Assembly: GCA_947259375.1 (NCBI GenBank)
Contig: CAMYLZ010000032.1
Coordinates: 131,501-195,500, forward strand
Direction: 5' to 3'
Length of the DNA: 64,000 nt
From: an uncultured Parvularculaceae bacterium
GTDB lineage: Bacteria; Pseudomonadota; Alphaproteobacteria; Caulobacterales; Parvularculaceae
The notes under the pieces are model-generated. The model saw only the letters and a program-made list of their open reading frames with translations. It was not told the origin of the DNA and did no database searches. Below are positions 1-64,000 of the stretch, piece by piece (the stretch's first letter is position 1; the number at the start of each line of letters is the position of its first letter). The position numbers were made by a program, and so were the translations under genes.

Positions 1-319
1 CGACCGATAAACGGACGAGCCCCGGCCCGACGCGGATGGCGCCAAGCCGCCGTTCTCTTAGAAGGCGTTTCCAGTCAAATGCGGCCTCGACAGTTTCAAG
101 GCGAAACGCATCGCGCCCGCCATCCGCAGCGGCGACATCGCTGAGCACGATTTTTTCGAGCGTCAATGCGCGCACCCGCGCTTCCGGGCGTTCAAGCCCG
201 GCGCCGGCCATCGCGCTCCTGACCGCCCAGCCCGCCAGCGGCGCGCGCAACACGTAAACAGCACCAGCGAGGATCGCTGCAAGCAAGACCAGAATGAGCA
301 GAAACCGCACTGCCCGCAT
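1..319 (-). CDS. YdbH-like envelope protein, N-terminal part only
   Basis: This is an open minus-strand frame that begins at an ATG at 317-319 and runs off the left edge, so only the first 106 residues are visible. They start with a short basic N-terminus and one hydrophobic segment (RFLLILVLLAAILAGAVYVL), then a region of alternating beta-type residues containing RALTLEKIVLSDV and a later WKRLLRERRLGAIRVGPG. This layout, an N-terminal anchor followed by a repetitive beta-rich domain starting with a 'lsl..l.l.dl' pattern, matches the start of the YdbH family. E. coli YdbH works with TamB and YhdP in moving phospholipids between inner and outer membrane. The family call is from memory of the pattern and the bulk of the protein is outside the window. 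It is divergent from the peptidase gene to its right. Confidence 0.6.
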   Translation of the reverse strand, partial: MRAVRFLLILVLLAAILAGAVYVLRAPLAGWAVRSAMAGAGLERPEARVRALTLEKIVLSDVAAADGGRDAFRLETVEAAFDWKRLLRERRLGAIRVGPGLVRLSV

Positions 320-386
320 CGAAATTAACCCTCTCCCTCAAACGCGATCGCGGGTTTTGTCTATTGATTAACGGCGATTTCGTCTA

Positions 387-2315
387 ATGAGCCCCCGCGA
401 CCCGCCAACCATGCCGAAAATTGCAGCGTTTGGCGAGCCGTGCGAAGATGCTTGGACGCGACTATTCACCGGCGCAATAACGCCTCGGCAACGGGGGCGT
501 AGAGTATTCGAGGCGATGACAGGCGAGTTTGCTCAAACAGGTCAAACATTTACGGGTGACGGCGACGCGTTTTGCCCGATCGAACGCAAGCGCCGGGCGC
601 CGGCGGCGATCGCCGCCGGGCTGAGCGTTCTGGTGCTTGGCGCAGCCTTTGTCGCGCTATCTGCGACATCGACACGGCTTGAGCTTGCCGAAACGCCTGC
701 CAACGCCGCCATCGCGCCGACGCCAATCCCGTCCGCCCCCTTGTCGCCGCCTTCAGCCGAAAGCGTCGCCGATGCGATCGCGCAATCGCGCGCGGCCCGC
801 AGCGGCAAACCGGCCCCGAATCCGGCGCCGCCGGCCGAAGCAGAAGCGCAAGTGGAACCGGAAGCGGCAAAAACAGCCAACGCCGCGAGCGGCGACAGCG
901 TTTCCGATAATGCTGCCGAGCGCGGTTTCGCGCCGCGCCTCAAACCCAAACGCGAAAGCGCGCCCGCCGCGCCGGTCCGGCTCGCCTCGCGCCCGCTGCC
1001 CATTGGCGGCGCTTTCCGCGCCAGCGAAAACGACGCGCCGCCGCCCTTTTTCTTTGAAACCGACCTGTCGCCGCATGACGATGCGCAACCGGCGCCGCAA
1101 CTCGCCCTCGCCGGGGACATTGCGCCGGAACCGGACAAAGTTCGCATACGGCTCGCCCGTGGCGAGAATTTCGTCGACGCCCTGAAGCGGGTCGGCGTCT
1201 CCGCGGCGGACGCCAATGAAGCCGCATACGCTTTTGGCCGGCATCAGGATTTGCGCCGCCTCCTGCCCGGCCAGGAATTTGTCATGACCCTTGGCTGGCC
1301 GAATCAGACCTTGTTCCAGCAAGCTGCGCAAACCGATACGGCGCCCGCGACGCTACTCAAACTCGAATATCGCGCCGATGCGGAAAACCGGATCATCGTG
1401 CAGCGCGAACCCGCCGGGGACATGACCGCCGAGAAGCGCATCGTGCCGCTGACGACCCGCGCCATGTCGGTCGCCGGGCGCATTAATGGCAGCCTTTATC
1501 TTTCCGCCAAATCCGCCGGCGCGCCGGACGAAGTGATCGCCAACCTCGCCGACGCCTTCGCCTATGACGTCGATTTCCAGCGCGAGATTTTCGGCGGCGA
1601 CGAATTCGAAGCGATCTTCGAAGTGCGCTATGATGACCAGGGCGATCTCGTTTCCGCCGGAGATATTCTTTATGCGCGCCTCAATTGGCGGGGCCGCTCA
1701 CGGGAGAAAGGCTATTACCGGTTCGACGAGGATCGCGACGGGCGCTTCGACTTTTTCGACGCCGAGGGTCAGGGCGCAAAACGCCTGCTGATGAAGACGC
1801 CCATCGACGGCGCGCGTCTCTCTTCCGGGTTTGGCGCCCGCAAGCACCCGATCCTCGGCTATGCCCGCGCGCATAAGGGCGTTGACTTCGCCGCCTCGCG
1901 CGGCACGCCAATCAAGGCCGCCGGCGACGGCGTCGTCGAGCGCGCCAACCGTTATGGCAGCTTTGGCAATTACATCCGTATACGGCACGCCAATGGCTAC
2001 AAAACGGCCTACGCCCACCTCAACGGATTCGCCCGCGGCCTGCGCGCCGGCAAACGGGTGCGCCAGGGCGACATTATCGGCTATGTGGGCACCACCGGGC
2101 GGTCGACCGGCCCGCATCTTCACTACGAAGTGCATTTAAACGGCAATGCGGTGAACCCGCAGCGCCTCAAGATCGCCACCGGCAAGAAGCTGACCGGCGC
2201 GGCGCTTGACCGCTTTAGCCAGACGCGCGACCTGATTGACGCCATGCGCATGCCGGAGGCCGAGCGGGAAGCCTATTTCGCCAGCAAGGAAAGCAGGGCC
2301 CGCGGCGCGCCCTAA
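387..2315 (+). CDS. M23 (LytM) family metallopeptidase, membrane anchored
   Basis: A 642-residue protein. Residues about 70-95 (after IERKRRAPAA) form one hydrophobic segment, which fits a single inner-membrane anchor. Residues about 95-240 are Ala/Pro/Glu-rich and low in complexity, then come a LysM/OapA-like region (IRLARGENFVDALKRVGV) and a beta-rich domain. The C-terminal M23 domain has the zinc ligands: HKGVD gives H496 and D500, and HLHYE gives H577 and H579. The ligand set is complete, so an active peptidoglycan endopeptidase is likely; regulators of amidases such as EnvC lack these ligands. An alternative start is the ATG at 516, which would drop an unusual Arg-rich leader. The gene is divergent from the YdbH-like gene and converges on the small secreted protein at 2325-2660. 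Confidence 0.9.
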   Translation: MSPRDPPTMPKIAAFGEPCEDAWTRLFTGAITPRQRGRRVFEAMTGEFAQTGQTFTGDGDAFCPIERKRRAPAAIAAGLSVLVLGAAFVALSATSTRLELAETPANAAIAPTPIPSAPLSPPSAESVADAIAQSRAARSGKPAPNPAPPAEAEAQVEPEAAKTANAASGDSVSDNAAERGFAPRLKPKRESAPAAPVRLASRPLPIGGAFRASENDAPPPFFFETDLSPHDDAQPAPQLALAGDIAPEPDKVRIRLARGENFVDALKRVGVSAADANEAAYAFGRHQDLRRLLPGQEFVMTLGWPNQTLFQQAAQTDTAPATLLKLEYRADAENRIIVQREPAGDMTAEKRIVPLTTRAMSVAGRINGSLYLSAKSAGAPDEVIANLADAFAYDVDFQREIFGGDEFEAIFEVRYDDQGDLVSAGDILYARLNWRGRSREKGYYRFDEDRDGRFDFFDAEGQGAKRLLMKTPIDGARLSSGFGARKHPILGYARAHKGVDFAASRGTPIKAAGDGVVERANRYGSFGNYIRIRHANGYKTAYAHLNGFARGLRAGKRVRQGDIIGYVGTTGRSTGPHLHYEVHLNGNAVNPQRLKIATGKKLTGAALDRFSQTRDLIDAMRMPEAEREAYFASKESRARGAP

Positions 2316-2324
2316 CGCTGCAAA

Positions 2325-2660
2325 TCATGGCCAGCCGGGAAAGCTCGTCACCAGCTTGACCTTGATGTCAGGAAAGCTCTCCACATACTGGATTTTCAGA
2401 TCCGGAAAACTGTCGACCATTTTCCATTGGCCGCACTGGTCCGGAAAACTGTCGACAATCTGCACCTTCAAGTCGGGAAAGCTCTCCACCAATTGCACCT
2501 TGATGTCGGGAAAACTGTCGACCACCTGCACGTCGCCATTCAACGAAAAGCCCTCAAAAGCGCAAGCCTCCCGGTCAAAATTCGCCGGCTCGGCGGATGC
2601 GGGCATGCTGACAATCAGCAGGGCGATCAGCGTCCCGAAACAGGTCAACAGCGTCAACAT
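2325..2660 (-). CDS. small secreted SFPD-repeat protein, candidate 7(1) septoil-knot domain
   Basis: A 111-residue protein with a signal peptide (hydrophobic residues 3-20, cleavage after SMPASA). The mature part has two cysteines (EACAFEG and DQCGQW) and six copies of a 10-11 residue beta-strand unit: VVDSFPDIKV, LVESFPDLKV, IVDSFPDQ, MVDSFPDLKI, YVESFPDIKV, LVTSFPG. The middle unit carries an insertion, CGQWK. I recognise this pattern, from memory, as the small family for which structure prediction gave a sevenfold 7(1) torus knot (septoil knot); I cannot confirm it here. No function is known to me. Six of about 85 mature residue blocks are near identical, yet the DNA varies at third positions, so the repeat is kept at protein level. 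It is convergent with the M23 gene and has its own promoter region to the right. Confidence 0.75.
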   Translation of the reverse strand: MLTLLTCFGTLIALLIVSMPASAEPANFDREACAFEGFSLNGDVQVVDSFPDIKVQLVESFPDLKVQIVDSFPDQCGQWKMVDSFPDLKIQYVESFPDIKVKLVTSFPGWP

Positions 2661-3019
2661 ATGGGGACTTTAGGCAACAATCGCCGGGCGGAACAGCCGC
2701 AAACGGCCAAAAACCGGGCTTTTCCGGCAATTCGCGTTGACTCGGCGCTGAAAGCCCATTACTTCCGCACCCCGCAATTGCTGCAATGCAGCGCGCGCAA
2801 TCGGCCTGTTCCGCTTGGATTTATGCTCCGATCGGCATTCCCGGCCCCACGATAAGACGCCAGCGCTTTTCGCATTTGCTCGGCTCCGTCTCGGAGTGCA
2901 ATCGCACCGATGACGCATCGCTTCCATCCCGGCGGAAGAGCGGCGCGTTGAGAGAAAACCCCCGCCGATGCGACATAACTGGCGCTTTGAAAAGCCAGCA
3001 AAAACCCAACGGAGACTGA
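2661..3019. other. intergenic region between small secreted protein and helicase
   Basis: About 360 bases with divergent genes on either side. No open frame here has a convincing start, composition or family match. The last bases before the helicase contain the ribosome binding site AACGGAGACTGA just before the ATG at 3020. A long untranslated leader in front of a DEAD-box helicase could be regulatory (cold-shock helicase mRNAs often have one), but I see no specific element. Confidence 0.4.
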
Positions 3020-4441
3020 ATGTCATTCGCCGATCTCGGCCTGTCGCCGAAACTCCTCGAAGCTATTGCGAAAGCCGGCTACGAGACCCCGACCCCGATC
3101 CAGAACGAAGCGATCCCGCCGGCCGTTGAAGGCCGCGACGTGCTCGGTATTGCACAGACGGGCACGGGCAAGACCGCCTCCTTCACTCTGCCGATGATCG
3201 AGCGCCTTGCGAAAGGCCGCGCCAAGGCGCGCATGCCGCGCAGCCTTGTTCTCGCGCCGACCCGCGAACTCGCCGCGCAAGTGTCTGAAAATTTCGAGAA
3301 ATACGGCGCCAACCACAAGCTTTCCATGGCGCTGCTAATCGGCGGTGTTTCCTTCGGCGACCAGGATGCGAAGCTGACCCGCGGCGTCGACGTGCTGATT
3401 GCAACGCCCGGCCGCTTGCTTGACCATTTCGAGCGCGGGCGCCTGCTGCTTTCTGGCATTGAAGTCATGGTGGTGGACGAAGCCGACCGCATGCTCGACA
3501 TGGGCTTCATTCCGGACATTGAAAAGATCTTCAAACTGACGCCGATGACGCGCCAGACCCTGTTCTTTTCCGCCACGATGCCGCCAGAAATCCAGCGGAT
3601 CACTGATCAGTTCCTGCACAACCCGGTCCAGGTCGAAGTCGCCAAACCCGCCACTACGGCAGAGACGATCACCCAGCGCATCGTGAAGGTGCCGTCAAAG
3701 GACGACAAGCTGAAGCGCACGGCGCTGCGCGAGCTGATCAGCCATAAAGATGTGAAAAACGGCATCATCTTCTGCAACCGGAAATCGACCGTCGATGTCG
3801 TCGCAAAATCGCTGCAAAAGCACGGCTTTAATGCGCGCCCGATCCATGGCGATCTCGCCCAGGCGTTTCGCATGGAAACGCTCGAAAAATTCCGCAATGA
3901 CGAAGTTCAGTTCCTGGTTGCGTCCGATGTCGCCGCGCGCGGCCTCGACATTCCGGCGGTCAGCCATGTGTTCAATTTCGATGTGCCGATCCACGCCGAC
4001 GATTATGTCCACCGTATTGGCCGCACCGGCCGCGCCGGCCGCGAGGGCGCGGCGATGATGCTGGTCACCGGCGCCGACGCCAAATATTATGACGCGATCC
4101 TCAAGACCATTGGCGCGGAAGAGATTGAAGCCCTCGATTTCGACAAGTTTTTCGAAGAAAACCCGGTGAGCGACCGGCGCGGACGCGGCAAATCCGACGA
4201 CAAGCGCAAGCGCCCGGCGCGGCGCAAGAAGCGCGATGACGACACGCCCGCGGCAGCGCCGGCCCCGCAGCCCGAAATAGCCGAAGCCGCTTCGGATCAC
4301 GATGGCGATGAGGCGAGCCCGGCGCGGCGCAAGCGCGGCGGCGAGAAAAAAACCGCCCGCCGCCGCCCCAGCAAAGCCGAACCGGTGGTCGGGCTCGGCG
4401 ATCATGTGCCGGCTTTCATTATGCGCGCCGTCGCCCGCTAA
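3020..4441 (+). CDS. DEAD-box ATP-dependent RNA helicase, RhlE-like
   Basis: A 473-residue RNA helicase. All core motifs are visible in order: Q motif (GYETPTPIQNEAIP), Walker A AQTGTGKT at about residues 45-52, PTRELAAQ, ATPGRLLDH, Walker B DEAD at 153-156, SAT, and motif VI HRIGRTGRAGR. The helicase core ends near residue 370 and is followed by a 100-residue Lys/Arg/Ala-rich tail (KRKRPARRKKR) typical of RhlE-type enzymes and likely to bind RNA non-specifically. The role is probably RNA unwinding in ribosome assembly or RNA decay, acting in the cytoplasm. RNase J is encoded about 10 kb away, but no direct link is shown. The start is supported by GGAGA nine bases upstream. Confidence 0.96.
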   Translation: MSFADLGLSPKLLEAIAKAGYETPTPIQNEAIPPAVEGRDVLGIAQTGTGKTASFTLPMIERLAKGRAKARMPRSLVLAPTRELAAQVSENFEKYGANHKLSMALLIGGVSFGDQDAKLTRGVDVLIATPGRLLDHFERGRLLLSGIEVMVVDEADRMLDMGFIPDIEKIFKLTPMTRQTLFFSATMPPEIQRITDQFLHNPVQVEVAKPATTAETITQRIVKVPSKDDKLKRTALRELISHKDVKNGIIFCNRKSTVDVVAKSLQKHGFNARPIHGDLAQAFRMETLEKFRNDEVQFLVASDVAARGLDIPAVSHVFNFDVPIHADDYVHRIGRTGRAGREGAAMMLVTGADAKYYDAILKTIGAEEIEALDFDKFFEENPVSDRRGRGKSDDKRKRPARRKKRDDDTPAAAPAPQPEIAEAASDHDGDEASPARRKRGGEKKTARRRPSKAEPVVGLGDHVPAFIMRAVAR

Positions 4442-4548
4442 AAATGCCGGGCGCCCGCCCCGGTTTAGGCAAAAATTTAACCCTGATCGCCTAGCCTCCC
4501 CTCAATCAGGGGGAGGCGTTTGCCTCGACACGCATACACAAGGGCGAC

Positions 4549-5601
4549 ATGAACTTGGATATTGAGAACTCGCATCGTAACGCGGAGCTAGCGCTCGGCG
4601 CGCTTAGAAAAACCGGCCTGCCGTCAACGCCGCGCAACTTCGAACTCTGGTATGCGCATGTGGAAGGCGGCAATGCGGCGCTTTCTTCGGCTATTCAAAA
4701 AGCGCTGGACGCGCATGGCGGCGTTTCTCAGGAGAAAGCGGACCGGTTCTATAAAGAATATATTCAGCATGCAGAGCTGTCACACGACATGGTGCAACTC
4801 GTCGCGCGTTTTCACGACGAGGTTTCAGACCTGTACGACCTGGTCGAGCAAACCGGTGAAAACGCCCATGGCCATAGCGAAGAATTGCGCGCGCTCTCCG
4901 ATCAGGCCGACAGCACGCAAGATGTCGGCGCCCTGCTGAAAGGCGTTCTGGCGGTTGCGCGCACCATGCGCGCCGAAAACGAATTATTGGAAAACCGCCT
5001 CGCCGAAGCGGCTACAGAAGTCAGCGCCCTGCAGCGCGATGTTCAGGCGATTCAGGCCGAAGCGATGCGCGATGCGTTGACTGGCGTCGCCAACCGTGCG
5101 ACATTCGACCGCTCGCTGATCACCCATATGCAAAAGGCGCTGGATACGGACGAACCCCTGGCGCTATTGCTCGGCGATATCGACCATTTCAAGAAATTCA
5201 ACGACAATTGGGGCCACCAAACCGGCGACCAGGTGCTGCGCCTCGTCGCCGACGTCATGAACGCCAATGTCAAAGGCCAGGATTTGCTGGCGCGATATGG
5301 CGGTGAAGAATTCGCGATCGTGCTGCCGGGCACGTCCCTTGAAAACGCTGGTATGCTGGCGAACCGCATTCGCGAAGCGATCCAGTCGCGCCGGCTGAAG
5401 AAGCGCCGGACAAATGAGGATCTCGGCGTCATCACCATGTCCATCGGCGTTGCACAGCTCGGTGATGAGGACACCGCGGAAACGCTGGTCGAACGCGCGG
5501 ACAAATGTCTCTACGCCGCCAAACATGCCGGCCGCAATTGCGTCGTGGATGAAAAAGGCCTGCCGCGTTCAGCCGCAGACCAAAGCAAAGGCGCCGCCTA
5601 A
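4549..5601 (+). CDS. diguanylate cyclase (GGDEF domain)
   Basis: A 350-residue soluble protein. Residues 1-150 are helical with a conserved opening (LGALRKTGLPSTPRNFELWY) seen at the N-terminus of a family of cytoplasmic GGDEF proteins, and end in a coiled-coil (LLENRLAEAATEVSALQRDV). The GGDEF domain begins at DALTGVANR and has the active-site loop RYGGEEF with GGEEF at 251-255, so it should make cyclic di-GMP from two GTP. The usual product-inhibition I-site RxxD just upstream reads KGQD (242-245), so feedback inhibition may be weak. No transmembrane or receiver domain is present. It follows the helicase by 107 bases and overlaps the J-protein gene tail to tail by four bases. Confidence 0.95.
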   Translation: MNLDIENSHRNAELALGALRKTGLPSTPRNFELWYAHVEGGNAALSSAIQKALDAHGGVSQEKADRFYKEYIQHAELSHDMVQLVARFHDEVSDLYDLVEQTGENAHGHSEELRALSDQADSTQDVGALLKGVLAVARTMRAENELLENRLAEAATEVSALQRDVQAIQAEAMRDALTGVANRATFDRSLITHMQKALDTDEPLALLLGDIDHFKKFNDNWGHQTGDQVLRLVADVMNANVKGQDLLARYGGEEFAIVLPGTSLENAGMLANRIREAIQSRRLKKRRTNEDLGVITMSIGVAQLGDEDTAETLVERADKCLYAAKHAGRNCVVDEKGLPRSAADQSKGAA

Positions 5602-6086
5602 AGCCCGCTCTTCGATTCCTGGCGTTCCTGCCTCTTCAACAGAAAATCGCGCGCTTCATTGATCTTCGCGGCAAAATAATCCGTGCCGCCCTTATCGGGG
5701 TGAAGCTGCGAAATCAGTTTACGATGCGCGGCGCGGATTTTTTCGGCGTCGGCGCCCGGTGCAAGACCGAGAACGGACAACGCCTCTTCTTCCGTCATGC
5801 GCTTCGGCAACGGCGCTGGCGGTTTTACATCCGCTTCATCGAGCGAGCGGTTCCCCGCACGCCAGGCCTCGATCGCCATGACGCCGCCCGCCCCGACCAG
5901 CACCATGAAGGCCAACGGCCAGAGTTTCGCCGCGAAGAGCGCCGCCACGAGCGCCAGCAGAACCACGGTTTTCAGGAGCGTCATGCTGCGCTGGCCGCCT
6001 GCGCCCGCATCTGCGCCAGCGAGTCGAAACAGCAGCCAACCCGCAGCCGCAGCGGCGATAATCAAAGAAAGAACAGCCAACAGCAT
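5598..6086 (-). CDS. membrane-anchored J-domain protein
   Basis: A 162-residue protein. The first 55 residues hold two hydrophobic segments (LLAVLSLIIAAAAAGWLLF and TVVLLALVAALFAAKLWPL), followed by a short linker and a C-terminal J-domain of about 60 residues (EALSVLGLAPGADAEKIRAA). The essential HPD motif is intact (H129-P-D, in LHPDKGGTDYF). The J-domain should stimulate ATP hydrolysis by DnaK/Hsp70 at the cytoplasmic face of the inner membrane. The arrangement, short membrane anchor plus C-terminal J-domain, is common in Alphaproteobacteria and resembles mitochondrial Tim14. It lies 54 bases downstream of mipZ on the same strand and may share its transcript. Confidence 0.9.
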   Translation of the reverse strand: MLLAVLSLIIAAAAAGWLLFRLAGADAGAGGQRSMTLLKTVVLLALVAALFAAKLWPLAFMVLVGAGGVMAIEAWRAGNRSLDEADVKPPAPLPKRMTEEEALSVLGLAPGADAEKIRAAHRKLISQLHPDKGGTDYFAAKINEARDFLLKRQERQESKSGL

Positions 6087-6140
6087 GCGGCCAGTCTAGT
6101 CGTTTGCGAAGAGTAGCGCGAATGATTCCGCGCCAGGACC

Positions 6141-6983
6141 CTAGGCCGCCGCGGCGCCGTCCGCCGCCTCGGCCGGCGTTTCGGGCTCCGGCAGGTTGAG
6201 CGCCGCGACAAGCGAGCGAATCTCGAGGCGCGCCGTCACATGGCTCATGGTCGAAAGGCGCACAGGCGAATCGACGCCGCCCAGATCAAGCAGCGTCAGG
6301 CCGATCGGGAACAATTCGCGATAAATCACCCGGTCGCCAAAACCGCGCGCCAACCGAAAGCCGATCCGCGCTGAGAGATCTTCCAACTTGTCGCCCATAT
6401 TCTTTTTATTGCGGGCCCGCGTCGCCGAAAGCCGGTTGCGCATGACGACCCAGTCAATGCCGCCGGGGACGCCGGCCATCGCCCTTTGCTTGCGCGCGGT
6501 CCAGACCATTTCGCTGTAAAGGCTCGGACCAGTCACCCGTCCAGTTTCAGGATCAATCCGCGCCAACAGGTCAAAATCGACAAAACTGTCATTCAAGGGC
6601 GTGACGATCGTATCCGCATGCAGATGGGCGAGCCGCGACAGATGCGTGTTCGCGCCGGGGCAGTCGATAACGACGAAATCGCACCCTTCCAGCGTCGAAA
6701 GCGCCGCCTGGAGGTTTTCGGTTTCCCGCGCCTGGCTTTCCGCGCGGCTGTCGAGCGCCGATGGCTCAACCTCAGCTTCAATCGGAAAAGGCAGGTCTTT
6801 GTCATTGATTTTACAGAATTTCTTCCGGTTTTCGATATACCGCTTGAGACTGCCCTGACGCAGATCGAGGTCCACCGCCCCGACCTTGTGGCCGGAGCGC
6901 ATCAGCGCCACGATCAGGTGCATGGCCGTGGTCGATTTACCAGACCCGCCCTTTTCATTACCGAGAACGATTACATGCGTCAT
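6141..6983 (-). CDS. mipZ: MipZ, division-site positioning ATPase
   Basis: A ParA-like P-loop ATPase of about 280 residues. From the ATG at 6983 it opens with VIVLGNEKGGSGKSTTAMHL, a deviant Walker A with the signature Lys at residue 11 and the catalytic Lys at 16. Later come VGAVDLDLRQGSLKRYIENR, the Walker B strand DFVVIDCPGAN and NDSFVDFDLL, which match Caulobacter MipZ closely. MipZ forms a gradient from the ParB-bound origin and inhibits FtsZ polymerisation away from midcell. An upstream ATG at 7013 would add ten residues, but the shorter start agrees with known MipZ N-termini and has GGCGGA seven bases upstream. The gene is divergent from the chaperone gene at 7089. Confidence 0.95.
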   Translation of the reverse strand: MTHVIVLGNEKGGSGKSTTAMHLIVALMRSGHKVGAVDLDLRQGSLKRYIENRKKFCKINDKDLPFPIEAEVEPSALDSRAESQARETENLQAALSTLEGCDFVVIDCPGANTHLSRLAHLHADTIVTPLNDSFVDFDLLARIDPETGRVTGPSLYSEMVWTARKQRAMAGVPGGIDWVVMRNRLSATRARNKKNMGDKLEDLSARIGFRLARGFGDRVIYRELFPIGLTLLDLGGVDSPVRLSTMSHVTARLEIRSLVAALNLPEPETPAEAADGAAAA

Positions 6984-7088
6984 TGAGATATCCGCCGGGG
7001 ACGCCGGAAGCATCCGATTTCATTCTTTACGCATACCGATGGGAAACCATCTCCCGCTAGGATTAAGCGTGAGACGATTCTGGTTCCC

Positions 7089-7919
7089 ATGGCGATAGGA
7101 AAGCAATTCAGCGTTTTGGCGATTCTCATCGCCGTTGCAAGCCTCTTGGCGGCGCCCGCCGGCGCCAGCATGGGGCTTTACCCGCTGCGCCAGGTGTTGA
7201 GCCTGGAAAATCCGCAAGCAGAGTTCACCGTCTCAAACCCGTCCGACCGGATCATCGAGGGGCGGGTGTCCTGGATCGACCTTGCCGCTACGGAGACCGG
7301 ATACGCCCCGGCCGAGCCGCAAATGCGCGAAACGTTAAGCGCGGCGCCCTATCTCATCGTCAGCCCTGCGCAGTTCCGGCTGAAGCCCGGCGCGCGCATC
7401 ACCATTACGGTGCGCATCCGCGACGGCGCACCATTGCCAAAGGGCGAACGGCGCTCGCACCTGCTGATCGAAACCGACGCCTCGCGCACTGCGATCCGCA
7501 AGGCCAGCACCAACGGTCTCGCGGTCGATATCGGCCTCGGCGTTTCCGCGCCGGTGATCCTGCGCAATGGCGGCAAGGCGAAAGCCTCCATCGCGGAGAC
7601 CAAGTTGTTGCGCGACAAGGAGGGCTTGCTGTTCCTTGAAACCAGCATCAAGCCCGAAGGCGCGCTTTCAAGCTTTGGCCGCATCGTCGTCGATTACTCC
7701 CCGGCGGATGAAAGCGGCGAGACGCACCGGCTCGGCATGCGCGAGAATGTCGCCGGCTACACAGATGCGCGCCGGCGCAAGGTCTCGGTGCCTTTCGGTT
7801 TCGTCTCGCTCAAGGCCGGTGAAGTCGTGGTGCGCTATGAGGGCGCTGAGGAATATGAGGGGCGCATCTTCGATGAACGCCGTTATGATCTCGCCCCGCC
7901 GGTTGAGACGGCGGATTAG
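7089..7919 (+). CDS. PapD-like periplasmic fimbrial chaperone
   Basis: A 276-residue exported protein with a signal peptide (FSVLAILIAVASLLAAPAGA, cleavage near residue 26). The mature part starts with a typical chaperone first strand (GLYPLRQVLSLENPQAEFTV) and continues with PYLIVSPAQFRLKPGARITI, the strand corresponding to the P-QxxRL region of PapD-type chaperones, and ERRSHLLIE. The fold is therefore two immunoglobulin-like domains in the periplasm that cap subunits by donor-strand complementation. No usher or fimbrial subunit is present in this window, so its partner must lie elsewhere or it has a different client. It converges on the SPOR lipoprotein gene, overlapping by four bases. Confidence 0.8.
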   Translation: MAIGKQFSVLAILIAVASLLAAPAGASMGLYPLRQVLSLENPQAEFTVSNPSDRIIEGRVSWIDLAATETGYAPAEPQMRETLSAAPYLIVSPAQFRLKPGARITITVRIRDGAPLPKGERRSHLLIETDASRTAIRKASTNGLAVDIGLGVSAPVILRNGGKAKASIAETKLLRDKEGLLFLETSIKPEGALSSFGRIVVDYSPADESGETHRLGMRENVAGYTDARRRKVSVPFGFVSLKAGEVVVRYEGAEEYEGRIFDERRYDLAPPVETAD

Positions 7920-8719
7920 CCCCGCGTTTCAGCCAGCGACAGGCGTTCGCCGTTAAATCCGGCCACGGAGCAAAACAGTCCCCTGGATTTGAGCTGCGCG
8001 CATAAGGCCTCGGCCTTGTCCCGCGATGAAAAACCGCCGCCAATCAGCCGCAAAAAGGCGCCCTTGTCGTCAACCACAATATCATCGACGCGCGGTTCAA
8101 GCAGGCCGAGCTCATCAGGGTTTTCGCGCTGTAATTGCCGCCATCCGGCGCGCGCGTCGTCGAGCTGGCGATAAGAGGCGAGATGCACGCCATATAGCAC
8201 GCTTGCAGTCCTGATCTCGCCGCCCGCCTCGTTCTCGAACACGATTTCGTCGGACGCGAAAGTCGGCTGCACGAGGCGCGGCGCGGTCTGTACCGGCACA
8301 TCGGTCTGCGCCAGCGCCGGCGACGCCGCATCATCGACAACAGGGCGCAAAGGCGCATTGTCGCCGACAGTAAAGGTCGGCGCCGGCGGCAGCGAGGCTT
8401 CCTGATCGGCGGCGTCTTCCATCGCCCGTTCTTCGGCCTCGGCTTGATCGCGCTCGCGCTGCAAGGCCAACACCTCATTGGCGAGCCGGGCGTTTTGCGA
8501 TTTCAGGCGCGCCACCTCGGCCTCCAGCGAGGCAAGCTCGGTGCGCGCGGTCTCAGCGTCGATCTCCGCCGCCGTCGGGGCCGAGCGGCCGCCGGGCAAG
8601 GAGGCGCAGGCCGAAAGCACCCCGCACAGAGCGAGCGCGCCTAGTAAACGGCGCGCAGCCGGCAAGCGGCGTGCAAGCGAATCGACGGTGTGTTCAACGA
8701 GAATTTGCGTGGCGGACAA
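7916..8719 (-). CDS. SPOR-domain lipoprotein
   Basis: A 267-residue protein. A basic N-terminus (ARRLPAARR) is followed by a hydrophobic run and the lipobox LSAC with Cys at residue 38, so it should be lipidated and anchored in the outer membrane. Residues about 55-105 form a coiled coil (SLEAEVARLKSQNARLANEV). After a variable linker, residues about 195-265 form a SPOR domain (VLYGVHLASYRQLDDARAGW to CSVAGFNGERL), which binds denuded glycan strands at the division septum. The role is probably in cell division or septal peptidoglycan. The exact start is uncertain because the 30-residue leader before the lipoprotein signal is unusually long. Confidence 0.8.
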   Translation of the reverse strand: MSATQILVEHTVDSLARRLPAARRLLGALALCGVLSACASLPGGRSAPTAAEIDAETARTELASLEAEVARLKSQNARLANEVLALQRERDQAEAEERAMEDAADQEASLPPAPTFTVGDNAPLRPVVDDAASPALAQTDVPVQTAPRLVQPTFASDEIVFENEAGGEIRTASVLYGVHLASYRQLDDARAGWRQLQRENPDELGLLEPRVDDIVVDDKGAFLRLIGGGFSSRDKAEALCAQLKSRGLFCSVAGFNGERLSLAETRG

Positions 8720-8828
8720 CAGCCGGTTTCTCCATAGAGATCCAGAATCACCGCCATCATAGACATGGCGCTCACGCGGTCCAAGCCTTTCGGCGCCCTG
8801 CGCGCGCGGTTTTGACCGGATCGCCGCC

Positions 8829-9623
8829 CTATCCGGCCGGCCCGGCGGCGGCGTCGCGGCTGAATGACAAGGGCGTAAAGGTCAGCGCCGCTCCGGCGGC
8901 GTCTTTCTGCAGGAAGCCAATATCGTAAAAAACCGCCGTGCCGCCCTCGCTGCGGCCGGCGAGAAAGACGAGAATCTCCTCAATCCCGTCATTGTCGAAA
9001 TCCGCGCTGGCGAGCTCTTGCATATCGACCCGTCGCGAATCGACCGTAATCCGCCACTGAAACGCGCCGGGCGTTTCGACCACCACCGCATCGGCCTCGT
9101 CCATCGTCTCGGCGATCCGCATCACGCCTTTGAGCGCGGCGACGTCTTCGGCTTCCGGCGAGCCGTCATTGAAAAAACTGCGCGCCGGGTCTTGAGCGTC
9201 GTAAAGCGCGTTGAGCGCGCCGCAGGCCCGCACGAAATAGCCTTCCCGGCGTTGCTCGCGCGTTGTTTCCGCATACCAGCCGTCAAAGGTCATTTCACGG
9301 TAATCGCGACAGCTTCGCACCTGTCGCGCGGCGATGGTCTTATCTGTCGGATGCATCATGCGGACCGCCACCGGCGCGCCCTGCAAATCGAGAACATGGC
9401 GGTCAAGCAGCACGGCAAGCTCATTGCGGTCATAGCAGGATGCGGGAATGTCTTCGAAAAGCGGCATGGCGGTTTTGAGACAGAGTTCATAAGCGGGCCC
9501 GCCGGCTGGCGTCGCGCTTTCCTCCGCGCCGCGAAATGTCTGCGAAACGACCGCGACCGCAGCGACCGCAGCGCTTGCCGCGCCGGCGCCCGCCATGATC
9601 CGCATCCGTTTCTGGTCCATCAT
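8829..9623 (-). CDS. secreted or membrane-anchored protein of unknown function
   Basis: A 264-residue protein with an N-terminal hydrophobic stretch (AGAGAASAAVAAVAVVSQTF) that is either a signal peptide or an anchor. The mature part has four or more cysteines (YELCLKTAMP, ASCYDRN, RSCRDY, VRACGAL), which fits an oxidising periplasm with disulfides. A loop near residue 215 (ASADFDNDGIEEILVFLAG) resembles the calcium-binding DxDxDG loop of FG-GAP or EF-hand-type repeats. I do not recognise a named family. Its start overlaps the stop of the DUF1489 gene (ATGA), so the two are translationally coupled. Confidence 0.75.
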   Translation of the reverse strand: MMDQKRMRIMAGAGAASAAVAAVAVVSQTFRGAEESATPAGGPAYELCLKTAMPLFEDIPASCYDRNELAVLLDRHVLDLQGAPVAVRMMHPTDKTIAARQVRSCRDYREMTFDGWYAETTREQRREGYFVRACGALNALYDAQDPARSFFNDGSPEAEDVAALKGVMRIAETMDEADAVVVETPGAFQWRITVDSRRVDMQELASADFDNDGIEEILVFLAGRSEGGTAVFYDIGFLQKDAAGAALTFTPLSFSRDAAAGPAG

Positions 9624-10054
9624 AAAAGCCCCAGTTCCGCCAGCTCTAGTCCGAGCTCAGGCGGCAGCGACCCTGACCGTCCGCCCGCATCGAGATCGAG
9701 CGGCGCGTCCTCTGCGGTGAGATAACGCCAGCCCTGAAACGCCCGGCGCGGGCTCGCCCGCGTCTGAACAATCTCCGGATCGAGCAGGATCGCCGTGCGC
9801 TCAATATGGTCGGCGCCCGTGCGCCGCTCAAAACCGATAATTTTCTGCCGCGCGACGATCGCGCCCTTGATCACCCAATAAAGCGATCCGCCGTCCAGAA
9901 GCGCCGCCTCGCGGCGCGGATGCATGCGGGTGATCGTGTCATGCAGGCGCGGCCCGCCCGCCGCCAAGCTCGCCTGAATGCGCGCATCGGACCAGGCGCG
10001 CAAATCATCAAGGCCGTCGGCGCCGGCGCATAATTTTACAAGATGAAGCGTCAT
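9620..10054 (-). CDS. DUF1489 family protein
   Basis: A 144-residue soluble protein from the ATG at 10054, starting LHLVKLCAGADGLDDLRAW. The motifs THTITRMHP-type (here HDTITRMHPRR), GSLYWVIKG and DHIERTAILLDP are the conserved core of DUF1489, an alphaproteobacterial family of unknown function. A longer reading from 10096 would overlap the neighbouring lysozyme-like gene and adds residues with no family support. It overlaps the next gene by four bases (ATGA) and forms a small operon with it. Confidence 0.9.
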   Translation of the reverse strand: MTLHLVKLCAGADGLDDLRAWSDARIQASLAAGGPRLHDTITRMHPRREAALLDGGSLYWVIKGAIVARQKIIGFERRTGADHIERTAILLDPEIVQTRASPRRAFQGWRYLTAEDAPLDLDAGGRSGSLPPELGLELAELGLL

Positions 10055-10085
10055 GACGCTTTGATAACACGCCGGAAAAAAATCG

Positions 10086-11099
10086 CTATTCCGCAACGCG
10101 CATGCGCGCCAGATCGCGCGCCCGCTGACGCTTCAGATCATGCCGGGCCGAGCGCTTCACCAGAATATACAAGATGAAATAGCACATGGCCGCGCCGATC
10201 GCCGATAGCCAGACCGGCAGGCTTTCAAACAGCGTTGCGAAACGGTCATAGCTGAGCCCCACCATTTCAGCGAGACCCGGCGCCTCCTGGCCGATCAGCA
10301 ACACCGCGCCGATGCCGGTCATCACCAACGCCAGCATGCCCGCCAGCACCGCGCCGATCGTGACGCCCATATCCGCCCGCTCTTCCGCCTTGGAGATGAT
10401 CATCTTCGACGGATCGCCGGATAGCGCCTGCGTCGCCGCGAACAATGCGCGGGTGCGCGCCGCGCGCTCTTCCGGCGCTAGCTCTCGGCTCGCCTCGTCC
10501 TTGAGCTTGTCGAAATCCACCAGCGGCGTCGCATTCAGCACATGCTCGGAAACAAATTCCGGCTCGCATTCGGCGGCCGGATTGACGTCCGACGAAGGCA
10601 CCACCAGCGAGGCTTCCGTCGGCATCAGGAACAGCGATTTTTCCGCTGCGCGGCGGCGCACCAACCCGTCCAGCGTCGCCAGCTCATTATTGACGAAAGC
10701 CTTGGTCCACATCTCAAACGCATTCGCCGCGCCCAGCTTGTCGCCGGCATTCAGCTTGCGGAGCACCGTCGAGCGGCGCCAGTTATCTTCGCCAATATTG
10801 AAAATCAGCGAAACCAGCGCGTCATGTTCATTCTGGTTGAGCGGCGCGCGCACCGTATCGCCGATCAGGTCTTCAATGGGTTTGACATCGCTTTTCAGGA
10901 GCTGTTCGGCGTCGCCTTCAGTCACGCTCATGCCATGGCGCGCAGTATCCGTATGGCCATAGCCCACGGTCCACTGCTCTGTCGGCGCGTAATGCGCAGA
11001 CATGCGAAGGCCTTCATAACCCTTAATCAGATTGAGACCGGTCTCTCCCGTCCGCATCAGACCCGCTCTAACCCCTCTCGACAACGCTTCGAACACCAC
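10086..11099 (-). CDS. GH24 lysozyme-fold protein with C-terminal membrane segments
   Basis: Up to 337 residues; a start at the ATG at 11057 (MRTGETGLNLIKGYEG) is closer to the usual domain edge. Residues about 20-160 are a phage-T4-lysozyme-like (GH24, R21 type) domain: YEGLR with the catalytic Glu, WTVGYGHT with the conserved Thr, and FNIGEDNWRRSTVLRKLN. The catalytic Asp (or Cys) of the E-x8-D-x5-T triad is replaced by Ala (HYAPTEQWT), so activity is doubtful. After a 100-residue linker come two hydrophobic segments (VLAGMLALVMTGIGAVLLIG and LSAIGAAMCYFILYILV), so it is membrane anchored and not a free endolysin. No phage genes are near it. It may bind peptidoglycan instead of cleaving it. 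Confidence 0.8.
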   Translation of the reverse strand: MVFEALSRGVRAGLMRTGETGLNLIKGYEGLRMSAHYAPTEQWTVGYGHTDTARHGMSVTEGDAEQLLKSDVKPIEDLIGDTVRAPLNQNEHDALVSLIFNIGEDNWRRSTVLRKLNAGDKLGAANAFEMWTKAFVNNELATLDGLVRRRAAEKSLFLMPTEASLVVPSSDVNPAAECEPEFVSEHVLNATPLVDFDKLKDEASRELAPEERAARTRALFAATQALSGDPSKMIISKAEERADMGVTIGAVLAGMLALVMTGIGAVLLIGQEAPGLAEMVGLSYDRFATLFESLPVWLSAIGAAMCYFILYILVKRSARHDLKRQRARDLARMRVAE

Positions 11100-11501
11100 C
11101 GGATGGTCTGCCGGAGACCTGACAGCCCTGACGGCTGGTCTTGGCTGTCCCCCACAAGAACACCGTTAACGATTCCTAACACGTGCGCCGCCGATTGGGT
11201 AGCCGCAAGGCCACCGGCGCTTGCGTAATTGCGGGACATGCGGCCCGATCTGGAACAGCTTTGCGCGCGCCGGCGCCCCCGATTGCGCCATGGAACGGCG
11301 CCCGTCGCGCGCCCCGCCGCCGAACCTTTCCGCCACCGCCTTGTTTTCCGTAGATTTTCCTGAAAAGCCCGGCCGCGGCGCGAAGCGCAAAACTGGCACA
11401 AATCTTGGTACTTAACAGGCAGTAAATGCCTTGACCGCAGGCGGGATGCGAATTCCCGCATATTCCGGTGTAAACTGGCGGCGGGGCGTCAGAGGTGTCT
11501 T
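11100..11501. other. intergenic region between lysozyme-like gene and split ORF
   Basis: About 400 bases between divergent genes. A short inverted repeat GCGGGA-TGCGAAT-TCCCGC lies at about 11440-11460, shortly before the plus-strand ORF at 11502. Open frames seen here on both strands have no family match and look like GC-driven shadows. The region should hold the divergent promoters, but no clear -35/-10 pair could be assigned. Confidence 0.35.
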
Positions 11502-12088
11502 ATGTTTGGTAGTGGGATAACAAACATCATCGCGGCAGCGATTATTGCGATTGCGATTGTTTGGACTGGCGGGTTTGGCGGCGGCAACGGCTCCTCGGGC
11601 ATGACCGAGGAAGAGTTTGCAGCCTGGTATGCGCGCGCCGTTGGCGACATTCGCAACGACATTGTCGTCAATTGCGGCTGTTGCGGCGATGAAGGCCCGC
11701 GGAGGGCCGCCGCCGATTCTTTTTAGCGCCCCGCTCGGTTCCTACGCGGCTCGCCGGTTATGCGCCGGTCGCGCCACGGGAAGCGGAGCGGGTTCCGACA
11801 ACGCCTATCGCGCCGCCGGTCACGCCAGCGGATACGCCGCCGGCCTTTCCGCCGGAAAAACCGGTGTTCACGCCTGACTGGCCGCGCACGCCGCCCAATC
11901 TCATTCCGCCGGTGATTGTGCCGCCGGTCTTCATCCCGCCGGAAGAGCCTCCTTGCGATGACGACCATGACGGCCCTGACTGTCCGCCGGAAGAACCGCC
12001 GGTCGACGCGGCCGAACCGGGCGTCATCCTGATACTGATGATTGGCGCAGGACTGCTTTTAACAGCGCGGCGGCGGCGGAAAGCCTAG
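11502..12088 (+). pseudogene. proline-rich PEP-CTERM-like protein split by a -1 frameshift
   Basis: Two frames appear to make one protein. Frame one (11502-11726) starts with a hydrophobic segment (ITNIIAAAIIAIAIVWTGGF), then GMTEEEFAAWYARAVGD and CGCC, and stops at TAG 11724-11726. Frame two, one base back, is open from 11693 to 12088 with no ATG, and its only alternative start is a GTG at 11864. It reads as a Pro-rich stretch (PPNLIPPVIVPPVFIPPEEP), an acidic Cys pair (PPCDDDHDGPDCPP) and a tail AAEPG + hydrophobic segment (VILILMIGAGLLLT) + ARRRRKA, the tripartite PEP-CTERM sorting signal. The crossover would lie in the five-T run at 11720-11724. It could be a mutation, a sequence error, programmed frameshifting, or two separate genes (11502-11726 and 11864-12088). 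A sorting signal without an export signal of its own favours one protein. Confidence 0.5.
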
Positions 12089-12098
12089 CCGCCCCGCT

Positions 12099-13550
12099 TT
12101 ACAACAGCACGACCGCCGCGAGCCCGAGAAAGACGAAGAACCCGACCACATCCGTAACGGTTGTGACAAAGACGGCGGAGGCGACCGCCGGGTCGGCGCC
12201 GGCGCGTTGCAGGCCGATGGGAACGAGAATTCCCGCAAGGCCCGCCGCAAAGAGATTGATAATCATCGCCGCGCCCACAACGAGGCCGAGGCTCAGCGCT
12301 TCGGCCTGATCGCCCCAGCCGCTGACGAAATACCACAAGCCGGCCAGCGCGCCCATGATCAGCGCAAAGATCACCCCGTTCATGAAGCCCACCAGCGCTT
12401 CGCGCGCAACGATGCGCGCCGCGTTTGTGGGGGTGAGATCCTTGGTGGCGAGCGAGCGCACGACCACAGTCAGCGTTTGCGTGCCGGCATTGCCGCCCAT
12501 GGAAGCGACGATCGGCATCAGGATGGCGAGCGCCACCACCTGACCAATCGCCGCGTCGAACATGGCGATGACTAGCGAGGCGAGAATGGCCGTGCCGAGA
12601 TTGACGGCGAGCCATGAAAAACGCGAACGCACCGTTTCGATCACCGTGTCGGAAAGGCCGGCCTCCGCCTCGACGCCGGCGAGCGCGAGCATGTCTTCCT
12701 GGGATTCCTCGCGCACCGTTTCGACGATGTCGTCTACCGTCACCATGCCGATCAGCCGGTCGGCGTCATCGATCACTGGTGCGGAAATGAGATTATATTG
12801 TTCAAACAGATAGGCGACCTCTTCCTGGTCCATGGTCGCCGGCACCGGACGCATGTCACGGCTCGACATGATGTCCTGGATCACCGTCTCGCGCTTCGAT
12901 TTCAACAGGGTCGAAAGCGGCACCGAGCCGACCGGCTTGAAGGACGGATCGACCACGAAGACTTCATAGAAGCGGTCGGGCAGCTCTTCGGTGCCGCGCA
13001 GACGGTCGATGATCTGGCCAACCGTCCAGAAAGCGGGCGCAGCGAAGAATTCGCGCTGCATCAAGCGCCCGGCGCTGTCCTCTTCGAAATCAAGCGCCGC
13101 GCGCAGGGCCAGACGGTCCTCCACCGGCGCCAAAGCGAGAATTTCCGCCTGTTTTTCCTCATCGAGGTCTTCGAGAACGAACGCCGCGTCGTCAGTGTCG
13201 AGTTCGGTGACCGCTTCGGCGACCCGCGCCGGCTCCATCGCCTCGATGACGTCTTCGCGCAGGTCATCGTCAAGCTCGGCCAGCACTTCGGACGGGATCG
13301 CCCCGCCGAGCATGTCGATCAGCGCGTCGCGCTCTTCCTCGCGCAGCAGGCCGATAAGGTCGGCGACGTCGGCCGGATGCATCTCGCGGGTGAGACCCTT
13401 ATAGGCCTCGACATCATCGACTTCGACTGCATCGGCGATTGCGCGCACGAAATCCGGCGACAGAGTCTGGTCGTCCGCAAACTGACCGTCCTCGTCAGGC
13501 GCAGGACCCTCTGGCCGCATTTCCTCATCGGCGGGCGCGATTTCAGACAT
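12099..13550 (-). CDS. mgtE: magnesium transporter MgtE
   Basis: A 483-residue protein with the full MgtE layout. Residues about 60-160 are the helical MgtE N-domain (HPADVADLIGLLREEERDAL), residues about 160-285 hold two CBS domains (RDMRPVPATMDQEEVAYLFE), and residues about 310-483 are five transmembrane helices. The pore region includes PIVASMGGNAGTQTLTVVVR, the family signature. It is a magnesium-gated Mg2+ channel in the inner membrane; the acidic N-domain and CBS domains close it when cytoplasmic Mg2+ is high. It has its own promoter region on the right and is not tightly linked to the DUF1467 gene. Confidence 0.97.
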   Translation of the reverse strand: MSEIAPADEEMRPEGPAPDEDGQFADDQTLSPDFVRAIADAVEVDDVEAYKGLTREMHPADVADLIGLLREEERDALIDMLGGAIPSEVLAELDDDLREDVIEAMEPARVAEAVTELDTDDAAFVLEDLDEEKQAEILALAPVEDRLALRAALDFEEDSAGRLMQREFFAAPAFWTVGQIIDRLRGTEELPDRFYEVFVVDPSFKPVGSVPLSTLLKSKRETVIQDIMSSRDMRPVPATMDQEEVAYLFEQYNLISAPVIDDADRLIGMVTVDDIVETVREESQEDMLALAGVEAEAGLSDTVIETVRSRFSWLAVNLGTAILASLVIAMFDAAIGQVVALAILMPIVASMGGNAGTQTLTVVVRSLATKDLTPTNAARIVAREALVGFMNGVIFALIMGALAGLWYFVSGWGDQAEALSLGLVVGAAMIINLFAAGLAGILVPIGLQRAGADPAVASAVFVTTVTDVVGFFVFLGLAAVVLL

Positions 13551-13773
13551 GAACCACCCTCGCTTTTTCGGGCAAAGCCGTTGGAAAGTCTGGTTAATGT
13601 GTAGCTAGGCCAGCCCTTCGCCGAACGCAAGGGGGGCTCGATTGATGGCGCGAGCCAGGGAGCGAATCTTTTCAAACGCGCCCCTCATCTTTGGAGGGTT
13701 CGCCCCTCGCCTGTCGGCGACGGTCAACGCTTTTCACGATGAAGGCGGTTTCTCACAACGGACTCGCCGCCGT

Positions 13774-14019
13774 CTATTCCCTGAAATTGAAAACGCCGCT
13801 CATGATGATCGCGGCCGTGACGAGCCACAAGACTACTGCGATCTTTGTCGCCAGCCACGCCTTCTTGCCGATCTTCGGCTCGACCGGCGCGCCGGGATCG
13901 GCGCCGTCGACGCCATCATCTTCCGCTTCCCAGCGGCCTTCGACCTCGCGCGGCAGCACGGCGAGAAACGCAATCCACCACCAGATGATAAAAATAACGA
14001 TCGCGCCCGCCGGGTTCAT
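13774..14019 (-). CDS. DUF1467 family small membrane protein
   Basis: An 81-residue protein with two transmembrane segments (AIVIFIIWWWIAFLAVLP and AWLATKIAVVLWLVTAAIIM) joined by an acidic loop containing DGADPGAPVEPKIGKKA, which is the conserved core of DUF1467. The family is found next to the RNase J gene in many Alphaproteobacteria; its function is unknown. It overlaps the RNase J stop codon by four bases (ATGA), so it is translationally coupled to it. Confidence 0.92.
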   Translation of the reverse strand: MNPAGAIVIFIIWWWIAFLAVLPREVEGRWEAEDDGVDGADPGAPVEPKIGKKAWLATKIAVVLWLVTAAIIMSGVFNFRE

Positions 14020-15680
14020 GACTGCATCCTCAAAATATGGGTGATGATGACCGGCCGCTTGCCCCAGACCTCGTCGAAATAAACCCGCACGGCGCGCTTG
14101 ACCGCCAGCGCGACGGCTTCGTCGTCCCTGCGCTTGGTTTTCGGCAGGTCGATCACCGCATCCTCGATTTCATCAGCGAGCTCGCCGGCCGCATCGCCGT
14201 CCCCGTCGCCCCAGACGACCCCGGCCCCGTCCGCCGCGACCACGTCGCACAGCGCGCCTTTCCTGTCGAAAGCGAGCGAGACCGCCAGCACGCCGGCATA
14301 AGCGAGTTTTCGCCGCTCGCGCATCGCCGCCGCCCCGTCGGGCATCAATATATCGCCATCGAGATACATTCGCCCCGCCGGAACCTCGTCAATCCGTTCC
14401 GGCCCGTCCGGCGCAATGCGAATGAGATCCCCATTGCGCGGCGCGAAGGATTTTTTCGCCCCGAGCTCCAGCGCGAATTCCGCATGTTCTTCGAGATGGC
14501 GCGCCTCGCCATGCACCGGGATGGCGATTTCCGGGCGCGCCCATTCATACATGACGCGCAACTCCTCCCGGCACGGATGACCGGAGACATGCACGAATTC
14601 TTCCTTTTCGGTGATGATCTTGACGCCCAGTTCGACGAGATCGTTCTGGAGATTGTAAATCTCGCGGTCATTGCCGGGGATGATCTTCGACGAAAAGATC
14701 ACCGTATCGCCTTCGGACAAGGTCAGATCGCGATGATCGTTGCGGGCGATGCGCGACAGCGCCGCGCGCGGCTCGCCCTGGCTTCCGGTACACAGATAAA
14801 GCACATGTTCGCGCGGCAGGTGGCCGGCGTCGCCCGGCTCAACGAAGGTAAGCCCTTCCGGCAACAGCCCCGTCTCGCGCGCCGCATCGACAATGCGCAA
14901 CATCGAGCGGCCCAGCAGGCACACGCTGCGGTCGGCGGCGGCGGCGGCTTCGCAAATCGACACTACCCGCGAGACATTGGACGCGAATGTCGTCACCGCG
15001 ACGCGGCCGGACTGTTCTGCGATCAGTTTCGTCAGCGACCGGCGCACCGCCGATTCCGATCCGGACTCGCCGGACGACATGACATTCGTCGAATCGCAGA
15101 CCATGGCGAGCAGCCCGTCATCGCCGAGCTTTGAGATCGCCGCTGAATCGGTGCGCGGGCCGAGGGTCGGCGCGGCGTCGATCTTCCAGTCGCCGGTATG
15201 CAGGACCGTCCCGAGCGGCGTGCGCAAGACAACGCCGCTTGGCTCCGGAATCGAATGGGTGAGCGTGACATATTCAATGTCGAACGGTCCAAGCGAAAAC
15301 CGGGCGTTCATGTCGATGACATTAAGCTCAACCCCCTCCTCGCCATATTCAGCGAGCTTTCGCGCCACCAGCGCGGCGGTGAAGGGCGTTGCATAAATCG
15401 GGCAGCCGAGTTTCGGCGCGAGCAGCGCCACCGCGCCGATATGGTCTTCATGACCATGGGTCAGCAATAGACCGTGCAGCGCTTCTTTCTCCTCGAGAAT
15501 ATAGGACGGGTCCGGACAGATAAGGTCGACGCCCGGCGTCGTCAAATCGCCGAACATGACGCCGCAATCGATCATCAGCCATTGCCGGTTCGCCGGCGTG
15601 CCGAAGCCGTATAGGTTCATGTTCATGCCGATCTCGCCGGACCCGCCGAGCGGCAGAAAAACCAGTTCCTTGCGCGACAT
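14016..15680 (-). CDS. rnj: ribonuclease J
   Basis: A 554-residue metallo-beta-lactamase/beta-CASP ribonuclease. The metal site LTHGHEDHIG gives H75, H77, D79 and H80; further motifs are TLTHSIPEP and HTGDWKIDA (metal ligands), CDSTN, SGHPCREELRVMYEWARPE and VHGEARHLEEH of the beta-CASP region. It acts in the cytoplasm as a 5'-3' exonuclease and endonuclease in rRNA 5'-end maturation and mRNA decay. Its start codon abuts the coaX stop at 15680, and the order nuoN-birA-coaX-rnj-DUF1467 is widely conserved in Alphaproteobacteria. Confidence 0.97.
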   Translation of the reverse strand: MSRKELVFLPLGGSGEIGMNMNLYGFGTPANRQWLMIDCGVMFGDLTTPGVDLICPDPSYILEEKEALHGLLLTHGHEDHIGAVALLAPKLGCPIYATPFTAALVARKLAEYGEEGVELNVIDMNARFSLGPFDIEYVTLTHSIPEPSGVVLRTPLGTVLHTGDWKIDAAPTLGPRTDSAAISKLGDDGLLAMVCDSTNVMSSGESGSESAVRRSLTKLIAEQSGRVAVTTFASNVSRVVSICEAAAAADRSVCLLGRSMLRIVDAARETGLLPEGLTFVEPGDAGHLPREHVLYLCTGSQGEPRAALSRIARNDHRDLTLSEGDTVIFSSKIIPGNDREIYNLQNDLVELGVKIITEKEEFVHVSGHPCREELRVMYEWARPEIAIPVHGEARHLEEHAEFALELGAKKSFAPRNGDLIRIAPDGPERIDEVPAGRMYLDGDILMPDGAAAMRERRKLAYAGVLAVSLAFDRKGALCDVVAADGAGVVWGDGDGDAAGELADEIEDAVIDLPKTKRRDDEAVALAVKRAVRVYFDEVWGKRPVIITHILRMQS

Positions 15681-16453
15681 CAGCGCCCGCCTTTCAGCCG
15701 TTTGGAAATTTCAAGAAGCCCGCGAATGGTGAGGTCATGATCGAAGATATCGATCGACTTTGTCTGTCCTTCAAACAGCGAGGCGATGCCGCCGGTGGCG
15801 ACGACTTTCATTGGCTTGCCATATTCGGCCTTGATGCGTTCGACCAGCCCTTCAATGAGGCAGACATAGCCCCAGAAGACGCCGGTCTGCATGGCGCCGA
15901 CCGTGTCCGTGCCGATCACCTTTTCCGGCTTTTCAATGGCGATGCGCGGCAGGCGCGCGGCCGCATCATGCAGCGCCTGCATGGAAAGATTGATGCCGGG
16001 CGCGATCACCCCGCCTTCGAACGCGCCATCCGCGCCGACAATATCGAAATTGGTCGCAGTGCCGGAATCGACGACGATCAGCGGCCCGCCATGGGCGATA
16101 TAGGCGCCGACGGCGTTGACCAGCCGGTCCGCGCCGGCCTCAGACGGTTTCGCAATGCGCACCTCGACGCCGGGAATATTGTCATGGCCGATGACAAAAG
16201 GCTCGCAATCGAGATAGCGCCGCGACAGGTTGCGCAAATGAAACAAGGATTGCGGCACCACTGTCGAGATGATGCATTCAGAGACATCCGTCAGTTTGTA
16301 GCCGGAAAATTCCATCAATTGCGACAGCCAGACGGCGTATTCATCGGCGGTGCGCGAGGTCGAGGTCGATGCGCGCCATTGCGCTTTCGGCGTATCGCCG
16401 TCGAACAGCGCGATCACGGAATTGGTATTGCCAACGTCGATGGCGAGCAGCAT
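15680..16453 (-). CDS. coaX: type III pantothenate kinase CoaX
   Basis: A 257-residue kinase starting at the ATG at 16453 with [19 protein letters not shown], the ASKHA-fold phosphate loop. Other type III motifs are [38 protein letters not shown] (with the conserved acidic residues) and [14 protein letters not shown]. It phosphorylates pantothenate in the first step of coenzyme A synthesis, and this class is insensitive to CoA feedback and needs a monovalent cation. A reading frame extends 100 residues further upstream but has no family support and overlaps birA. It is packed between birA (4-base gap) and rnj. Confidence 0.96.
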
Positions 16454-16457
16454 GAGG

Positions 16458-17204
16458 CTATCCTTGTGAATTATCGCCGGGCGGCGCAAAAAATACGTCG
16501 CCCGCAGCGATTGTCCGCTTTCCGCCTGCAATGCGCAACACCAGCGCGCCGGTTTCATCAATGCCGGTAAACACGCCTTTGAGCGTTTCCGTTGGCAGGC
16601 GGACGGTAATTTCCTGATTGAGGCCGGCGGCGCGGAGCAGCCATTGCTGGCGGATGGGCTCAAAACCATGCGCGCGCCAGGCCCGGTAGCGCCGCCAGAA
16701 ATGCGCATCGATCGCCGCCGCCAGCGCTTCGGGCGACGGCGGCGCATCCACATGGTCCATCAGCCGCGCTGTCGGATAAGGCGTATCGCCTGGCGCGGTG
16801 ACGATGTTGATCCCGACCCCGATCGTCAGAAACGCGCCGACTTTCTCCAGCAATATGCCGGCGCATTTCCCGCCGCCAAGCAGCGCGTCATTCGGCCACT
16901 TCAGACGAATTTTTTCTGGCGGCAGATATTGGTCAAGCGTTTCGGCGAGCGCCAATGCGGCGATGAACGACGCCTGGCCGAGCTGGTCGGCTGGCGCCTC
17001 CGGTTTGAAGAACAGCGTTCCGGCGAAGTCGCCTTCACGCTGCGCCCAATCGCGTCCGCGCCGTCCGTAACCGGCGGTCTGTTTATGAGCGATGATCCAG
17101 CGCGGCCCCGCCTCCCCCGCCTCGATCCGCCGTTTGGCGTCAAGGCTGGTGGAATCGAGCGTGTCGAAGACAAGAAGGTCAGCGCCGGAGGGAAATCGCG
17201 GCAC
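16458..17204 (-). CDS. birA: biotin--[acetyl-CoA-carboxylase] ligase
   Basis: A ligase of about 248 residues from a GTG at 17204, which avoids overlap with nuoN. Motifs are [33 protein letters not shown] (the biotinyl-AMP loop GxGRxG), [20 protein letters not shown] and VGINIV. It lacks the N-terminal winged helix of E. coli BirA, so it is a monofunctional ligase and not a repressor. It transfers biotin to acetyl-CoA carboxylase BCCP and related carriers. It lies directly after nuoN and four bases before coaX, which is a conserved arrangement. A frame open further upstream (to 17264) is Arg-rich and not supported. Confidence 0.93.
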
Positions 17205-17211
17205 GACGCGC

Positions 17212-18657
17212 CTAGAACAGCGCCGCCGCCGCGCGGCCCGCCGCATCCGCCAACGGCCCGACAAACACCGTCAGTATGGGGAACATCAACAGCGCCGAGC
17301 CCCAGGCCGCAAAGGTAAGCGTCGGCCCGGCATCGCGTTCAAAAGCAGGCGCCGGCTCGTCAAACCACATATACCAGACGATGCGCAGATAATAGAACGC
17401 CGAGATTGCGCTGGCGAAGACGCCGACGACCGCAAGCCAGATCATCCCCGCATCAACGGCCGCGAGAAACACGAACCACTTGCCGAAGAAGCCGGCGGTC
17501 GGCGGCACGCCCGCAAGCGAAAACAAAAGCACCGTCATGATCAGCGCCATCGGCATATTGGTGCGCGACAGACCGGAAAGATCGGCGATGTTTTCGGTAA
17601 GCCCGCCCCGCCGGCGCATCATCAAGATGACCGCGAAAGTGCCGATCGTCATCGCCACATAGATCGCCATATAGATGAGGACGGATGAAACGCCTTGCGA
17701 CGTGCCTGCGGCGAGCCCGACGAGTGCATAGCCCATATGACCAATGGAGGAATAGGCCATCAGGCGCTTGATGTTGGTCTGGGCGATAGCCGAAAACGCA
17801 CCGACCGCCATGGAGGCGACGGCGATCATCGCGATCACCGGCTGCCAGTCCCCGACGACGCCGGGGAAGGAAACGGAAAGCGTGCGCGTCAGCAACGCCA
17901 TCGCGGCAAGCTTTGGCGCGGCGGCGAAAAAGGCCGTCACCGGCGTCGGCGCGCCCTCATAGACATCCGGCGTCCACATATGGAACGGCGCGGCGGACAC
18001 CTTGAAGGCGAGGCCCGAAATCATGAAGACCAGGCCAAAGACAAGGCCGATATTGTTGTCAACCGCCGCGGCGACGCGGGCGATCTCGGCAAAGGACGTC
18101 GAGCCGGTAAAGCCATAGACCAGCGACCCGCCATAAAGCAGGAGGCCGGAAGACAACGCGCCAAGGACGAAATATTTGAGCCCCGCCTCGGTCGAGCGAT
18201 GGCTGTCGCGATTGAAGGCCGCAAGGATGTAAAGCGCGAGACTTTGCGTTTCGATGCCCATATAGAGCGAAATAAGATCGGTCGCCGAGACCATTAGCGA
18301 CATGCCGAAGGCGGCGAGCACGATCAGCACCGGATATTCGAAGCGGCCAAGCTTTTCGCCGGCAAGATAGCGGTCCGACATCAAGATCGCGAAAGCCGCC
18401 GCGCCGAAGACCAGCACTTTGCAGAATTTCGCGAATGCATCGATCTCGAAAGCGCCATCGAACAAGGACGCCTCGCCCGCCCCCGCCGGCGAGACGAATA
18501 CGAGCACCGCCGCCAGCAGCAGCAAACCAACGGCGGCCATGGATATGCGCCCGGCCGCCTTGTCGCCTAGAAAAACGCCGGTGATCAGCAGCGCCATGGC
18601 GCCGATGGCGAGCACCAGCTCCGGCCAGGTGAAGGAAAGAGTTTCGACAAGGCTCAT
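17212..18657 (-). CDS. nuoN: NADH-quinone oxidoreductase subunit N
   Basis: A 481-residue integral membrane protein of the proton-pumping arm of complex I, with about 14 transmembrane helices. The antiporter-like core is seen in LSLYMGIETQSLALYILAAF (with the conserved Glu), FKVSAAPFHMWTPDVYEGAP (with the channel Lys and the discontinuous helix) and TNIKRLMAYSSIGHMGYALV. It is the last nuo gene in the cluster; its start overlaps the last base of nuoM. Length is normal for the family. Confidence 0.97.
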   Translation of the reverse strand: MSLVETLSFTWPELVLAIGAMALLITGVFLGDKAAGRISMAAVGLLLLAAVLVFVSPAGAGEASLFDGAFEIDAFAKFCKVLVFGAAAFAILMSDRYLAGEKLGRFEYPVLIVLAAFGMSLMVSATDLISLYMGIETQSLALYILAAFNRDSHRSTEAGLKYFVLGALSSGLLLYGGSLVYGFTGSTSFAEIARVAAAVDNNIGLVFGLVFMISGLAFKVSAAPFHMWTPDVYEGAPTPVTAFFAAAPKLAAMALLTRTLSVSFPGVVGDWQPVIAMIAVASMAVGAFSAIAQTNIKRLMAYSSIGHMGYALVGLAAGTSQGVSSVLIYMAIYVAMTIGTFAVILMMRRRGGLTENIADLSGLSRTNMPMALIMTVLLFSLAGVPPTAGFFGKWFVFLAAVDAGMIWLAVVGVFASAISAFYYLRIVWYMWFDEPAPAFERDAGPTLTFAAWGSALLMFPILTVFVGPLADAAGRAAAALF

Positions 18658-20240
18658 TACATCACCCCGCCTGCGGCGAGCGCAGCATTATAATTTTCAA
18701 TCAACAGATCGGCCGCCGGAGCAAAGACCGAAAGCGCCGGCCCCGGATTGAAACCGAGATAAAGCGCGAAAGCCATCAACACGCCAAGCATCGCCATCTC
18801 GCGCCAATTGACGTCGGGAATCTGCATCAGCGCTTCCTTGGTGAGATCGCCATACATCACCTGCCGATAGAGCCGCAGCGCATAAGCCGCCGAGAGGATG
18901 ACGCCAAAGGCCGCGAAAAACGCGATCCAGGAATTCACCTTGAAGGCGCCGGTCATGGCGAGAATTTCGCCGACAAACCCGCTCGTGCCCGGCAGCCCGA
19001 CATTGCCGAGCGTGAAAAACAGGAACAGGAACGCGTAAAGCGGCATCCGGTGCACCAGCCCGCCATAGGCTGCAATCTCGCGCGTATGCATGCGGTCATA
19101 AACGACGCCGACGCATAAGAAGAGCGCCCCCGAAATAAAGCCGTGGGAAAGCATCTGGAACAATCCGCCCTCAATCCCCTGCTTGGTGCCGGTGAAGATC
19201 CCCATGGTGACGAAACCCATATGGGCGACAGAGGAATAAGCGATGAGCTTTTTCATATCTTCCTGGGCGAGCGCCACCAGCGACGTGTAGATGATCGCGA
19301 TGATCGACAGCGCAAAGATCAGCGGCGAAAAGTCAGCGCTGGCGATCGGAAACATCGGCAGCGAGAAACGCAGGAAACCATAGCCGCCCATTTTCAAAAG
19401 GATCGCGGCGAGTACGACGGAGCCCGCCGTCGGCGCCTGCACGTGCGCGTCCGGCAGCCAGGTATGCACAGGCCACATCGGCATCTTCACCGCAAATGAC
19501 GCAAAGAACGCCAGCCACAACCATTTCTGCGCGCCTGCCGGGAAGGCGAATTGCTGCAAGGTCGGAATGTCGGTGGTGCCGGCTTTCGCATACATCCACG
19601 CCATGGCGATCAGCAGGAGCAGCGAGCCAAGCAGCGTATAGAGGAAGAACTTCAGCGCCGCGTAGACCTTGCTTGGCATGGTGAAGCCGGCGAATTCTTT
19701 CGTCCCCTTGGAGCCCCACACGCCGATGATCAGGAACATCGGGATCAGGCTGCCTTCGAAGAAGAAGTAGAACAAGAACAGGTCGAGCGCGCAAAAAACA
19801 CCGATCATCAGCGTTTCGAGCACGAGAAACGCGATCATGTAATCGGCGACCCGTGACTTGATGGAATTCCACGATGCAATCACGCAGATCGGCATGAAGA
19901 AGGTCGTCAACAGCACAAACAGGATCGAAATGCCGTCGACGCCCATTTTGTAGCCGATGCCGCCGCCGATCCATTTGGCTTGTTCGACAAGCTGATAGCC
20001 GGCGATCGACGGATTATAGAGCGCCGCATAAACGAACACCGAAAACACGAACACGGCGGTTGAAATCACGAGCGCCGTCCAGCGCGCGTTCTTTTCGACC
20101 TGTTCGAGGTCCGCCGGCGCGATCTCGCCGCTTTCCGTCTTTTTCGCGCCCATGCGAATGACGGCGATCAGGATCGCGCCGATCAATGGCGCGAAGGTGA
20201 TGATGGACAGCCAGGGCTGGCTTGCAAAACTCTCGGTCAT
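18657..20240 (-). CDS. nuoM: NADH-quinone oxidoreductase subunit M
   Basis: A 527-residue membrane subunit, one of three Mrp antiporter-like proton channels of complex I. Key stretches are [20 protein letters not shown] (with the conserved Glu), [20 protein letters not shown] (channel Lys and discontinuous helix TM7) and [20 protein letters not shown] (TM8 Lys). Length and hydropathy are normal. It overlaps nuoL by four bases (ATGA at 20237-20240), so the two are translationally coupled. Confidence 0.97.
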
Positions 20241-22363
20241 TGGCCGCCCCCGGCGCGGATCAGCATGAAGGTGACAAGGATGGCGATGCCGATCAGCATC
20301 GCGAAGGCGTAGTGATAGACATAGCCGCTCTGGAGCTTGACGATGCGGCGCGCGCCGGCGGCGACAGCGGCGGAAATGCCGTCCGGGCCGACGCCGTCAA
20401 TGGTCTTGCCGTCGCCGTCCTTCCACAGGAAGCGACCAAGCGCGAGCGCCGGCTTGACCAGCAGGAAGTCGTAAAGCTCGTCGAAATACCATTTGTTCTT
20501 GAGGAAGGCGTAGACCATGCCGCCGGGGCGCAACAGCCCCGGTTTTAGCGGATCGCCGCGCAAATAATGCCAGGCCGCCGCAAATGTGCCGGCCAGCATG
20601 GCGAAGAATGGCGACCACAAGACCCAGGTCGGCACATGATGGCCGCCGCCATGGTCTTCGCCAGCGTCCGCTGCATGATCATCGGCCGCGCCATGCGCCT
20701 CCTCCGTCTCATGAGAGACAGCCGCATGGGTTTCAGTCCCGTGAGCCTCTGCGGCGTCTTCATGATGGGCTTCGACCGCATAAAGCGCGCCGTTCCAGAA
20801 CCGGTCTTTATTATCGCCGACAAAGTCGCCGTAAAACACCATGCCGGCGACCAGCGCGCCGATGGCGAGCGGAATGAGCGGCATCATCATCGTATCGGGC
20901 ACCGCATGCGGATGTTTGCGGATATGTTCCGGCGCGCGCGACGGCCCCCAGAAGGTAAGGAAGATCAGCCGCCAGGAATAAAACGCCGTCATCACCGCCG
21001 CGAGAATGCCGAGCGTGTAAGCGAAATAGCCGAACGCCCTACCCGCTTCGCCGCCGAGGAATGCGCCTTCGATGATCATGTCCTTCGAAATGAAACCGGC
21101 GGTGCCGAATGGCGCGCCAAACAGATAGAGCCCCGGAATGCCGACGCCGGTAATGGCGATCGTACCGATGACCATCAGAATATGGGTGAAGGGCATCAGC
21201 TCCTTGACGCCGCCCATCTTCTTGATGTCCTGCTCGTGATGCATGCCGATGATCACCGCGCCCGAGCCGAGGAACAAAAGCGCCTTGAAGAAGGCATGCG
21301 TAAACAGGTGGAACATCGCCGCGTCGTATGCGCCGACGCCGGCGGCGAAGAACATGTAGCCGAGCTGCGAACAGGTGGAATAAGCGACGATTTTCTTGAT
21401 GTCGTCCTGCAGGAGGCCCACCGTCGCGGCGAAAAACGCGGTGACGGCGCCGACCAGCGTCACCAGCGCGGCGGCGTTCGGCGCATATTCGAAAAACACC
21501 GAGCAGCGGCAGACGAGAAAGACCCCGGCGGTGACCATGGTCGCAGCGTGGATCAGCGCGGAGACCGGGGTCGGGCCTTCCATCGCGTCCGGCAGCCAGG
21601 TGTGCAGCAGGAACTGCGCCGACTTGCCCATGGCGCCGATGAACAGAAGGATCGACAGCACCGTCAGCGCGCGCCAGTCATTGCCGAGGAAGGAAATCGT
21701 CAACTCGCGGATCGGCGCGCCGGCGGCCATGTTCCACGGCGTTACGACAGCGTTCGTCGCCACCGCCTGAAACACTTCATCGAACTGGATCGACCCGAAA
21801 ACGTAATAGACGCCCATAATGCCGAGGGCGAAACCGAAGTCCCCCACCCGGTTGACGACAAACGCCTTGATGGCCGCGTCATTGGCGCTTTTCTTTTTGA
21901 ACCAGAAACCGATCAGCAAATAGGAAGCGAGCCCGACGCCTTCCCAGCCAAAAAAGAGCTGGAGGAAATTGTCCGCTGTCACCAGCGTCAGCATGGCGAA
22001 TGTGAAGAGCGACAGATAGGCGAAGAACCGCGACTGCTCGCCATAGTCCTTCATATAGCCCATGGAATACCAGTGGACGAGGAACGACACCGAATTGACG
22101 ACCACGAGCATCACCGCCGACAGCGTGTCGAGGCGCACCGCCCAATTGGCTTCAAAGCCGCCCGATGCGATCCAGGTGAAAAGCTCGATGGTTCGCGCAT
22201 TGCCGCCAAGCGCGACGTCGAAAAACAGGAACCAGGAAATCACCGCCGCGGCGAGCAACAGCCCGGTGGTCAACAGCTCGGCGGCGCGGGCGCCGGCCAG
22301 CCGCCCCGCCGGCATCGCCAGCATGGCGCCGAACAGCGGCAATAATACGACTAAGGCTTCCAT
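20237..22363 (-). CDS. nuoL: NADH-quinone oxidoreductase subunit L with His-rich loop
   Basis: A 708-residue membrane subunit, longer than the roughly 610-650 residues usual for NuoL. The core antiporter motifs are present: [19 protein letters not shown] (with the conserved Glu), [20 protein letters not shown] (channel Lys) and [20 protein letters not shown]. The C-terminal part forms the lateral helix and last transmembrane segment. The extra length is a His/Glu/Ala/Asp-rich loop at about residues 529-577 ([17 protein letters not shown] to [13 protein letters not shown]) with 13 or so histidines, between transmembrane segments. Such a loop could bind metal ions; nothing in the sequence shows that it affects pumping. 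Confidence 0.97.
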
Positions 22364-22378
22364 TACCGTTCCGGGCCT

Positions 22379-22690
22379 CTAGTTCTTCATAACATTGGCT
22401 TCATCGACGGCGATATCGCCGCGATTGCGGAAAAAGGCGACAAGGATCGCGAGCCCGACGGCGGCCTCTGCGGCGGCGACGGTCAACACCATGAAAGCGA
22501 AGACCTGGCCGGTGAGGTCGCCAAGGAACTGCGAGAACGCCACCAGATTGATGTTCACCGCGAGCAGCATCAGCTCGATCGACATCAAGATGACGATGAT
22601 ATTTTTGCGATTGAGGAAAATTCCCGCCATGCCGATGGCAAAGAGAACCGCCGCGACGGAAAGATAATGTCCAAGGCCGATATCAAGCAT
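22379..22690 (-). CDS. nuoK: NADH-quinone oxidoreductase subunit K
   Basis: A 103-residue subunit with three transmembrane helices from the ATG at 22690 ([20 protein letters not shown]). It carries the two conserved buried Glu residues: [19 protein letters not shown] and [18 protein letters not shown], part of the proton pathway between the quinone site and the antiporter subunits. The open frame extends upstream into nuoJ but without homology. It sits 15 bases before nuoL and 16 after nuoJ. Confidence 0.97.
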
Positions 22691-22706
22691 CTGTTCTAAA
22701 GTCCCC

Positions 22707-23345
22707 TCACGACAGGCCCTGGCCGGAGCCGATTTCCACCAGCTCGACGCCCTCTTCGCGCTTGCGGCCAATCTGGCGCACCGCATCCTGCTTCTTGACG
22801 CCTTCGCGCGTCCGGAAGGTCAGGATGATCGCGCCGATCATCGCCACCAGAAGGACAATGCCGGCGATCTGGAAATAATGGACATAGTCGGTGTAAAGAA
22901 TGAGCCCCAGCGCCTCGATATTGTTGGGGCCGTTCGGGTCGGTAATGGTCTCGGCCGCGGTCGGCGACGGATGCGCCAGCGCCAGCTCCGCATCGGACGG
23001 AAACACCCAGGCGGCGACGACCATGATCAGCTCAGCCACGACGAGCGCGGCAATCGCCCCGCCGATTGGCAAATATTGCAAAAAGCCCTGCTTCATCTCG
23101 ACGAAATCAACGTCGAGCATCATCACGACGAACAGGAACAAGACCGCGACGGCGCCCACATAGACGACCACCAGCACCATGGCGAGATATTCCGCGCCCA
23201 TCAGGACGAACAGCCCCGAGGCGGAAATAAAGGCGGAAATCAGGAACAACACCGAATGAACGGGGTTCTTCGACGCGACGACCATCAGCGCCGAGGCGAC
23301 GGCGGCGAAAGCGAAAATGTAAAAAGCGGCGGCGGCGAATGTCAT
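22707..23345 (-). CDS. nuoJ: NADH-quinone oxidoreductase subunit J
   Basis: A 212-residue subunit with five transmembrane helices from the ATG at 23345. The conserved third helix [20 protein letters not shown], which contains the pi-bulge involved in coupling, is present, followed by [11 protein letters not shown] longer-than-usual loop ([20 protein letters not shown]) lies between helices four and five, and the C-terminus has a charged cytoplasmic tail ([16 protein letters not shown]). It is separated from nuoI by 255 bases, an unusual gap for this operon. Confidence 0.96.
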
Positions 23346-23600
23346 GATTGAGCTACAGCGCAGGCGTCCAGGGACATCGGATCGACTCGTTAAAAAAACG
23401 CGCCGAATGGCGCTCGCTAGACTGGCTCGCCGCCCCGTGGCAATGCGGCCAGAGGGCGCGGGAGGCGGCTCGCCTGGCGCGCTTTTAAAAGCTTTGCGCG
23501 CGCATTGCAAAGGGCGGGCAGGCAATAATTCACTGTTCCAGCGCCTATTTCACCGCCCTGCCCCCGCCCGGCGGCCTGACGTGAAATCGGCGCGGCGCGC
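23346..23600. other. gap within the nuo operon between nuoI and nuoJ
   Basis: These 255 bases have no supported gene, while the other gaps within nuoH-nuoN are under 20 bases. It holds two inverted repeats: GCGCGC-TTTTAAAAGC-TTTGCGCGC around 23479-23505, and GGGCGGGCAGG (about 23511) matching CCGCCCTGCCCCCGCCC (about 23555). They could form an RNA hairpin that attenuates or processes the nuo message. No T-tract marks a standard terminator. Confidence 0.4.
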
Positions 23601-24089
23601 CTAACGGTATGGCGCGTCAAGCTCAAGGTTGCGCGCGATCTCGCGCTCCCAGCGGTCGCCATTCGCAAGCAGCCGGTCCTTGTCGTAGAACAACTCCTCG
23701 CGGGTCTCGGCGGCGAATTCGAAATTCGGCCCCTCGACGATGGCGTCGACCGGGCATGCTTCCTGACAGAACCCGCAATAAATGCATTTGGTCATGTCGA
23801 TATCGTAGCGCGTGGTGCGGCGCGAGCCGTCATCGCGCGGCTCCGCCTCGATGGTGATCGCCTGCGCCGGGCAAATCGCCTCGCACAGCTTGCAGGCGAT
23901 GCAGCGTTCCTCGCCGTTCGGATAGCGCCGCAACGCATGCTCGCCGCGAAAGCGCGGCGACAGCGGGCCCTTCTCAAACGGATAGTTGAGCGTCGCCTTG
24001 GGGCGGAAATAATATTTCATCGCCAGCATGAACGCGCCGACGAAATCAGCGAGCGCGAAGCCTTTGATCGCCTGTGCGATACGCGACAT
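23601..24089 (-). CDS. nuoI: NADH-quinone oxidoreductase subunit I
   Basis: A 162-residue ferredoxin-like subunit of the peripheral arm. It has two complete 4Fe-4S motifs, [16 protein letters not shown] and [16 protein letters not shown], which hold clusters N6a and N6b on the electron path to N2 in NuoB. The N-terminal amphipathic helix ([20 protein letters not shown]) docks it to the membrane arm. Length matches alphaproteobacterial and mitochondrial TYKY. It follows nuoH after three bases. Confidence 0.97.
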
Positions 24090-24092
24090 GGC

Positions 24093-25163
24093 CTAAACCC
24101 TCCAGCTCTGGAACCAGGCCTCGAGGCCGGGGAACATCAGCATGGCGCCCGCGACCAGCACCACCCAGGCAAGCGTCAGCGGCAAAAAGATCTTCCATCC
24201 AATGCGCATCAACTGGTCATAGCGGTAGCGCGGGACGATCGCCTTCACCATCGCGAACATGAAGAAGAAGAAGATCACCTTGGCGCAGAACCAGAAAACC
24301 GGCACCGTTTCAAGCGGCGCCCAGGGGATCGGCGAATGCCAGCCGCCGAAGAACAGGACCGTCATCATTGCGCACATCAGGACGATATTGGCGAGCTCGC
24401 CGATCATGAACAGCAAGAACAGGGTCGAAGAATATTCGACCTGATAGCCGGCGACGAGCTCCGATTCGGCTTCCGGTAAATCGAATGGCGGCCGGTTGGT
24501 CTCCGCCAGCGCGGAAATGAAGAACACAACGAACATCGGGAACAGCGGAATGAAGTGCCAGTTCAAGACGCCGCCGCCCCGGCTCTGGCTCTCGACGATA
24601 TCCGACAGATTGAGCGAGCCCACCAGCAGCAACACCGTGATGATCACGAAGCCGATGGAAACCTCGTAGGAGACCATCTGCGCCGCCGAGCGCAGGCTGC
24701 CGAGAAACGGATATTTCGAGTTCGACGCCCAACCGCCCATGATGACGCCGTAAACGCCGAGCGAAGAAATAGCGAAGAGGTAAAGGATCCCGACATTGAT
24801 ATCGGCGCCGACAAGCCCCGGCCCCACCGGGATCACCGCCCAGCCGACCAGCGCCAGCACGAAAGTGATGACCGGCGCGAGAATAAAGACGGTCTTGTTC
24901 GCGCCCGCCGGAATGACGATTTCCTTGAACACGAATTTCAGCAAATCCGCGAAGGATTGTAAGAGGCCAAACGGGCCGACCACATTCGGGCCTTTGCGCA
25001 TTTGCACCGCCGCCCAGACTTTGCGGTCGAAATACATCAGGAATGCCTGCGCCAGCAGCAGCGAGACGATCAGCGCCAGCGCCTGAATGACCGTCGGGGC
25101 GAGCCACGCGATCCAGCCCTGATCGGCGGGCCGCGTCGAAAGGAATGTCCAGATCTGTTCCAT
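24093..25163 (-). CDS. nuoH: NADH-quinone oxidoreductase subunit H
   Basis: A 356-residue membrane subunit with eight or nine helices that forms the quinone chamber. Conserved stretches include [60 protein letters not shown] (the acidic loop near the quinone headgroup) and [19 protein letters not shown]. Length is normal. The gene begins a tight block nuoH-nuoI; upstream of it lie two DUF2807 genes rather than nuoG. Confidence 0.97.
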
Positions 25164-25307
25164 GGGGCCGCGTCATAGTGCGGATTGCAGCCCTCTCGCA
25201 AGTTCATTCAGCGCTTTAGCGGGCGGAACAAGGCGAAAAAATCGATCTTTGACCGGCGCGGCGGGCCAATCGGTCGCAGGACGGCCCGCCTTGCCTGTTC
25301 GCCCCGC

Positions 25308-26000
25308 CTATTTCACCGAGATCGATGACAGGAACGAGGTGCTTTTCGACACCGCCGCCGGCGCGCCATGCACGGTGATCGAACCGATGCCGTTGACCGA
25401 GGCGTCGACGCGCTCGCTGGCGTAAATTTGCGCCTCGCCAATGCCGGATACGTCCACATCCGCGACGCGGCATTTCAACTCCCGGGCGTTCAGTTCGCCG
25501 ACGCCCGAAACCGCCGCATCGAGATAGCCGCATGAGCCGGAAATATTGACGTCGCCGACGCCAGCGAGCTCAACGCGAAATTCTTCCGAATCAACGCCGT
25601 TGATATTGGCGTCGGCAATGCCGGCGATTTCGAGTTCCGACAAGGACGGCATGGTGATGACCGCGGTCAGCCCCATATCGCGCCAGCGCCGGTTTTTGGT
25701 CCTGAACTGCTCCTGGTCGAGCACCAGCGCGCCATTCTCTACCGAGACCTCGACTTCCTCCATCTCCGACGGCGCACCGGAAATCGTCACCGAGAAATCG
25801 CCGCCTATCGTCACGTCGAGTTCGTAAACGCCGGCGACGTCGATCCGGTCAAAGCCGGACAGCGCCATCGTCTGTGTAATGTCTTTTGATTTGTCGCGCT
25901 CGCCAATGTCGCCCATCCCGCCAAATGCATAATAGCCTGCAGTGACGGCAATAGCTGCGGCCAGCAGCAATCCGATCAGTACGCCAAAGAAAATTCTCAT
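25308..26000 (-). CDS. DUF2807 (GIN-domain) exported protein, copy 1
   Basis: A 230-residue protein. An N-terminal hydrophobic segment (FFGVLIGLLLAAAIAVTAGY) is an uncleaved anchor or signal. The rest is a DUF2807 'putative auto-transporter adhesin head GIN' domain, a right-handed beta-helix-like fold: FDRIDVAGVYELDVTIGGDF, ITMPSLSELEIAGIADANIN, SGVGELNARELKC and SGIGEAQIYASERVDASVNG. Regular V/I-x-G/D strand repeats recur every 18-22 residues. Two Cys (GSCGYLDA, LKCRVA) are conserved with the paralog at 26264-26926, which has the same order of motifs. The role is unknown; the family is thought to be surface-exposed or periplasmic. Confidence 0.88.
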   Translation of the reverse strand: MRIFFGVLIGLLLAAAIAVTAGYYAFGGMGDIGERDKSKDITQTMALSGFDRIDVAGVYELDVTIGGDFSVTISGAPSEMEEVEVSVENGALVLDQEQFRTKNRRWRDMGLTAVITMPSLSELEIAGIADANINGVDSEEFRVELAGVGDVNISGSCGYLDAAVSGVGELNARELKCRVADVDVSGIGEAQIYASERVDASVNGIGSITVHGAPAAVSKSTSFLSSISVK

Positions 26001-26263
26001 GGGTGTCGCCCTCCTTGTGTCCCGAACACGACTATAGCAGCCGGGCCGAAGGCAAAGAAGACGAAGCGCCGCGCGGAAGTTTCGCTTTGTCGTTTTGGCG
26101 CGGCCTTGCGGTAGCCCGCCCCGGTCATTTCACGGCGCGCGGCGGCCGCCGCGCCGAACTCCTGATCTGTGAGCGAACGCGGAAGATGCTCCCCACGACA
26201 AAATCGCGGGGACCCGAGAAAAAGGCGATTGATCGCAAAAGCCTCGGACGGGCCTGCCGCCCC
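26001..26263. other. intergenic region between the two DUF2807 genes
   Basis: These 263 bases separate two paralogs on the same strand. No open frame has family support. The length suggests copy 1 has its own promoter rather than being strictly co-transcribed with copy 2. Confidence 0.35.
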
Positions 26264-26926
26264 TCAGTGCACGGTCACATCCGCAAACATGCCGCTCGAC
26301 TTATCGACATTTTCCGGCGATCCGTAGACGTCGATATCGCCCATGCCGGAAATGTTCGCTTCAACAGCTTCACTGGCGAACACCGTCGCACTGCCGACCC
26401 CTGAAACTGTTACCTCCGCGTTGCGGCATTCGAGACCGCGCGCGTCAAGTTCTCCAACACCGGAGACATGCGCATCGAGGCTGCCGCACTCGCCTGCGAT
26501 ACGAATATCGCCGACGCCCGACAAATCGACTTTGAAGCGGTCGATATCGACGCCCTCGATCGCGCCGTCGACAACGCCCGACACGTCAAGACCGGCAAGC
26601 GAGGGCATGGTGATAATCGCCTCGACGCCATGATCATGATTGCGCCGGCGCATCTTCCAGCCGCGCTTTTTCTGGCTGAGCTCGAGCGCGCCATTGCGCA
26701 CCGACGCCTCGACCCGCTCCAGCTCTTCCGCCGAGCCTTTGAGCAGCACCGAGAAGTCATCGCCGACGCGCACATCGAGTTCATAAACCCCGGCGATCTC
26801 TATACGGTCGAAACCGGAAAGATCGAGCGTCTTGCTGATCTCGTTTTCGTCATCATGGGCGAGCGCCGCGCCGGCCGCCGCGAGCCCCGCAAAACACGCT
26901 GCAATTCCTGTAATCTTGAGCATCAT
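26264..26926 (-). CDS. DUF2807 (GIN-domain) exported protein, copy 2
   Basis: A 220-residue protein with a cleavable signal peptide (TGIAACFAGLAAAGAALAHD). The mature domain follows the same plan as its neighbour: LSGFDRIEIAGVYELDVRVG, ITMPSLAGLDVSGVVDGAIE, VDLSGVGDIRIAGECGSLDA, SGVGELDARGLECRNAEVTV and SGVGSATVFASEAVEANISG. It differs from copy 1 in having a cleavable signal rather than a likely anchor, and in a basic patch (QKKRGWKMRRRNHDHG) in the middle. The pair looks like a tandem duplication that has diverged. Confidence 0.9.
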   Translation of the reverse strand: MMLKITGIAACFAGLAAAGAALAHDDENEISKTLDLSGFDRIEIAGVYELDVRVGDDFSVLLKGSAEELERVEASVRNGALELSQKKRGWKMRRRNHDHGVEAIITMPSLAGLDVSGVVDGAIEGVDIDRFKVDLSGVGDIRIAGECGSLDAHVSGVGELDARGLECRNAEVTVSGVGSATVFASEAVEANISGMGDIDVYGSPENVDKSSGMFADVTVH

Positions 26927-27016
26927 CCGCCTCCATCTGCTTGTGACGAATGTAGCAATGCAGCCCGCGCGGCGATAGTTCGGCTCGCCGCACCGGCCCC
27001 GCCATTGGTCGAAAGT

Positions 27017-27553
27017 TCAGTGCAAACGAAAGGTGATGGGGCCTTCCGCTTCGGCTTCCGCTTTTTCCGCCGCGCGCCAATGGGGCTGCATCAACCTGGC
27101 GAATACGATCGCGATGACAATCGCCGGAACGAATGTCGAGACGAGGCCGCCAAGCGACGGACGGGCGAGCGCCGCAAGATCGCCGGAGATGAAGACGAAT
27201 GTCGCAAGCGCCACCGCGAGCGATGCGGCGAGATAAGGCCAGGCATTGCGGCGTTTGCGTTTTTCAAGCGCCATGAAAAGCGGGGCGCCGATCGCGACGC
27301 TGGCGAAAAAACCAACAAGAAAAATCAGGAAGCCGGCCAGCATTGTTTCAAGCGCGACGGTGACGAGCGAGGCGAGCGAGAACGCCCCGCCAAAAACAAA
27401 CGCCCCGAGCTTGAGGATGAAAGTCAGCGCGGCGCCGACCAGCGCGCCCGCCAACACCGCAACGATCATCTGCTCAAACGCAACATTGACGCGGATCTGG
27501 TCGAGGATTTCCGCGTCCGCCGTCTGCAATGGGCGATGCTGGCCTGGCATCAA
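27017..27553 (-). CDS. four-helix membrane protein of unknown function
   Basis: A 178-residue protein with four predicted transmembrane helices (MIVAVLAGALVGAALTFILK, TVALETMLAGFLIFLVGFFA, YLAASLAVALATFVFISGDL, STFVPAIVIAIVFARLMQPH). A charged loop EKRKRRNAWPY links helices two and three. I recognise no family. It starts 32 bases downstream of the nuoG stop and is probably transcribed with nuoG. The first 20 residues before the hydrophobic core could include a late start, as there are several possible ones. Confidence 0.7.
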   Translation of the reverse strand: MMPGQHRPLQTADAEILDQIRVNVAFEQMIVAVLAGALVGAALTFILKLGAFVFGGAFSLASLVTVALETMLAGFLIFLVGFFASVAIGAPLFMALEKRKRRNAWPYLAASLAVALATFVFISGDLAALARPSLGGLVSTFVPAIVIAIVFARLMQPHWRAAEKAEAEAEGPITFRLH

Positions 27554-27585
27554 GCTGAGCCTTTATGTTGAGGCGCTGTCGCGGC

Positions 27586-29703
27586 TCACTCCGCCGCGAG
27601 TTTTGCCGCCCCGGTCATCACGGCGGAACATTCCGCCATGGTCCTTGATGCGCGCGCAATCGGGTTGGTGAGGTAATAGTCAGCGACGCTCGATATGAAC
27701 GGCGCCGGCTCCATTGCGCCCGCCGCGCCGACGGCGGAGACATCGAAACGTTCTTCGTCGCCGCCGATCTGGTCAATGCGGGCGAGCGCCGGCGCGTCTT
27801 CAAACATCGCCTGGCGCAGCGCGAACATGTCGTCATAGGGGAGCGTCTTGCCGATGCGGTCCGACAGGGCGCGAATGATCGCCCAATCCTCGCGCGCTTC
27901 GCCCGGCGGGAAGCATGCCCGCGCGGCCATCTGCGCGCGGCCCTCGGTGTTCACGTAAATGGCGTTCTGCTCGGTATAGGCCGCGCCTGGCAGGATCACA
28001 TCCGCATGACGCGCGCCTGCATCGCCATGCGAGCCCTGATAGATGACGAAAGCGCCGCCGAGTTTTTTCGGATCGAATTCATCGGCGCCGAGATTGTAAA
28101 CCACATCAATTTCGCGCGCGGATGCGGCGTCGAGAATCTCGTGGAAGGATTTGCCGTCCTCGCCCGGCAAGAAGCCAAGGTCGAGCGCCCCGACACGGCC
28201 CGCCGCATCATGCAGCACGTTAAAGCCGTTCCAGTCGGCGCGGATGGCGCCGGCTTTATCAGCAAGCCTTGCGGCCGCGCTCAACACCGCCGCGCCGTCG
28301 CGGCGCTTGAGCGCGCCCATGCCGACAATGATAACCGGGTTCCTGGCGTTCTTCAGGGTCTCGAAAAACGCGGCCTCGCCATTAGCGAGGCCGTCGAGCG
28401 TTTCCGCCCCGGCGCCGAGATGCTCATAATCATAGGAAAGGTCTTTTTGCTCGCCAATAAGTCCGATCTTGACGCCGAGATTATTGAGCCAGGTTTTGCG
28501 GATGCGCGCATTGACCATCGGCGCTTCAGCGCGCGGATTGGTCCCAATGAGCAGGATCGCATCCGCCTGTTCGAGCGCGGCGATGCCGGTGTTGAAGAGA
28601 TAAGCGCGCCGGTCGCCGCCGTTTTTGAAATCGCCGATTTTCGCGCCATCCTGACGGCAATCCATATGCGGCGTGCCGATCGCGGTCATCAGGTCTTTGA
28701 GCGCCTTCACGGCTTCGCTTGGCGCCAAGTCGCCGGCGAGCGCCGCGATCTTGCCGGCGTCGACCGATTTCAGCTTGTCAGCGGTGACGCTCAGCGCTTC
28801 GTCCCAGCTTGCGGGAACCAGCTTCCCGTCCTTGCGCACATAAGGCTTGTCGAGGCGCTGGCGCTTGAGGCCGTCCCACACGAAACGCGACTTGTCGGCG
28901 ATCCATTCCTCGTTCACGCCTTCATGCAGCACCGGCAGAATGCGCAGCACTTCGCGGCCGCGCGCATCGACGCGAATGTTGGAGCCGACCGCGTCCATCA
29001 CATCCACCGACTGGGTCTTGCGCAATTCCCACGGCCGCGCATTGAAGGCGTAAGGCTTCGAGGTCAGCGCGCCCACCGGACACACATCAATGAGATTGCC
29101 GGTCAGCTCGGACTCCACCGCTTTTTCAAGATAGGTGGTGATCTCGGCATTTTCGCCGCGATTGACGAGGCCGAGATCATCAACGCCGGCGATCTCCGTC
29201 GCGAAGCGGACGCAGCGCGTGCACTGGATACAGCGGGTCATGATCGTCTTGATTAGCGGGCCCATATGTTTTTCTTCGACAGCGCGCTTGTTTTCTTCAT
29301 AGCGCGAGCCGTCGCGGCCATAGGCCACCGCCTGATCCTGCAAATCGCATTCGCCGCCCTGGTCGCAAATCGGGCAGTCGAGCGGATGGTTGATCAGGAG
29401 AAACTCCATCACCCCTTCGCGCGCCTTTTTCACCATCGGCGTGTTGGTGAACAATTCCGGCGGCGCGCCATCGGGGCCCGGACGCAAATCACGCACATTC
29501 TGCGCGCAGGAGGCGACCGGCTTGGGCGGACCGCCTTTCACCTCGATCAGGCACATGCGGCAATTGCCGGCGACAGACAGCCGCTCATGGTAACAAAAAC
29601 GTGGAATTTCCTCGCCCGCCGCCTCGCAGGCCTGCAGCAGCGTCAGGTCCGAACGAACCTCGATTTCGCGATTATTGACCTTGATAAGCCGGGTGTCGGT
29701 CAT
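27586..29703 (-). CDS. nuoG: NADH-quinone oxidoreductase subunit G
   Basis: A 705-residue Fe-S subunit of the NADH module. The N-terminus has the 2Fe-2S ferredoxin motif ([19 protein letters not shown] and a following C), the His/Cys 4Fe-4S motif N5 ([18 protein letters not shown]) and the two ferredoxin-type Cys sets N4 ([10 protein letters not shown] and CPVGAL). The rest is a molybdopterin-oxidoreductase-like domain without molybdenum, as in other alphaproteobacterial NuoG. No extra N7 cluster motif was noticed. The start has AGGA eight bases upstream. The preceding nuoF is 2.6 kb away because of inserted genes. Confidence 0.97.
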
Positions 29704-29875
29704 GGGTGCTTTCCTGCGGGGTGGCGTTCACTTGAATTTAAATCACCGACATACCGGGGATTTCGCCAATGACAAGGGGCGCAATTGTCCCGGCAGCGGC
29801 CTTTTTCATGACGGCGGGCCGCTGCGCCGCAAGCAATTAGTGAAACTTTGATGCGATCATCCTAGGGTTTCGCCC

Positions 29876-30988
29876 GTGAGAAACCCAACTGTCAGCCTCC
29901 CCGCACATCAACGCTATGACGCTTATATGGCGCGCAAGCATTTTCCCGGCCTTGACGGCATTCGCGCCGTGGCGATCATCGGCGTCGTCTGGCACCATTC
30001 GGCGCGGCCGGATTTCTTGCCGATGTTCGCGCGCGGTTTCGCCGGGGTCGATCTGTTTTTCGTATTGAGCGGCTTTCTCATTGCGACGCTGCTGATCCGC
30101 GAAAAGGCCCGCCATGGCCGCATCTCGCTGCGCAATTTCTGGGCGCGGCGTTTTTTGCGGCTGATGCCCGCCTATTACGGCCTGCTGATCGCCATGCTCG
30201 CCGCCTATGTCCTGTTCAAGCCGGGCGACCCGGATACCGCCCGCCTGGTCGAGGGCTTTCCGGTCTACGCCCTTTACCTGTCCAACTGGTTTCACCCCGG
30301 CGCCAACAATCTCGGCATTACCTGGTCGCTGGCGACCGAAGAGCAATTTTATCTGGTCTGGCCGCTGATCGAAGCATTCGCCGCGCCCATCGCCGCCGCC
30401 GGGTTCTGGGTCGTTGCGCTGATCGTCAACCAGCTTGTCAATTTCGGCGTTCTCGACCCGGCGATCAACGCCGCCTTCGGTCCCTGCGCCGCTGAAGGAT
30501 CGGAAATTCTCGACGCCACATTCACGCCGATCCTGTTTGGCGTCGGCCTTGCGCATCTTTTGAACCGCGCGCGCGGTTTCGCATTGGCGGCGCGCATCGC
30601 CGGCTTTCGTTTCGCACCGATGGTGTTTGCGGCCGCGTTGCTGGCGGTCGCCAATATTCCCGCCGCGGATATTTCCGGCGCCATGCGCCTCGCCATCCAT
30701 GTGCTGATGACATTGTGGATCGCGTCCATTGTGCTGCAACCTTCGGCGCAAATGACCAAGGCGCTGGAATGGCGCCCGGTCGCCTATATCGGCGCGGTTA
30801 GCTATGGCATGTATCTATTTCACATGTGGTGCGTACACGCCGCCTCGGTGCTGATCGAAAAGTTTTCACTGCCGCTGGTCTGGACGCAATTCCCGATCGC
30901 GCTAGGCGCGACGATTATCGTTTCAGCGGCAAGTTTTCATTTCTACGAGAAGCAGTTTCTAGACCTGCGCAAGCGCTTCCGGAAGTAA
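29876..30988 (+). CDS. acyltransferase family 3 (OafA/YrhL-like)
   Basis: A membrane O-acyltransferase of up to 370 residues on the plus strand, opposite to the nuo genes around it. It opens FPGLDGIRAVAIIGVVWHHS with the catalytic His of the family, then FFVLSGFLIATLL, RRFLRLMPAYY (the RxxR motif) and ATEEQFYLVWPL. About ten transmembrane helices follow, ending YGMYLFHMWCVHAA. It transfers acetyl or other acyl groups to glycans on the periplasmic side, for example lipopolysaccharide or exopolysaccharide. The start is uncertain: a GTG at 29876 or the ATG at 29927, which begins right before the conserved domain. Its target might be the product of the polysaccharide locus 17 kb away, by inference only. 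Confidence 0.92.
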   Translation: MRNPTVSLPAHQRYDAYMARKHFPGLDGIRAVAIIGVVWHHSARPDFLPMFARGFAGVDLFFVLSGFLIATLLIREKARHGRISLRNFWARRFLRLMPAYYGLLIAMLAAYVLFKPGDPDTARLVEGFPVYALYLSNWFHPGANNLGITWSLATEEQFYLVWPLIEAFAAPIAAAGFWVVALIVNQLVNFGVLDPAINAAFGPCAAEGSEILDATFTPILFGVGLAHLLNRARGFALAARIAGFRFAPMVFAAALLAVANIPAADISGAMRLAIHVLMTLWIASIVLQPSAQMTKALEWRPVAYIGAVSYGMYLFHMWCVHAASVLIEKFSLPLVWTQFPIALGATIIVSAASFHFYEKQFLDLRKRFRK

Positions 30989-31006
30989 GCCTGCTTGCGC
31001 GCGCCT

Positions 31007-31057
31007 CGGCGAAAAATGAAAACGCCCGGCCGCGAGGCGAACTCGCAAGGCCGGGCG
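31007..31057 (-). terminator. intrinsic terminator after the HU gene
   Basis: A strong nested hairpin between the convergent acyltransferase and HU genes: outer arms CGCCCGGCC (31023-31031) and GGCCGGGCG (31049-31057), with inner arms GCGAG and CTCGC. Read on the minus strand the stem is followed by a T-rich run (TTTTCATTTTT), so it suits termination of the HU transcript. On the plus strand no T-tract follows. Confidence 0.7.
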
Positions 31058-31083
31058 CTCGTCAAACGCATTCGCCGCGATAA

Positions 31084-31587
31084 TTAAAGAACGCGCTCTT
31101 TGAGGTCTTTCGCTACGCGGAAGGCGACTTTCTTTGACGCCTTGATCTTGATGCGCTCGCCGGTCGCCGGGTTGCGGCCCCAGCGCGCAGCGCGATGACG
31201 AACCTGGAGAATGCCGAGGCCCGGAATACGCAGCTTCTTGCCTTTTTTCAGATAGCCGCCCATGCGGTCGATGAAATCAGAAAGCAGCTCTTCGGCCTGC
31301 TTCTTCGGCATTTCGTAAGTTTCGGAAAGTTCAGCAGCCAGATGTTTCAGCGTCAGCGTATCGGGCAGCGCCTTCTTGGCTGTTTTCTTTTTGGCAGCAG
31401 TCTTGCGGGTCGTCGCTGCTTTTTTCGCCGGCGCTTTCTTGGCCGGAGCTTTGCGCGTCGTTGCTTTCTTCGCTGGCGCCTTACGGGCCGGCGCCTTGCG
31501 CGTCGTCGTTTTCTTGGCGGCGGCTTTACGCGTCGTCGCCTTCTTGGCGGGCGCCTTTTTCTTGGTTGTTTTCCGTTTCACGGCCAT
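31084..31587 (-). CDS. HU-family DNA-binding protein with histone H1-like N-terminal tail
   Basis: A 167-residue protein from the ATG at 31587. Residues 1-75 are almost only Lys, Ala, Thr, Arg and Pro in repeated KKAPAKKATTRKA-type units, like eukaryotic histone H1 tails and the C-terminal tail of mycobacterial HupB. Residues 76-167 are an HU/IHF domain: LKHLAAELSETYEMPKKQAE, then LRIPGLGILQVRHRAARWGR and the DNA-binding arm RNPATGERI. It should bind and compact DNA non-specifically in the nucleoid. The usual bacterial position of such a tail is C-terminal; here it is N-terminal. It has its own promoter region (31588-31751) and terminator, so it is a separate transcription unit inside the nuo cluster. 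Confidence 0.93.
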   Translation of the reverse strand: MAVKRKTTKKKAPAKKATTRKAAAKKTTTRKAPARKAPAKKATTRKAPAKKAPAKKAATTRKTAAKKKTAKKALPDTLTLKHLAAELSETYEMPKKQAEELLSDFIDRMGGYLKKGKKLRIPGLGILQVRHRAARWGRNPATGERIKIKASKKVAFRVAKDLKERVL

Positions 31588-31751
31588 TTGGAATTCCTTT
31601 TTGATCAATCTTGCGAATGCGGAATGCAGACAGAAATCACTGCTTTGCCTGCAATACAAGCGTTTTTGCGCCTGATTCGTGCTATTTCTGTAAACAAAAA
31701 AGTTTCGCGGCGTTTAAAGAAGCACGCATATAGCGCGCAAAACATGCACGC

Positions 31752-32285
31752 TTAGCGTTGCAACGGCGCCTTGCGTTTCATGATCCACTCATCATCGCGA
31801 TGGGCGCCGACCATGAAAATATACTCAGCGATTTTTTCAAAACAGTATGAACGGTAGAGCTGTTGCGCACGCGAATTTTCAGACCACACGCCGACATAAA
31901 GATGGTCGAATTCCGCTTCGAGATGATTGAGCGCAATGTCCATGAAACGACGCCCAAGCCCTGATCCCTGCTGGCTTTTTTCGATATAAAGGCGTTTCAA
32001 CTCGCCTGCGTTTTCCGGCATTTGCGGCGCCGGCAAATCGCACGGCCCGCAACTGCAATAACCGACAAGCGCGCCCGCCTGATCCTCTGCAACCCACACC
32101 TTGCAGGCTGCATCGCCAAGCAGGGATGCATAATATTCCGGTCCATGATGCGCGCGCAAAAACGCCTGCAAATCGGCCGATGCATAAAGATGCCCGAAGG
32201 TGTCCGTAAAAGTGGAAACGCCGATGCGTGAGAGCGCATCGGCGTCGTTGAAATTCGCTTTGCGAATGATCGGCTTAGTTATCAT
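31752..32285 (-). CDS. GNAT family N-acetyltransferase
   Basis: A 177-residue acetyltransferase. The N-terminus [20 protein letters not shown] matches the GNAT first strand and helix. Motif A with the acetyl-CoA pyrophosphate loop is [20 protein letters not shown] (Q-x-x-G-x-G), and motif B is [20 protein letters not shown] followed by F. It resembles the group with the pattern '[10 protein letters not shown]' near the start. The substrate is unknown. Its start overlaps the nuoF stop by four bases (ATGA), so it is translated with nuoF. Confidence 0.92.
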
Positions 32286-33589
32286 TCGGCCGCGACGCCG
32301 GCCATGGCCACATGGCCGCGGTCGGCGCGATAGGAATTGATGCGCTCTTCAATCTCGCCGCGGAAGTGACGGATGAGGCCCTGCACCGGCCAGGCGGCGG
32401 CATCGCCAAGCGCGCAAATCGTGTGGCCTTCGATCTGCGTCGAGACTTCAAGCAGCCGGTCGATCTCTTCGGTTGTCGAATTGCCTTCGGCCATGCGCTC
32501 CAACACGCGCCACATCCAGCCCGTACCCTCACGGCAGGGCGTGCACTGGCCGCAGCTTTCATGCTTGTAGAAATAGCTGATCCGCGCGATGGCGCGCACC
32601 ACATCCGTCGATTTGTCCATGACGATCACCGCAGCGGTGCCAAGTCCGGATTTCACATCGCGCAGCGCATCGAAATCCATCAGTACGTCGTCGCAGGTTT
32701 CCTTCGGCAGCAACGGCACGGAAGACCCGCCCGGAATGACGGCTTTGAGATTGTCCCAGCCGCCGCGCACGCCGCCGCAATGCGTGTCGATCAGGGTCCG
32801 CAACGGGATCGACATCGCCTCTTCGACATTGCACGGGCGATTGACATGGCCGGAAATGCAGAAAACCTTCGTGCCGTGATTATTCTCACGGCCGAATTTG
32901 CGGAACCAGTCCGCGCCGCGCCGCAGGATCGTCGGCGCGACGGCGATCGATTCCACATTGTTGACCGTGGTCGGGCAGCCATAAAGACCGGCGCCGGCCG
33001 GGAATGGCGGCTTCAGGCGCGGCTGGCCCTTTTTGCCTTCAAGGCTTTCAAGCAGCGCGGTTTCCTCGCCGCAAATATAAGCGCCGGCGCCGTGATGGAC
33101 ATAGATGTCAAAGTCCCAGCCCGAGCCGCTCGCATTCTTGCCGACAAGACCCGCCGCATAGGCTTCGTCGATCGCCGCCTGTAGCCGGTTGCGCTCATCC
33201 ACATATTCGCCGCGAATATAGATGTAACAGGCATGCGCCTGCATGGCGAAAGAAGCGACCAGGCAGCCTTCGATAAACAGATGCGGGTCATGGCGCATGA
33301 TCTCCCGGTCTTTGCAGGTGCCGGGCTCGGACTCATCTGCATTGACCACCAGATAATGCGGGCGCTCGCCCACTTCTTTCGGCATGAACGACCATTTGAG
33401 ACCGGTGGGGAAGCCGGCGCCGCCGCGACCGCGCAGCCCCGAGTCTTTCATCTGCTGAATGATCCAGTCAGCCCCCAGCGCCATCAGGTCTTTGGTGCCA
33501 TTCCAGGCGCCGCGCTGCCTTGCCCCTTCGAGCCGCCAGTCCTGAAGGCCATAGAGATTGGTGAATATCCGGTCTTTATCTTCGAGCAT
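32282..33589 (-). CDS. nuoF: NADH-quinone oxidoreductase subunit F
   Basis: A 435-residue flavoprotein subunit that oxidises NADH. The NADH/FMN site is seen in [18 protein letters not shown] and [23 protein letters not shown] contacts in [12 protein letters not shown] and [20 protein letters not shown], and the N3 4Fe-4S cluster in [20 protein letters not shown] with a later Cys in [13 protein letters not shown]. Length is normal. It is separated from nuoE by about 2.9 kb of other genes. Confidence 0.98.
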
Positions 33590-33651
33590 CGCTTAACGCC
33601 TGAGTTTGGGCCCCGCATTCGGAGCCGGATTTCCGGCTCTCTTAGCCGACT

Positions 33652-33900
33652 TCAGCCGCTGATGAAAACCCAGATCGGCGCAAGAATAACCAGACCAATT
33701 GCCGCGAGGACGATCCCGGCGCGCTGATCGCCCATTGCGTAAAGAGCCGCGCCGCCGGCAATCAGCGCAAAGCCGAGGAAAACGACCGCCCACAAGAACC
33801 GCCGGAATGGGTCTTTTCCGCATTTCGGATTGTCCGGGTCGAGTTCCGGAATGTAATGCGGGCTCTGTTCGCGGCGCTCTTTGCGGCGGCGTTTGCTCAT
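33652..33900 (-). CDS. small membrane protein of unknown function
   Basis: An 82-residue protein with a charged N-terminus (SKRRRKERREQSPHYIPELD) and two transmembrane helices (FLWAVVFLGFALIAGGAALY and AGIVLAAIGLVILAPIWVF). It lies between the PLP enzyme and nuoF on the same strand, 62 bases before nuoF. No family recognised. The clean start, length and membrane pattern support a real gene. Confidence 0.65.
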   Translation of the reverse strand: MSKRRRKERREQSPHYIPELDPDNPKCGKDPFRRFLWAVVFLGFALIAGGAALYAMGDQRAGIVLAAIGLVILAPIWVFISG

Positions 33901-33970
33901 CGGAAGCCTCCTCCCATGCCCGCCCTGGCGTGGCGCGCCGCCGCCGCGATCAGCGGCGACGGCGGCCAGA

Positions 33971-35272
33971 TTAAATCGCCGCCAGCGCCTGGTCGAGATC
34001 GGCGATCAGATCTTCCAGTTCCTCGACGCCGACGGAAATGCGGATCAGCGACGCCTTGATGCCGAGCCGCTCGCGCTCGGCCGGCGGCACGTCGGAATGG
34101 GTCATCGCCGCCGGATGCGAGGCGAGCGTTTCCGTGCCGCCAAGGCTCACCGCCAGCTTGATGATCTTGAGCGCGTTCAACACCGCAAAAGCCTCGCGCT
34201 CGCCGCCCTTCACCTCGAAGGAAAAGGTCGATCCCGGCGATTTGCATTGCCGGTCATAAACCGCGCGGTCGGGATGGCCTTCGGGCAGATAATCAAGATA
34301 CCAGACGGCGTCGATTTTCTCATGCCCGCGCAGGAACGCCGCCACTTTCGCCGCGCCGGCTGTTGACGCTTCCATGCGCAGTTTCAGCGTTTCGAGCGAG
34401 CGCAACAACATCCAGCCCGTATGCGGGTCGGACATGGTGCCGAGAATGGTGCGCATCACCTGCACCGGACCGATCCAGCTTTCCGCGCCCGAGCACGAAC
34501 CGGCGATAAGGTCGGAATGGCCGCCCACATATTTGGTGAGCGACGTGATGGTAAGATCTGCGCCGAGTTCCAGCGGCGTCTGCCATAACGGCCCCAAAAA
34601 CGTATTGTCGACAATCACCGGCGGGCGGCGGCCGTCTTGTTGCAGCGCGTCGGAATGCGCGCGCGCCGCCGCGATATCGACGAGGCCATTAGTCGGGTTC
34701 GCTGGAGTTTCGACATAGATCGCGCCAATGCGCCCGCCGCTCTCGGCGGCGAGTGCGCGCGCCTGGTCGATCGCCGCATCCATGCCCGCCGCGCCGTCTT
34801 CCGCATTGAAACCGACGCGCCTGACGCCGAATTCCGGCAGAATGTTGTGCACCAGATATTCCGTGCCGCCATAGACCGGCTCTGAATGCACCAGCACGTC
34901 GCCCGGCTTTAAATAAGAAAACAATGCTGTCGAGATCGCCGCCATGCCAGAAGCGAACACCAGCGATTTTTCCGCCTTATCCCACAAGGCGAGCCGGTCT
35001 TCGAGCACTTCCAGATTGGGGTTGTTAATGCGCGAATAGATGAGGCCGATTTCCTCCGCCTCCTGCTTTTCGCGCAAGCCGTAAGCAAGCTCGAAGAAGG
35101 CTTTTCCTTCCTCCGCAGATTGAAAGACGAAGGTCGAAGTTTGAAAAATCGGCGGCTTCAGCGAGCCTTCCGACAGCTCGGGCGAAAACCCGTAGCCCAT
35201 CATCTGGGTTTCCGGCGAGAGCACCCGCCCGCCCAATGACTTCAGCTTGTATTTCTTTTCCGTTCCACTCAT
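33971..35272 (-). CDS. cystathionine gamma-synthase family PLP enzyme
   Basis: A 433-residue Cys/Met metabolism PLP-dependent enzyme (fold type I). The PLP lysine lies in TITSLTKYVGGHSDLIAGS; other motifs are SRINNPNLEVLEDRLA, FASGMAAISTALFSYLKPGD, VYGGTEYLVHNILPEFGV, YVETPANPTNGLVDI and VDNTFLGPLWQTPLELGADL. Such proteins act as cystathionine gamma-synthase, cystathionine gamma-lyase, O-acetylhomoserine sulfhydrylase or methionine gamma-lyase; the sequence alone does not decide. It is longer at the N-terminus than typical MetB (KYKLKSLGGRVLSPETQMMG), like a subgroup seen in Alphaproteobacteria. It is not near other methionine genes. Confidence 0.93.
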   Translation of the reverse strand: MSGTEKKYKLKSLGGRVLSPETQMMGYGFSPELSEGSLKPPIFQTSTFVFQSAEEGKAFFELAYGLREKQEAEEIGLIYSRINNPNLEVLEDRLALWDKAEKSLVFASGMAAISTALFSYLKPGDVLVHSEPVYGGTEYLVHNILPEFGVRRVGFNAEDGAAGMDAAIDQARALAAESGGRIGAIYVETPANPTNGLVDIAAARAHSDALQQDGRRPPVIVDNTFLGPLWQTPLELGADLTITSLTKYVGGHSDLIAGSCSGAESWIGPVQVMRTILGTMSDPHTGWMLLRSLETLKLRMEASTAGAAKVAAFLRGHEKIDAVWYLDYLPEGHPDRAVYDRQCKSPGSTFSFEVKGGEREAFAVLNALKIIKLAVSLGGTETLASHPAAMTHSDVPPAERERLGIKASLIRISVGVEELEDLIADLDQALAAI

Positions 35273-35296
35273 GACGTGCCCTTCCCTACGCGGCCG

Positions 35297-35557
35297 TTAG
35301 CGATGATCACGCGCCTCGCCTGGCTTGTTTTTCGCTTTCAGCGCCTTGCCATGCGCCTTCGCCCAGCGAAAAAACATCGGCCCGAATATCAATGACGAGG
35401 CGATAACGCCGCCGACGAGATGCGTGATGTTTTGCGTGTTGAGGTAAATCGCTGCGACGGCGATCAGCACCGCGGCTTCCAGCAGCGCGATATTGATGAG
35501 CGCGCGGATCGCGTCTTTTCGCTTCTGCTCATCGAGCGCGCTCACAGCGCCTCGCAT
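35297..35557 (-). CDS. small two-helix membrane protein
   Basis: An 86-residue protein with two hydrophobic segments (INIALLEAAVLIAVAAIYLN and ITHLVGGVIASSLIFGPMFF) and a basic C-terminal tail (RWAKAHGKALKAKNKPGEAR). Its start overlaps the end of the polysaccharide deacetylase gene by 16 bases and its stop is 24 bases before the PLP enzyme gene, so it is part of a compact operon. No family recognised. Confidence 0.65.
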   Translation of the reverse strand: MRGAVSALDEQKRKDAIRALINIALLEAAVLIAVAAIYLNTQNITHLVGGVIASSLIFGPMFFRWAKAHGKALKAKNKPGEARDHR

Positions 35558-36540
35558 GTCAAAACGCCGGCCGCATCGAACCGCGCCTCGATCGCCGCTT
35601 CGTCCGCAGCCGGATGGTCGAGCCGGTCGGCGCGATAACCCGCCTCATAAGCGAACGCGGCGACGCGGCCCATGCCGGAAAACAGCGTTTCAGGCAAATG
35701 CGTCGCGAGTTCGTCTTCATACGCCTCATCGGCGGTGATGATTTGCCATCCGGCGGCGCGCAGCCCCCTGACGAGGTCGTCCGCGAACATCGCCGCAAGG
35801 TCGTTTTCATGCAGCAGCATCACTTGCGCCGGGGCGCGGCCCATGGCGCCGAGCGCCATGTCATGAAAATGCTCGGCCGCGGCGACCAGCATGTCCACGT
35901 AAATCTCGCCAACGCCGTCAAGATCGATGCATTCATCGGCGCGCTTCGCCTGAGCGACAAGCCGGTCCATATGCCAGTCAAAGGTGTCGACCGTGACATA
36001 GCCGCTCATCAATTCGCGCTCGGCGAGCGCGGCGCGGACCGCGTCGCGTTTCTCAAGCGCCCTGCCTTCATCGAGATATGGGAAACGGAACCACGCCCGG
36101 CGATTGCCAAAGCCTTCGAGCTTTTCTTCCGCCAGATCGATATCGGCGATGTACTCCCCGGCGCTAACCCGGTTGAGCCAGGAATGCTGGTCGGAATGAT
36201 TGGCGATCACATGCCCGGCCCGCGCATAGGCGCGCACCCGCCGCGCCGGCATCTCGCCCTCAAGGTTTTTGGTGGTGATGAAAAACGCCGCCTGATCGAC
36301 GCCGCCGGCCCTGAGCGCCGTAATCAGCCGGGCCGTGCGTTCCGCGCCCGAATAAAACGCGCCCGCGCCCTTCGGCCCGTCATCAAAAGTGAGCGCAATA
36401 CGCTTTTCGCCGCTGGCGTCATCTGCGGCGGCGGCGCCCGCCGTCGCGGTAAAGACACCAAGACATGCAATCAATGCGCGAACAGTTTTCCAGCGCCTTT
36501 GCTGATCCGGCCTAGCCACCGCCCGGCTTTCCTTTTTCAA
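35542..36540 (-). CDS. polysaccharide deacetylase family protein
   Basis: A 332-residue exported protein. The N-terminus (basic, then VRALIACLGVFTATAGAAAAD) is a signal peptide. The NodB-type catalytic motif 1 is RIALTFDDGPKG with the catalytic Asp and metal Asp, and motif 2 is NHSDQHSWLN with the H-x3-H metal ligands. It should remove N- or O-acetyl groups from a polysaccharide or peptidoglycan in the periplasm. The start overlaps the nuoE stop by four bases (ATGA), so it is translated after nuoE. A functional link to complex I is not expected. Confidence 0.92.
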   Translation of the reverse strand: MKKESRAVARPDQQRRWKTVRALIACLGVFTATAGAAAADDASGEKRIALTFDDGPKGAGAFYSGAERTARLITALRAGGVDQAAFFITTKNLEGEMPARRVRAYARAGHVIANHSDQHSWLNRVSAGEYIADIDLAEEKLEGFGNRRAWFRFPYLDEGRALEKRDAVRAALAERELMSGYVTVDTFDWHMDRLVAQAKRADECIDLDGVGEIYVDMLVAAAEHFHDMALGAMGRAPAQVMLLHENDLAAMFADDLVRGLRAAGWQIITADEAYEDELATHLPETLFSGMGRVAAFAYEAGYRADRLDHPAADEAAIEARFDAAGVLTCEAL

Positions 36541-37217
36541 TCGGCGCTCGCCGCCGGCGCATTCGGAATATCCTTCAAGGGCTGCGCCGCCGAGCCGTCA
36601 TAAAGCGCGGCATCGGTGAGCGTCGTGTTCTCGCCTTCGGGGTCGGATGTATGGCGGCCCGGATGCTGGGTGCCGATTTTGACTTCCTCGCCGCGGCGCA
36701 ATTTGCCGAGCAGCTCTTCAAAGATTTCCGCCGTCAGGTCTTCGTAATAATGATCGCCGTCCTTGGTCGAGATCTGCACCATCGGCGCGTTGCAGCAGGC
36801 GCCGAGGCATTCGACTTCCAGCCACGAAAACTTGCCGTCTTCCGAAACGTGATTTTCCTCGCCAATGACCTTTTTGCAGGTCTCGCGCAATTCATCCGAG
36901 CCGCGCAGCTTGCACGGCGTCGTGCCGCAGACCTGCACGAAGAATTCGCCCACCGGCGCAAGGTTGAACATGGTGTAAAAGCTCGCGACCTCATAGACCC
37001 GGATGTAAGGCATATCGAGCTGACGGGCGATCGCCTCCATCATCGGGATCGACACCCAGCCTTCCTGTTTCTGGCCGCGCCACAGGAACGGAATGACGCA
37101 GGACGCCTGTCGCCCTTCCGGATATTTCCTGATCTGCTCCTCGCACCAGGCCTGGTTTTCGCCAGTCCATTCAAAGGACGCGGGCTGGTCTTTCGCGGGG
37201 CGTCGGCTCGCCATCAA
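36537..37217 (-). CDS. nuoE: NADH-quinone oxidoreductase subunit E
   Basis: A 226-residue thioredoxin-like subunit that holds cluster N1a. The 2Fe-2S ligands are CGTTPCKLRGSDE and CLGACCNAPMVQI. The N-terminal helical region (IRKYPEGRQASCVIPFLWRG) is typical. The C-terminal tail beyond residue 170 (KIGTQHPGRHTSDPEGENTT to NAPAASAD) is longer than in E. coli NuoE, as in other Alphaproteobacteria where this tail is Pro/Ala-rich. The gene starts a new block after a 1.3 kb repeat-rich region. Confidence 0.97.
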   Translation of the reverse strand: MMASRRPAKDQPASFEWTGENQAWCEEQIRKYPEGRQASCVIPFLWRGQKQEGWVSIPMMEAIARQLDMPYIRVYEVASFYTMFNLAPVGEFFVQVCGTTPCKLRGSDELRETCKKVIGEENHVSEDGKFSWLEVECLGACCNAPMVQISTKDGDHYYEDLTAEIFEELLGKLRRGEEVKIGTQHPGRHTSDPEGENTTLTDAALYDGSAAQPLKDIPNAPAASAD

Positions 37218-37304
37218 CTATCTCCTCGGGCAGGGTCGGCTTCGTCTTTGCCGAGACACATAACGGATTGCGCGCAAAACGAAAGGGCGTTCTTCCACAA
37301 CCGC

Positions 37305-37664
37305 ATGGAGGCGAACGGCCGCATGAGCGGTGAGAATCCCGAACAGCAGGTCCAGACCACTGGCGGCGGCGTTCCCGCTCCATGCAGCCTTTATCAGGCC
37401 GACCGCATGGAGGCGCGCCGGCGCACCGGGCGGTCAGGCCCCGACCAACAGGGTCGGATCACATTAGGAACCGCTCCCTCTCCATACGGTCTTTATCAGG
37501 CCGACCGCATGGAGGCGTACCGGCGCACCGGGCGGTCAGGCCCCAACCAACAGGGTCGGATCACATTAGGAACCGCTCCCTCTCCATACGGTCGGGAAAT
37601 GGCCCAATATCCTCCGCGCGCCAGCCTTTCAGACGGCATGGAGCATGAGCGGTTCCGCATTTGA
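37305..37664 (+). CDS. hypothetical protein with three 34-residue repeats
   Basis: A 119-codon plus-strand frame (ATG 37305) upstream of and divergent from nuoE. It consists mostly of 34-residue units: LYQADRMEARRRTGRSGPDQ-QGRITLGTAPSPYG, an almost exact second copy with two substitutions (R to Y, D to N), and a diverged earlier copy around the start (NRMEANGRMSGENPEQQ). In this frame the old copy keeps RMEA, the GR pair, P-x-QQ and P-A/S-P with no indels, which suggests coding. All three frames stay open across the 102-base repeats, so the strand and frame are not proven. No signal peptide, membrane segment or known domain. Function unknown. Confidence 0.4.
   Translation: MEANGRMSGENPEQQVQTTGGGVPAPCSLYQADRMEARRRTGRSGPDQQGRITLGTAPSPYGLYQADRMEAYRRTGRSGPNQQGRITLGTAPSPYGREMAQYPPRASLSDGMEHERFRI
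37389..37592 (+). repeat. 102-base tandem direct repeat, two near-identical copies
   Basis: Copy A is 37389-37490 and copy B is 37491-37592; both begin CTTTATCAGGCCGACCGCAT and end CTCTCCATACGGT. They differ at only three bases. A third, diverged copy at about 37287-37388 aligns without gaps. The period is a multiple of three, so the repeat preserves reading frames. Confidence 0.95.
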
Positions 37665-38049
37665 CAAGTCCCTGATGTTCCGGGGCCTTCCCGCAGGCGG
37701 ATCGATATGCCTCCATGCAGTCGTGCAAAAACAACCGGTCGCGCGGTCCTTCTTCACGATGTCAAACAGCCCGCCGCAGCGCGAAGGGGCCCCTCGCCCA
37801 CGGCGCGACGTCGAAGACAGCCTTGTTCGGGGTTTGCGCCCGGCGGGATTTCCGCCTGTCGACGCCATAAGAATTGAGGCCGCCTTTCAACGTGACAAGC
37901 ATGATAAGGCCGCCGGCGAGGTGGTGGATAACTATCCACCAAAAGCGGGATTGGTGAAGGTTTTCATCAGATATGAGGTATTTTTTGCGGGGGTTTTCGA
38001 CCTATGCGTGTAGGTGGATTTGAGGGGTTTTGACCTCTCCCCGCGCGCC

Positions 38050-38374
38050 GATTCGCCACGACTTCATCGTTGCGCCCATCACCTGCCCCATCCGCATGCG
38101 ACGCACACGCGGTTGCGCCGGGAGCTGGACCCCACGGTCGGAACCGTGGGGAGTCGCGAGAGGCGAGCTTTGCGATTCAATTGAGACGCTTCTTCTTTCG
38201 GCTTGCCGGATGCGATGCAGCGCGCTGCGCTGCTGCTCAGGTCCAGGAATTATGGCGCTTCCTCTCCACGTTCACCGACTCGCCACGACTTGATCGTGGC
38301 GCCCATCACCTGCCCCATCCGCATGGCGCCACGATTGCGCGGGAATCTGGACCTCACGGTCGGAGCCTTGGGGG
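38050..38374 (+). repeat. pair of imperfect direct repeats of about 100 bases
   Basis: The block starting near 38050 (GATTCGCCACGACTTCATCG) and the block starting near 38277 (GACTCGCCACGACTTGATCG) share GCGCCCATCACCTGCCCCAT, CCGCATG, CGCGGGA-type and CACGGTCGGA-CC segments in the same order. Units are about 100 bases and lie 227 bases apart. This could be a dispersed family elsewhere in the genome. Confidence 0.75.
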
Positions 38375-38418
38375 GGCAGCGCGCGGAAGGGTTAGCGATA
38401 CTGTCGACCCCTACCCTC

Positions 38419-38456
38419 CGCGTCATCCCGGACGTGATCCGGGATCCATGGCGCCG
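38419..38456. repeat. dispersed palindromic repeat (TCCCGGAC...GATCCGGGA type)
   Basis: The sequence CGTCATCCCGGACGTGATCC followed by GGGATCCA is a short palindrome (TCCCGGA / TCCGGGA). Closely similar CGTCATCCCGGAC-type palindromes are scattered through intergenic DNA of many Alphaproteobacteria, so this is most likely a REP-like element and not a specific operator. Confidence 0.65.
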
Positions 38457-38510
38457 AAAACAGCATCGCGGCGGGCCGCCTCCCCCGTAAACGGAGGAAA
38501 GAATAGCCCC

Positions 38511-38777
38511 TTAAGCCAGCTCGACCTCGTTCAGCGCCGCCGCATCCTCGAAACAGCCGAGGCAGATGACGGAAATGTTGTCCGCGCCGAGCGCATCGAA
38601 CGCCTCTTGCGAGAGCGCGTTGCACTGATCGCAGATCGCGTCCCACACGCCGTCCGGCCCGCGCGACCACCAGAAACCTGTTGGTTCGCCCTCTTTGAGG
38701 GACTCGACAATATGCACGCAGACAAAGGTCTGGGGCTGCTTGCCATGGGTGCCGCAGGTGACGGAAGGGACTTTCAT
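38511..38777 (-). CDS. small Cys-rich protein, probable zinc-binding
   Basis: An 88-residue protein from the ATG at 38777 (KVPSVTCGTHGKQPQTFVCV). It has pairs of metal-ligand residues: CGTH near the start with a later CVH, CDQC in the middle (VWDAICDQCNAL) and CLGC near the end (ISVICLGCFEDAA). Conserved Trp (GFWWSRGPDGVWD) follow. This fits a small zinc-ribbon-like domain; I do not know its function. It sits 119 bases downstream of nuoD on the same strand. Confidence 0.7.
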   Translation of the reverse strand: MKVPSVTCGTHGKQPQTFVCVHIVESLKEGEPTGFWWSRGPDGVWDAICDQCNALSQEAFDALGADNISVICLGCFEDAAALNEVELA

Positions 38778-38896
38778 GGCGGCGCTTGTAGCGCCGGTTT
38801 TCGCCGGGCGCAATCGCCGGGGTGTGGCCGCCTCGCCCTCATCAGGAGGCGCACCCGCGCGGCGATTGCCTCGAAGGATGTAAGAGTACGCCGCCT

Positions 38897-40117
38897 CTAC
38901 CGATCAATTTCTCCGAAGACAATATCAAGCGAGCCGATGATCGCCGAGACGTCGGCGAGCAGGTGCCCCTTGTTCATCCAGTCCATGGCTTGCAAGTGGG
39001 CGTAGCCCGGCGCGCGGATCTTGCACTTGTAGGGTTTGTTCGTCCCGTCGGAAACCAGATAAACGCCGAACTCGCCTTTCGGCGCCTCGACCGCCGTATA
39101 GACCTCGCCGGCCGGCACGTGGAAGCCTTCCGTATAGAGCTTAAAGTGATGAATAAGGGATTCCATATTCCCTTTCATCTTGTCGCGGCGCGGCGGCGCG
39201 ACCTTGCCGTCGGTGGTCATCACCGGGCCCGGCGTCTCGCGCAATTTGGCGATCGCCTGTTTTATGATCAAGACGGACTGATACATCTCCTCCATGCGGC
39301 ACAGATAGCGGTCATAGCAGTCGCCATTCTTGCCGATGGGAATCTGGAAGTCATATTCGTCATAGGATTCATAAGGCTGCGCCCGGCGCAAATCCCACTG
39401 AATGCCCGAACCGCGGACCATCACGCCGGAAAAGCCCCAGGCGAAGGCTTCTTCCTTGGTGACAACGCCGATATCGACATTGCGCTGTTTGAAGATGCGG
39501 TTGTCGGTGATGAGGGTCTCGATATCCTTCATCTTTTGCGGGAACTGGTCGCACCAGGCGTCGATATCGTCGATCAGCTCGGGCGGCAGGTCCTGGTGAA
39601 CGCCGCCGACGCGGAAATAGGCCGCGTGCATGCGGCTGCCTGACGCGCGCTCATAGAACACCATCAGTTTTTCGCGTTCCTCAAAGCCCCAGAGCGGCGG
39701 GGTGAGCGCGCCCACATCCATCGCCTGCGTGGTGACGTTCAGAATATGCGAAAGGATGCGGCCGATCTCGGAGAATAGCACGCGAATATGCTGGGCGCGC
39801 TTCGGTACTTCGATCCCGAGCAGCTTTTCCGCCGCGAGGCAGAAGGCATGCTCCTGGTTCATCGGCGCCACGTAATCGAGCCGGTCGAAATAAGGGATCG
39901 CCTGCAAATAGGTCTTGTGCTCGATCAGCTTTTCGGTGCCGCGATGCAACAGCCCGATATGCGGGTCGACGCGCTCGACGACCTCGCCGTCCAGCTCGAG
40001 CACGAGACGCAACACGCCATGCGCCGCCGGGTGCTGCGGCCCGAAATTGATTGTGAAGCTCCGCTCAGACGACGCGTCAGAGGTCGAGTCTTCGGGGGCG
40101 ATGTGTCCATCAGCCAT
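38897..40117 (-). CDS. nuoD: NADH-quinone oxidoreductase subunit D
   Basis: A 406-residue subunit of the quinone module, related to the large subunit of NiFe hydrogenases without metal. Motifs include [20 protein letters not shown] (with the quinone-binding His), [60 protein letters not shown] and [20 protein letters not shown]. Length is typical for Alphaproteobacteria. A good ribosome binding site (CCGGAGGCAAATA before the ATG) lies between the start and the inverted-repeat cassette. Confidence 0.98.
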
Positions 40118-40136
40118 TATTTGCCTCCGGCAAAAA

Positions 40137-40600
40137 GCGAATTGAGAGTAGCGAATAGCGAATTGAAAACATCACTGCTCCGAATTTCTGTTTTGTATCG
40201 ATCGAATTAATCCGCGCAGCATCTTGCCCAGCTCGTCGCATTGATCGAGCAGCGGCCGCGCTTCGTTTCCTGCAAGAATGCCTACCCGTTCCGACAATAG
40301 CAGGTGCGTTTCCAGCTCCTTCAACGAGCCTTGTGCGATGCGCAGATGCTGAACGAAAGATCCTGAGTTTTCTCGTCCGTGCCCTTCCGCAATATTGGCC
40401 GAAATTGAAGCGGCGGCGCGACGTATCTGGGAGGTCAGACCAAACATTTCCTCGCGCGGAAACGCGGCGGTCGCACGATAACACGCCTCCGCAAGCGCCA
40501 TTCCAGACTGCCAAACGAGCAGATCCTTGTATGACTGAAATAATCCCTTTGGCGTCATGCATCCCGAGAATCTATTCGCTACTCGCTATTCACTATTCGC
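40137..40600. mobile_element. four-helix-bundle cassette bounded by 30-base inverted repeats
   Basis: The 30-base arms are 40137-40166 (GCGAATTGAGAGTAGCGAAT + AGCGAATTGA) and the reverse complement of 40571-40600 (GCGAATAGTGAATAGCGAGT + AGCGAATAGA). They match at 25 of 30 positions without gaps and are built from AGCGAAT units. They enclose one gene, for a four-helix-bundle protein. The right arm reaches into nuoC and supplies its TAG stop, so the cassette sits exactly at the nuoC 3' end and upstream of nuoD. No transposase is inside, so it would need help in trans. The interpretation as a mobile unit is inference; the repeats are seen directly. Confidence 0.65.
40172..40558 (-). CDS. four helix bundle protein (23S rRNA intervening-sequence type)
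   Basis: A 128-residue all-helical protein. YKDLLVWQSGMALAEACYRA, FGLTSQIRRAAASISANIAE, GHGRENSGSFVQHLRIAQGS and LKELETHLLLSERVGI match the TIGR02436/S23 family, first known from ORFs in 23S rRNA intervening sequences. The family forms pentamers and is related to the bAvd accessory protein of diversity-generating retroelements; the function of stand-alone copies is unknown. It interrupts the nuoC-nuoD pair and is enclosed by inverted repeats. The start has only a weak GGGA upstream. No reverse transcriptase or variable repeat is nearby, so it is not a DGR. Confidence 0.92.
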   Translation of the reverse strand: MTPKGLFQSYKDLLVWQSGMALAEACYRATAAFPREEMFGLTSQIRRAAASISANIAEGHGRENSGSFVQHLRIAQGSLKELETHLLLSERVGILAGNEARPLLDQCDELGKMLRGLIRSIQNRNSEQ

Positions 40601-41201
40601 CAGCTTCAACTTTTTCATCACCCGGCAGCACATATTTCGCGCCTTCCCAGGGGGAGAGATAATCAAAGCTGCGATATTCCTGGACGAGCTTCACCGGTTC
40701 ATAGACGACGCGCTTTTGCTCGTCGTCATAGCGCACTTCCACATTGCCGGTGAGCGGGAAGTCCTTGCGCAGCGGAAATCCCTCAAAGCCGTAATCGGTC
40801 AAAATGCGGCGCAAATCCGGGTGGCCGGCGAAGACGACGCCATACATGTCGAACGCCTCGCGCTCGAACCAGTCGGCGCAAGGATAAACGCCTGTCGCCG
40901 TCGGGATAGTCTCTTCCTCGCCCAACTCCGCCTTGACGCGGATGCGCGTATTGTTGTGCATCGACAGCAAATGATAGACGATGTCGAAGCGCTTTGACCG
41001 ACCGGGATAATCAACCGCCGTCAAATCGATCAGCACCAGGAATTTCGCCAGCGGATCATCGCGCAGAAAGGTTAAAACCTGCGTGATGCGGTCGGCGCGC
41101 GCCTCAACCGTCAACTCGCCATGAACGACCTCGAAGCCGCGAATGTCGGCGTCAATGGATGCGGCGATGTGCTCGCCCAGTTCTTTGAGTTCTTCAGTCA
41201 T
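40593..41201 (-). CDS. nuoC: NADH-quinone oxidoreductase subunit C
   Basis: A 202-residue 30-kDa subunit of the quinone module. The signature [20 protein letters not shown] and [20 protein letters not shown], then [20 protein letters not shown] and [20 protein letters not shown] are conserved. The last codons, GGC GAA TAG, lie inside the right inverted repeat of the neighbouring cassette, so the final residues after LPGDEK are probably not ancestral. The start overlaps the 64-residue gene by eight bases. Confidence 0.97.
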
Positions 41202-41388
41202 TTTTCTCTGCGATGCCTTGTCGTTTTTCCCGCTTTTCTAACCACTTCAACAAGTAGACCGAGCCATTAACGGCCACGAACCACATAGCCAGAAACACCC
41301 AGAAATTACCGCCCCAGAAAAGTTCATTCATCACGACAATTATAAGCGCGGGCACGACTAATAGTGGAAGCAGAACCCATTTATTCAA
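41194..41388 (-). CDS. small two-helix membrane protein between nuoB and nuoC
   Basis: A 64-residue protein with two hydrophobic segments ([20 protein letters not shown] and [20 protein letters not shown]) and a charged end ([16 protein letters not shown]). It overlaps the nuoB stop by four bases (ATGA) and the nuoC start by eight, so its translation is coupled to both. I do not recognise the family. The tight fit in the operon suggests it is translated, and it may associate with the membrane near complex I, by inference. Confidence 0.7.
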
Positions 41389-41957
41389 CGAACTATGCTT
41401 CCTTCACGCCGGATCTTTTTCTGCAACTGCAGCACGCCATAGACCAGCGCTTCAGCCGTCGGCGGGCAGCCCGGCACATAGATGTCCACTGGCACGACCC
41501 GGTCGCAGCCGCGCACCACCGCATAGGAATAGTGATAATACCCGCCGCCATTGGCGCATGAGCCCATGGAGATGACGTAACGCGGGTTCGGCATCTGGTC
41601 GTAAACCTTGCGCAATGCCGGGGCCATCTTGTTGGTGAGCGTCCCCGCCACAATCATCACATCTGATTGTCGGGGACTGGCACGGGGCGCGAAGCCGAAG
41701 CGCTCAAGGTCGTAGCGCGGCATCGAAGCTTGCATCATCTCGACCGCGCAGCAGGCGAGACCGAAGGTCATCCACATCAACGAGCCGGTGCGCGCCCAGT
41801 TGATCAGCGCATCCGCCGGCGCGGTGAAAAAGCCCCGGTCCGCAAGCTGATCAGACAGCTCGCCGAAAAACGGGTCTTTCGCCGTCGGGTTATAGCCCGG
41901 CGCGCCCGCGCGCGCGGCGGTTCCATAGGGAAGCTTTGCTGCGTCTTCTAGCGCCAT
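41385..41957 (-). CDS. nuoB: NADH-quinone oxidoreductase subunit B
   Basis: A 190-residue subunit that holds the terminal cluster N2. The ligands are seen in [20 protein letters not shown] (tandem Cys), [20 protein letters not shown] and [20 protein letters not shown]. The ATG at 41957 has AAGGAG seven bases upstream and gives the usual N-terminus [17 protein letters not shown]; an upstream ATG at 41978 is less likely. It overlaps the end of nuoA by ten bases. Confidence 0.97.
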
Positions 41958-42343
41958 TCCAGCGCTCCTTTCTTCCACTCATACAGGAAGCCCACGGCGA
42001 AGACGGCGAGAAACACGAACATCGACCAGAAGGCGAAAATCTGGAAACCCCTATCCGCGCCCAGTTCCGGGTTGAACAGGGTCACCGCCCAGGGAAACAG
42101 GAACGCTACGTCGAGGTCGACAATGATGAAGAGGATGGCGACGATATAGAACTGCACGTCGAACTTCATGCGCGCATCGTCAAATGCATTAAAGCCGCAT
42201 TCATAGGTTGAGACTTTTTCGGGGTCCGGCGCGTTCGGGGCGATGATCGCCGGCGCAACCAGAAACCCCAGCGCCAGCACCACCGCGATCCCGAAGAACA
42301 CGATGATCGGCAGGTAATTCAATAAAAAATCAGGCGTCGCCAT
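41948..42343 (-). CDS. nuoA: NADH-quinone oxidoreductase subunit A
   Basis: A 131-residue subunit with three transmembrane helices and the first gene of the cluster. Typical stretches are [40 protein letters not shown] (the conserved loop with Cys at the quinone site), [20 protein letters not shown] and [10 protein letters not shown]. Together with NuoH it lines the quinone entry path. The promoter of the cluster should lie in 42344-42512. Confidence 0.97.
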
Positions 42344-42512
42344 GAGGCCTTTTCTCCAATGCGTCGCGATGCGGCTTTTTGAAGGGCGCGCGTCGCGTCC
42401 CTCGTCAATGCTGGCGGGAACCTAGAAAGGTGCGAGCCCAAAGGCAACGCGATTCCGCCCCGGTGAGGCTGAAAATCGCAGGCTTGCGGGGGGCTTGGCC
42501 CGCTTATCGCCC

Positions 42513-43085
42513 TTATTCGTCGACCGGCAAGTCTTCGGCGGGCGGGATTTCGCCTTCACGGCCGCCGGCGAGATAGTCGTCCCAGTCCTCCATCTCCCAG
42601 AAACGCTGGTCGAGCAGGCTGTCGCGCAGCTCGTCGGTAAGGGCGTCGGGGGTGAGCTGTTTCTGGGCCTCGCGGTCGGCGGCGAAAGCGGCGAGATGGC
42701 CGATTTCATCGGCGGTGAGGTAAATCGTATAGCCAAGCTCGATCGATTGCAGCTCAATCATCGCCGGGGCGCCGAGCCACATGCGCGCGGCGAAATCGAG
42801 CGGATCGACGGCGCCGGCGCCGATCGGCGCGTCGAGCGGCGGCGCGGCCTTGCCGCCAACGCCGTTCACCGCATGGCAGATCACGCAGCCCTTGGCGACA
42901 TAAAGCGCGCGCCCCGCCGCCGGATCGAAATTGCGCTTGGCGCTGGTCTTGTAACTGACCCGCGCCGGCGCGGCGGCGCCTTCGCTTGCCGCTTCGGTTT
43001 CCGGCCCGGCGCTCTGCGCCGCGTTTTCCGCGCTGCAAGCGGCGGACAGAACGGCAAGCCCCACAGCCAGGATCAAATTGCGCAT
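42513..43085 (-). CDS. c-type cytochrome lipoprotein
   Basis: A 190-residue exported protein. The signal ends in a lipobox LSAAC, so it is probably lipidated and membrane-bound in the periplasm. After an Ala/Glu-rich linker, one heme attachment motif CVICH (in ALYVAKGCVICHAVNGVGGK) defines a single c-heme domain, with AARMWLGAPAM supplying likely axial Met candidates and LTADEIGHLAAFAADREAQK the C-terminal helix. The acidic tail (FWEMEDWDDYLAGGREGEIP) is extra. It may carry electrons in a respiratory chain; the partner is unknown. It lies upstream of nuoA on the same strand, with a 169-base gap. Confidence 0.88.
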   Translation of the reverse strand: MRNLILAVGLAVLSAACSAENAAQSAGPETEAASEGAAAPARVSYKTSAKRNFDPAAGRALYVAKGCVICHAVNGVGGKAAPPLDAPIGAGAVDPLDFAARMWLGAPAMIELQSIELGYTIYLTADEIGHLAAFAADREAQKQLTPDALTDELRDSLLDQRFWEMEDWDDYLAGGREGEIPPAEDLPVDE

Positions 43086-43183
43086 GACCTTTTATCCCCA
43101 AACATTTGGGCCCTATCCGGACCAATCTTTCGGCGTCATTCTCGCGCCGTTTGCGCCGCGCCGCAACAAGCGGAATGTGAAAC

Positions 43184-43882
43184 TCAGGACATGGGCGGCA
43201 CTGTCGCGCCGAGCACGTCAAGCAGCCTTTGCGCGCGCGCGCCGGTCTCGCTTGCCGCCTCCGGCGCAAAGCCAAATCCGACGCAAGGGATCGGCGTCCA
43301 GCGCGCAAGCTCCTCGCACAGCGCCGCCGGCGCGCCGTGGTCTTGCGTCGGCTGCGAGACCGCCAGCGCCGCCACGCCAACGCCGCGATGCGCGCAAGCC
43401 TCGATGGCGCTTAATGTGTGGCTGACCGCCCCAAGATAATTGGCGGTGACAAGGATCGCCGGCAGGCCGAGATCGGCGGCGAGATCGGCGTTCAGGCGTT
43501 CGTCATTGATCGGCGAGAGCACCCCGCCCGCCCCTTCGACCAGCGCGAAATCCGCCGGCGCCGCCATCGCGTCGCGCGTGAAGCAAAGAATGTCGTCATA
43601 ATCGATCGCCACGCCAGCGGCCCGCGCGGCAACATTGGGCGCCAACGCCGGCTCGAAGGCATAACGCACGCAGCCCGCGAGATGCGCATCGTGCGCCGAC
43701 TCACCCGCCGCCTGCATCAGCCGGCCCGCATCGCTTTGCGCCAGCGCCGCACGGCTGAAGCCGCTCATCACCGGCTTCACCGCCCGTACGCGCAAGCCCC
43801 GCGCCCGCGCCGCGGCCAGCAAGGCGCAGGACACATGCGTTTTGCCGATTTCCGTCCCGGCGCCGAGAACCACAAAGCGCAT
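43184..43882 (-). CDS. bioD: dethiobiotin synthetase
   Basis: A 232-residue P-loop enzyme: VVLGAGTEIGKTHVSCALLA is the Walker A region with the GTxxGKT pattern, then VRAVKPVMSG with the substrate Lys, DFALVEGAGGVLSPINDERL with the GAGG loop, and LGLPAILVTANYLGAVSHTL. It closes the ureido ring from 7,8-diaminopelargonate, CO2 and ATP. The start shares a base with the bioF stop, so bioF and bioD are one transcript. Confidence 0.96.
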   Translation of the reverse strand: MRFVVLGAGTEIGKTHVSCALLAAARARGLRVRAVKPVMSGFSRAALAQSDAGRLMQAAGESAHDAHLAGCVRYAFEPALAPNVAARAAGVAIDYDDILCFTRDAMAAPADFALVEGAGGVLSPINDERLNADLAADLGLPAILVTANYLGAVSHTLSAIEACAHRGVGVAALAVSQPTQDHGAPAALCEELARWTPIPCVGFGFAPEAASETGARAQRLLDVLGATVPPMS

Positions 43883-45060
43883 TACGCCGCCCCTGCCCGC
43901 CGCCCGAGAATGCGCCGCACCGCATCGCCAAGGCGCTCGACATCCTGCATGCGGTGATCGGCGTTGAATGAAAAGCGCAGCCGCGCCGTTCCCTCCGGCA
44001 CGGTCGGCGGGCGGATCGCGGTGACGAGAAACCCTTCCTGCGCCAGCGCCTGCGAGGCCTCAAGCGCCGCCGCCGCATCGCCGATAATTAGCGGCACAAT
44101 GGCGCTTCGCGGCGCCGGCGCATCGATCATTTTCGCGAACCGGCCGGCCAGCGCCAGCACCCGCATGCGCCGCTCCGGCTCCGCCGCCATGACCTCAAGC
44201 GCGGCAAGGCTCGCGCCGAGCGCCGCCGGCGGCAGGCCGGTCGTATAGATAAGGCCGCGTCCGCGATTGACCAGCAGCTCGATCAAGGCGCGCGGCCCCG
44301 CGACGTAACCGCCATAAGCGCCGACCGCTTTTGACAGGGTGCCCATCTGCACCGGCGCCGGATTCGCCGGCTCAACGACGCCGAACCCGTGCGCGTCATC
44401 GCTCATCAACCAGGCGCCAGCCGCGTCGCATGCCGCCCCAATCTCGTCCAGCGGCGCGATATCTCCGTCCATGGAGAAAACAGTTTCTGTAAGGACGAGT
44501 TTGCGGCGCGGCGGATTGGCGGCGCTGTTCGCCTCATTCAATTTGCGGGCGAGATCGGCGACATCATTATGGCGGAAAGTATAAATCCGCGCGCCGGAAA
44601 GCTGCGCGCCGGCATGCATGCAGGCATGGGAGAGCGCGTCGAGAAACACCGCATCGCCGCCGCCGACAAGCACCGGAATGGCGCTGATATTCGCAAGATA
44701 GCCCGAGCCGAAAACGATCGCAGCCTGCGCCCCTTTCGCCTGGGCGAGCCGCGTCTCAAGCTTTTCGTAAAGCGGGCAATCGCCGGTGATCAGCCGCGAT
44801 GCGCCGGCGCCCGCCCCATAGGCGCGCGCGGCGTCGGCGGCGGCCTCTTTCACCCGCGCATCCTGCGACAAGCCGAGATAATCGTTATCGCTGAAGGAGA
44901 TAAGGTCGGCGCCGTCTCGTTTCGCGTCGCCGCCCGCCATGCGCGCCACCGGCGAGATGCGCCGCAACAGGTCGCGCCCGGCAATATGCTCGAGCTTTTG
45001 GGCGGCGAAACCGGCGATTTCTTCTGCCTGGGATGTCGTCATATTCCGGGACTGCGTCAT
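43882..45060 (-). CDS. bioF: 8-amino-7-oxononanoate synthase
   Basis: A 392-residue alpha-oxoamine synthase from the ATG at 45060. FSDNDYLGLSQDARVKEAAA and YGAGAGASRLITGDCPLYEK are family motifs; the PLP lysine is in MGTLSKAVGAYGGYVAG, and TETVFSMDGDIAPLDEI and SDDAHGFGVV also fit. It condenses pimeloyl-ACP (or CoA) with alanine. A longer reading to 45390 has no homology and overlaps the opposite bioA. The ribosome binding site is AAGGCGG upstream. It is divergent from bioA, and the 135-base gap between them has no BioR-type palindrome that I can see. Confidence 0.95.
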   Translation of the reverse strand: MTQSRNMTTSQAEEIAGFAAQKLEHIAGRDLLRRISPVARMAGGDAKRDGADLISFSDNDYLGLSQDARVKEAAADAARAYGAGAGASRLITGDCPLYEKLETRLAQAKGAQAAIVFGSGYLANISAIPVLVGGGDAVFLDALSHACMHAGAQLSGARIYTFRHNDVADLARKLNEANSAANPPRRKLVLTETVFSMDGDIAPLDEIGAACDAAGAWLMSDDAHGFGVVEPANPAPVQMGTLSKAVGAYGGYVAGPRALIELLVNRGRGLIYTTGLPPAALGASLAALEVMAAEPERRMRVLALAGRFAKMIDAPAPRSAIVPLIIGDAAAALEASQALAQEGFLVTAIRPPTVPEGTARLRFSFNADHRMQDVERLGDAVRRILGRRAGAA

Positions 45061-45195
45061 GCGCCGCCTTGTCGGGACTTCGCGCCCGCTTGGCAAGACC
45101 TCGCACGGGGCGCAATGGTTGATAGCGCCGCCGCCATCGCCTAGCAGACGCCTTGCGCCCTGCGCGGCGGCGGCGCGAGAAGCAAAGGCACATGC

Positions 45196-46464
45196 ATGAA
45201 ACGCGAACCGGAATGGCTGCAAGCCGGACTTGATCATATCTGGCTGCCTTATGCGCAGATGAAAACCGCCGCCCGGCCCATCGCCGTGCGCGGTGCGTGC
45301 GGCGCGCGCATCATCCTTGAGGACGGGCGCGAACTTGTCGACGGGATCGGCAGTTGGTGGACTTCGGTGCATGGCTATCAGCATCCGCATCTGATCGACG
45401 CCGCGCGCCGCCAGCTAGAGCGCATGCCGCATGTGATGCTGGGCGGGCTCGCCCATGAACAGGCCTATCGGCTCGCCGACCGCCTCGCCGCCATCGCGCC
45501 CGGCGATCTCAACCACACATTCTTCACCGAATCGGGCTCCGTCGCCGTCGAAGTGGCGATGAAAATCGCCATCCAATATTGGCGCAATATCAAAGGCGAA
45601 GCGCGTTCGAAATTCGTCTCCTTCAAAGGCGGCTATCACGGCGATACGTTCGCGACCATGGCGGTGTGCGATCCTGAAGAAGGCATGCACGCGCTTTTTG
45701 CCTCTGCGCTGGCCCCGCAGCATGTGACCGACCTGCCGCGCGACGCGCAGATGGCGGCGCAGCTTGAAAAACTGCTCAACGCGCATGACGACATCGCCGC
45801 CGTGATTGTCGAACCGCTCATCCAGGGCGCGGGCGGCATGCGCCTGCATGACGCGCAAACGCTACAGCGCATCCGCGCGGCCTGCGACGCCCATAATGTG
45901 CTGTTGGTCTTTGACGAGATCTTCACCGGCTTCGGTCGCACCGGCGCGATGTTCGCCGCCGACAATGCCGGCGTCGCGCCCGACATCATGACGCTCGGCA
46001 AGGGGCTGACCGGCGGCGTCGCGCCGCTCGCCGCCACCATCGCCTCGAAGCGGGTTTTCGATGCGTTTTATGACGACGACGCCGACAAGGCGCTGATGCA
46101 CGGCCCGACCTTCACCGGCCATGCGCTCGGCTGCGCTGTCGCCAATGCATCGCTTGACCTGTTCGAAACGCAGCCGCGCCTCGCCGAGGTCAAACGGCTT
46201 GAAACGGCGTTGCGCACAGCGCTCGACCCGCTCCGGGATCATGACCATGTCGCCGATATTCGCATTTGCGGCGCCATGGGCGCGGTCGAGCTCACGCAAC
46301 CCTTTGACGTCGAGGCGGCGCGCGCGCGCTTTATCGACCGCGGCGTATTCATTCGCCCGCTTGGGCGCGTCATTTATCTGACCCCCGCCTATACGATCCA
46401 CGATGAAGAGCTCGACATGCTGACGGCGGCGATCCAGGCGGAAGTCGCCGCCCTCGCCAGCTAA
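45196..46464 (+). CDS. bioA: adenosylmethionine-8-amino-7-oxononanoate transaminase
   Basis: A 422-residue class III aminotransferase. WLPYAQMKTAARPIAVRGAC and DGIGSWWTSVHGYQHPHLID (with the Trp pair that reads SAM) mark BioA; the PLP lysine lies in MTLGKGLTGGVAPLAATIAS, and VSFKGGYHGDTFATMAVCDP and LLVFDEIFTGFGRTGAMFAA complete the active site. It makes 7,8-diaminononanoate using SAM as amino donor. It is divergent from bioF-bioD. The other biotin genes (bioB, bioC/H or bioI-like) are not in this window. Confidence 0.96.
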   Translation: MKREPEWLQAGLDHIWLPYAQMKTAARPIAVRGACGARIILEDGRELVDGIGSWWTSVHGYQHPHLIDAARRQLERMPHVMLGGLAHEQAYRLADRLAAIAPGDLNHTFFTESGSVAVEVAMKIAIQYWRNIKGEARSKFVSFKGGYHGDTFATMAVCDPEEGMHALFASALAPQHVTDLPRDAQMAAQLEKLLNAHDDIAAVIVEPLIQGAGGMRLHDAQTLQRIRAACDAHNVLLVFDEIFTGFGRTGAMFAADNAGVAPDIMTLGKGLTGGVAPLAATIASKRVFDAFYDDDADKALMHGPTFTGHALGCAVANASLDLFETQPRLAEVKRLETALRTALDPLRDHDHVADIRICGAMGAVELTQPFDVEAARARFIDRGVFIRPLGRVIYLTPAYTIHDEELDMLTAAIQAEVAALAS

Positions 46465-46835
46465 CTCGTTGCAGGCTCGCGGCCATCGCCGCCGCCCAAG
46501 GGATCGCAGTATTTGCAATTTATTCCTTATGCTGTTTTATTATTTTAAACCGCAAGCGGATTTTTTTGCGAATTGTTTCCCCAATCTGAAATACAACGCT
46601 TGCAATCCTTTTTGAAATATACTTAAACCACAGTTCTTGACTTGCGCTGCAAGAATACAGCGCACCTTCCCCAAAGAATTTGGCCAATCCACCTCTCACG
46701 CGCGCGAGACCGCGTGCGTTTGCTCTGCTTTGAGCCTGTCCGGCGCGGCCGATTGGGCCGGGCCAGTTGCGTTGTCTGTTGATATCGGCGCAAGCCGGGT
46801 CTGCACGCGCAGACCTCATTGGAAGGATAAGTTAA
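46465..46835. promoter_or_regulatory. AT-rich leader before the polysaccharide locus
   Basis: About 370 bases between bioA and the cytidylyltransferase gene. From about 46515 to 46630 the composition drops well below the window average in GC, with runs such as TTTTATTATTTTAAACCG and GAAATATACTTAAACC, which includes a possible -10 (TATACT, 46618-46623). A convincing -35 at correct spacing was not found. The change in base use fits a promoter region or the edge of a transferred block. Confidence 0.4.
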
Positions 46836-47654
46836 ATGAAAGCGGTGTTGCTCGCCGGGGGCCTCGGCACGCGTTTCGCTGAAGAGACCAGCACACGACC
46901 CAAACCGATGATTGAAGTCGGCGGAAAGCCCATCCTCTGGCACATCATGAAACTTTACGCCGCACACGGCGTAACTGATTTCATCATCTGCCTTGGCTAC
47001 AAAGGCTATGTCATCAAGGAATATTTCCAGAACGCCTTTTTGCACATGTCGGACGTAACTTTCGACCTGCGCAACAACAAGATGGACGTGCATCATGTCG
47101 ACGCCGAACCGTGGAAGGTGACGCTCATCGACACCGGGCAGGAAACGATGATCGGCGGCCGGATCAAGCGAATCATTCCGCTGTTGCGCAATGATGAAGC
47201 CTTCTGCCTGACTTACGGCGACGGCGTGGGCGATGTCGACATCACCGCCGCCATAACACAACATCGCCATGACGGGCGCCTGGCGACGGTCACCGCGGCG
47301 CAGCCTCCCGGCCGCTTCGGCGCGCTGAAGCTGAATGGCCGCACCGTCACCGGCTTTCAGGAAAAGCCGGAAGGCGACGGCGGCTGGATCAATGCGGGAT
47401 TCTTCGTGCTGTCGCCAAAAGTCGACGACTATATCAAAGGCGACGACACCGTCTGGGAACGTGAGCCGATGGAACAGCTCGCCTCCGAAGGCGAGCTCGG
47501 CGCCTATTTCCATCATGGCTTCTGGCAACCGATGGATACGCTTCGCGACAAGCGCCATCTCGAAGATCTCTGGTCGTCCGGCGCCGCGCCATGGAAAATC
47601 TGGAACCGTCAAAACAACGTTCAGAAAATAGGAGGCGCACAATGCGCATACTGA
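46836..47654 (+). CDS. rfbF: glucose-1-phosphate cytidylyltransferase
   Basis: A 272-residue nucleotidyltransferase. The N-terminus [20 protein letters not shown] followed by [20 protein letters not shown] is the RfbF signature; [11 protein letters not shown] (metal Asp) and [18 protein letters not shown] also match. It makes CDP-glucose from glucose-1-phosphate and CTP, the entry to CDP-3,6-dideoxyhexoses and related branched sugars. The C-terminal 15 residues overlap the next gene and are probably extra to the family. A ribosome binding site (GAAGGATAAGTTA) precedes the ATG. It is the first gene of the polysaccharide operon. Confidence 0.92.
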
Positions 47655-48718
47655 TCACTGGAAATATGGGATATGTCGGCTCGGTACTGACGCGCCACCT
47701 TCGCCGCGCCATGCCGAAAGCGGAATTGATCGGCGTCGATACCGGCTTCTTCTCTCATTGCCTGACAAGTTCCCAGCGTATGCCTGAAACGCTTCTGAAC
47801 CATCAATATTACATCGATGTGCGCGCCATTTCTTCTGATCTCCTCGCGGGGGTCGATGCGGTCGTGCATCTTGCAGCGGTGTCGAACGACCCCATGGGCA
47901 AGCGCTTCGAAAGCGTCACCCGCGCGATCAACCAGGACGCGTCGGTGCGCCTTGCCAAGCTCGCCGCCGCCGCCGGCGTACGCAGTTTTGTCTTCGCCTC
48001 GAGTTGCAGCATGTATGGCGCCGCCGAGGGAGGCCCGCGAGAAGAAACCGATCCGACCAACCCGCTCACTGCTTATGCGCGCTCGAAAATCGGCACGGAA
48101 ACGGAACTGGCGGCGCTCGAGCTTGGCGACATGACAACCACCTGCCTGCGTTTCGCCACCGCCTGCGGCATGTCGGACCGGCTGCGTCTCGATCTCGTGT
48201 TGAACGACTTTGTCGCTTGCGCGCTCACCACGGGCAAGATCACGGTGTTGAGCGACGGCTCGCCCTGGCGCCCGCTGATCGACGTCGCCGACATGGCGCG
48301 CGCCATTGAATGGGCGATTGCGCGTTCGGCCAATTCCGGCGGGCGGCATTTGGCGGTGAATGCAGGTTCCGACAGCTGGAACTATCAGGTGCGCGACCTC
48401 GCCGCCGCCGTCGCGCGCGCGGTGCCCGGCGCGCGGGTCAGCATCAATACCGATGCGCCGCCGGACAAGCGCTCTTATCAGGTGGACTTTTCCCTGTTCA
48501 AAAAGCTCGCGCCGCATCACCAGCCGGTCATCTCGCTTGAGCGGTCAATCGCGCGGCTGTGCGACGGTCTTGACGCGATGGGCTTTTCCGACGGTGATTT
48601 TCGCAACTCGCCCTATATGCGCCTCAAAATGCTCGAAACGCATATCGCCAGCGACCGGCTTGGCGACGATCTGCGCTGGACCGGAACGCAACCGGACGAG
48701 GATTTGCAAGTCGCATGA
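47642..48718 (+). CDS. NAD-dependent epimerase/dehydratase (SDR), CDP-sugar pathway
   Basis: A 358-residue extended SDR enzyme from the ATG at 47642, preceded by an ideal AGGAGGCGCACA site. The NAD loop is [16 protein letters not shown]; the catalytic Ser and YxxxK are in FASSCSMYG and [30 protein letters not shown] is the usual downstream sugar-pocket motif. It starts inside the end of rfbF, so it is translationally coupled. Sugar substrate is unknown; it resembles 'NAD-dependent epimerase' partners of RfbF in surface glycan loci. It is not the typical CDP-glucose 4,6-dehydratase by the motifs I know. Confidence 0.9.
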
Positions 48719-49281
48719 TCTTTCATCAAACGCCCCTCAACACCGCCCGCCTGATCGAGCTGGAACGCAAAGGCGACGAGCGCGGATTTTTCGCCCGCTT
48801 TTTTTGCAGCGAGGAATTCGCCGCCGCCGGGCTGGAGACGCACTTCGTTCAGGCCAATAATTCGCTGAGCCGGAAGAAAGGCGTGCTGCGCGGGCTGCAT
48901 TACCAGCTCGCCCCCTCCGCGGAAGTGAAGCTCGTGCGTTGTCTCAAAGGCGCGCTATATGACGTGATCGTCGATCTCCGCCCGGACTCGCCGACCTTTC
49001 AGCAGTCCTTCGGCGCCGAACTGAACGACGAAAATCGCCTGATGATGTATGTCCCGCGCGGGTTCGCCCATGCCATCCTGACGCTTACGGACGATGTCGA
49101 GGCGTTTTACATGGTCAGCGACCGTTACGCGCCGAAGTGTGAGCGGGGCCTGCGCTGGAATGACCCGGCGTTCGACATCGACTGGCCGATCGAGCCTGCG
49201 GAAATTTCGGCCAAGGACGCCGCCTGGCCGGATTTCGATCCCGTCTATCACGGGGTCGAGACCTTGCGGGGCGCGCAATGA
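48715..49281 (+). CDS. dTDP-4-dehydrorhamnose 3,5-epimerase family protein
   Basis: A 188-residue cupin of the RmlC family. NNSLSRKKGVLRGLHYQLAP holds the catalytic His of the family, and VKLVRCLKGALYDVIVDLRP, YVPRGFAHAILTLTDDVEAF and YMVSDRYAPKCERGLRWNDP are conserved, including the Tyr that acts as the acid. It epimerises a 4-keto-6-deoxy sugar nucleotide at C3 and/or C5. No rmlA/B/D is adjacent, and it sits between two SDR genes after a CDP-glucose synthase, so its substrate may be a CDP sugar. It overlaps both neighbours by four bases (ATGA). Confidence 0.92.
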   Translation: MIFHQTPLNTARLIELERKGDERGFFARFFCSEEFAAAGLETHFVQANNSLSRKKGVLRGLHYQLAPSAEVKLVRCLKGALYDVIVDLRPDSPTFQQSFGAELNDENRLMMYVPRGFAHAILTLTDDVEAFYMVSDRYAPKCERGLRWNDPAFDIDWPIEPAEISAKDAAWPDFDPVYHGVETLRGAQ

Positions 49282-50204
49282 ATATTCTCTTGACGGGCGC
49301 CAGTTCTTTCACCGGACTGTGGTTTGCAAAGGCGCTGACACGGGCCGGCCATCGCGTCGCCGCACCCTTGCGGCGGGCGCGCGCCGACTATGAGGGCCTG
49401 CGCCGCGACCGGGTGGAGACGGTTGGCGAATTTGCCGAGCTGATTGAAAACTGCTCTTTCGGTTCAGAGCGGTTCCTCGAACTGGCGCGCAGCGACCATT
49501 GGGACGCGCTGTGTCACCATGCGGCGGAAGTCGGCGATTATCGCAGCCCCGATTTCAGCATTGACGGCGCGCTTGGCGCCAATACGCACAACTTGCGCAC
49601 CGTGATCGAGACGATGCGCGCGCGCGGCCTCAAGGCGGTCATCCTCACGGGAAGCGTGTTTGAAGAAGGCGAAGGCGCGGGAACCGCGCCCCTCGCCGCC
49701 TTTTCGCCTTATGGCCTTTCAAAAGGGCTGACCGCCGCGGTCATGCGCCATTATTGCCGCGAGGTCGGCGCGCGTTTCGCCAAATTCGTTATCCCGAACC
49801 CGTTCGGCCCGTTCGAAGAACCGCGCTTTTGCTCTTACCTCGTCCGTACATGGAAGGCCGGTGAAACAGCGAGCGTCAAGACGCCCGCCTATATTCGCGA
49901 CAACATCCATGTGGATCTTCTCGCCGCCGCCTATGGCCGCTTTGTCGACAAGGCGCTCGCCGCGCCGGCCGGCGCGCAATTGCAGCTGAACCCAAGCCAA
50001 TATGCGGAAACCCAAGGGGCGTTCGCAACCCGCTTTCAACGGGAGTTGGCGCCGCGCCTCAAGCTCGAATGCGAGCTTGAGCTCATGGCGCAGACCGACT
50101 TCCCCGAACCCTTCGCGCGCATCAACACCGATCCCGCCATCGCGCTCACGGACGACTGGGACGAGACCGCCGCGTGGGACGCGCTTGCTGACTTTTATCG
50201 GTAG
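49278..50204 (+). CDS. NAD-dependent epimerase/dehydratase family (SDR), second enzyme
   Basis: A 308-residue SDR-fold enzyme: LLTGASSFTGLWFAKALTRA is the NAD(P) loop, VILTGSVFEEGEG the Ser region, FSPYGLSKGLTAAVM the YxxxK site, and PNPFGPFEEPRFCSYLVRTW and YIRDNIHVDLLAAAYGRFV the C-terminal pocket. It is likely a 4-keto reductase or dehydratase that finishes the sugar. Start overlaps the previous gene by four bases. Substrate undetermined. Confidence 0.85.
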   Translation: MNILLTGASSFTGLWFAKALTRAGHRVAAPLRRARADYEGLRRDRVETVGEFAELIENCSFGSERFLELARSDHWDALCHHAAEVGDYRSPDFSIDGALGANTHNLRTVIETMRARGLKAVILTGSVFEEGEGAGTAPLAAFSPYGLSKGLTAAVMRHYCREVGARFAKFVIPNPFGPFEEPRFCSYLVRTWKAGETASVKTPAYIRDNIHVDLLAAAYGRFVDKALAAPAGAQLQLNPSQYAETQGAFATRFQRELAPRLKLECELELMAQTDFPEPFARINTDPAIALTDDWDETAAWDALADFYR

Positions 50205-50272
50205 CCGGTCCGTTCCGGCTATCGCCTCATTCACTCGATAATGCTTCGCCAATCCCGTCAGGAGAAACTGCC

Positions 50273-51490
50273 ATGGCCATATGGGACGCCGACATTCCGT
50301 CCAGACTGACCGCCAAGAGATTATTCGGCGTTCCGTTTATATCATTCGTGGTGGGAGTTTACGACTTTATTCAGCGCCTGATCGACATTGTGCTCGTTGA
50401 CCTTCTTGGAAAGCACAAGGATCACACGCTAACCAAAGGCGAAGCGCCGCAAGCCGTCACCCGCAAGCGCATCGCCATTGTCGCCATATATCCGACGAAA
50501 TTCAGCCTGCCCTTCACCCGGAACCTGATCCGCGGGCTTATGGAGAACGATTTTTTCGTCTTCGTCGTCGCCTCGACCCGGCTGAAGGATGCGCTGCGCG
50601 CGCAATTGCTGCCTGAGTGCCACCTCCTCGCAGAGCGCTTTCCGGTCGGGCGCGACTTCGGCTCTTACCAACTCGGCCTCAACTGGATCGAAGCCAATCG
50701 TGCGAGCTTTCCCAATCTCGACACCATCGCCATCGCCAATGACAGCATGTTCTATACCAAGCACTTTGGCGGCATCGTCAAAAAGCTGCTCAATTTCAAG
50801 GACGACTGGCTCGCCATCTATGAAAGCTGGTCGCCAAGATATCATGCGCAAAGCTATTTCGAAGTTTTTCGCAAACCGGTGTTTGAAAGCCCCGCCTTCA
50901 GTAAATATTGGCGAAAGTACAAGCCCTATTCTTCAAGACCCCATGTCATCAGCCAGGGCGAAGTCAAACTCTCCGCCTACCTTATCGACAAGGGAAAGCT
51001 TGACCCGCCGCGCGTTCTTTATGCGTCCCCGTCCATTCTTGCGGAAATATCGAAAGATTTGCACGCCGATAACGCGTCAGCGCTGTCAAAGCTCGTTGCG
51101 GAAGGCCGCTATTATGGCGCTATGTCGCCTAGCCAAATTTTGCGCGCGGCTCATCGTCTCGGCAACGCGGCCAAAAACGGCCAATCAGTGGATATGGAAA
51201 CGCTCTATGACAAGGCGATCGCACGGGACACCGCCAACCGGATTGTCGGCCATATCGAAAACCACAACCCTACCCATGTCGTGGCGTTCCTCGCCAACAA
51301 CCTCTTCAACGCGCCGCTAAAACGCGATCTTTGTTATCGCGGATCATACTCCATGGGCTTCCTAGTTAATCAAGCCAATGGTTTTGATACGGATGAACTT
51401 TATGCGATGGAACAGGACATCCGCAAGCGCGGCTTGCCTGCGTCCATTCGCGGATTGCGGCGAATTTTATGGAGCAGAGGACGCGTATGA
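50273..51490 (+). CDS. rhamnan synthesis protein F family protein
   Basis: A 405-residue protein. Residues about 65-260 match the RgpF domain: RIAIVAIYPTKFSLPFTRNL, FPVGRDFGSYQLGLNWIEAN, IAIANDSMFYTKHFGGIVKK and YESWSPRYHAQSYFEVFRKP. In streptococci RgpF takes part in rhamnose polymer assembly, and related domains occur in glycan loci of many bacteria. An N-terminal amphipathic region (FISFVVGVYDFIQRLIDIVL) could attach it to the membrane. It is the only candidate glycosyl-assembly protein between rfbF and the exporter. The start has TCAGGAGAAACTGCC upstream. Confidence 0.85.
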   Translation: MAIWDADIPSRLTAKRLFGVPFISFVVGVYDFIQRLIDIVLVDLLGKHKDHTLTKGEAPQAVTRKRIAIVAIYPTKFSLPFTRNLIRGLMENDFFVFVVASTRLKDALRAQLLPECHLLAERFPVGRDFGSYQLGLNWIEANRASFPNLDTIAIANDSMFYTKHFGGIVKKLLNFKDDWLAIYESWSPRYHAQSYFEVFRKPVFESPAFSKYWRKYKPYSSRPHVISQGEVKLSAYLIDKGKLDPPRVLYASPSILAEISKDLHADNASALSKLVAEGRYYGAMSPSQILRAAHRLGNAAKNGQSVDMETLYDKAIARDTANRIVGHIENHNPTHVVAFLANNLFNAPLKRDLCYRGSYSMGFLVNQANGFDTDELYAMEQDIRKRGLPASIRGLRRILWSRGRV

Positions 51491-52413
51491 ACATGTCGAT
51501 GGCAACTCCCCAACCAGTCGCCGCCGCATCCCGCCGGAACGAAACCGCCGACTATCCGCCGGAATTCGACGCCGATTTTTATCGGCAGCAATGCGGCGGC
51601 CTGAATGGTCTTTCCGACGAAGAATGCCTGGCGCATTACCAACAAAATGGGCGCGAGCAAGGGCTCTGGCAAAATCGGTGGGCCGGCCGATTCGAGTTTA
51701 TCAAACTCATTCCCGAGGGCCGGCCAACCCTTGAAATCGGGCCGGGAAGCCGGCCCATCCTGAAGGGTGCTCATGTCCGGTATTTTGATGTAATGGATGC
51801 CGATGCGCTGCGCCGCCGCGCATTGCGGTTCAACGAGGACGTTCGCGACGTTCCTGAGGCCGTTCATTTTGTCTCGGATACCGGCGATCTGAATATTGTT
51901 TCGGAAAAATTCGCCACCGTCGTTTCGTCGCATTCTATCGAACACCAACCCGATCTCGTGCGTCACTTGCAGCAAGTCGAATCCTTGCTTGAACCTGGCG
52001 GCGCCTACTACGTGCTGTGTCCGAATATCAAATACACGCACGATATTCACATGCCGGAGACGACGATCGGCGACATTATTGAAGCTTTTGTCGAGAAACG
52101 TGTTCGCCATCGACTTGCTCATCTGGTCAATAACGAAATCATGCAGTCGCATAACGATTCCGAACAGCATTGGAACGGCGAAACTTCGGTCGAGCCGAAC
52201 CATTACAACCCCGACTTGATCCTTGGTCAGATCAACGCCCATCAAAACACCAGCCACTACATTGATGTTCACGCCTGGTATTTCACGCCAGAGAAATTCC
52301 GCATCTGCCTGAATGCGATCGCCGATTGCGGACTGACAAAACTGCGCCCTGTCAGGGTGTATGAAACGCCCAGAAACGCCAATGAATTCTGCGCCATCCT
52401 CAAAGCAATTTGA
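51487..52413 (+). CDS. class I SAM-dependent methyltransferase
   Basis: A 308-residue protein from the ATG at 51487, which overlaps the previous stop (ATGA). The N-terminal 60 residues (FDADFYRQQCGGLNGLSDEE followed by LAHYQQNGREQGLWQNRW) form a module found in front of sugar-locus enzymes. The methyltransferase domain has the SAM loop LEIGPGSRPIL, acidic strand YFDVMDA and FATVVSSHSIEHQPDLVRHL typical of class I. It may methylate a sugar or glycan end; a capping methyl that fixes chain length is one possibility before ABC export, by analogy with O-antigen systems. Confidence 0.88.
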   Translation: MNMSMATPQPVAAASRRNETADYPPEFDADFYRQQCGGLNGLSDEECLAHYQQNGREQGLWQNRWAGRFEFIKLIPEGRPTLEIGPGSRPILKGAHVRYFDVMDADALRRRALRFNEDVRDVPEAVHFVSDTGDLNIVSEKFATVVSSHSIEHQPDLVRHLQQVESLLEPGGAYYVLCPNIKYTHDIHMPETTIGDIIEAFVEKRVRHRLAHLVNNEIMQSHNDSEQHWNGETSVEPNHYNPDLILGQINAHQNTSHYIDVHAWYFTPEKFRICLNAIADCGLTKLRPVRVYETPRNANEFCAILKAI

Positions 52414-52417
52414 GACG

Positions 52418-53545
52418 ATGGACCGCGTAGATGCCATCGTCGCCGGGGCCGGGGCCGTTGGGCTCGCGGTTGGGCGCGCGCTCGCGGGCGCGGGCTTGGA
52501 AACGCTCATTCTTGAGCGCGAAGGCCAGATCGGCGCCGGCGTTTCGTCGCGCAATAGCGAGGTTGTTCACGCCGGCATTTACTATCCCTCCAGCAGCCTC
52601 AAGGCGGCGCTATGCGTCAAAGGCCGCCATCAGCTTTACGACTATCTCACCGACCGCCGCCTGCCCCACCGGCGCTGCGGCAAGCTGATCGTCGCCTCGG
52701 ACGAAAGCGAGGCGGCGACGCTTGACGCATTGCTGGCGCGCGCCCGGTCGAATGGCGTTTACGACCTTGAGCGTCTCGCCCGCGATGAAGCCCGCGCGCT
52801 CGAACCGGAGCTTGAATGCGCGGCAGCGCTCTATTCGCCTTCAACCGGCGTTTTCGACAGCCACGCCTATATGCTCAGCCTCGCCGGCGACTTCGAGGCG
52901 GCCGGCGGCGTCATTGCCCTTCGCACGCCTGTCGAAGCGATCGTTCCGCAAGCGGATGGATTGTCCGTCGCCGCCGGCGGCGCAGCGCCCATGCGCCTCG
53001 CCTGCCGGTATTTCATCAATTGCGCGGGGATCGACGCTCCCGCCCTCGCGGCGCGGATCGCCGACCTTGCGCCAGCGCACCGCCCCAGCGGCTATTTCGC
53101 CAAGGGCAATTATTTCTCGCTCGCCGGGCGCGCCCCCTTTTCGCGGCTCGTCTATCCGGCGCCGGAGCCGGGCGGGCTCGGCGTGCATTTCACCCTCGAT
53201 ATGTGCGGCCAGGGCCGGTTCGGGCCGGATGTGGAATGGGTGGAGACGCCTGCTTTCGAAATTGACCCGGCGCGCGGCAAACGGTTTTACGCCGCGGTCA
53301 GAAAATACTGGCCGGGCCTCAAAGACGGTGCGCTGCGCCCTGATTATGCCGGCATCCGGCCCAAAATCACGCCGCCTGGCGCGCCCGCCGGCGATTTTCT
53401 GATCGCCGGATCCGACAGGCACGGCATTGCCGGCCTAATCAATCTGTTCGGCATTGAAAGCCCCGGCCTGACCGCGTCGCTCGCCATCGCCGAGCGCGTT
53501 CGCGGGCTTTGCCTGAAGCAATTCCAACATCGCGGAGACGATTGA
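52418..53545 (+). CDS. FAD-dependent oxidoreductase (L-2-hydroxyglutarate oxidase-like)
   Basis: A 375-residue flavoprotein from the ATG at 52418, four bases after the previous stop. The ADP-binding loop is DAIVAGAGAVGLAVGRALAG, followed by LEREGQIGAGVSSRNSEVVH and AGIYYPSSSLKAALCVKGRH, the signature of the DAO/L2HGDH family. The C-terminal IAGSDRHGIAGLINLFGIES and GLTASLAIAERV complete the FAD site. The known L2HGDH reaction oxidises L-2-hydroxyglutarate, which is not expected in a glycan locus, so either it acts on an intermediate here or it is a passenger gene. Confidence 0.9.
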   Translation: MDRVDAIVAGAGAVGLAVGRALAGAGLETLILEREGQIGAGVSSRNSEVVHAGIYYPSSSLKAALCVKGRHQLYDYLTDRRLPHRRCGKLIVASDESEAATLDALLARARSNGVYDLERLARDEARALEPELECAAALYSPSTGVFDSHAYMLSLAGDFEAAGGVIALRTPVEAIVPQADGLSVAAGGAAPMRLACRYFINCAGIDAPALAARIADLAPAHRPSGYFAKGNYFSLAGRAPFSRLVYPAPEPGGLGVHFTLDMCGQGRFGPDVEWVETPAFEIDPARGKRFYAAVRKYWPGLKDGALRPDYAGIRPKITPPGAPAGDFLIAGSDRHGIAGLINLFGIESPGLTASLAIAERVRGLCLKQFQHRGDD

Positions 53546-54402
53546 TGCTTTCAACGGCCAGCGGAATTCGAAATGGCGTCGATACGGAAGATGCGCGCGC
53601 GCCAGCGCCGCGCCCGTCACAATGGATGCGTGCCCTCGCCGATATAGCGTCCGGCGCGGGCGCCATTCACCTATGGGGCAAGCTTGGCTGGCTCGATATC
53701 GCGCAGCGCTATCGGCGCTCCGCCATCGGACCGTTCTGGCTCACTATTTCCATGGGCGTGATGATTGTCTCCATGGGCGCGCTATTCGCCGGGCTGTTCA
53801 AGACCGACATCCATGATTACCTCCCCTTTATCGCTATCAGCTTTATCCTCTGGGGCTTTATCGCCAGCGCCGTTACAGAAGGCTGCACCGCGTTTATTGC
53901 CGCCGACGCCCTAATAAAACAGTCCAACCTGCCGCTCAGCCTGCACGTTTTTCGCGGCGTGTGGCGCAATCTCATCATCCTGGCGCATAACAGCGTCATC
54001 TTCGCGCTCCTGGCGGTTTATTTCCGGATGACGCCAAGCTGGACATGGCTGCTGGCGCCCGTCGGCGCCGCATTCATCGCCGTCAATGCGGTCTGGGCCG
54101 GACTGTTGCTCGGGGCGTTGTCAGCGCGTTTCCGCGACGTGCCGCAGATCGCCGCCAGCATCATGCAGGTTTTTTTCTTTCTGACGCCGATCATCTGGCA
54201 ACCGGCGCTCGTGCCCGACCGGACATATATTCTTGATTACAACCCGTTCTATCACTTCCTGGAAATCGTCCGCACGCCGCTTCTCGGGCAAATGCCGGCC
54301 TTGGCTTCCTGGGCGGCGGTTTTGGCGATGACCTTTTCGGGCGGCGCGGCCAGCATCGCCTTTTTCGCGCTTACGCGCCGCCGTATCGCTTATTGGGTAT
54401 AA
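53545..54402 (+). CDS. ABC transporter permease for polysaccharide export (Wzm/KpsM-like)
   Basis: A 285-residue ABC-2 type permease from the ATG at 53545, which overlaps the previous stop (TGATG). After a basic N-terminus come YRRSAIGPFWLTISMGVMIV and five to six transmembrane helices, LPFIAISFILWGFIASAVTE, LPLSLHVFRGVWRNLIILAH, ARFRDVPQIAASIMQVFFFL and TPIIWQPALVP. These are the motifs of O-antigen and capsule exporters. It pairs with the ATPase gene that follows after three bases. Confidence 0.94.
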   Translation: MLSTASGIRNGVDTEDARAPAPRPSQWMRALADIASGAGAIHLWGKLGWLDIAQRYRRSAIGPFWLTISMGVMIVSMGALFAGLFKTDIHDYLPFIAISFILWGFIASAVTEGCTAFIAADALIKQSNLPLSLHVFRGVWRNLIILAHNSVIFALLAVYFRMTPSWTWLLAPVGAAFIAVNAVWAGLLLGALSARFRDVPQIAASIMQVFFFLTPIIWQPALVPDRTYILDYNPFYHFLEIVRTPLLGQMPALASWAAVLAMTFSGGAASIAFFALTRRRIAYWV

Positions 54403-54405
54403 CAA

Positions 54406-55158
54406 ATGACACGCCTTTCATTGCACGACGTTTGCGTCAATATACCGATCTACAATGCCGATACGCGATCGCTCAAAAACACGTTATTCAAGCGGGCGGT
54501 CGGCGGCGCCCTGCGCCAGGCGCGCGGCAACAGGCATTTTGTTCGCGCGCTCGACAATGTCAGCCTTTCATTTCACACCGGCGACCGCGTGGCGCTGATC
54601 GGCCATAATGGCGCAGGCAAGTCGACCTTGTTGCGGGTCATGGGCGAAATCTATGAACCGGTGACGGGACATGTCGAGCGGACCGGGTCGCTGGCGCCGA
54701 TATTCGACGTTGCGCTCGGCTTCGATATGGAATCTACGGGCCGCGACAATATCATGCTGCGCGGCATGTATCTGGGCCACAGCGCCGCGCGAATGCACGC
54801 GCAGTTTGAGGAAATCGCTGAATTCACCGAGCTCGGCGAATATCTCGCCATGCCGCTGCGCACCTATTCCGCCGGCATGCTGATGCGCCTTGCCTTCGCG
54901 GTCAGCACGGCGATTACGCCGGACATCTTGCTGATGGATGAATGGTTCGGCGTTGGCGATGCGGAATTCATCCAAAAAGCCGAGAAGCGAATTGACAGCA
55001 TGCTCGCGCATGCCGGCATTGTCATCCTGGCGACGCATGACGCCGCACTGGCGCGCCGGGTCTGCAGCAAGGCGGCATGGCTCGAGGGCGGGCGCGTGCG
55101 CGCATTCGGGCCGATCGACGACATTCTTTTCGCCTATGAGGCCGCGAGCGCGGCGTGA
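54406..55158 (+). CDS. ABC transporter ATP-binding protein for polysaccharide export (Wzt/KpsT-like)
   Basis: A 250-residue ATPase. Walker A GHNGAGKST lies at residues 66-74, the signature motif is LRTYSAGMLMRLAFAV, Walker B ILLMDEWFGVGD and the switch His is in ILATHDAALARRVC. The N-terminal helix region (IYNADTRSLKNTLFKRAVGG) is typical of KpsT/Wzt. It lacks the C-terminal carbohydrate-binding domain of Wzt proteins that recognise a capped chain end, so export is probably not length-gated by that mechanism. It ends the compact block. Confidence 0.95.
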   Translation: MTRLSLHDVCVNIPIYNADTRSLKNTLFKRAVGGALRQARGNRHFVRALDNVSLSFHTGDRVALIGHNGAGKSTLLRVMGEIYEPVTGHVERTGSLAPIFDVALGFDMESTGRDNIMLRGMYLGHSAARMHAQFEEIAEFTELGEYLAMPLRTYSAGMLMRLAFAVSTAITPDILLMDEWFGVGDAEFIQKAEKRIDSMLAHAGIVILATHDAALARRVCSKAAWLEGGRVRAFGPIDDILFAYEAASAA

Positions 55159-55253
55159 TTCCGCCGCCCTCGCATTATCGTTATGAGCTGTGAGTTGCCG
55201 CCGCCTTCGCGGCTCGTCAGGGTTTCGCCTGTTTCAACCATGAGCGGGGCCAA

Positions 55254-56168
55254 ATGACGAAAATTCGCATGAACATCAAATCCATCTTCGCCGCGAGCGC
55301 CCTTGCGGCAAGCATCGCCATTACCGCGCCTGCGAGCGCGCAAGAAATGGCCGCCTATGACATTTTCAAAGAGCGAAACGAAGAAAGCCAAACTCAAATT
55401 TCTCATGAAGGGCTTGAACTTTTCCTTGAACGGCTGGGCGTCGAGGAAAAAGGCCGGCTCAAGATCGGTTTCTCCGCAGCCGGCGAGAATGGCAGCGCCT
55501 ATTTGAAGCAATATACACGAGGGCTGGCCGCTGTGTCGCCCGCGCAACTCAATAGCGACGAACAACTCGCCTATTGGCTCAATATGCGCAACGCGCTCAT
55601 CCTTGCAGCTTTTTCTGAAAAGCGCGGACGCGGCAATCTCGAGGATCTGCGCGGTAATTTTCAAAATCCAGGCGCGCTATGGGCGGAAAAAACGGTGACC
55701 GTCGACGGCGTCGCGCTTTCCATTGACGATATTGAACGTCACATCATTCTCGCCCAATGGAACGATCCGCGCGTCATTTACGGACTCTACCAGGGATCGG
55801 AAAGCGGCCCGGATTTGTCGAAACGGCCATATTCCGGCGAGAATGTCTGGACCAGGCTAGAGACGACAGGGCGCGCTTTCGTGCGCTCATCCGCCGTGAA
55901 AGCGAAACGCAGCACGCTCAAACTATCTGCCGTATATGATTGGTACAATGACGCTCTGTTCGGCGGCGACGACGCTGCCTTACGCGCGCACATCGCATCC
56001 CTCGCCAGCGATCGCGATCAGGCGACCATCGCCAAGACCACCGGGATCGATTTCAACCGGTTCCGCTATCGCATCGAGAAATTCGAACCGCGTAATGTCG
56101 CCGCGCCGAACACGGCGGGTTCAGGGTCTTATGGCGGCGGGTCGTCCTCCGGCTCCTACGGTTCGTGA
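55254..56168 (+). CDS. degenerate DUF547 secreted protein
   Basis: A 304-residue exported protein with a signal peptide (IFAASALAASIAITAPASAQ). It follows the DUF547 plan: LNSDEQLAYWLNMRNALILA, VDGVALSIDDIERHIILAQW and LSAVYDWYNDALFGGDDAAL align with the paralog at 58686. The segment equal to the conserved HYAVNCASIGCPNL reads IYGLYQGSESGPDL, so the His and both Cys are lost. It ends in a Gly/Ser/Tyr-rich tail (SGSYGGGSSSGSYGS). The family is thought to include cysteine-dependent enzymes acting in the envelope; this copy is probably not catalytic. It lies downstream of the ABC exporter. Confidence 0.85.
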   Translation: MTKIRMNIKSIFAASALAASIAITAPASAQEMAAYDIFKERNEESQTQISHEGLELFLERLGVEEKGRLKIGFSAAGENGSAYLKQYTRGLAAVSPAQLNSDEQLAYWLNMRNALILAAFSEKRGRGNLEDLRGNFQNPGALWAEKTVTVDGVALSIDDIERHIILAQWNDPRVIYGLYQGSESGPDLSKRPYSGENVWTRLETTGRAFVRSSAVKAKRSTLKLSAVYDWYNDALFGGDDAALRAHIASLASDRDQATIAKTTGIDFNRFRYRIEKFEPRNVAAPNTAGSGSYGGGSSSGSYGS

Positions 56169-57637
56169 CAATCGCGATGCGGCGCCTGCTGCCGGAGCCG
56201 ATTTTCGGCGGCGGCGCCCATCTCGCTGACGCGCGCTGGCTCGCTGCGGCATGCGGCCTTTTGCTTAGCGCTGTCATCATCGCCGCGCTCTCCCCAGCTT
56301 TCGCTGATCCGGCGCCGGAACATGCGCCCCCCATTCTCGCCTTTACGCTTGCACTTGGCGGCGCAGGCGCAACCTTCATGCTGGTCTGGGGCAATCTGAA
56401 GCGCAAGGCACCGCCAGCCCGCCTGTGGCGGGGCCTCCTCCTTCTCGGCCTGGCCCTACGTCTCATCGCCTTCCCGACAACGCCAATCCTCGAGGACGAC
56501 TGGCGGCGTTATCTGTGGGAAGGCGCAGTCGTTCGCGCCGGACTAAACCCATATGAACATCCGCCTGCGGACGGGCTTGACCTTGAAATCCTGGCGCCCT
56601 TGCGCTCTCTTGGCTCCGATAGCGCACAGCCAGCGCCCTCGCCGGCAACAGATCGCATGATCGCAATCGGCGCCGACAATTCGGATTACCCGGAAAAGGT
56701 CAATCATCCTTATCTCAGCTCGGTCTATCCCTTGACAGGACAAGGCGCGTTCCTCGCCGCAAATTTGATCGCGCCGCTTAATCTCGCCGCCTGGAAAGCC
56801 ATCCTCGCGGGCGCGGACATTGCGACATTTCTGCTATTGCTGCGCATCCTCGCCGCCTATGGGATCGCACGGCGCTGGGCGCTGCTTTACTGGCTCAATC
56901 CGCTGCTTGTTTTTGAAATTTACAATGTCGCCCATATGGATATCCTGCTGGGACCGCTCCTGTTGGGCGCAATCGGCCTGGCGAATGCCCGCCGCCCCGG
57001 CCTTGCCGGAGCCGCGCTGGCCGGCGCGGTCGGCGTCAAAATCTGGCCGGCGCTCCTCGCGCCGCTCTTTGCCCGCGTGTTTTTGAAGAGCCCCGCAAGG
57101 CTCGCTTTGTTCGCATCAGCGTTTAGCGCGCTCAGCCTCATCTTGCTGGGCCCGTTGCTCGCGGCGGCGGGTGACGGCGCCAGCGGGCTTGCGGCCTACG
57201 CCGCCGACTGGCGGCGCAATGCATTCTTGTTCCCGTTGATTGAAAGCGCGCTTGGCGGTTTTAATTCAGACCCGAACGCCGCCGCGCGGGCGCTTGTCGG
57301 CGCAGCCCTGCTTACGCTTGCCGGAATATTCTTGATACGGCCTGATCCGGCCGGCGACCGATTACCGGCCCGTGCGCTGATTTTGACTTGCGCGTTATTT
57401 TTTCTCTCGCCTACCGGCTATCCCTGGTATGCGATATGGATCTTTATCCTGTGGCCATTCGCGCCGCTTGCCGGCATCGGCCTCCTCGCCGCGACGCTGC
57501 CGTTTTATCACCTCCGATTTCCGAACGCGCTTACCGGCGGCGAGGCGCCGGCCTGGCTCCTCGCCTTCGAATTCGGCGCGCCATTGGCGATCATTGCAGT
57601 TGAGTTAGTCAGAAAGCACCACCATGCCCATCCTTGA
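56165..57637 (+). CDS. GT-C membrane glycosyltransferase (mannosyltransferase/GT87-like)
   Basis: A 490-residue membrane protein with ten or more helices. The loop TPILEDDWRRYLWEGAVVRA followed by GLNPYEHPP matches the first periplasmic loop of GT87/PIG-M-like mannosyltransferases, with the conserved acidic pair at the catalytic site. YLSSVYPLTGQGAFLAANLI and LYWLNPLLVFEIYNVAHMDI are further family motifs. It should use a lipid-linked sugar donor on the periplasmic side. The start is a GTG that overlaps the DUF547 stop (or ATG at 56177), and its end overlaps the GT2 gene by 14 bases. Confidence 0.82.
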   Translation: MTIAMRRLLPEPIFGGGAHLADARWLAAACGLLLSAVIIAALSPAFADPAPEHAPPILAFTLALGGAGATFMLVWGNLKRKAPPARLWRGLLLLGLALRLIAFPTTPILEDDWRRYLWEGAVVRAGLNPYEHPPADGLDLEILAPLRSLGSDSAQPAPSPATDRMIAIGADNSDYPEKVNHPYLSSVYPLTGQGAFLAANLIAPLNLAAWKAILAGADIATFLLLLRILAAYGIARRWALLYWLNPLLVFEIYNVAHMDILLGPLLLGAIGLANARRPGLAGAALAGAVGVKIWPALLAPLFARVFLKSPARLALFASAFSALSLILLGPLLAAAGDGASGLAAYAADWRRNAFLFPLIESALGGFNSDPNAAARALVGAALLTLAGIFLIRPDPAGDRLPARALILTCALFFLSPTGYPWYAIWIFILWPFAPLAGIGLLAATLPFYHLRFPNALTGGEAPAWLLAFEFGAPLAIIAVELVRKHHHAHP

Positions 57638-58460
57638 AGATTTCGACATCCGCATTGTCATTCCTGCTTTCAATGAAGAAGCCGGCATCGCCGCCGTCGT
57701 GCGTCGCGCACCGTCCTTCGTCCGCGAGGTTATCGTCGTCGACAACGCGTCGAGCGACGCAACCGCCGTCCGCGCGGCCGAAGCCGGGGCCCGCGTCGTC
57801 AGCGAATCGCGACGCGGTTATGGCCGCGCTTGCAAGGCCGGAATCGCCGCTGCGGGCCCTTGCGATATTATCGTGTTCATGGATGCGGACGGCGCCGATA
57901 CGCCGGACGAGATGGCGAGCCTTGTCACCCCGATCGCCGGCGGCGATGCTGATCTCGTCATTGGTTCGCGCACGCTCGGCAATGCAGAGCCCGGCGCCCT
58001 GACGCCGCAACAGTGTTTCGGCAACCGCCTCGCCTGCTTGCTGATGCGGTTATTCTGGGGCGGACGGTTTACGGATCTCGGGCCGTTTCGCGCGATCCGC
58101 CGCGACGCGCTTGAACGTATCGCCATGGACGACAATGCTTTCGGTTGGACTGTCGAGATGCAGGCGCGGGCGCTGAAATTCGGCCTCCAATGCGCGGAAA
58201 GCCCGGCCAATTATCGCCGCCGCATCGGGCGCTCGAAAATTTCAGGTACGGTGCGCGGCGTCCTCATGGCTGGCGCGACAATACTTTACGTTCTCGCACG
58301 CGAAAGGGTGATCGACGGGCCGTTCCTGCGCGTCGGCAACCTCCCGCCGCGTTTCGCACGCATTCGCCGCCCGTCCTCGCACCGCAGCGCGCCGGTAAAT
58401 CGGCGCCAGCCGAAACGGGCTGACGCCGGTGAAATACAAAGCAAGCAGACAAGCATTTAA
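57624..58460 (+). CDS. GT2 family glycosyltransferase (polyprenyl-phosphate sugar synthase-like)
   Basis: A 278-residue GT-A enzyme: IRIVIPAFNEEAGIAAVVRR, VIVVDNASSDATAVRAAEAG, IIVFMDADGADTPDEMASLV (DxD region) and LVIGSRTLGNAEPGALTPQQ are the family motifs. It has only a short C-terminal hydrophobic segment (GTVRGVLMAGATILYVLA). Pairing with the GT-C gene suggests that it makes a polyprenyl-phosphate sugar for that enzyme. The C-terminal basic tail (PRFARIRRPSSHRSAPVNRR) is low complexity. Confidence 0.88.
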   Translation: MPILEDFDIRIVIPAFNEEAGIAAVVRRAPSFVREVIVVDNASSDATAVRAAEAGARVVSESRRGYGRACKAGIAAAGPCDIIVFMDADGADTPDEMASLVTPIAGGDADLVIGSRTLGNAEPGALTPQQCFGNRLACLLMRLFWGGRFTDLGPFRAIRRDALERIAMDDNAFGWTVEMQARALKFGLQCAESPANYRRRIGRSKISGTVRGVLMAGATILYVLARERVIDGPFLRVGNLPPRFARIRRPSSHRSAPVNRRQPKRADAGEIQSKQTSI

Positions 58461-58685
58461 CGCCTGCCGGCGCAGCACGCCGTCTTTCAAAAACCGCCGC
58501 GCCGATGTTAGCATGGGCGCCCGATCACCTCGACGTTATCGGAGTTTATTTGTCGCGGCGGCGCGGCTCCGCCCATTCTTCACCATTCAACAGACGAAGC
58601 GACGCGCGGCGATGCAGTTCCCCAAATGGACGCCGGGCGTTCCGCCCGCCTCCGTCCGGCAAGGCATTCAGTGAAAGGCGTTTTC

Positions 58686-59498
58686 ATGACCGCAATCCGT
58701 TTCGTTGCAAGCATTTTCGCCGGCATGCTAGCAAGCATCGCCGCCGCAATGGCGCAAGACGATTTTGAGCGTTTCAACAATTTCGACGACGCCAGCCAAA
58801 TCGTCGTCAATCACGACGCTTGGGATGCTTTTCTTGGCGAATATGTGCGGGCAACCCCGGACCATCACACCGTCGTCGATTACGCCGCCGTCACGGACGC
58901 CAATCGCAAAGCCCTGCAAGACTATATCGACGCGCTCGAAGCGGTTGAGCCGGCAACGCTGTCGCGCGACGAAGCCTTCGCCTATTGGGCGAACCTTTAT
59001 AACGCCGTCACGGTCGACTTCATTCTCGACAACTATCCGGTAAAAAGCATTTTGCGCATATCATCCGGATTACGACCGGGGCCCTGGCGGCGCGACGCGG
59101 TCGAAGTCTCAGGCGTCACCCTCTCCCTCGATAATATTGAACATGGCATTCTACGCGGCTTCTGGTCCGACAACCGTGTTCATTACGCCGTCAATTGCGC
59201 ATCCATCGGCTGCCCGAACCTTCCCATGCGCGCCTTTCGCGGCGCCGGTCTGGACGCCATGCTGGATGACGGCGCGCGCGCCTATATCAACCATCCGCGC
59301 GGCGTCAGCGTCGATGGCGGGCGCATCGCCGCCTCTTCGATCTATAAATGGTTCAAGGAAGACTTCGGCGGCGACGATGCCGGCGTCCTAGCGCATTTCA
59401 AAAAATATGCGGAACCGTCGCTGGCCAGCGGCCTCGACGGCGCGACGAATATCCACAAATTCGATTACAACTGGGATCTCAACGACATCGACTCCTGA
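58686..59498 (+). CDS. DUF547 domain-containing secreted protein
   Basis: A 270-residue protein with a signal peptide (FVASIFAGMLASIAAAMAQD) from the ATG at 58686; GAAAGG lies nine bases upstream. The conserved DUF547 motifs are all intact: LSRDEAFAYWANLYNAVTVD, FILDNYPVKSI, LSLDNIEHGILRGF, VHYAVNCASIGCPNLPMRAF with its His and two Cys, and SSIYKWFKEDFGGDDAGVLA. It contrasts with the degenerate copy three kilobases upstream. Function is unknown; the Cys/His set suggests a transferase or hydrolase in the periplasm. Confidence 0.9.
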   Translation: MTAIRFVASIFAGMLASIAAAMAQDDFERFNNFDDASQIVVNHDAWDAFLGEYVRATPDHHTVVDYAAVTDANRKALQDYIDALEAVEPATLSRDEAFAYWANLYNAVTVDFILDNYPVKSILRISSGLRPGPWRRDAVEVSGVTLSLDNIEHGILRGFWSDNRVHYAVNCASIGCPNLPMRAFRGAGLDAMLDDGARAYINHPRGVSVDGGRIAASSIYKWFKEDFGGDDAGVLAHFKKYAEPSLASGLDGATNIHKFDYNWDLNDIDS

Positions 59499-59979
59499 CC
59501 GCGGTGCAATGCGGGCCGTCGCACACCTAACGCGCGCCCCCTGCCCTACCATAGAGGGCGGCTATGGAAACGATAAGCGCACGCGCCGCCCCGAATCGTC
59601 ATGGGTTTGATAAAACTGCAGCGCGGACGCGCCAACTGGCGCTGCGCGGGCGCGGTGCGTTTGCTCGCAAAAGAAAAAGGCGGCGACGGGGCACGCTCAT
59701 GTTGGCGTTGGCGTAGGCCGCAACGGCCATTGATCAAATCCGCCTTGTCGCCAGGGGCGAGACAGCGCGTCGCGCCTACGGAATATCCGTACGCCCGCAA
59801 AGTCTTTCTAAAAAATTGTGATCGTTTTTTATTTCACATTTACGTCTCTTTATATTAGCTTTTCAGTATATTCACTTTTCTTCTTGGGACAGTTGTGAAA
59901 TATAACTTCTCGCCAAGCGGCGATGCGAAGAATCGCGTGGGCCGCGGCGGGCGCTAATCGAACCGGGTGGTGTAACAAG
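59499..59979. other. intergenic region with AT-rich tail
   Basis: About 480 bases. The first 300 are GC-rich with no supported gene. From about 59810 to 59885 the sequence is AT-rich (TTTTTTATTTCACATTTACG, TATATTAGCTTTTCAGTATA), which should hold the promoter of the peroxiredoxin-like gene. No clear spacing of -35 and -10 was fixed. Short frames here on both strands are judged to be shadows. Confidence 0.4.
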
Positions 59980-60645
59980 ATGCCGATGACGGGCCGCCGA
60001 CCGCTTGAAACAGAACTTGCACGCATCAAACGCGAGACGCAGCATGCGCCGCTGGCGGCGGCCGCAGACCGGGCCACGACCATTTTGCATCACACCGGAA
60101 TTACAAACGACGCCTTGCGCGCGGGAGAGATCGCGCCCGATTTCGAGCTCGACGATGCGAAAAGGCGATGTTACAGCCTGGCCGATCAAATCAATCACGG
60201 CGTGGCTGTCATTACATTTATCCATGGCGGCTGGAGCGCCTATTGCCGGGCGAACCTCGCCGCCCTGACGCAAGCGCATTCGCGCATCACCGATCGCGGC
60301 GCAAGCCTGTTGGTGATTTCCCTTGAAAGCATATCGCAAAACCAGCGCCTCGCCGAAACGCTCGGACTGACATTTCCAATCCTCTCGGACCCCGGCGGTC
60401 GCGTTTCGCGGCTTTTCGGCGTGCTGTATCATGTGCCTGCGGAGCTGGTCGCCGCTTATCTGGAACAGGATATCGATCTTCCTTCCCGTCAACATTCGGA
60501 CCGATGGGTGCTCCCGCTTGCCGCCGCTTATGTCATTGACAAAAATGGGGTCGTGCGGTTCGCCTTCGCGAATGCGGACCCCTCTTTGCGGGCTGAGCCG
60601 TCTGACCTCATCGGCGCCATTGATGCAATCACCGCCCGCCGCTAG
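59980..60645 (+). CDS. peroxiredoxin-like (AhpC/TSA fold) protein lacking the peroxidatic Cys
   Basis: A 221-residue protein from the ATG at 59980. GEIAPDFELDDAKRRCYSLA and VAVITFIHGGWSAYCRANLA match the AhpC/TSA redoxin fold of the PRX-like1 group, whose active site reads RGGWCPYC. Here the first Cys is Ser (GGC TGG AGC GCC TAT TGC), while the second remains (WSAYC). LLVISLESISQNQRLAETLG, LTFPILSDPGGRVSRLFGVL and AAYVIDKNGVVRFAF complete the fold. Peroxidase activity is therefore doubtful. It converges with the LysR gene. Confidence 0.85.
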   Translation: MPMTGRRPLETELARIKRETQHAPLAAAADRATTILHHTGITNDALRAGEIAPDFELDDAKRRCYSLADQINHGVAVITFIHGGWSAYCRANLAALTQAHSRITDRGASLLVISLESISQNQRLAETLGLTFPILSDPGGRVSRLFGVLYHVPAELVAAYLEQDIDLPSRQHSDRWVLPLAAAYVIDKNGVVRFAFANADPSLRAEPSDLIGAIDAITARR

Positions 60646-60646
60646 C

Positions 60647-60675
60647 CCGGCGCCTTTTCACCGCCATGGCGCCGG
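60647..60675. terminator. possible hairpin between convergent genes
   Basis: Perfect 8-base arms CCGGCGCC (60647-60654) and GGCGCCGG (60668-60675) lie between the convergent peroxiredoxin-like and LysR genes, with a 13-base loop. No T-tract follows on either strand, so it may only assist termination of both transcripts. Confidence 0.35.
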
Positions 60676-60680
60676 CGCAG

Positions 60681-61577
60681 TTAAGCCGCCACGGCGATCA
60701 TGCGTTTTTTTCCAAATTTCTTCGCGGCGCCGAGAAAGGCGCCCAGCGCAGCGGAATGCGGCCGGCCGCGCGCCGTAATCAACTGCGTTGTCCGTGACAA
60801 TTCCGGCTCAATCAGCGGACGGACAACCATGGTTTCCTGCCCGACCGCATCTTCAGGCAGGAAACAAAAGCCGAGTCCGCTTGCTGCCATGGCGGTGATC
60901 CAGTCGTCGCGATCGCTCTTGCACCGCCCTTCAAGCTCAACACCGCCATCCTCCAGCAGTTTGTTGATATAGGGCACATACTCGCAACGCTCGCGCACCA
61001 GATAGCGCTCGCCCGAAAGATCTTCGAGACGGATCGCATTCAAACGTTCAAACCGGTGGCCGCGACCGACGCCGACGAGAATCCGCTCGGAGAACAGCGG
61101 CGTCGCACAGAACTCTTCCGGCTCTTCCTCGGGCGAAGCGTAAATCGCCGTGTCGACATCGCCCGCTGCAAGACTGTCGCATAAATCCACCGCGCAGGCG
61201 GACCGGATATCAACCTCAATCCCCGGATGGTCTTTCTGGAAATTCGCAAACATGCCGATCATCCGCGTCGTCGCGATCGAATTCATGACGCCGATTCGCA
61301 ATGACCCGTTCGCCAACGTCAGCATCCGGCGCGCATGCTCTTTGGCCTCCAGCGTCTGCGTCTGCACCTGTTCGAAATAAGGCCGCATCAGCTTGCCCAA
61401 CTCCGTCAGATGCGTGTGATTGCGCTCGCGATGAAAAAGCGGCCCGCCGAGCTCATCTTCAAGCAGTTTCACCGCCCGCGTCAGGCTGGGTTGCGAAACA
61501 TTGCAATGCTCGGCGGCGCGCGTAAAGTTCAACGTGTCGCACAAGGATAAAAAATATCGAACCTGGTAGAATTCCAT
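60681..61577 (-). CDS. LysR family transcriptional regulator
   Basis: A 298-residue regulator from the ATG at 61577, with GGGAG six bases upstream. The N-terminal winged helix FYQVRYFLSLCDTLNFTRAA and EHCNVSQPSLTRAVKLLEDE plus LGGPLFHRER is the standard LysR HTH. The C-terminal periplasmic-binding-like sensor (LRIGVMNSIATTRMIGMFAN, LSGERYLVRERCEYVPYINK) responds to an unknown ligand and includes two Cys. Its target is not clear: it is convergent with the redoxin gene and the TetR gene lies behind it. Confidence 0.95.
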   Translation of the reverse strand: MEFYQVRYFLSLCDTLNFTRAAEHCNVSQPSLTRAVKLLEDELGGPLFHRERNHTHLTELGKLMRPYFEQVQTQTLEAKEHARRMLTLANGSLRIGVMNSIATTRMIGMFANFQKDHPGIEVDIRSACAVDLCDSLAAGDVDTAIYASPEEEPEEFCATPLFSERILVGVGRGHRFERLNAIRLEDLSGERYLVRERCEYVPYINKLLEDGGVELEGRCKSDRDDWITAMAASGLGFCFLPEDAVGQETMVVRPLIEPELSRTTQLITARGRPHSAALGAFLGAAKKFGKKRMIAVAA

Positions 61578-61701
61578 GACCACTCCCTGCCTGCTGCCTC
61601 AGGCTGATAGTCGACAATCAGAATACGCACGGACCACTCTACTGACGGCATCGTATCAGGCGGCCGCCACACCGCAAATTTTTTCTTGGCTGCGCGACCA
61701 A

Positions 61702-62322
61702 CTATTTTCCTGACCGGCCGCGCGTGCCCCGTAAATGCTGCTTCACCATCGCCACGGCGAGATCGCGCGCCGCCTGCATATCGCCAATATTCCTCGTAGA
61801 AACAGAAAGCACGTACAAGCCCTGCATGATGCAGAATAACTGGCCGGCAAGCGCGTCAATATCGGCGCGCGCCGCCAGCTCCCCCTGTTCCTGCGACCAG
61901 GCAAGCCGCATACGCATCGTCTTGCGCACCGATCGCATCAAGTCGACGGACCGCTCAGCGACATCATCGTCATAGCTGCGCAACTCGCTGACATGGTTCG
62001 AAACGAAACAGCCGCCGGGCGCGCCATGAACACTTTTGGTGCGATTAATAATATCGTCGCACAATGCGCCAATCGCATCGGCCGCCGGCATATCGAATGA
62101 CCGCAAAAGCTGCGCGCGCGGCGAGTCTTCATCCGCGTAATATTTCAGAGCCGACAGGTAGAGGTCTTTCTTGTCGCCGAAACACTGATAGAGACTGCCG
62201 GCCTGCACGCCCGTTTCGTCGGCTAATTGCTGTACTGACGTACCGTGATATCCCTGCCGCCAGAACTTGTCGGCAACGACGCGCAAAACGTCACGATCGT
62301 CAAAACTGCGCTTTCTCCCCAT
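61702..62322 (-). CDS. TetR family transcriptional regulator
   Basis: A 206-residue regulator. The N-terminal HTH is DVLRVVADKFWRQGYHGTSV followed by QQLADETGVQAGSLYQCFGD and KKDLYLSALKYY, the classic TetR layout. The C-terminal domain has the pattern of the TetR_C-type helices with NRTKSVHGAPGGCFVSNHVS, a motif of the AcrR/YxaF-like group. The ligand and target are unknown; targets are often adjacent, yet none is found to the left (LysR) or right (no gene). Confidence 0.95.
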   Translation of the reverse strand: MGRKRSFDDRDVLRVVADKFWRQGYHGTSVQQLADETGVQAGSLYQCFGDKKDLYLSALKYYADEDSPRAQLLRSFDMPAADAIGALCDDIINRTKSVHGAPGGCFVSNHVSELRSYDDDVAERSVDLMRSVRKTMRMRLAWSQEQGELAARADIDALAGQLFCIMQGLYVLSVSTRNIGDMQAARDLAVAMVKQHLRGTRGRSGK

Positions 62323-62439
62323 GATTCGGCCCTTATTTCTTGGTCATTGGTTCAACAATAACATATCATCACAAAAGAGTCCATTGCCGGCCGGCCAATC
62401 CGCACCGCATATAGAGACCTTGCATAGAACCCATACGCA

Positions 62440-62604
62440 ACATTGACTGGTAGGTACGCGGTCTTTCTGGCATAGTCTTACTCATGGCGGATTGCTCAGC
62501 GTAACGAGGGAAACGCCATAAACGCCCCCTCCCAAGCCCCCCCCGGGAAGCGTGGCGCATGCGGGCGGCGCGTGTAAATTGCACCGCCCGCATGCGCCTT
62601 TTTT
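62440..62604 (+). ncRNA. candidate small RNA ending at a strong terminator
   Basis: There is no protein gene on the plus strand here, yet a strong terminator follows at 62554-62604, so some transcript should end there. A TTGACT at 62443-62448 could be the -35 of a promoter, but no -10 at normal spacing is certain. The interior has a C-rich, anti-Shine-Dalgarno-like stretch, a feature of several alphaproteobacterial regulatory RNAs. The 5' end is unknown. This is inference from the terminator. Confidence 0.3.
62554..62604 (+). terminator. strong intrinsic terminator
   Basis: A perfect 15-base stem, GGCGCATGCGGGCGG (62554-62568) and CCGCCCGCATGCGCC (62584-62598), with a 15-base loop and followed by TTTTTT at 62599-62604. 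The T-tract is only on the plus-strand side, so it ends a rightward transcript. Confidence 0.9.
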
Positions 62605-62800
62605 CTAATATTTTCAGGACTTTTATGGCGCATGGGACGCGCGCGGAAAGGGTTTCGCGACTCGTCATCACATCCCGCATGTGACTTACGACTCGGACGA
62701 AAATGATATTATCCGGCTGTGGAAAACCCGCGCTGAGACAACGTACAGCGTGCAGATGTTTCGCATGCCGCCTTTTATCGGCAGGCGATCACGCAAACGC

Positions 62801-63523
62801 TCACGCGCGTGCGGTTTGCGCCGGCCGGTCAAGGCCGCAAAGCGCCATATTTGGCAGGGTGATCATGAATTCGGTTCCGGTCTCGCCGGTCGCGACGAGT
62901 TCCACATCGCCGCCCTCCTCGCGCATTAGCGTGCGCGACAACCACAAACCGAGCCGCAACCGCGCGCCGCCCGCTTCGCTCGCGGTGATGGCGAAGGGAT
63001 TGTCGCGCATCGCCTCGGGCAAGCCGCCGCCCGCATCGCGCACTGACAGCACAAGCCTGCCCTGACGGGCGGCGAGCTCAATTTCAATGCGCCCGGCATC
63101 CGCTTTCGCGGCATTCGACAGCAGGTTGAACAAAGTGCGTTCCAGCGGCAGCCGGCGGGCATAAATCGTCGCCGCAGCATCGATATTGACATGAATGGCG
63201 CAGCCATGCGCGCTAGCGACCGGGTGGCAGACGCTCTCGACCAGGCGGCGCAACATCAGCCATTCCGGCTGGCGCGCCTGGCGCTCCCGGCCGATCAGCC
63301 AAGCGCCTTCCTGGCTAAGCGCCCCCGCCAGCGCCGCATGCTGGCGCAGGCGCGCCGCAATGCGCTGGCGGCGCTCATCTCCGTCGTTCAATCCTGAAAT
63401 CGACAATTCCAGGGACGTCAGAACATTACGCAGATCATGAAAAATTCCGGCAAACACTTCCGCCGGCGCGTCGCCTGCCTGATCGCAAACTCGTTCCAGA
63501 AGCGCCATTTTTTCCACCCGCAT
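62801..63523 (-). CDS. cytosolic sensor-less histidine kinase
   Basis: A 240-residue protein. The H-box is FHDLRNVLTSLELSISGLND with the candidate phosphorylated His in HDLRN; the ATP-binding domain has an N-box (LFNLLSNAAKADAGRIEIEL), a G1-box DAGGGLP and a final GTEFMITLPN. Residues 1-25 (KMALLERVCDQAGDAPAEV) are short and without a sensor or transmembrane domain, so the signal must come from a partner. It has some similarity in layout to phosphotransferases such as ChpT but has HATPase motifs. No response regulator is adjacent. The start may be at either Met 1 or Met 6. Confidence 0.8.
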   Translation of the reverse strand: MRVEKMALLERVCDQAGDAPAEVFAGIFHDLRNVLTSLELSISGLNDGDERRQRIAARLRQHAALAGALSQEGAWLIGRERQARQPEWLMLRRLVESVCHPVASAHGCAIHVNIDAAATIYARRLPLERTLFNLLSNAAKADAGRIEIELAARQGRLVLSVRDAGGGLPEAMRDNPFAITASEAGGARLRLGLWLSRTLMREEGGDVELVATGETGTEFMITLPNMALCGLDRPAQTARA

Positions 63524-64000
63524 TTGTCGCCACGACCTAAATCTAAGAGTTGTCGGCGCATTAACGCCAATACCAACGGTCTATGGATATGATCGGCAGG
63601 GGGCGATTTGCGCGCACGCGGAGAGCCATTTTTTTTGAACGAGCGGCCAATTAACTCGTCGACCGCCATGACAGGGTCGGCATGTCGCGGCGGCGGCTGT
63701 TACGGTGATTTCCGCCGTATCCGACGAACTTCACCGAGCGCACCGGGCCGGCACACCTGTCAGCATACCGACCAACTATGCCGGTGCGGAGACATTGCCT
63801 CTTCCCTGATCTGGGCCTCCTCCCTGATCTGGCTGGCGCTCGCGCGCTGACGCAGCGCTTTTCAAAGTGAACGCAACAAACAAGACGTGTTTTGCGCCTT
63901 GGCGCGTCCAAGCAATGCCCTAGAAAAATCCTAGCAAAACTCACGCCAATTTCGATTTCGAAGCAAAGTGTGAGTACTTGTTGCGCCTTTACTTGACGCC
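63524..64000. other. gene-poor right end
   Basis: About 480 bases beyond the kinase to the window edge. Frames on both strands (for example 63651-63944 minus) are Arg/Cys/Ser-rich and without homology, and I do not accept them as genes. The last 60 bases are less GC-rich (AAAAATCCTAGCAAAACTC) and may be the upstream region of a gene outside the window. Confidence 0.4.

Follow-up and report, generated by a model that had tools for sequence, protein, structure and literature searches.

A four-helix-bundle gene enclosed by inverted heptamer arrays at a nuoC-nuoD junction: a candidate mobile cassette

Results

The cassette and its ends

The window, by which we mean the whole stretch of 64,000 nucleotides analysed here, comes from an uncultured Parvularculaceae bacterium and carries on its minus strand three genes in the order nuoC, a stand-alone four-helix-bundle (4HB) gene, and nuoD. 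The upstream operon gene nuoC (40593..41201, minus strand) and the downstream operon gene nuoD (38897..40117, minus strand) were identified by reading frame and family match, and both are intact; the 4HB gene (40172..40558, minus strand) encodes 128 amino acids and is recognised by the profiles PF05635, TIGR02436 and NF008911. The image used in a preliminary description of this DNA, that of an operon split without being broken, fits this arrangement.

The 4HB gene is enclosed by two arms of 30 nucleotides each. The arm on the nuoC side, 5' of the gene (40572..40601, minus strand), consists of about four heptamers, GGCGAAT AGTGAAT AGCGAGT AGCGAAT; the arm on the nuoD side, 3' of the gene (40129..40158, minus strand), holds heptamers in reverse complement, and its array extends with further units to about 40166. 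A repeat search aligns the two arms as an inverted repeat that is 83% complementary, with matches at 25 of 30 positions, and reports a second register at 40146-40161/40583-40598. Orientation, length, number of matches and AGCGAAT unit are as first described, but the arms are not fixed terminal repeats: they are tandem arrays of AGCGAAT-like heptamers, variable in unit and in copy number.

Both ends lie close against the neighbouring genes, as had been noticed at the outset. The 3' end of nuoC reads GGC GAA TAG inside the first heptamers, with the stop codon TAG at 40593..40595 (minus strand): one unit supplies the last two codons and the stop. At the other end, the nuoD-side arm adjoins the Shine-Dalgarno sequence of nuoD. 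By eye, the latter lies in the loop of a small hairpin, TTGCC-GGA-GGCAA (40121..40133, minus strand), that overlaps the end of the arm. Such GGA-loop hairpins holding the nuoD Shine-Dalgarno sequence were also seen by eye at L111, L124, L028, L022 and others, with a stem whose sequence varies between species and whose pairing is kept; they precede nuoD at many occupied loci, not all, and by eye the family's empty junctions showed none.

The inverted repeat of the window has a score of 20, a value reached by one of 3000 mononucleotide shuffles. When the same arm geometry is placed along the real window, 10 of 633 placements score at least 20, the cassette itself being among the ten. Taken by itself, the inverted repeat is no more than moderately unusual; the weight of the argument comes from the comparison with relatives.

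In the host assembly (G000, 32 contigs, 99% complete) a single PF05635 gene was found. The search of this genome for further arms that had been proposed returned, with up to three mismatches, one other inverted pair, which is gene-less, made of AGCGA-type units, and located at C26:20398-20469; the same search gave 17 forward and reverse matches, several of them single and weak, while a reversed pattern used as control gave 7. On the minus strand, this gene-less pair of C26 starts directly after the TGA that closes a reading frame of 343 codons. Elsewhere in the assembly, two alike stretches about 1 kb apart (L101; G000:C10:18968 and 20017) each carry a single short AGCGAAT-like array.

The encoded protein

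The earlier assignment of the gene to a four-helix-bundle family related to 23S-IVS and bAvd proteins is borne out by profile scores well above the curated cut-offs: 2.5e-36 and 124.6 bits for PF05635 (cut-off 33.8), and 5.4e-36 and 123.1 bits for TIGR02436 (cut-off 24). NF008911 matches at 1e-51. To our knowledge, stand-alone proteins of the PF05635 family have no known job. The closest solved relative is 2gsc (XCC0516; 2e-20); this structure and 2rld, a second solved relative, contain five chains each as deposited. There is also a likeness to Avd, with a match to phrog_3206 at 6.4e-9, while the Avd/bAvd models NF033474 and PF22296 give 24.7 and 28.1 bits, short of their cut-offs of 80 and 40 bits. 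The protein matches PF05635, bAvd and Avd-type families only, and no nuclease or integrase family; among the PADLOC anti-phage defence models, no family matched the gene.

The relatives of this protein are under purifying selection. For ungapped pairs of equal length, with 75-99% identity and dS between 0.1 and 1.5, the median dN/dS is 0.065 (131 pairs, none above 0.5), and it is 0.071 over 32 non-overlapping pairs. Some copies are broken, with internal stops.

With DGRs, the cassette shares a related four-helix-bundle protein, Avd or bAvd (PMC10053308, in its accessible part). It differs from them in that its protein stays below the Avd and bAvd cut-offs and that no RVT_1 gene was found in its host (0 PF00078 matches in G000): neither the Avd models nor the presence of a reverse transcriptase in the genome places it among DGRs. 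One can still imagine a passenger that owes its movement to an enzyme from another place in the genome, either a reverse transcriptase, to which it would be a DGR accessory, or a Y1/RAYT transposase. The three Avd-type scores given above lean this way, as does the fact that, of 11 genomes searched, PF00078 (RVT_1) is above cut-off in three (G358, G366, G249) and PF01797 (Y1 transposase) in four (G314, G249, G010, G001). However, PF00078 has no match in the other eight, including the host, the array-rich G314, G085 and G365, and PF01797 has no match in G026, G030, G085, G358, G365 and G366 and reaches 21.1 bits in the host, below its cut-off of 23. No Y1 transposase was found in four searched genomes of the genus g27 discussed below, and of the two loci with a Y1 gene in G314, the one examined (L339, 3273 nt) contains no GGGATTC array, the kind that flanks the 4HB gene of that genome. 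Since both enzymes are patchy among the genomes, neither is common to those rich in arrays, and we hold a passenger to be very improbable.

Heptamer arrays around related genes

The flanks of the best 80 of 522 loci were fetched for the close relatives. Within these best 80 of 522, the motif AGCGA[AG]T is present in forward orientation at most 250 nt upstream of the gene in 65, and in reverse complement at most 250 nt downstream in 63; it is found in the opposite orientation in none of the 80, on either flank. Where this motif is missing, both arms of a locus show a different heptamer, such as GGCGAAT (Methylobacterium L064), GGCAGTA (Shinella L074), GGAGGTC (acidobacterium L062) or a GGGGATT-like unit (Microcystis L098).

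A PF05635 search of 299 Pseudomonadota genomes gave 52 with a match, 48 of them above the cut-off, and the flanks of most were added to the set. Period scoring used 130 of 141 loci, the remaining 11 being partial, at a contig edge or without a match, and L181, identical to L180, having been excluded beforehand. The comparison of arms leaves aside L106 and L125, which have the same junctions as L020 and L021, as well as L131 (partial) and L038 and L056 (contig edge). A flank was counted as having a period of 7 nt when its best lag was 7 with at least 70% identity over 35 nt. This is the case for 77 upstream and 104 downstream flanks, and for 112 of the 130 loci in either flank, against 1/128 and 0/128 control flanks and 0/130 when scored inside the gene; similar arms do surround other 4HB genes, which the preliminary description had named as support for mobility. 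Eighteen of the 130 loci are under the threshold in both flanks, among them that of the window (0.68 in both, with best lag 7).

The two arms of a locus belong together. The inverted arm score exceeds the direct one in 121 of the 130 loci, the direct being higher in 8. The inverted score of a locus with its own arms has a median of 24, versus 13 with the arms of other loci; it lies above the 99.9th percentile of shuffles in 94/130 loci (30/51 in the phylum-wide part), and in 100/130 the own arm outscores all partners that have a dissimilar array. The unit varies by lineage, while the two arms of one locus are usually alike: a strict count, up to rotation, distinguishes 38 classes of units, many of them one base apart and 28 seen once. 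In a few lineages the unit has 8 nt (L157, L162, L165, L230, L233, L236, L248, L252 (DAO site); L245-L247), with, for instance, GGGCAGTA in the DAO elements, which stand beside the GGCAGTA elements in the tree, and GAAGAATT. The labels of neighbouring genes used from here on, ACD, HIBADH/HIB, DAO, alphaE, cysD/cysN, accB/accC, gltX, fcl and yebC/ruvC, are presumptive ones, recognised from the translations and not from a family search.

The position of the left array was measured at the nuoCD, HIB, DAO and alphaE junctions, 114 loci in all, 12 of which gave no array call. Its start lies at a median distance of 0 nt from the upstream stop codon (quartiles -6 and +5), and within -14..+6 of it in 79 of the 102 loci for which an array could be called.

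Two other measures did not separate the cassettes from their controls. In RNA folding, applied to every second locus, own and foreign arms behave alike, with at least 12 arm-arm pairs in 59/65 and 54/65 cases respectively; the test of co-directional neighbours is not discriminating, because the other-strand control also gives 106/158.

One locus, L174, has a 4HB gene with one internal stop and no visible heptamer arms, between GGAGAACGG and CCGTTCTCC. We considered an insertion in a tRNA, a tmRNA or another Rfam RNA, and rejected it: ARAGORN found no such gene in L174, and Rfam, at the gathering threshold, has no match in 11 loci, L174 included.

Occupied, empty and otherwise filled junctions

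For 63 of the 80 close relatives (best 80 of 522), ranging from Parvularculaceae to Hyphomicrobiales, the site of the 4HB gene is the nuoC-nuoD junction. In the family of the window, 28 nuoD loci from 31 genomes were read, a junction being called empty when its gap is shorter than 50 nt. Eight of these junctions hold a 4HB gene, the window included, nine are empty, eight hold a GFA-like gene, and three are of other kinds (L116, L127, L131). The genus of the window alone offers 4HB genes whose arms are of two kinds (L105 and L106 versus L111), an empty site (L107), GFA-like genes (L109, L112) and a mixed site (L131). The preliminary description had expected empty sites among relatives if the cassette is mobile, and named as evidence to the contrary a cassette that every relative has at this one position, its arms decaying; with 9 of 28 junctions empty and 8 of 28 carrying a 4HB gene, the first pattern is the one observed, together with other inserts.

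The case of L111 deserves a closer look. Among six congeners, its NuoC is the closest to that of the window (89%), and its 4HB protein is just 58% identical to the window's; the best matches of the L111 protein are L122 and, in genus g27, nuoCD elements with units of the GTG type.

The GFA-like gene is a second, unrelated insert at nuoC-nuoD, seen in L108, L109, L112, L115, L118, L121, L129 and L132. It stands close behind nuoC, shows no heptamer arms in the ends displayed, and was confirmed by PF04828 for L108 and L112. L110 has both a GFA-like gene and a 4HB gene. In L131 (G001), the end of a 4HB gene lies just 5' of nuoC, a GFA-like gene follows nuoC, and a gene-less inverted heptamer pair enclosing a GC-rich hairpin precedes nuoD.

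A second junction was read in genus g27, which is Mesorhizobium-like by its elements alone. Among the 30 best-matching of 61 ACD-HIBADH junctions, 17 are empty (gap of 27-33 nt), 8 have a 4HB gene in GGCAGTA arms, and 5 are intermediate; the intermediate ones include gene-less inverted pairs, with an 8-mer in L222 and AGTAGTG in L198. The same junction, within one genus, is thus host to 4HB cassettes with 7-mers and to a gene-less pair with an 8-mer. At this junction L220 has a different palindromic insert, ATGCATGTCG...CGACATGCAT.

Other junctions with a 4HB gene bear the labels HIB, DAO, alphaE, cysN, accC, gltX, fcl and ruvC. Outside these lineages, recurrent positions of 4HB genes are before cysN, gltX and fcl (L170, L175, L177, L182; L150, L151, L156, L160; L136, L138, L139, L142, L144), labels that come from matching typed neighbour peptides, so the favoured junctions differ by lineage. 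At the yebC-ruvC junction, G249 has a 4HB cassette (L158), and G314 has a pair that lacks the gene (L328).

No target-site duplication is visible by eye, the borders of the arrays varying between species, and none of the compared junctions catches an insertion event directly. Two candidates for recent transposition were discarded. The loci L180 and L181 of G249 show no difference in the whole 3324 nt retrieved, which indicates a segmental duplication, and they are not counted as transposition; the two copies on Calothrix plasmids both lie inside a longer shared segment. As for carriers, the phage sequence collection gave no match, and 21 plasmid records matched; the ten genera named among the matches listed for these records we take to be cyanobacteria.

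Arms follow the protein

The frequency of the nuoC-nuoD site agrees with a rival explanation: the 4HB gene and its arms could be an old resident of alphaproteobacterial nuo operons, vertically inherited and often lost. The arms would form a hairpin with a part in processing or translation, and template switching and slippage would maintain their complementarity on the spot; swaps would be short homologous replacements between relatives. Such repair in place could keep arms alike, and the phylogenetic tests are accommodating. Approximately unbiased (AU) tests on 61 of the 63 nuoCD loci having all three proteins do not reject the host clades for the 4HB protein (p 0.26-0.79); neither the genus of the window (p 0.10) nor its family (p 0.065) is rejected, nor are all nuoCD rows of one set taken together (p 0.14), and one grouping alone is rejected, marginally (p 0.043). 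The distances of 4HB and NuoCD are weakly correlated (Mantel r 0.33, 0/999). With AU tests that mostly do not reject, and a lone rejection that is marginal, much of the history of the cassette may be vertical, and the swaps described next could have occurred by short homologous replacement.

What an old resident explains poorly is the behaviour of the arms. Over 79 nuoCD loci, the partial rank correlation of arms with 4HB, given NuoD, is 0.45 (0/999 permutations), whereas that of arms with NuoD, given 4HB, is 0.03 (283/999 permutations): the arm unit goes with the lineage of the protein, and the NuoD of the host does not predict it. The discrete cassette with its own ends of the preliminary description is likewise supported. 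There are 75 pairs of loci in which the NuoD distance is below 0.07, yet the 4HB distance is above 0.33. The extreme is a pair of congeners, L235 and L243, with a NuoD distance of 0.005 over the compared part and a 4HB distance of 0.45. Both have their element at nuoC-nuoD, with different units; their NuoD proteins are 99.5% identical and their 4HB proteins 55%. At the level of DNA, identity is 91% over the 600 nt up to the nuoC stop, 66% in between, and 95% over the 1000 nt from the nuoD start.

Elements from other sites also sort with units. With unit groups defined after a first tree, the alphaE-site elements group with the nuoCD elements of AGCGART-type units (support 95/96), and the HIB elements, with the 7-mer GGCAGTA, cluster with the DAO elements, with the 8-mer GGGCAGTA (support 100/98). 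A resident of the nuo operon leaves unexplained these groupings, the use of the further junctions listed above, and the sharing of ACD-HIBADH by 7-mer cassettes and an 8-mer gene-less pair. Purely vertical residence ranks behind the mobile reading because arms and protein differ together on near-identical NuoD backgrounds, and because the unit, across sites, is what elements group by; we judge it unlikely.

The comparison establishes the discreteness of the cassette, its placement at a stop codon, the existence of empty, occupied and swapped sites, and the tracking of the protein lineage by the arms.

Pairs of arrays without the gene

Genome G314 has a 4HB gene with GGGATTC-type arms, located before accC. 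Among the places listed, which are fewer than the 131 counted, its arrays form 14 pairs of neighbours less than 500 nt apart in the order '+ then -', and none in the order '- then +'. The 4HB cassette accounts for one of the 14; the 13 others have interiors of 17-154 nt, too short for a 4HB gene. Two neighbours lie on the same strand, of which one (C11) is an artefact of the handling of overlapping matches in a single run; the counts of 14 and 0 are unaffected. In several gene-less pairs the first array begins, by eye, at a stop codon, and no interior sequence shared among them was seen. An array of three GGGATTC units, with at most one mismatch, occurs in 4 of the 299 genomes, with 61 overlapping matches in G314, one each in G093 and G120, and five in G176; a PF05635 gene is present in G093 and G120, and G176, with its one array, has no PF05635 match.

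In genus g27, GGCAGTA arrays are found at many places. They occur in 12 of 12 genomes that have a 4HB gene at the HIB site, versus 16 of 25 that do not; the 16 include G373 and G329, where no PF05635 gene was found. Leaving out the cassette's arms, the median number of overlapping matches is 22 with a HIB-site 4HB gene versus 5 without (p 0.003 in a rank test that ignores kinship; 3e-4 when the cassette's own arms are counted). The owner of the gene-less pair L222, G366, has a single PF05635 match, which belongs to an intact element at the DAO site whose 8-mer is of the kind seen in the pair; in G371, the owner of L198, the unit of the pair does not match that of its own 4HB element.

The preliminary description had held that arms occurring widely without the gene would tell against mobility. 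Genomes other than the host do contain such arms, yet they form inverted pairs oriented like the cassette, and this makes them better read as gene-less derivatives than as unrelated repeats. Sequence comparison establishes, in addition, the lineage-specific units alike in both arms, the same orientation of the gene-less pairs, and the purifying selection.

Repeats with a unit of 7 nt, like that of the 4HB arms, have been described elsewhere. The accessible text of PMC4692102 reports, for GGGAATC arrays in Xanthomonas, 70 and 75 inverted convergent pairs, mostly between co-directional genes, near stop codons, on the sense strand and mostly transcribed, with generally no association with mobile elements and rather stable surroundings; the same text gives few pairs of GGGGAYT repeats in Nostoc, and the corresponding part of PMC4679880 describes TAACTGA repeats in Beggiatoaceae. 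The difference lies in interpretation, since in these portions the repeats are treated as G-quadruplex-forming or regulatory (PMC4692102, PMC4679880). The terms '23S', 'S23' and 'four helix' have 0 occurrences in both articles, and 'xcc0516' has 0 in PMC4692102. A search of the literature outside subscription journals found nothing that links PF05635 genes with heptamer repeats, and the consulted passages of articles found under names of the PF05635 family do not mention heptamer arms.

The repeats might then come first. Heptamer pairs could be gene-end hairpins, useful to the host or neutral, such as REP-like stabilisers or terminators of mRNA, and the 4HB protein a host RNA-binding regulator, encoded inside one pair and bound there as autoregulation, in which case the cassette would not be mobile as a unit. 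This would suit the gene-less pairs that outnumber the 4HB cassette in G314, the many places of GGCAGTA arrays in g27, the arrays that persist in some genomes where the 4HB gene is missing, the strong purifying selection on the protein, and the location near stop codons, transcription and stable surroundings of the GGGAATC arrays (PMC4692102, accessible text). It is at odds with the patchy presence of the gene within a genus, with the joint difference of protein and unit at one junction on near-identical NuoD backgrounds, and with the grouping by unit of elements from different sites. We find it quite unlikely, more so than an old resident.

Discussion

Known systems

A close likeness is with intervening sequences (IVS) of 23S rRNA that have an S23p ORF. 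Like these, the cassette measures about 430-460 nt, holds a single ORF of the S23p/4HB family between complementary ends that can pair into a long stem, and is seated in a transcribed, essential gene unit that it does not destroy. It differs in that it lies outside rRNA, between the protein genes nuoC and nuoD; its ends are lineage-specific heptamer arrays, and gene-less pairs occur elsewhere in genomes. The Coxiella IVS, of 428 nt with an S23p ORF, provides a further contrast: the available part of PMC4990558 describes reductive evolution of this ORF, whereas the ORFs of the window's relatives are under strong purifying selection.

The REP/REPIN-RAYT systems consist of a gene flanked by repeats and of many gene-less inverted pairs near gene ends, the RAYT being a Y1 nuclease; RAYT proteins spread REPINs in trans. 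The repeat-flanked gene, the gene-less inverted pairs of the repeat and their location near gene ends are common to both. The differences are that the gene between the window's repeats is of the PF05635 family, not Y1, and that its arms consist of 7-nt units in tandem, where REPs are palindromic. Dispersed gene-less pairs, as expected of REPINs, are found in the related system of G314; the genome of the window has only one such pair.

A proposed explanation

It is thus natural to conjecture, and we consider it rather probable, that the window contains a mobile cassette resembling the IVS of 23S rRNA, whose 4HB protein partners its own arms and which has REPIN-like gene-less derivatives. It would be one copy of a widespread compact element of mobile type, composed of a single gene and two complementary arrays of 7 nt, or 8 nt in some lineages, with an Avd-like and probably pentameric 4HB protein. 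The element sits where a gene within an operon has its stop codon: its first array unit rebuilds the upstream stop and its other end spares the downstream Shine-Dalgarno sequence, so that the operon reads on. The cassette would then presumably need no promoter of its own, and its RNA may form a long hairpin like that of the 23S-rRNA intervening sequences.

From the joint change of protein and arms, and from the kinship with Avd, we infer that the 4HB protein recognises its own heptamer array. This pairing would keep the unit together and let gene-less pairs spread in trans. Movement itself would rely on enzymes of the host or of other elements, since the cassette holds only the 4HB gene and no nuclease or integrase was matched. 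The mobility proposed by the preliminary description is probably right.

A wider conjecture can be made, to which we give slightly less than an even chance. The stand-alone PF05635 genes found across bacteria would represent the autonomous part of a single class of mobile elements of a 'heptamer-bracket' type. A 7- or 8-nt array specific to each protein lineage would be recognised by the proteins of that lineage, and protein and unit would co-evolve. The heptamers of Xanthomonas, cyanobacteria and others would be, at least partly, gene-less offspring, and the elements would settle at operon-internal stop codons, often with a built-in stop.

Meaning of the comparison

We know of no agreed origin for the heptameric repeats of several bacteria. 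The comparison joins this puzzle with that of the 4HB genes: heptamer repeats form the ends of the 4HB cassettes, and a genome with the gene has gene-less pairs of this kind at scattered places. The main extension is that these ends are lineage-specific arrays paired with the protein, with like gene-less pairs in at least one gene-bearing genome. That rRNA IVS with S23p ORFs originated in a 4HB-type cassette that landed in an rRNA gene is a guess. In harmless bacteria, Mesorhizobium, Rhizobium and Methylobacterium among them, each protein lineage with its unit gives a defined set of partners.
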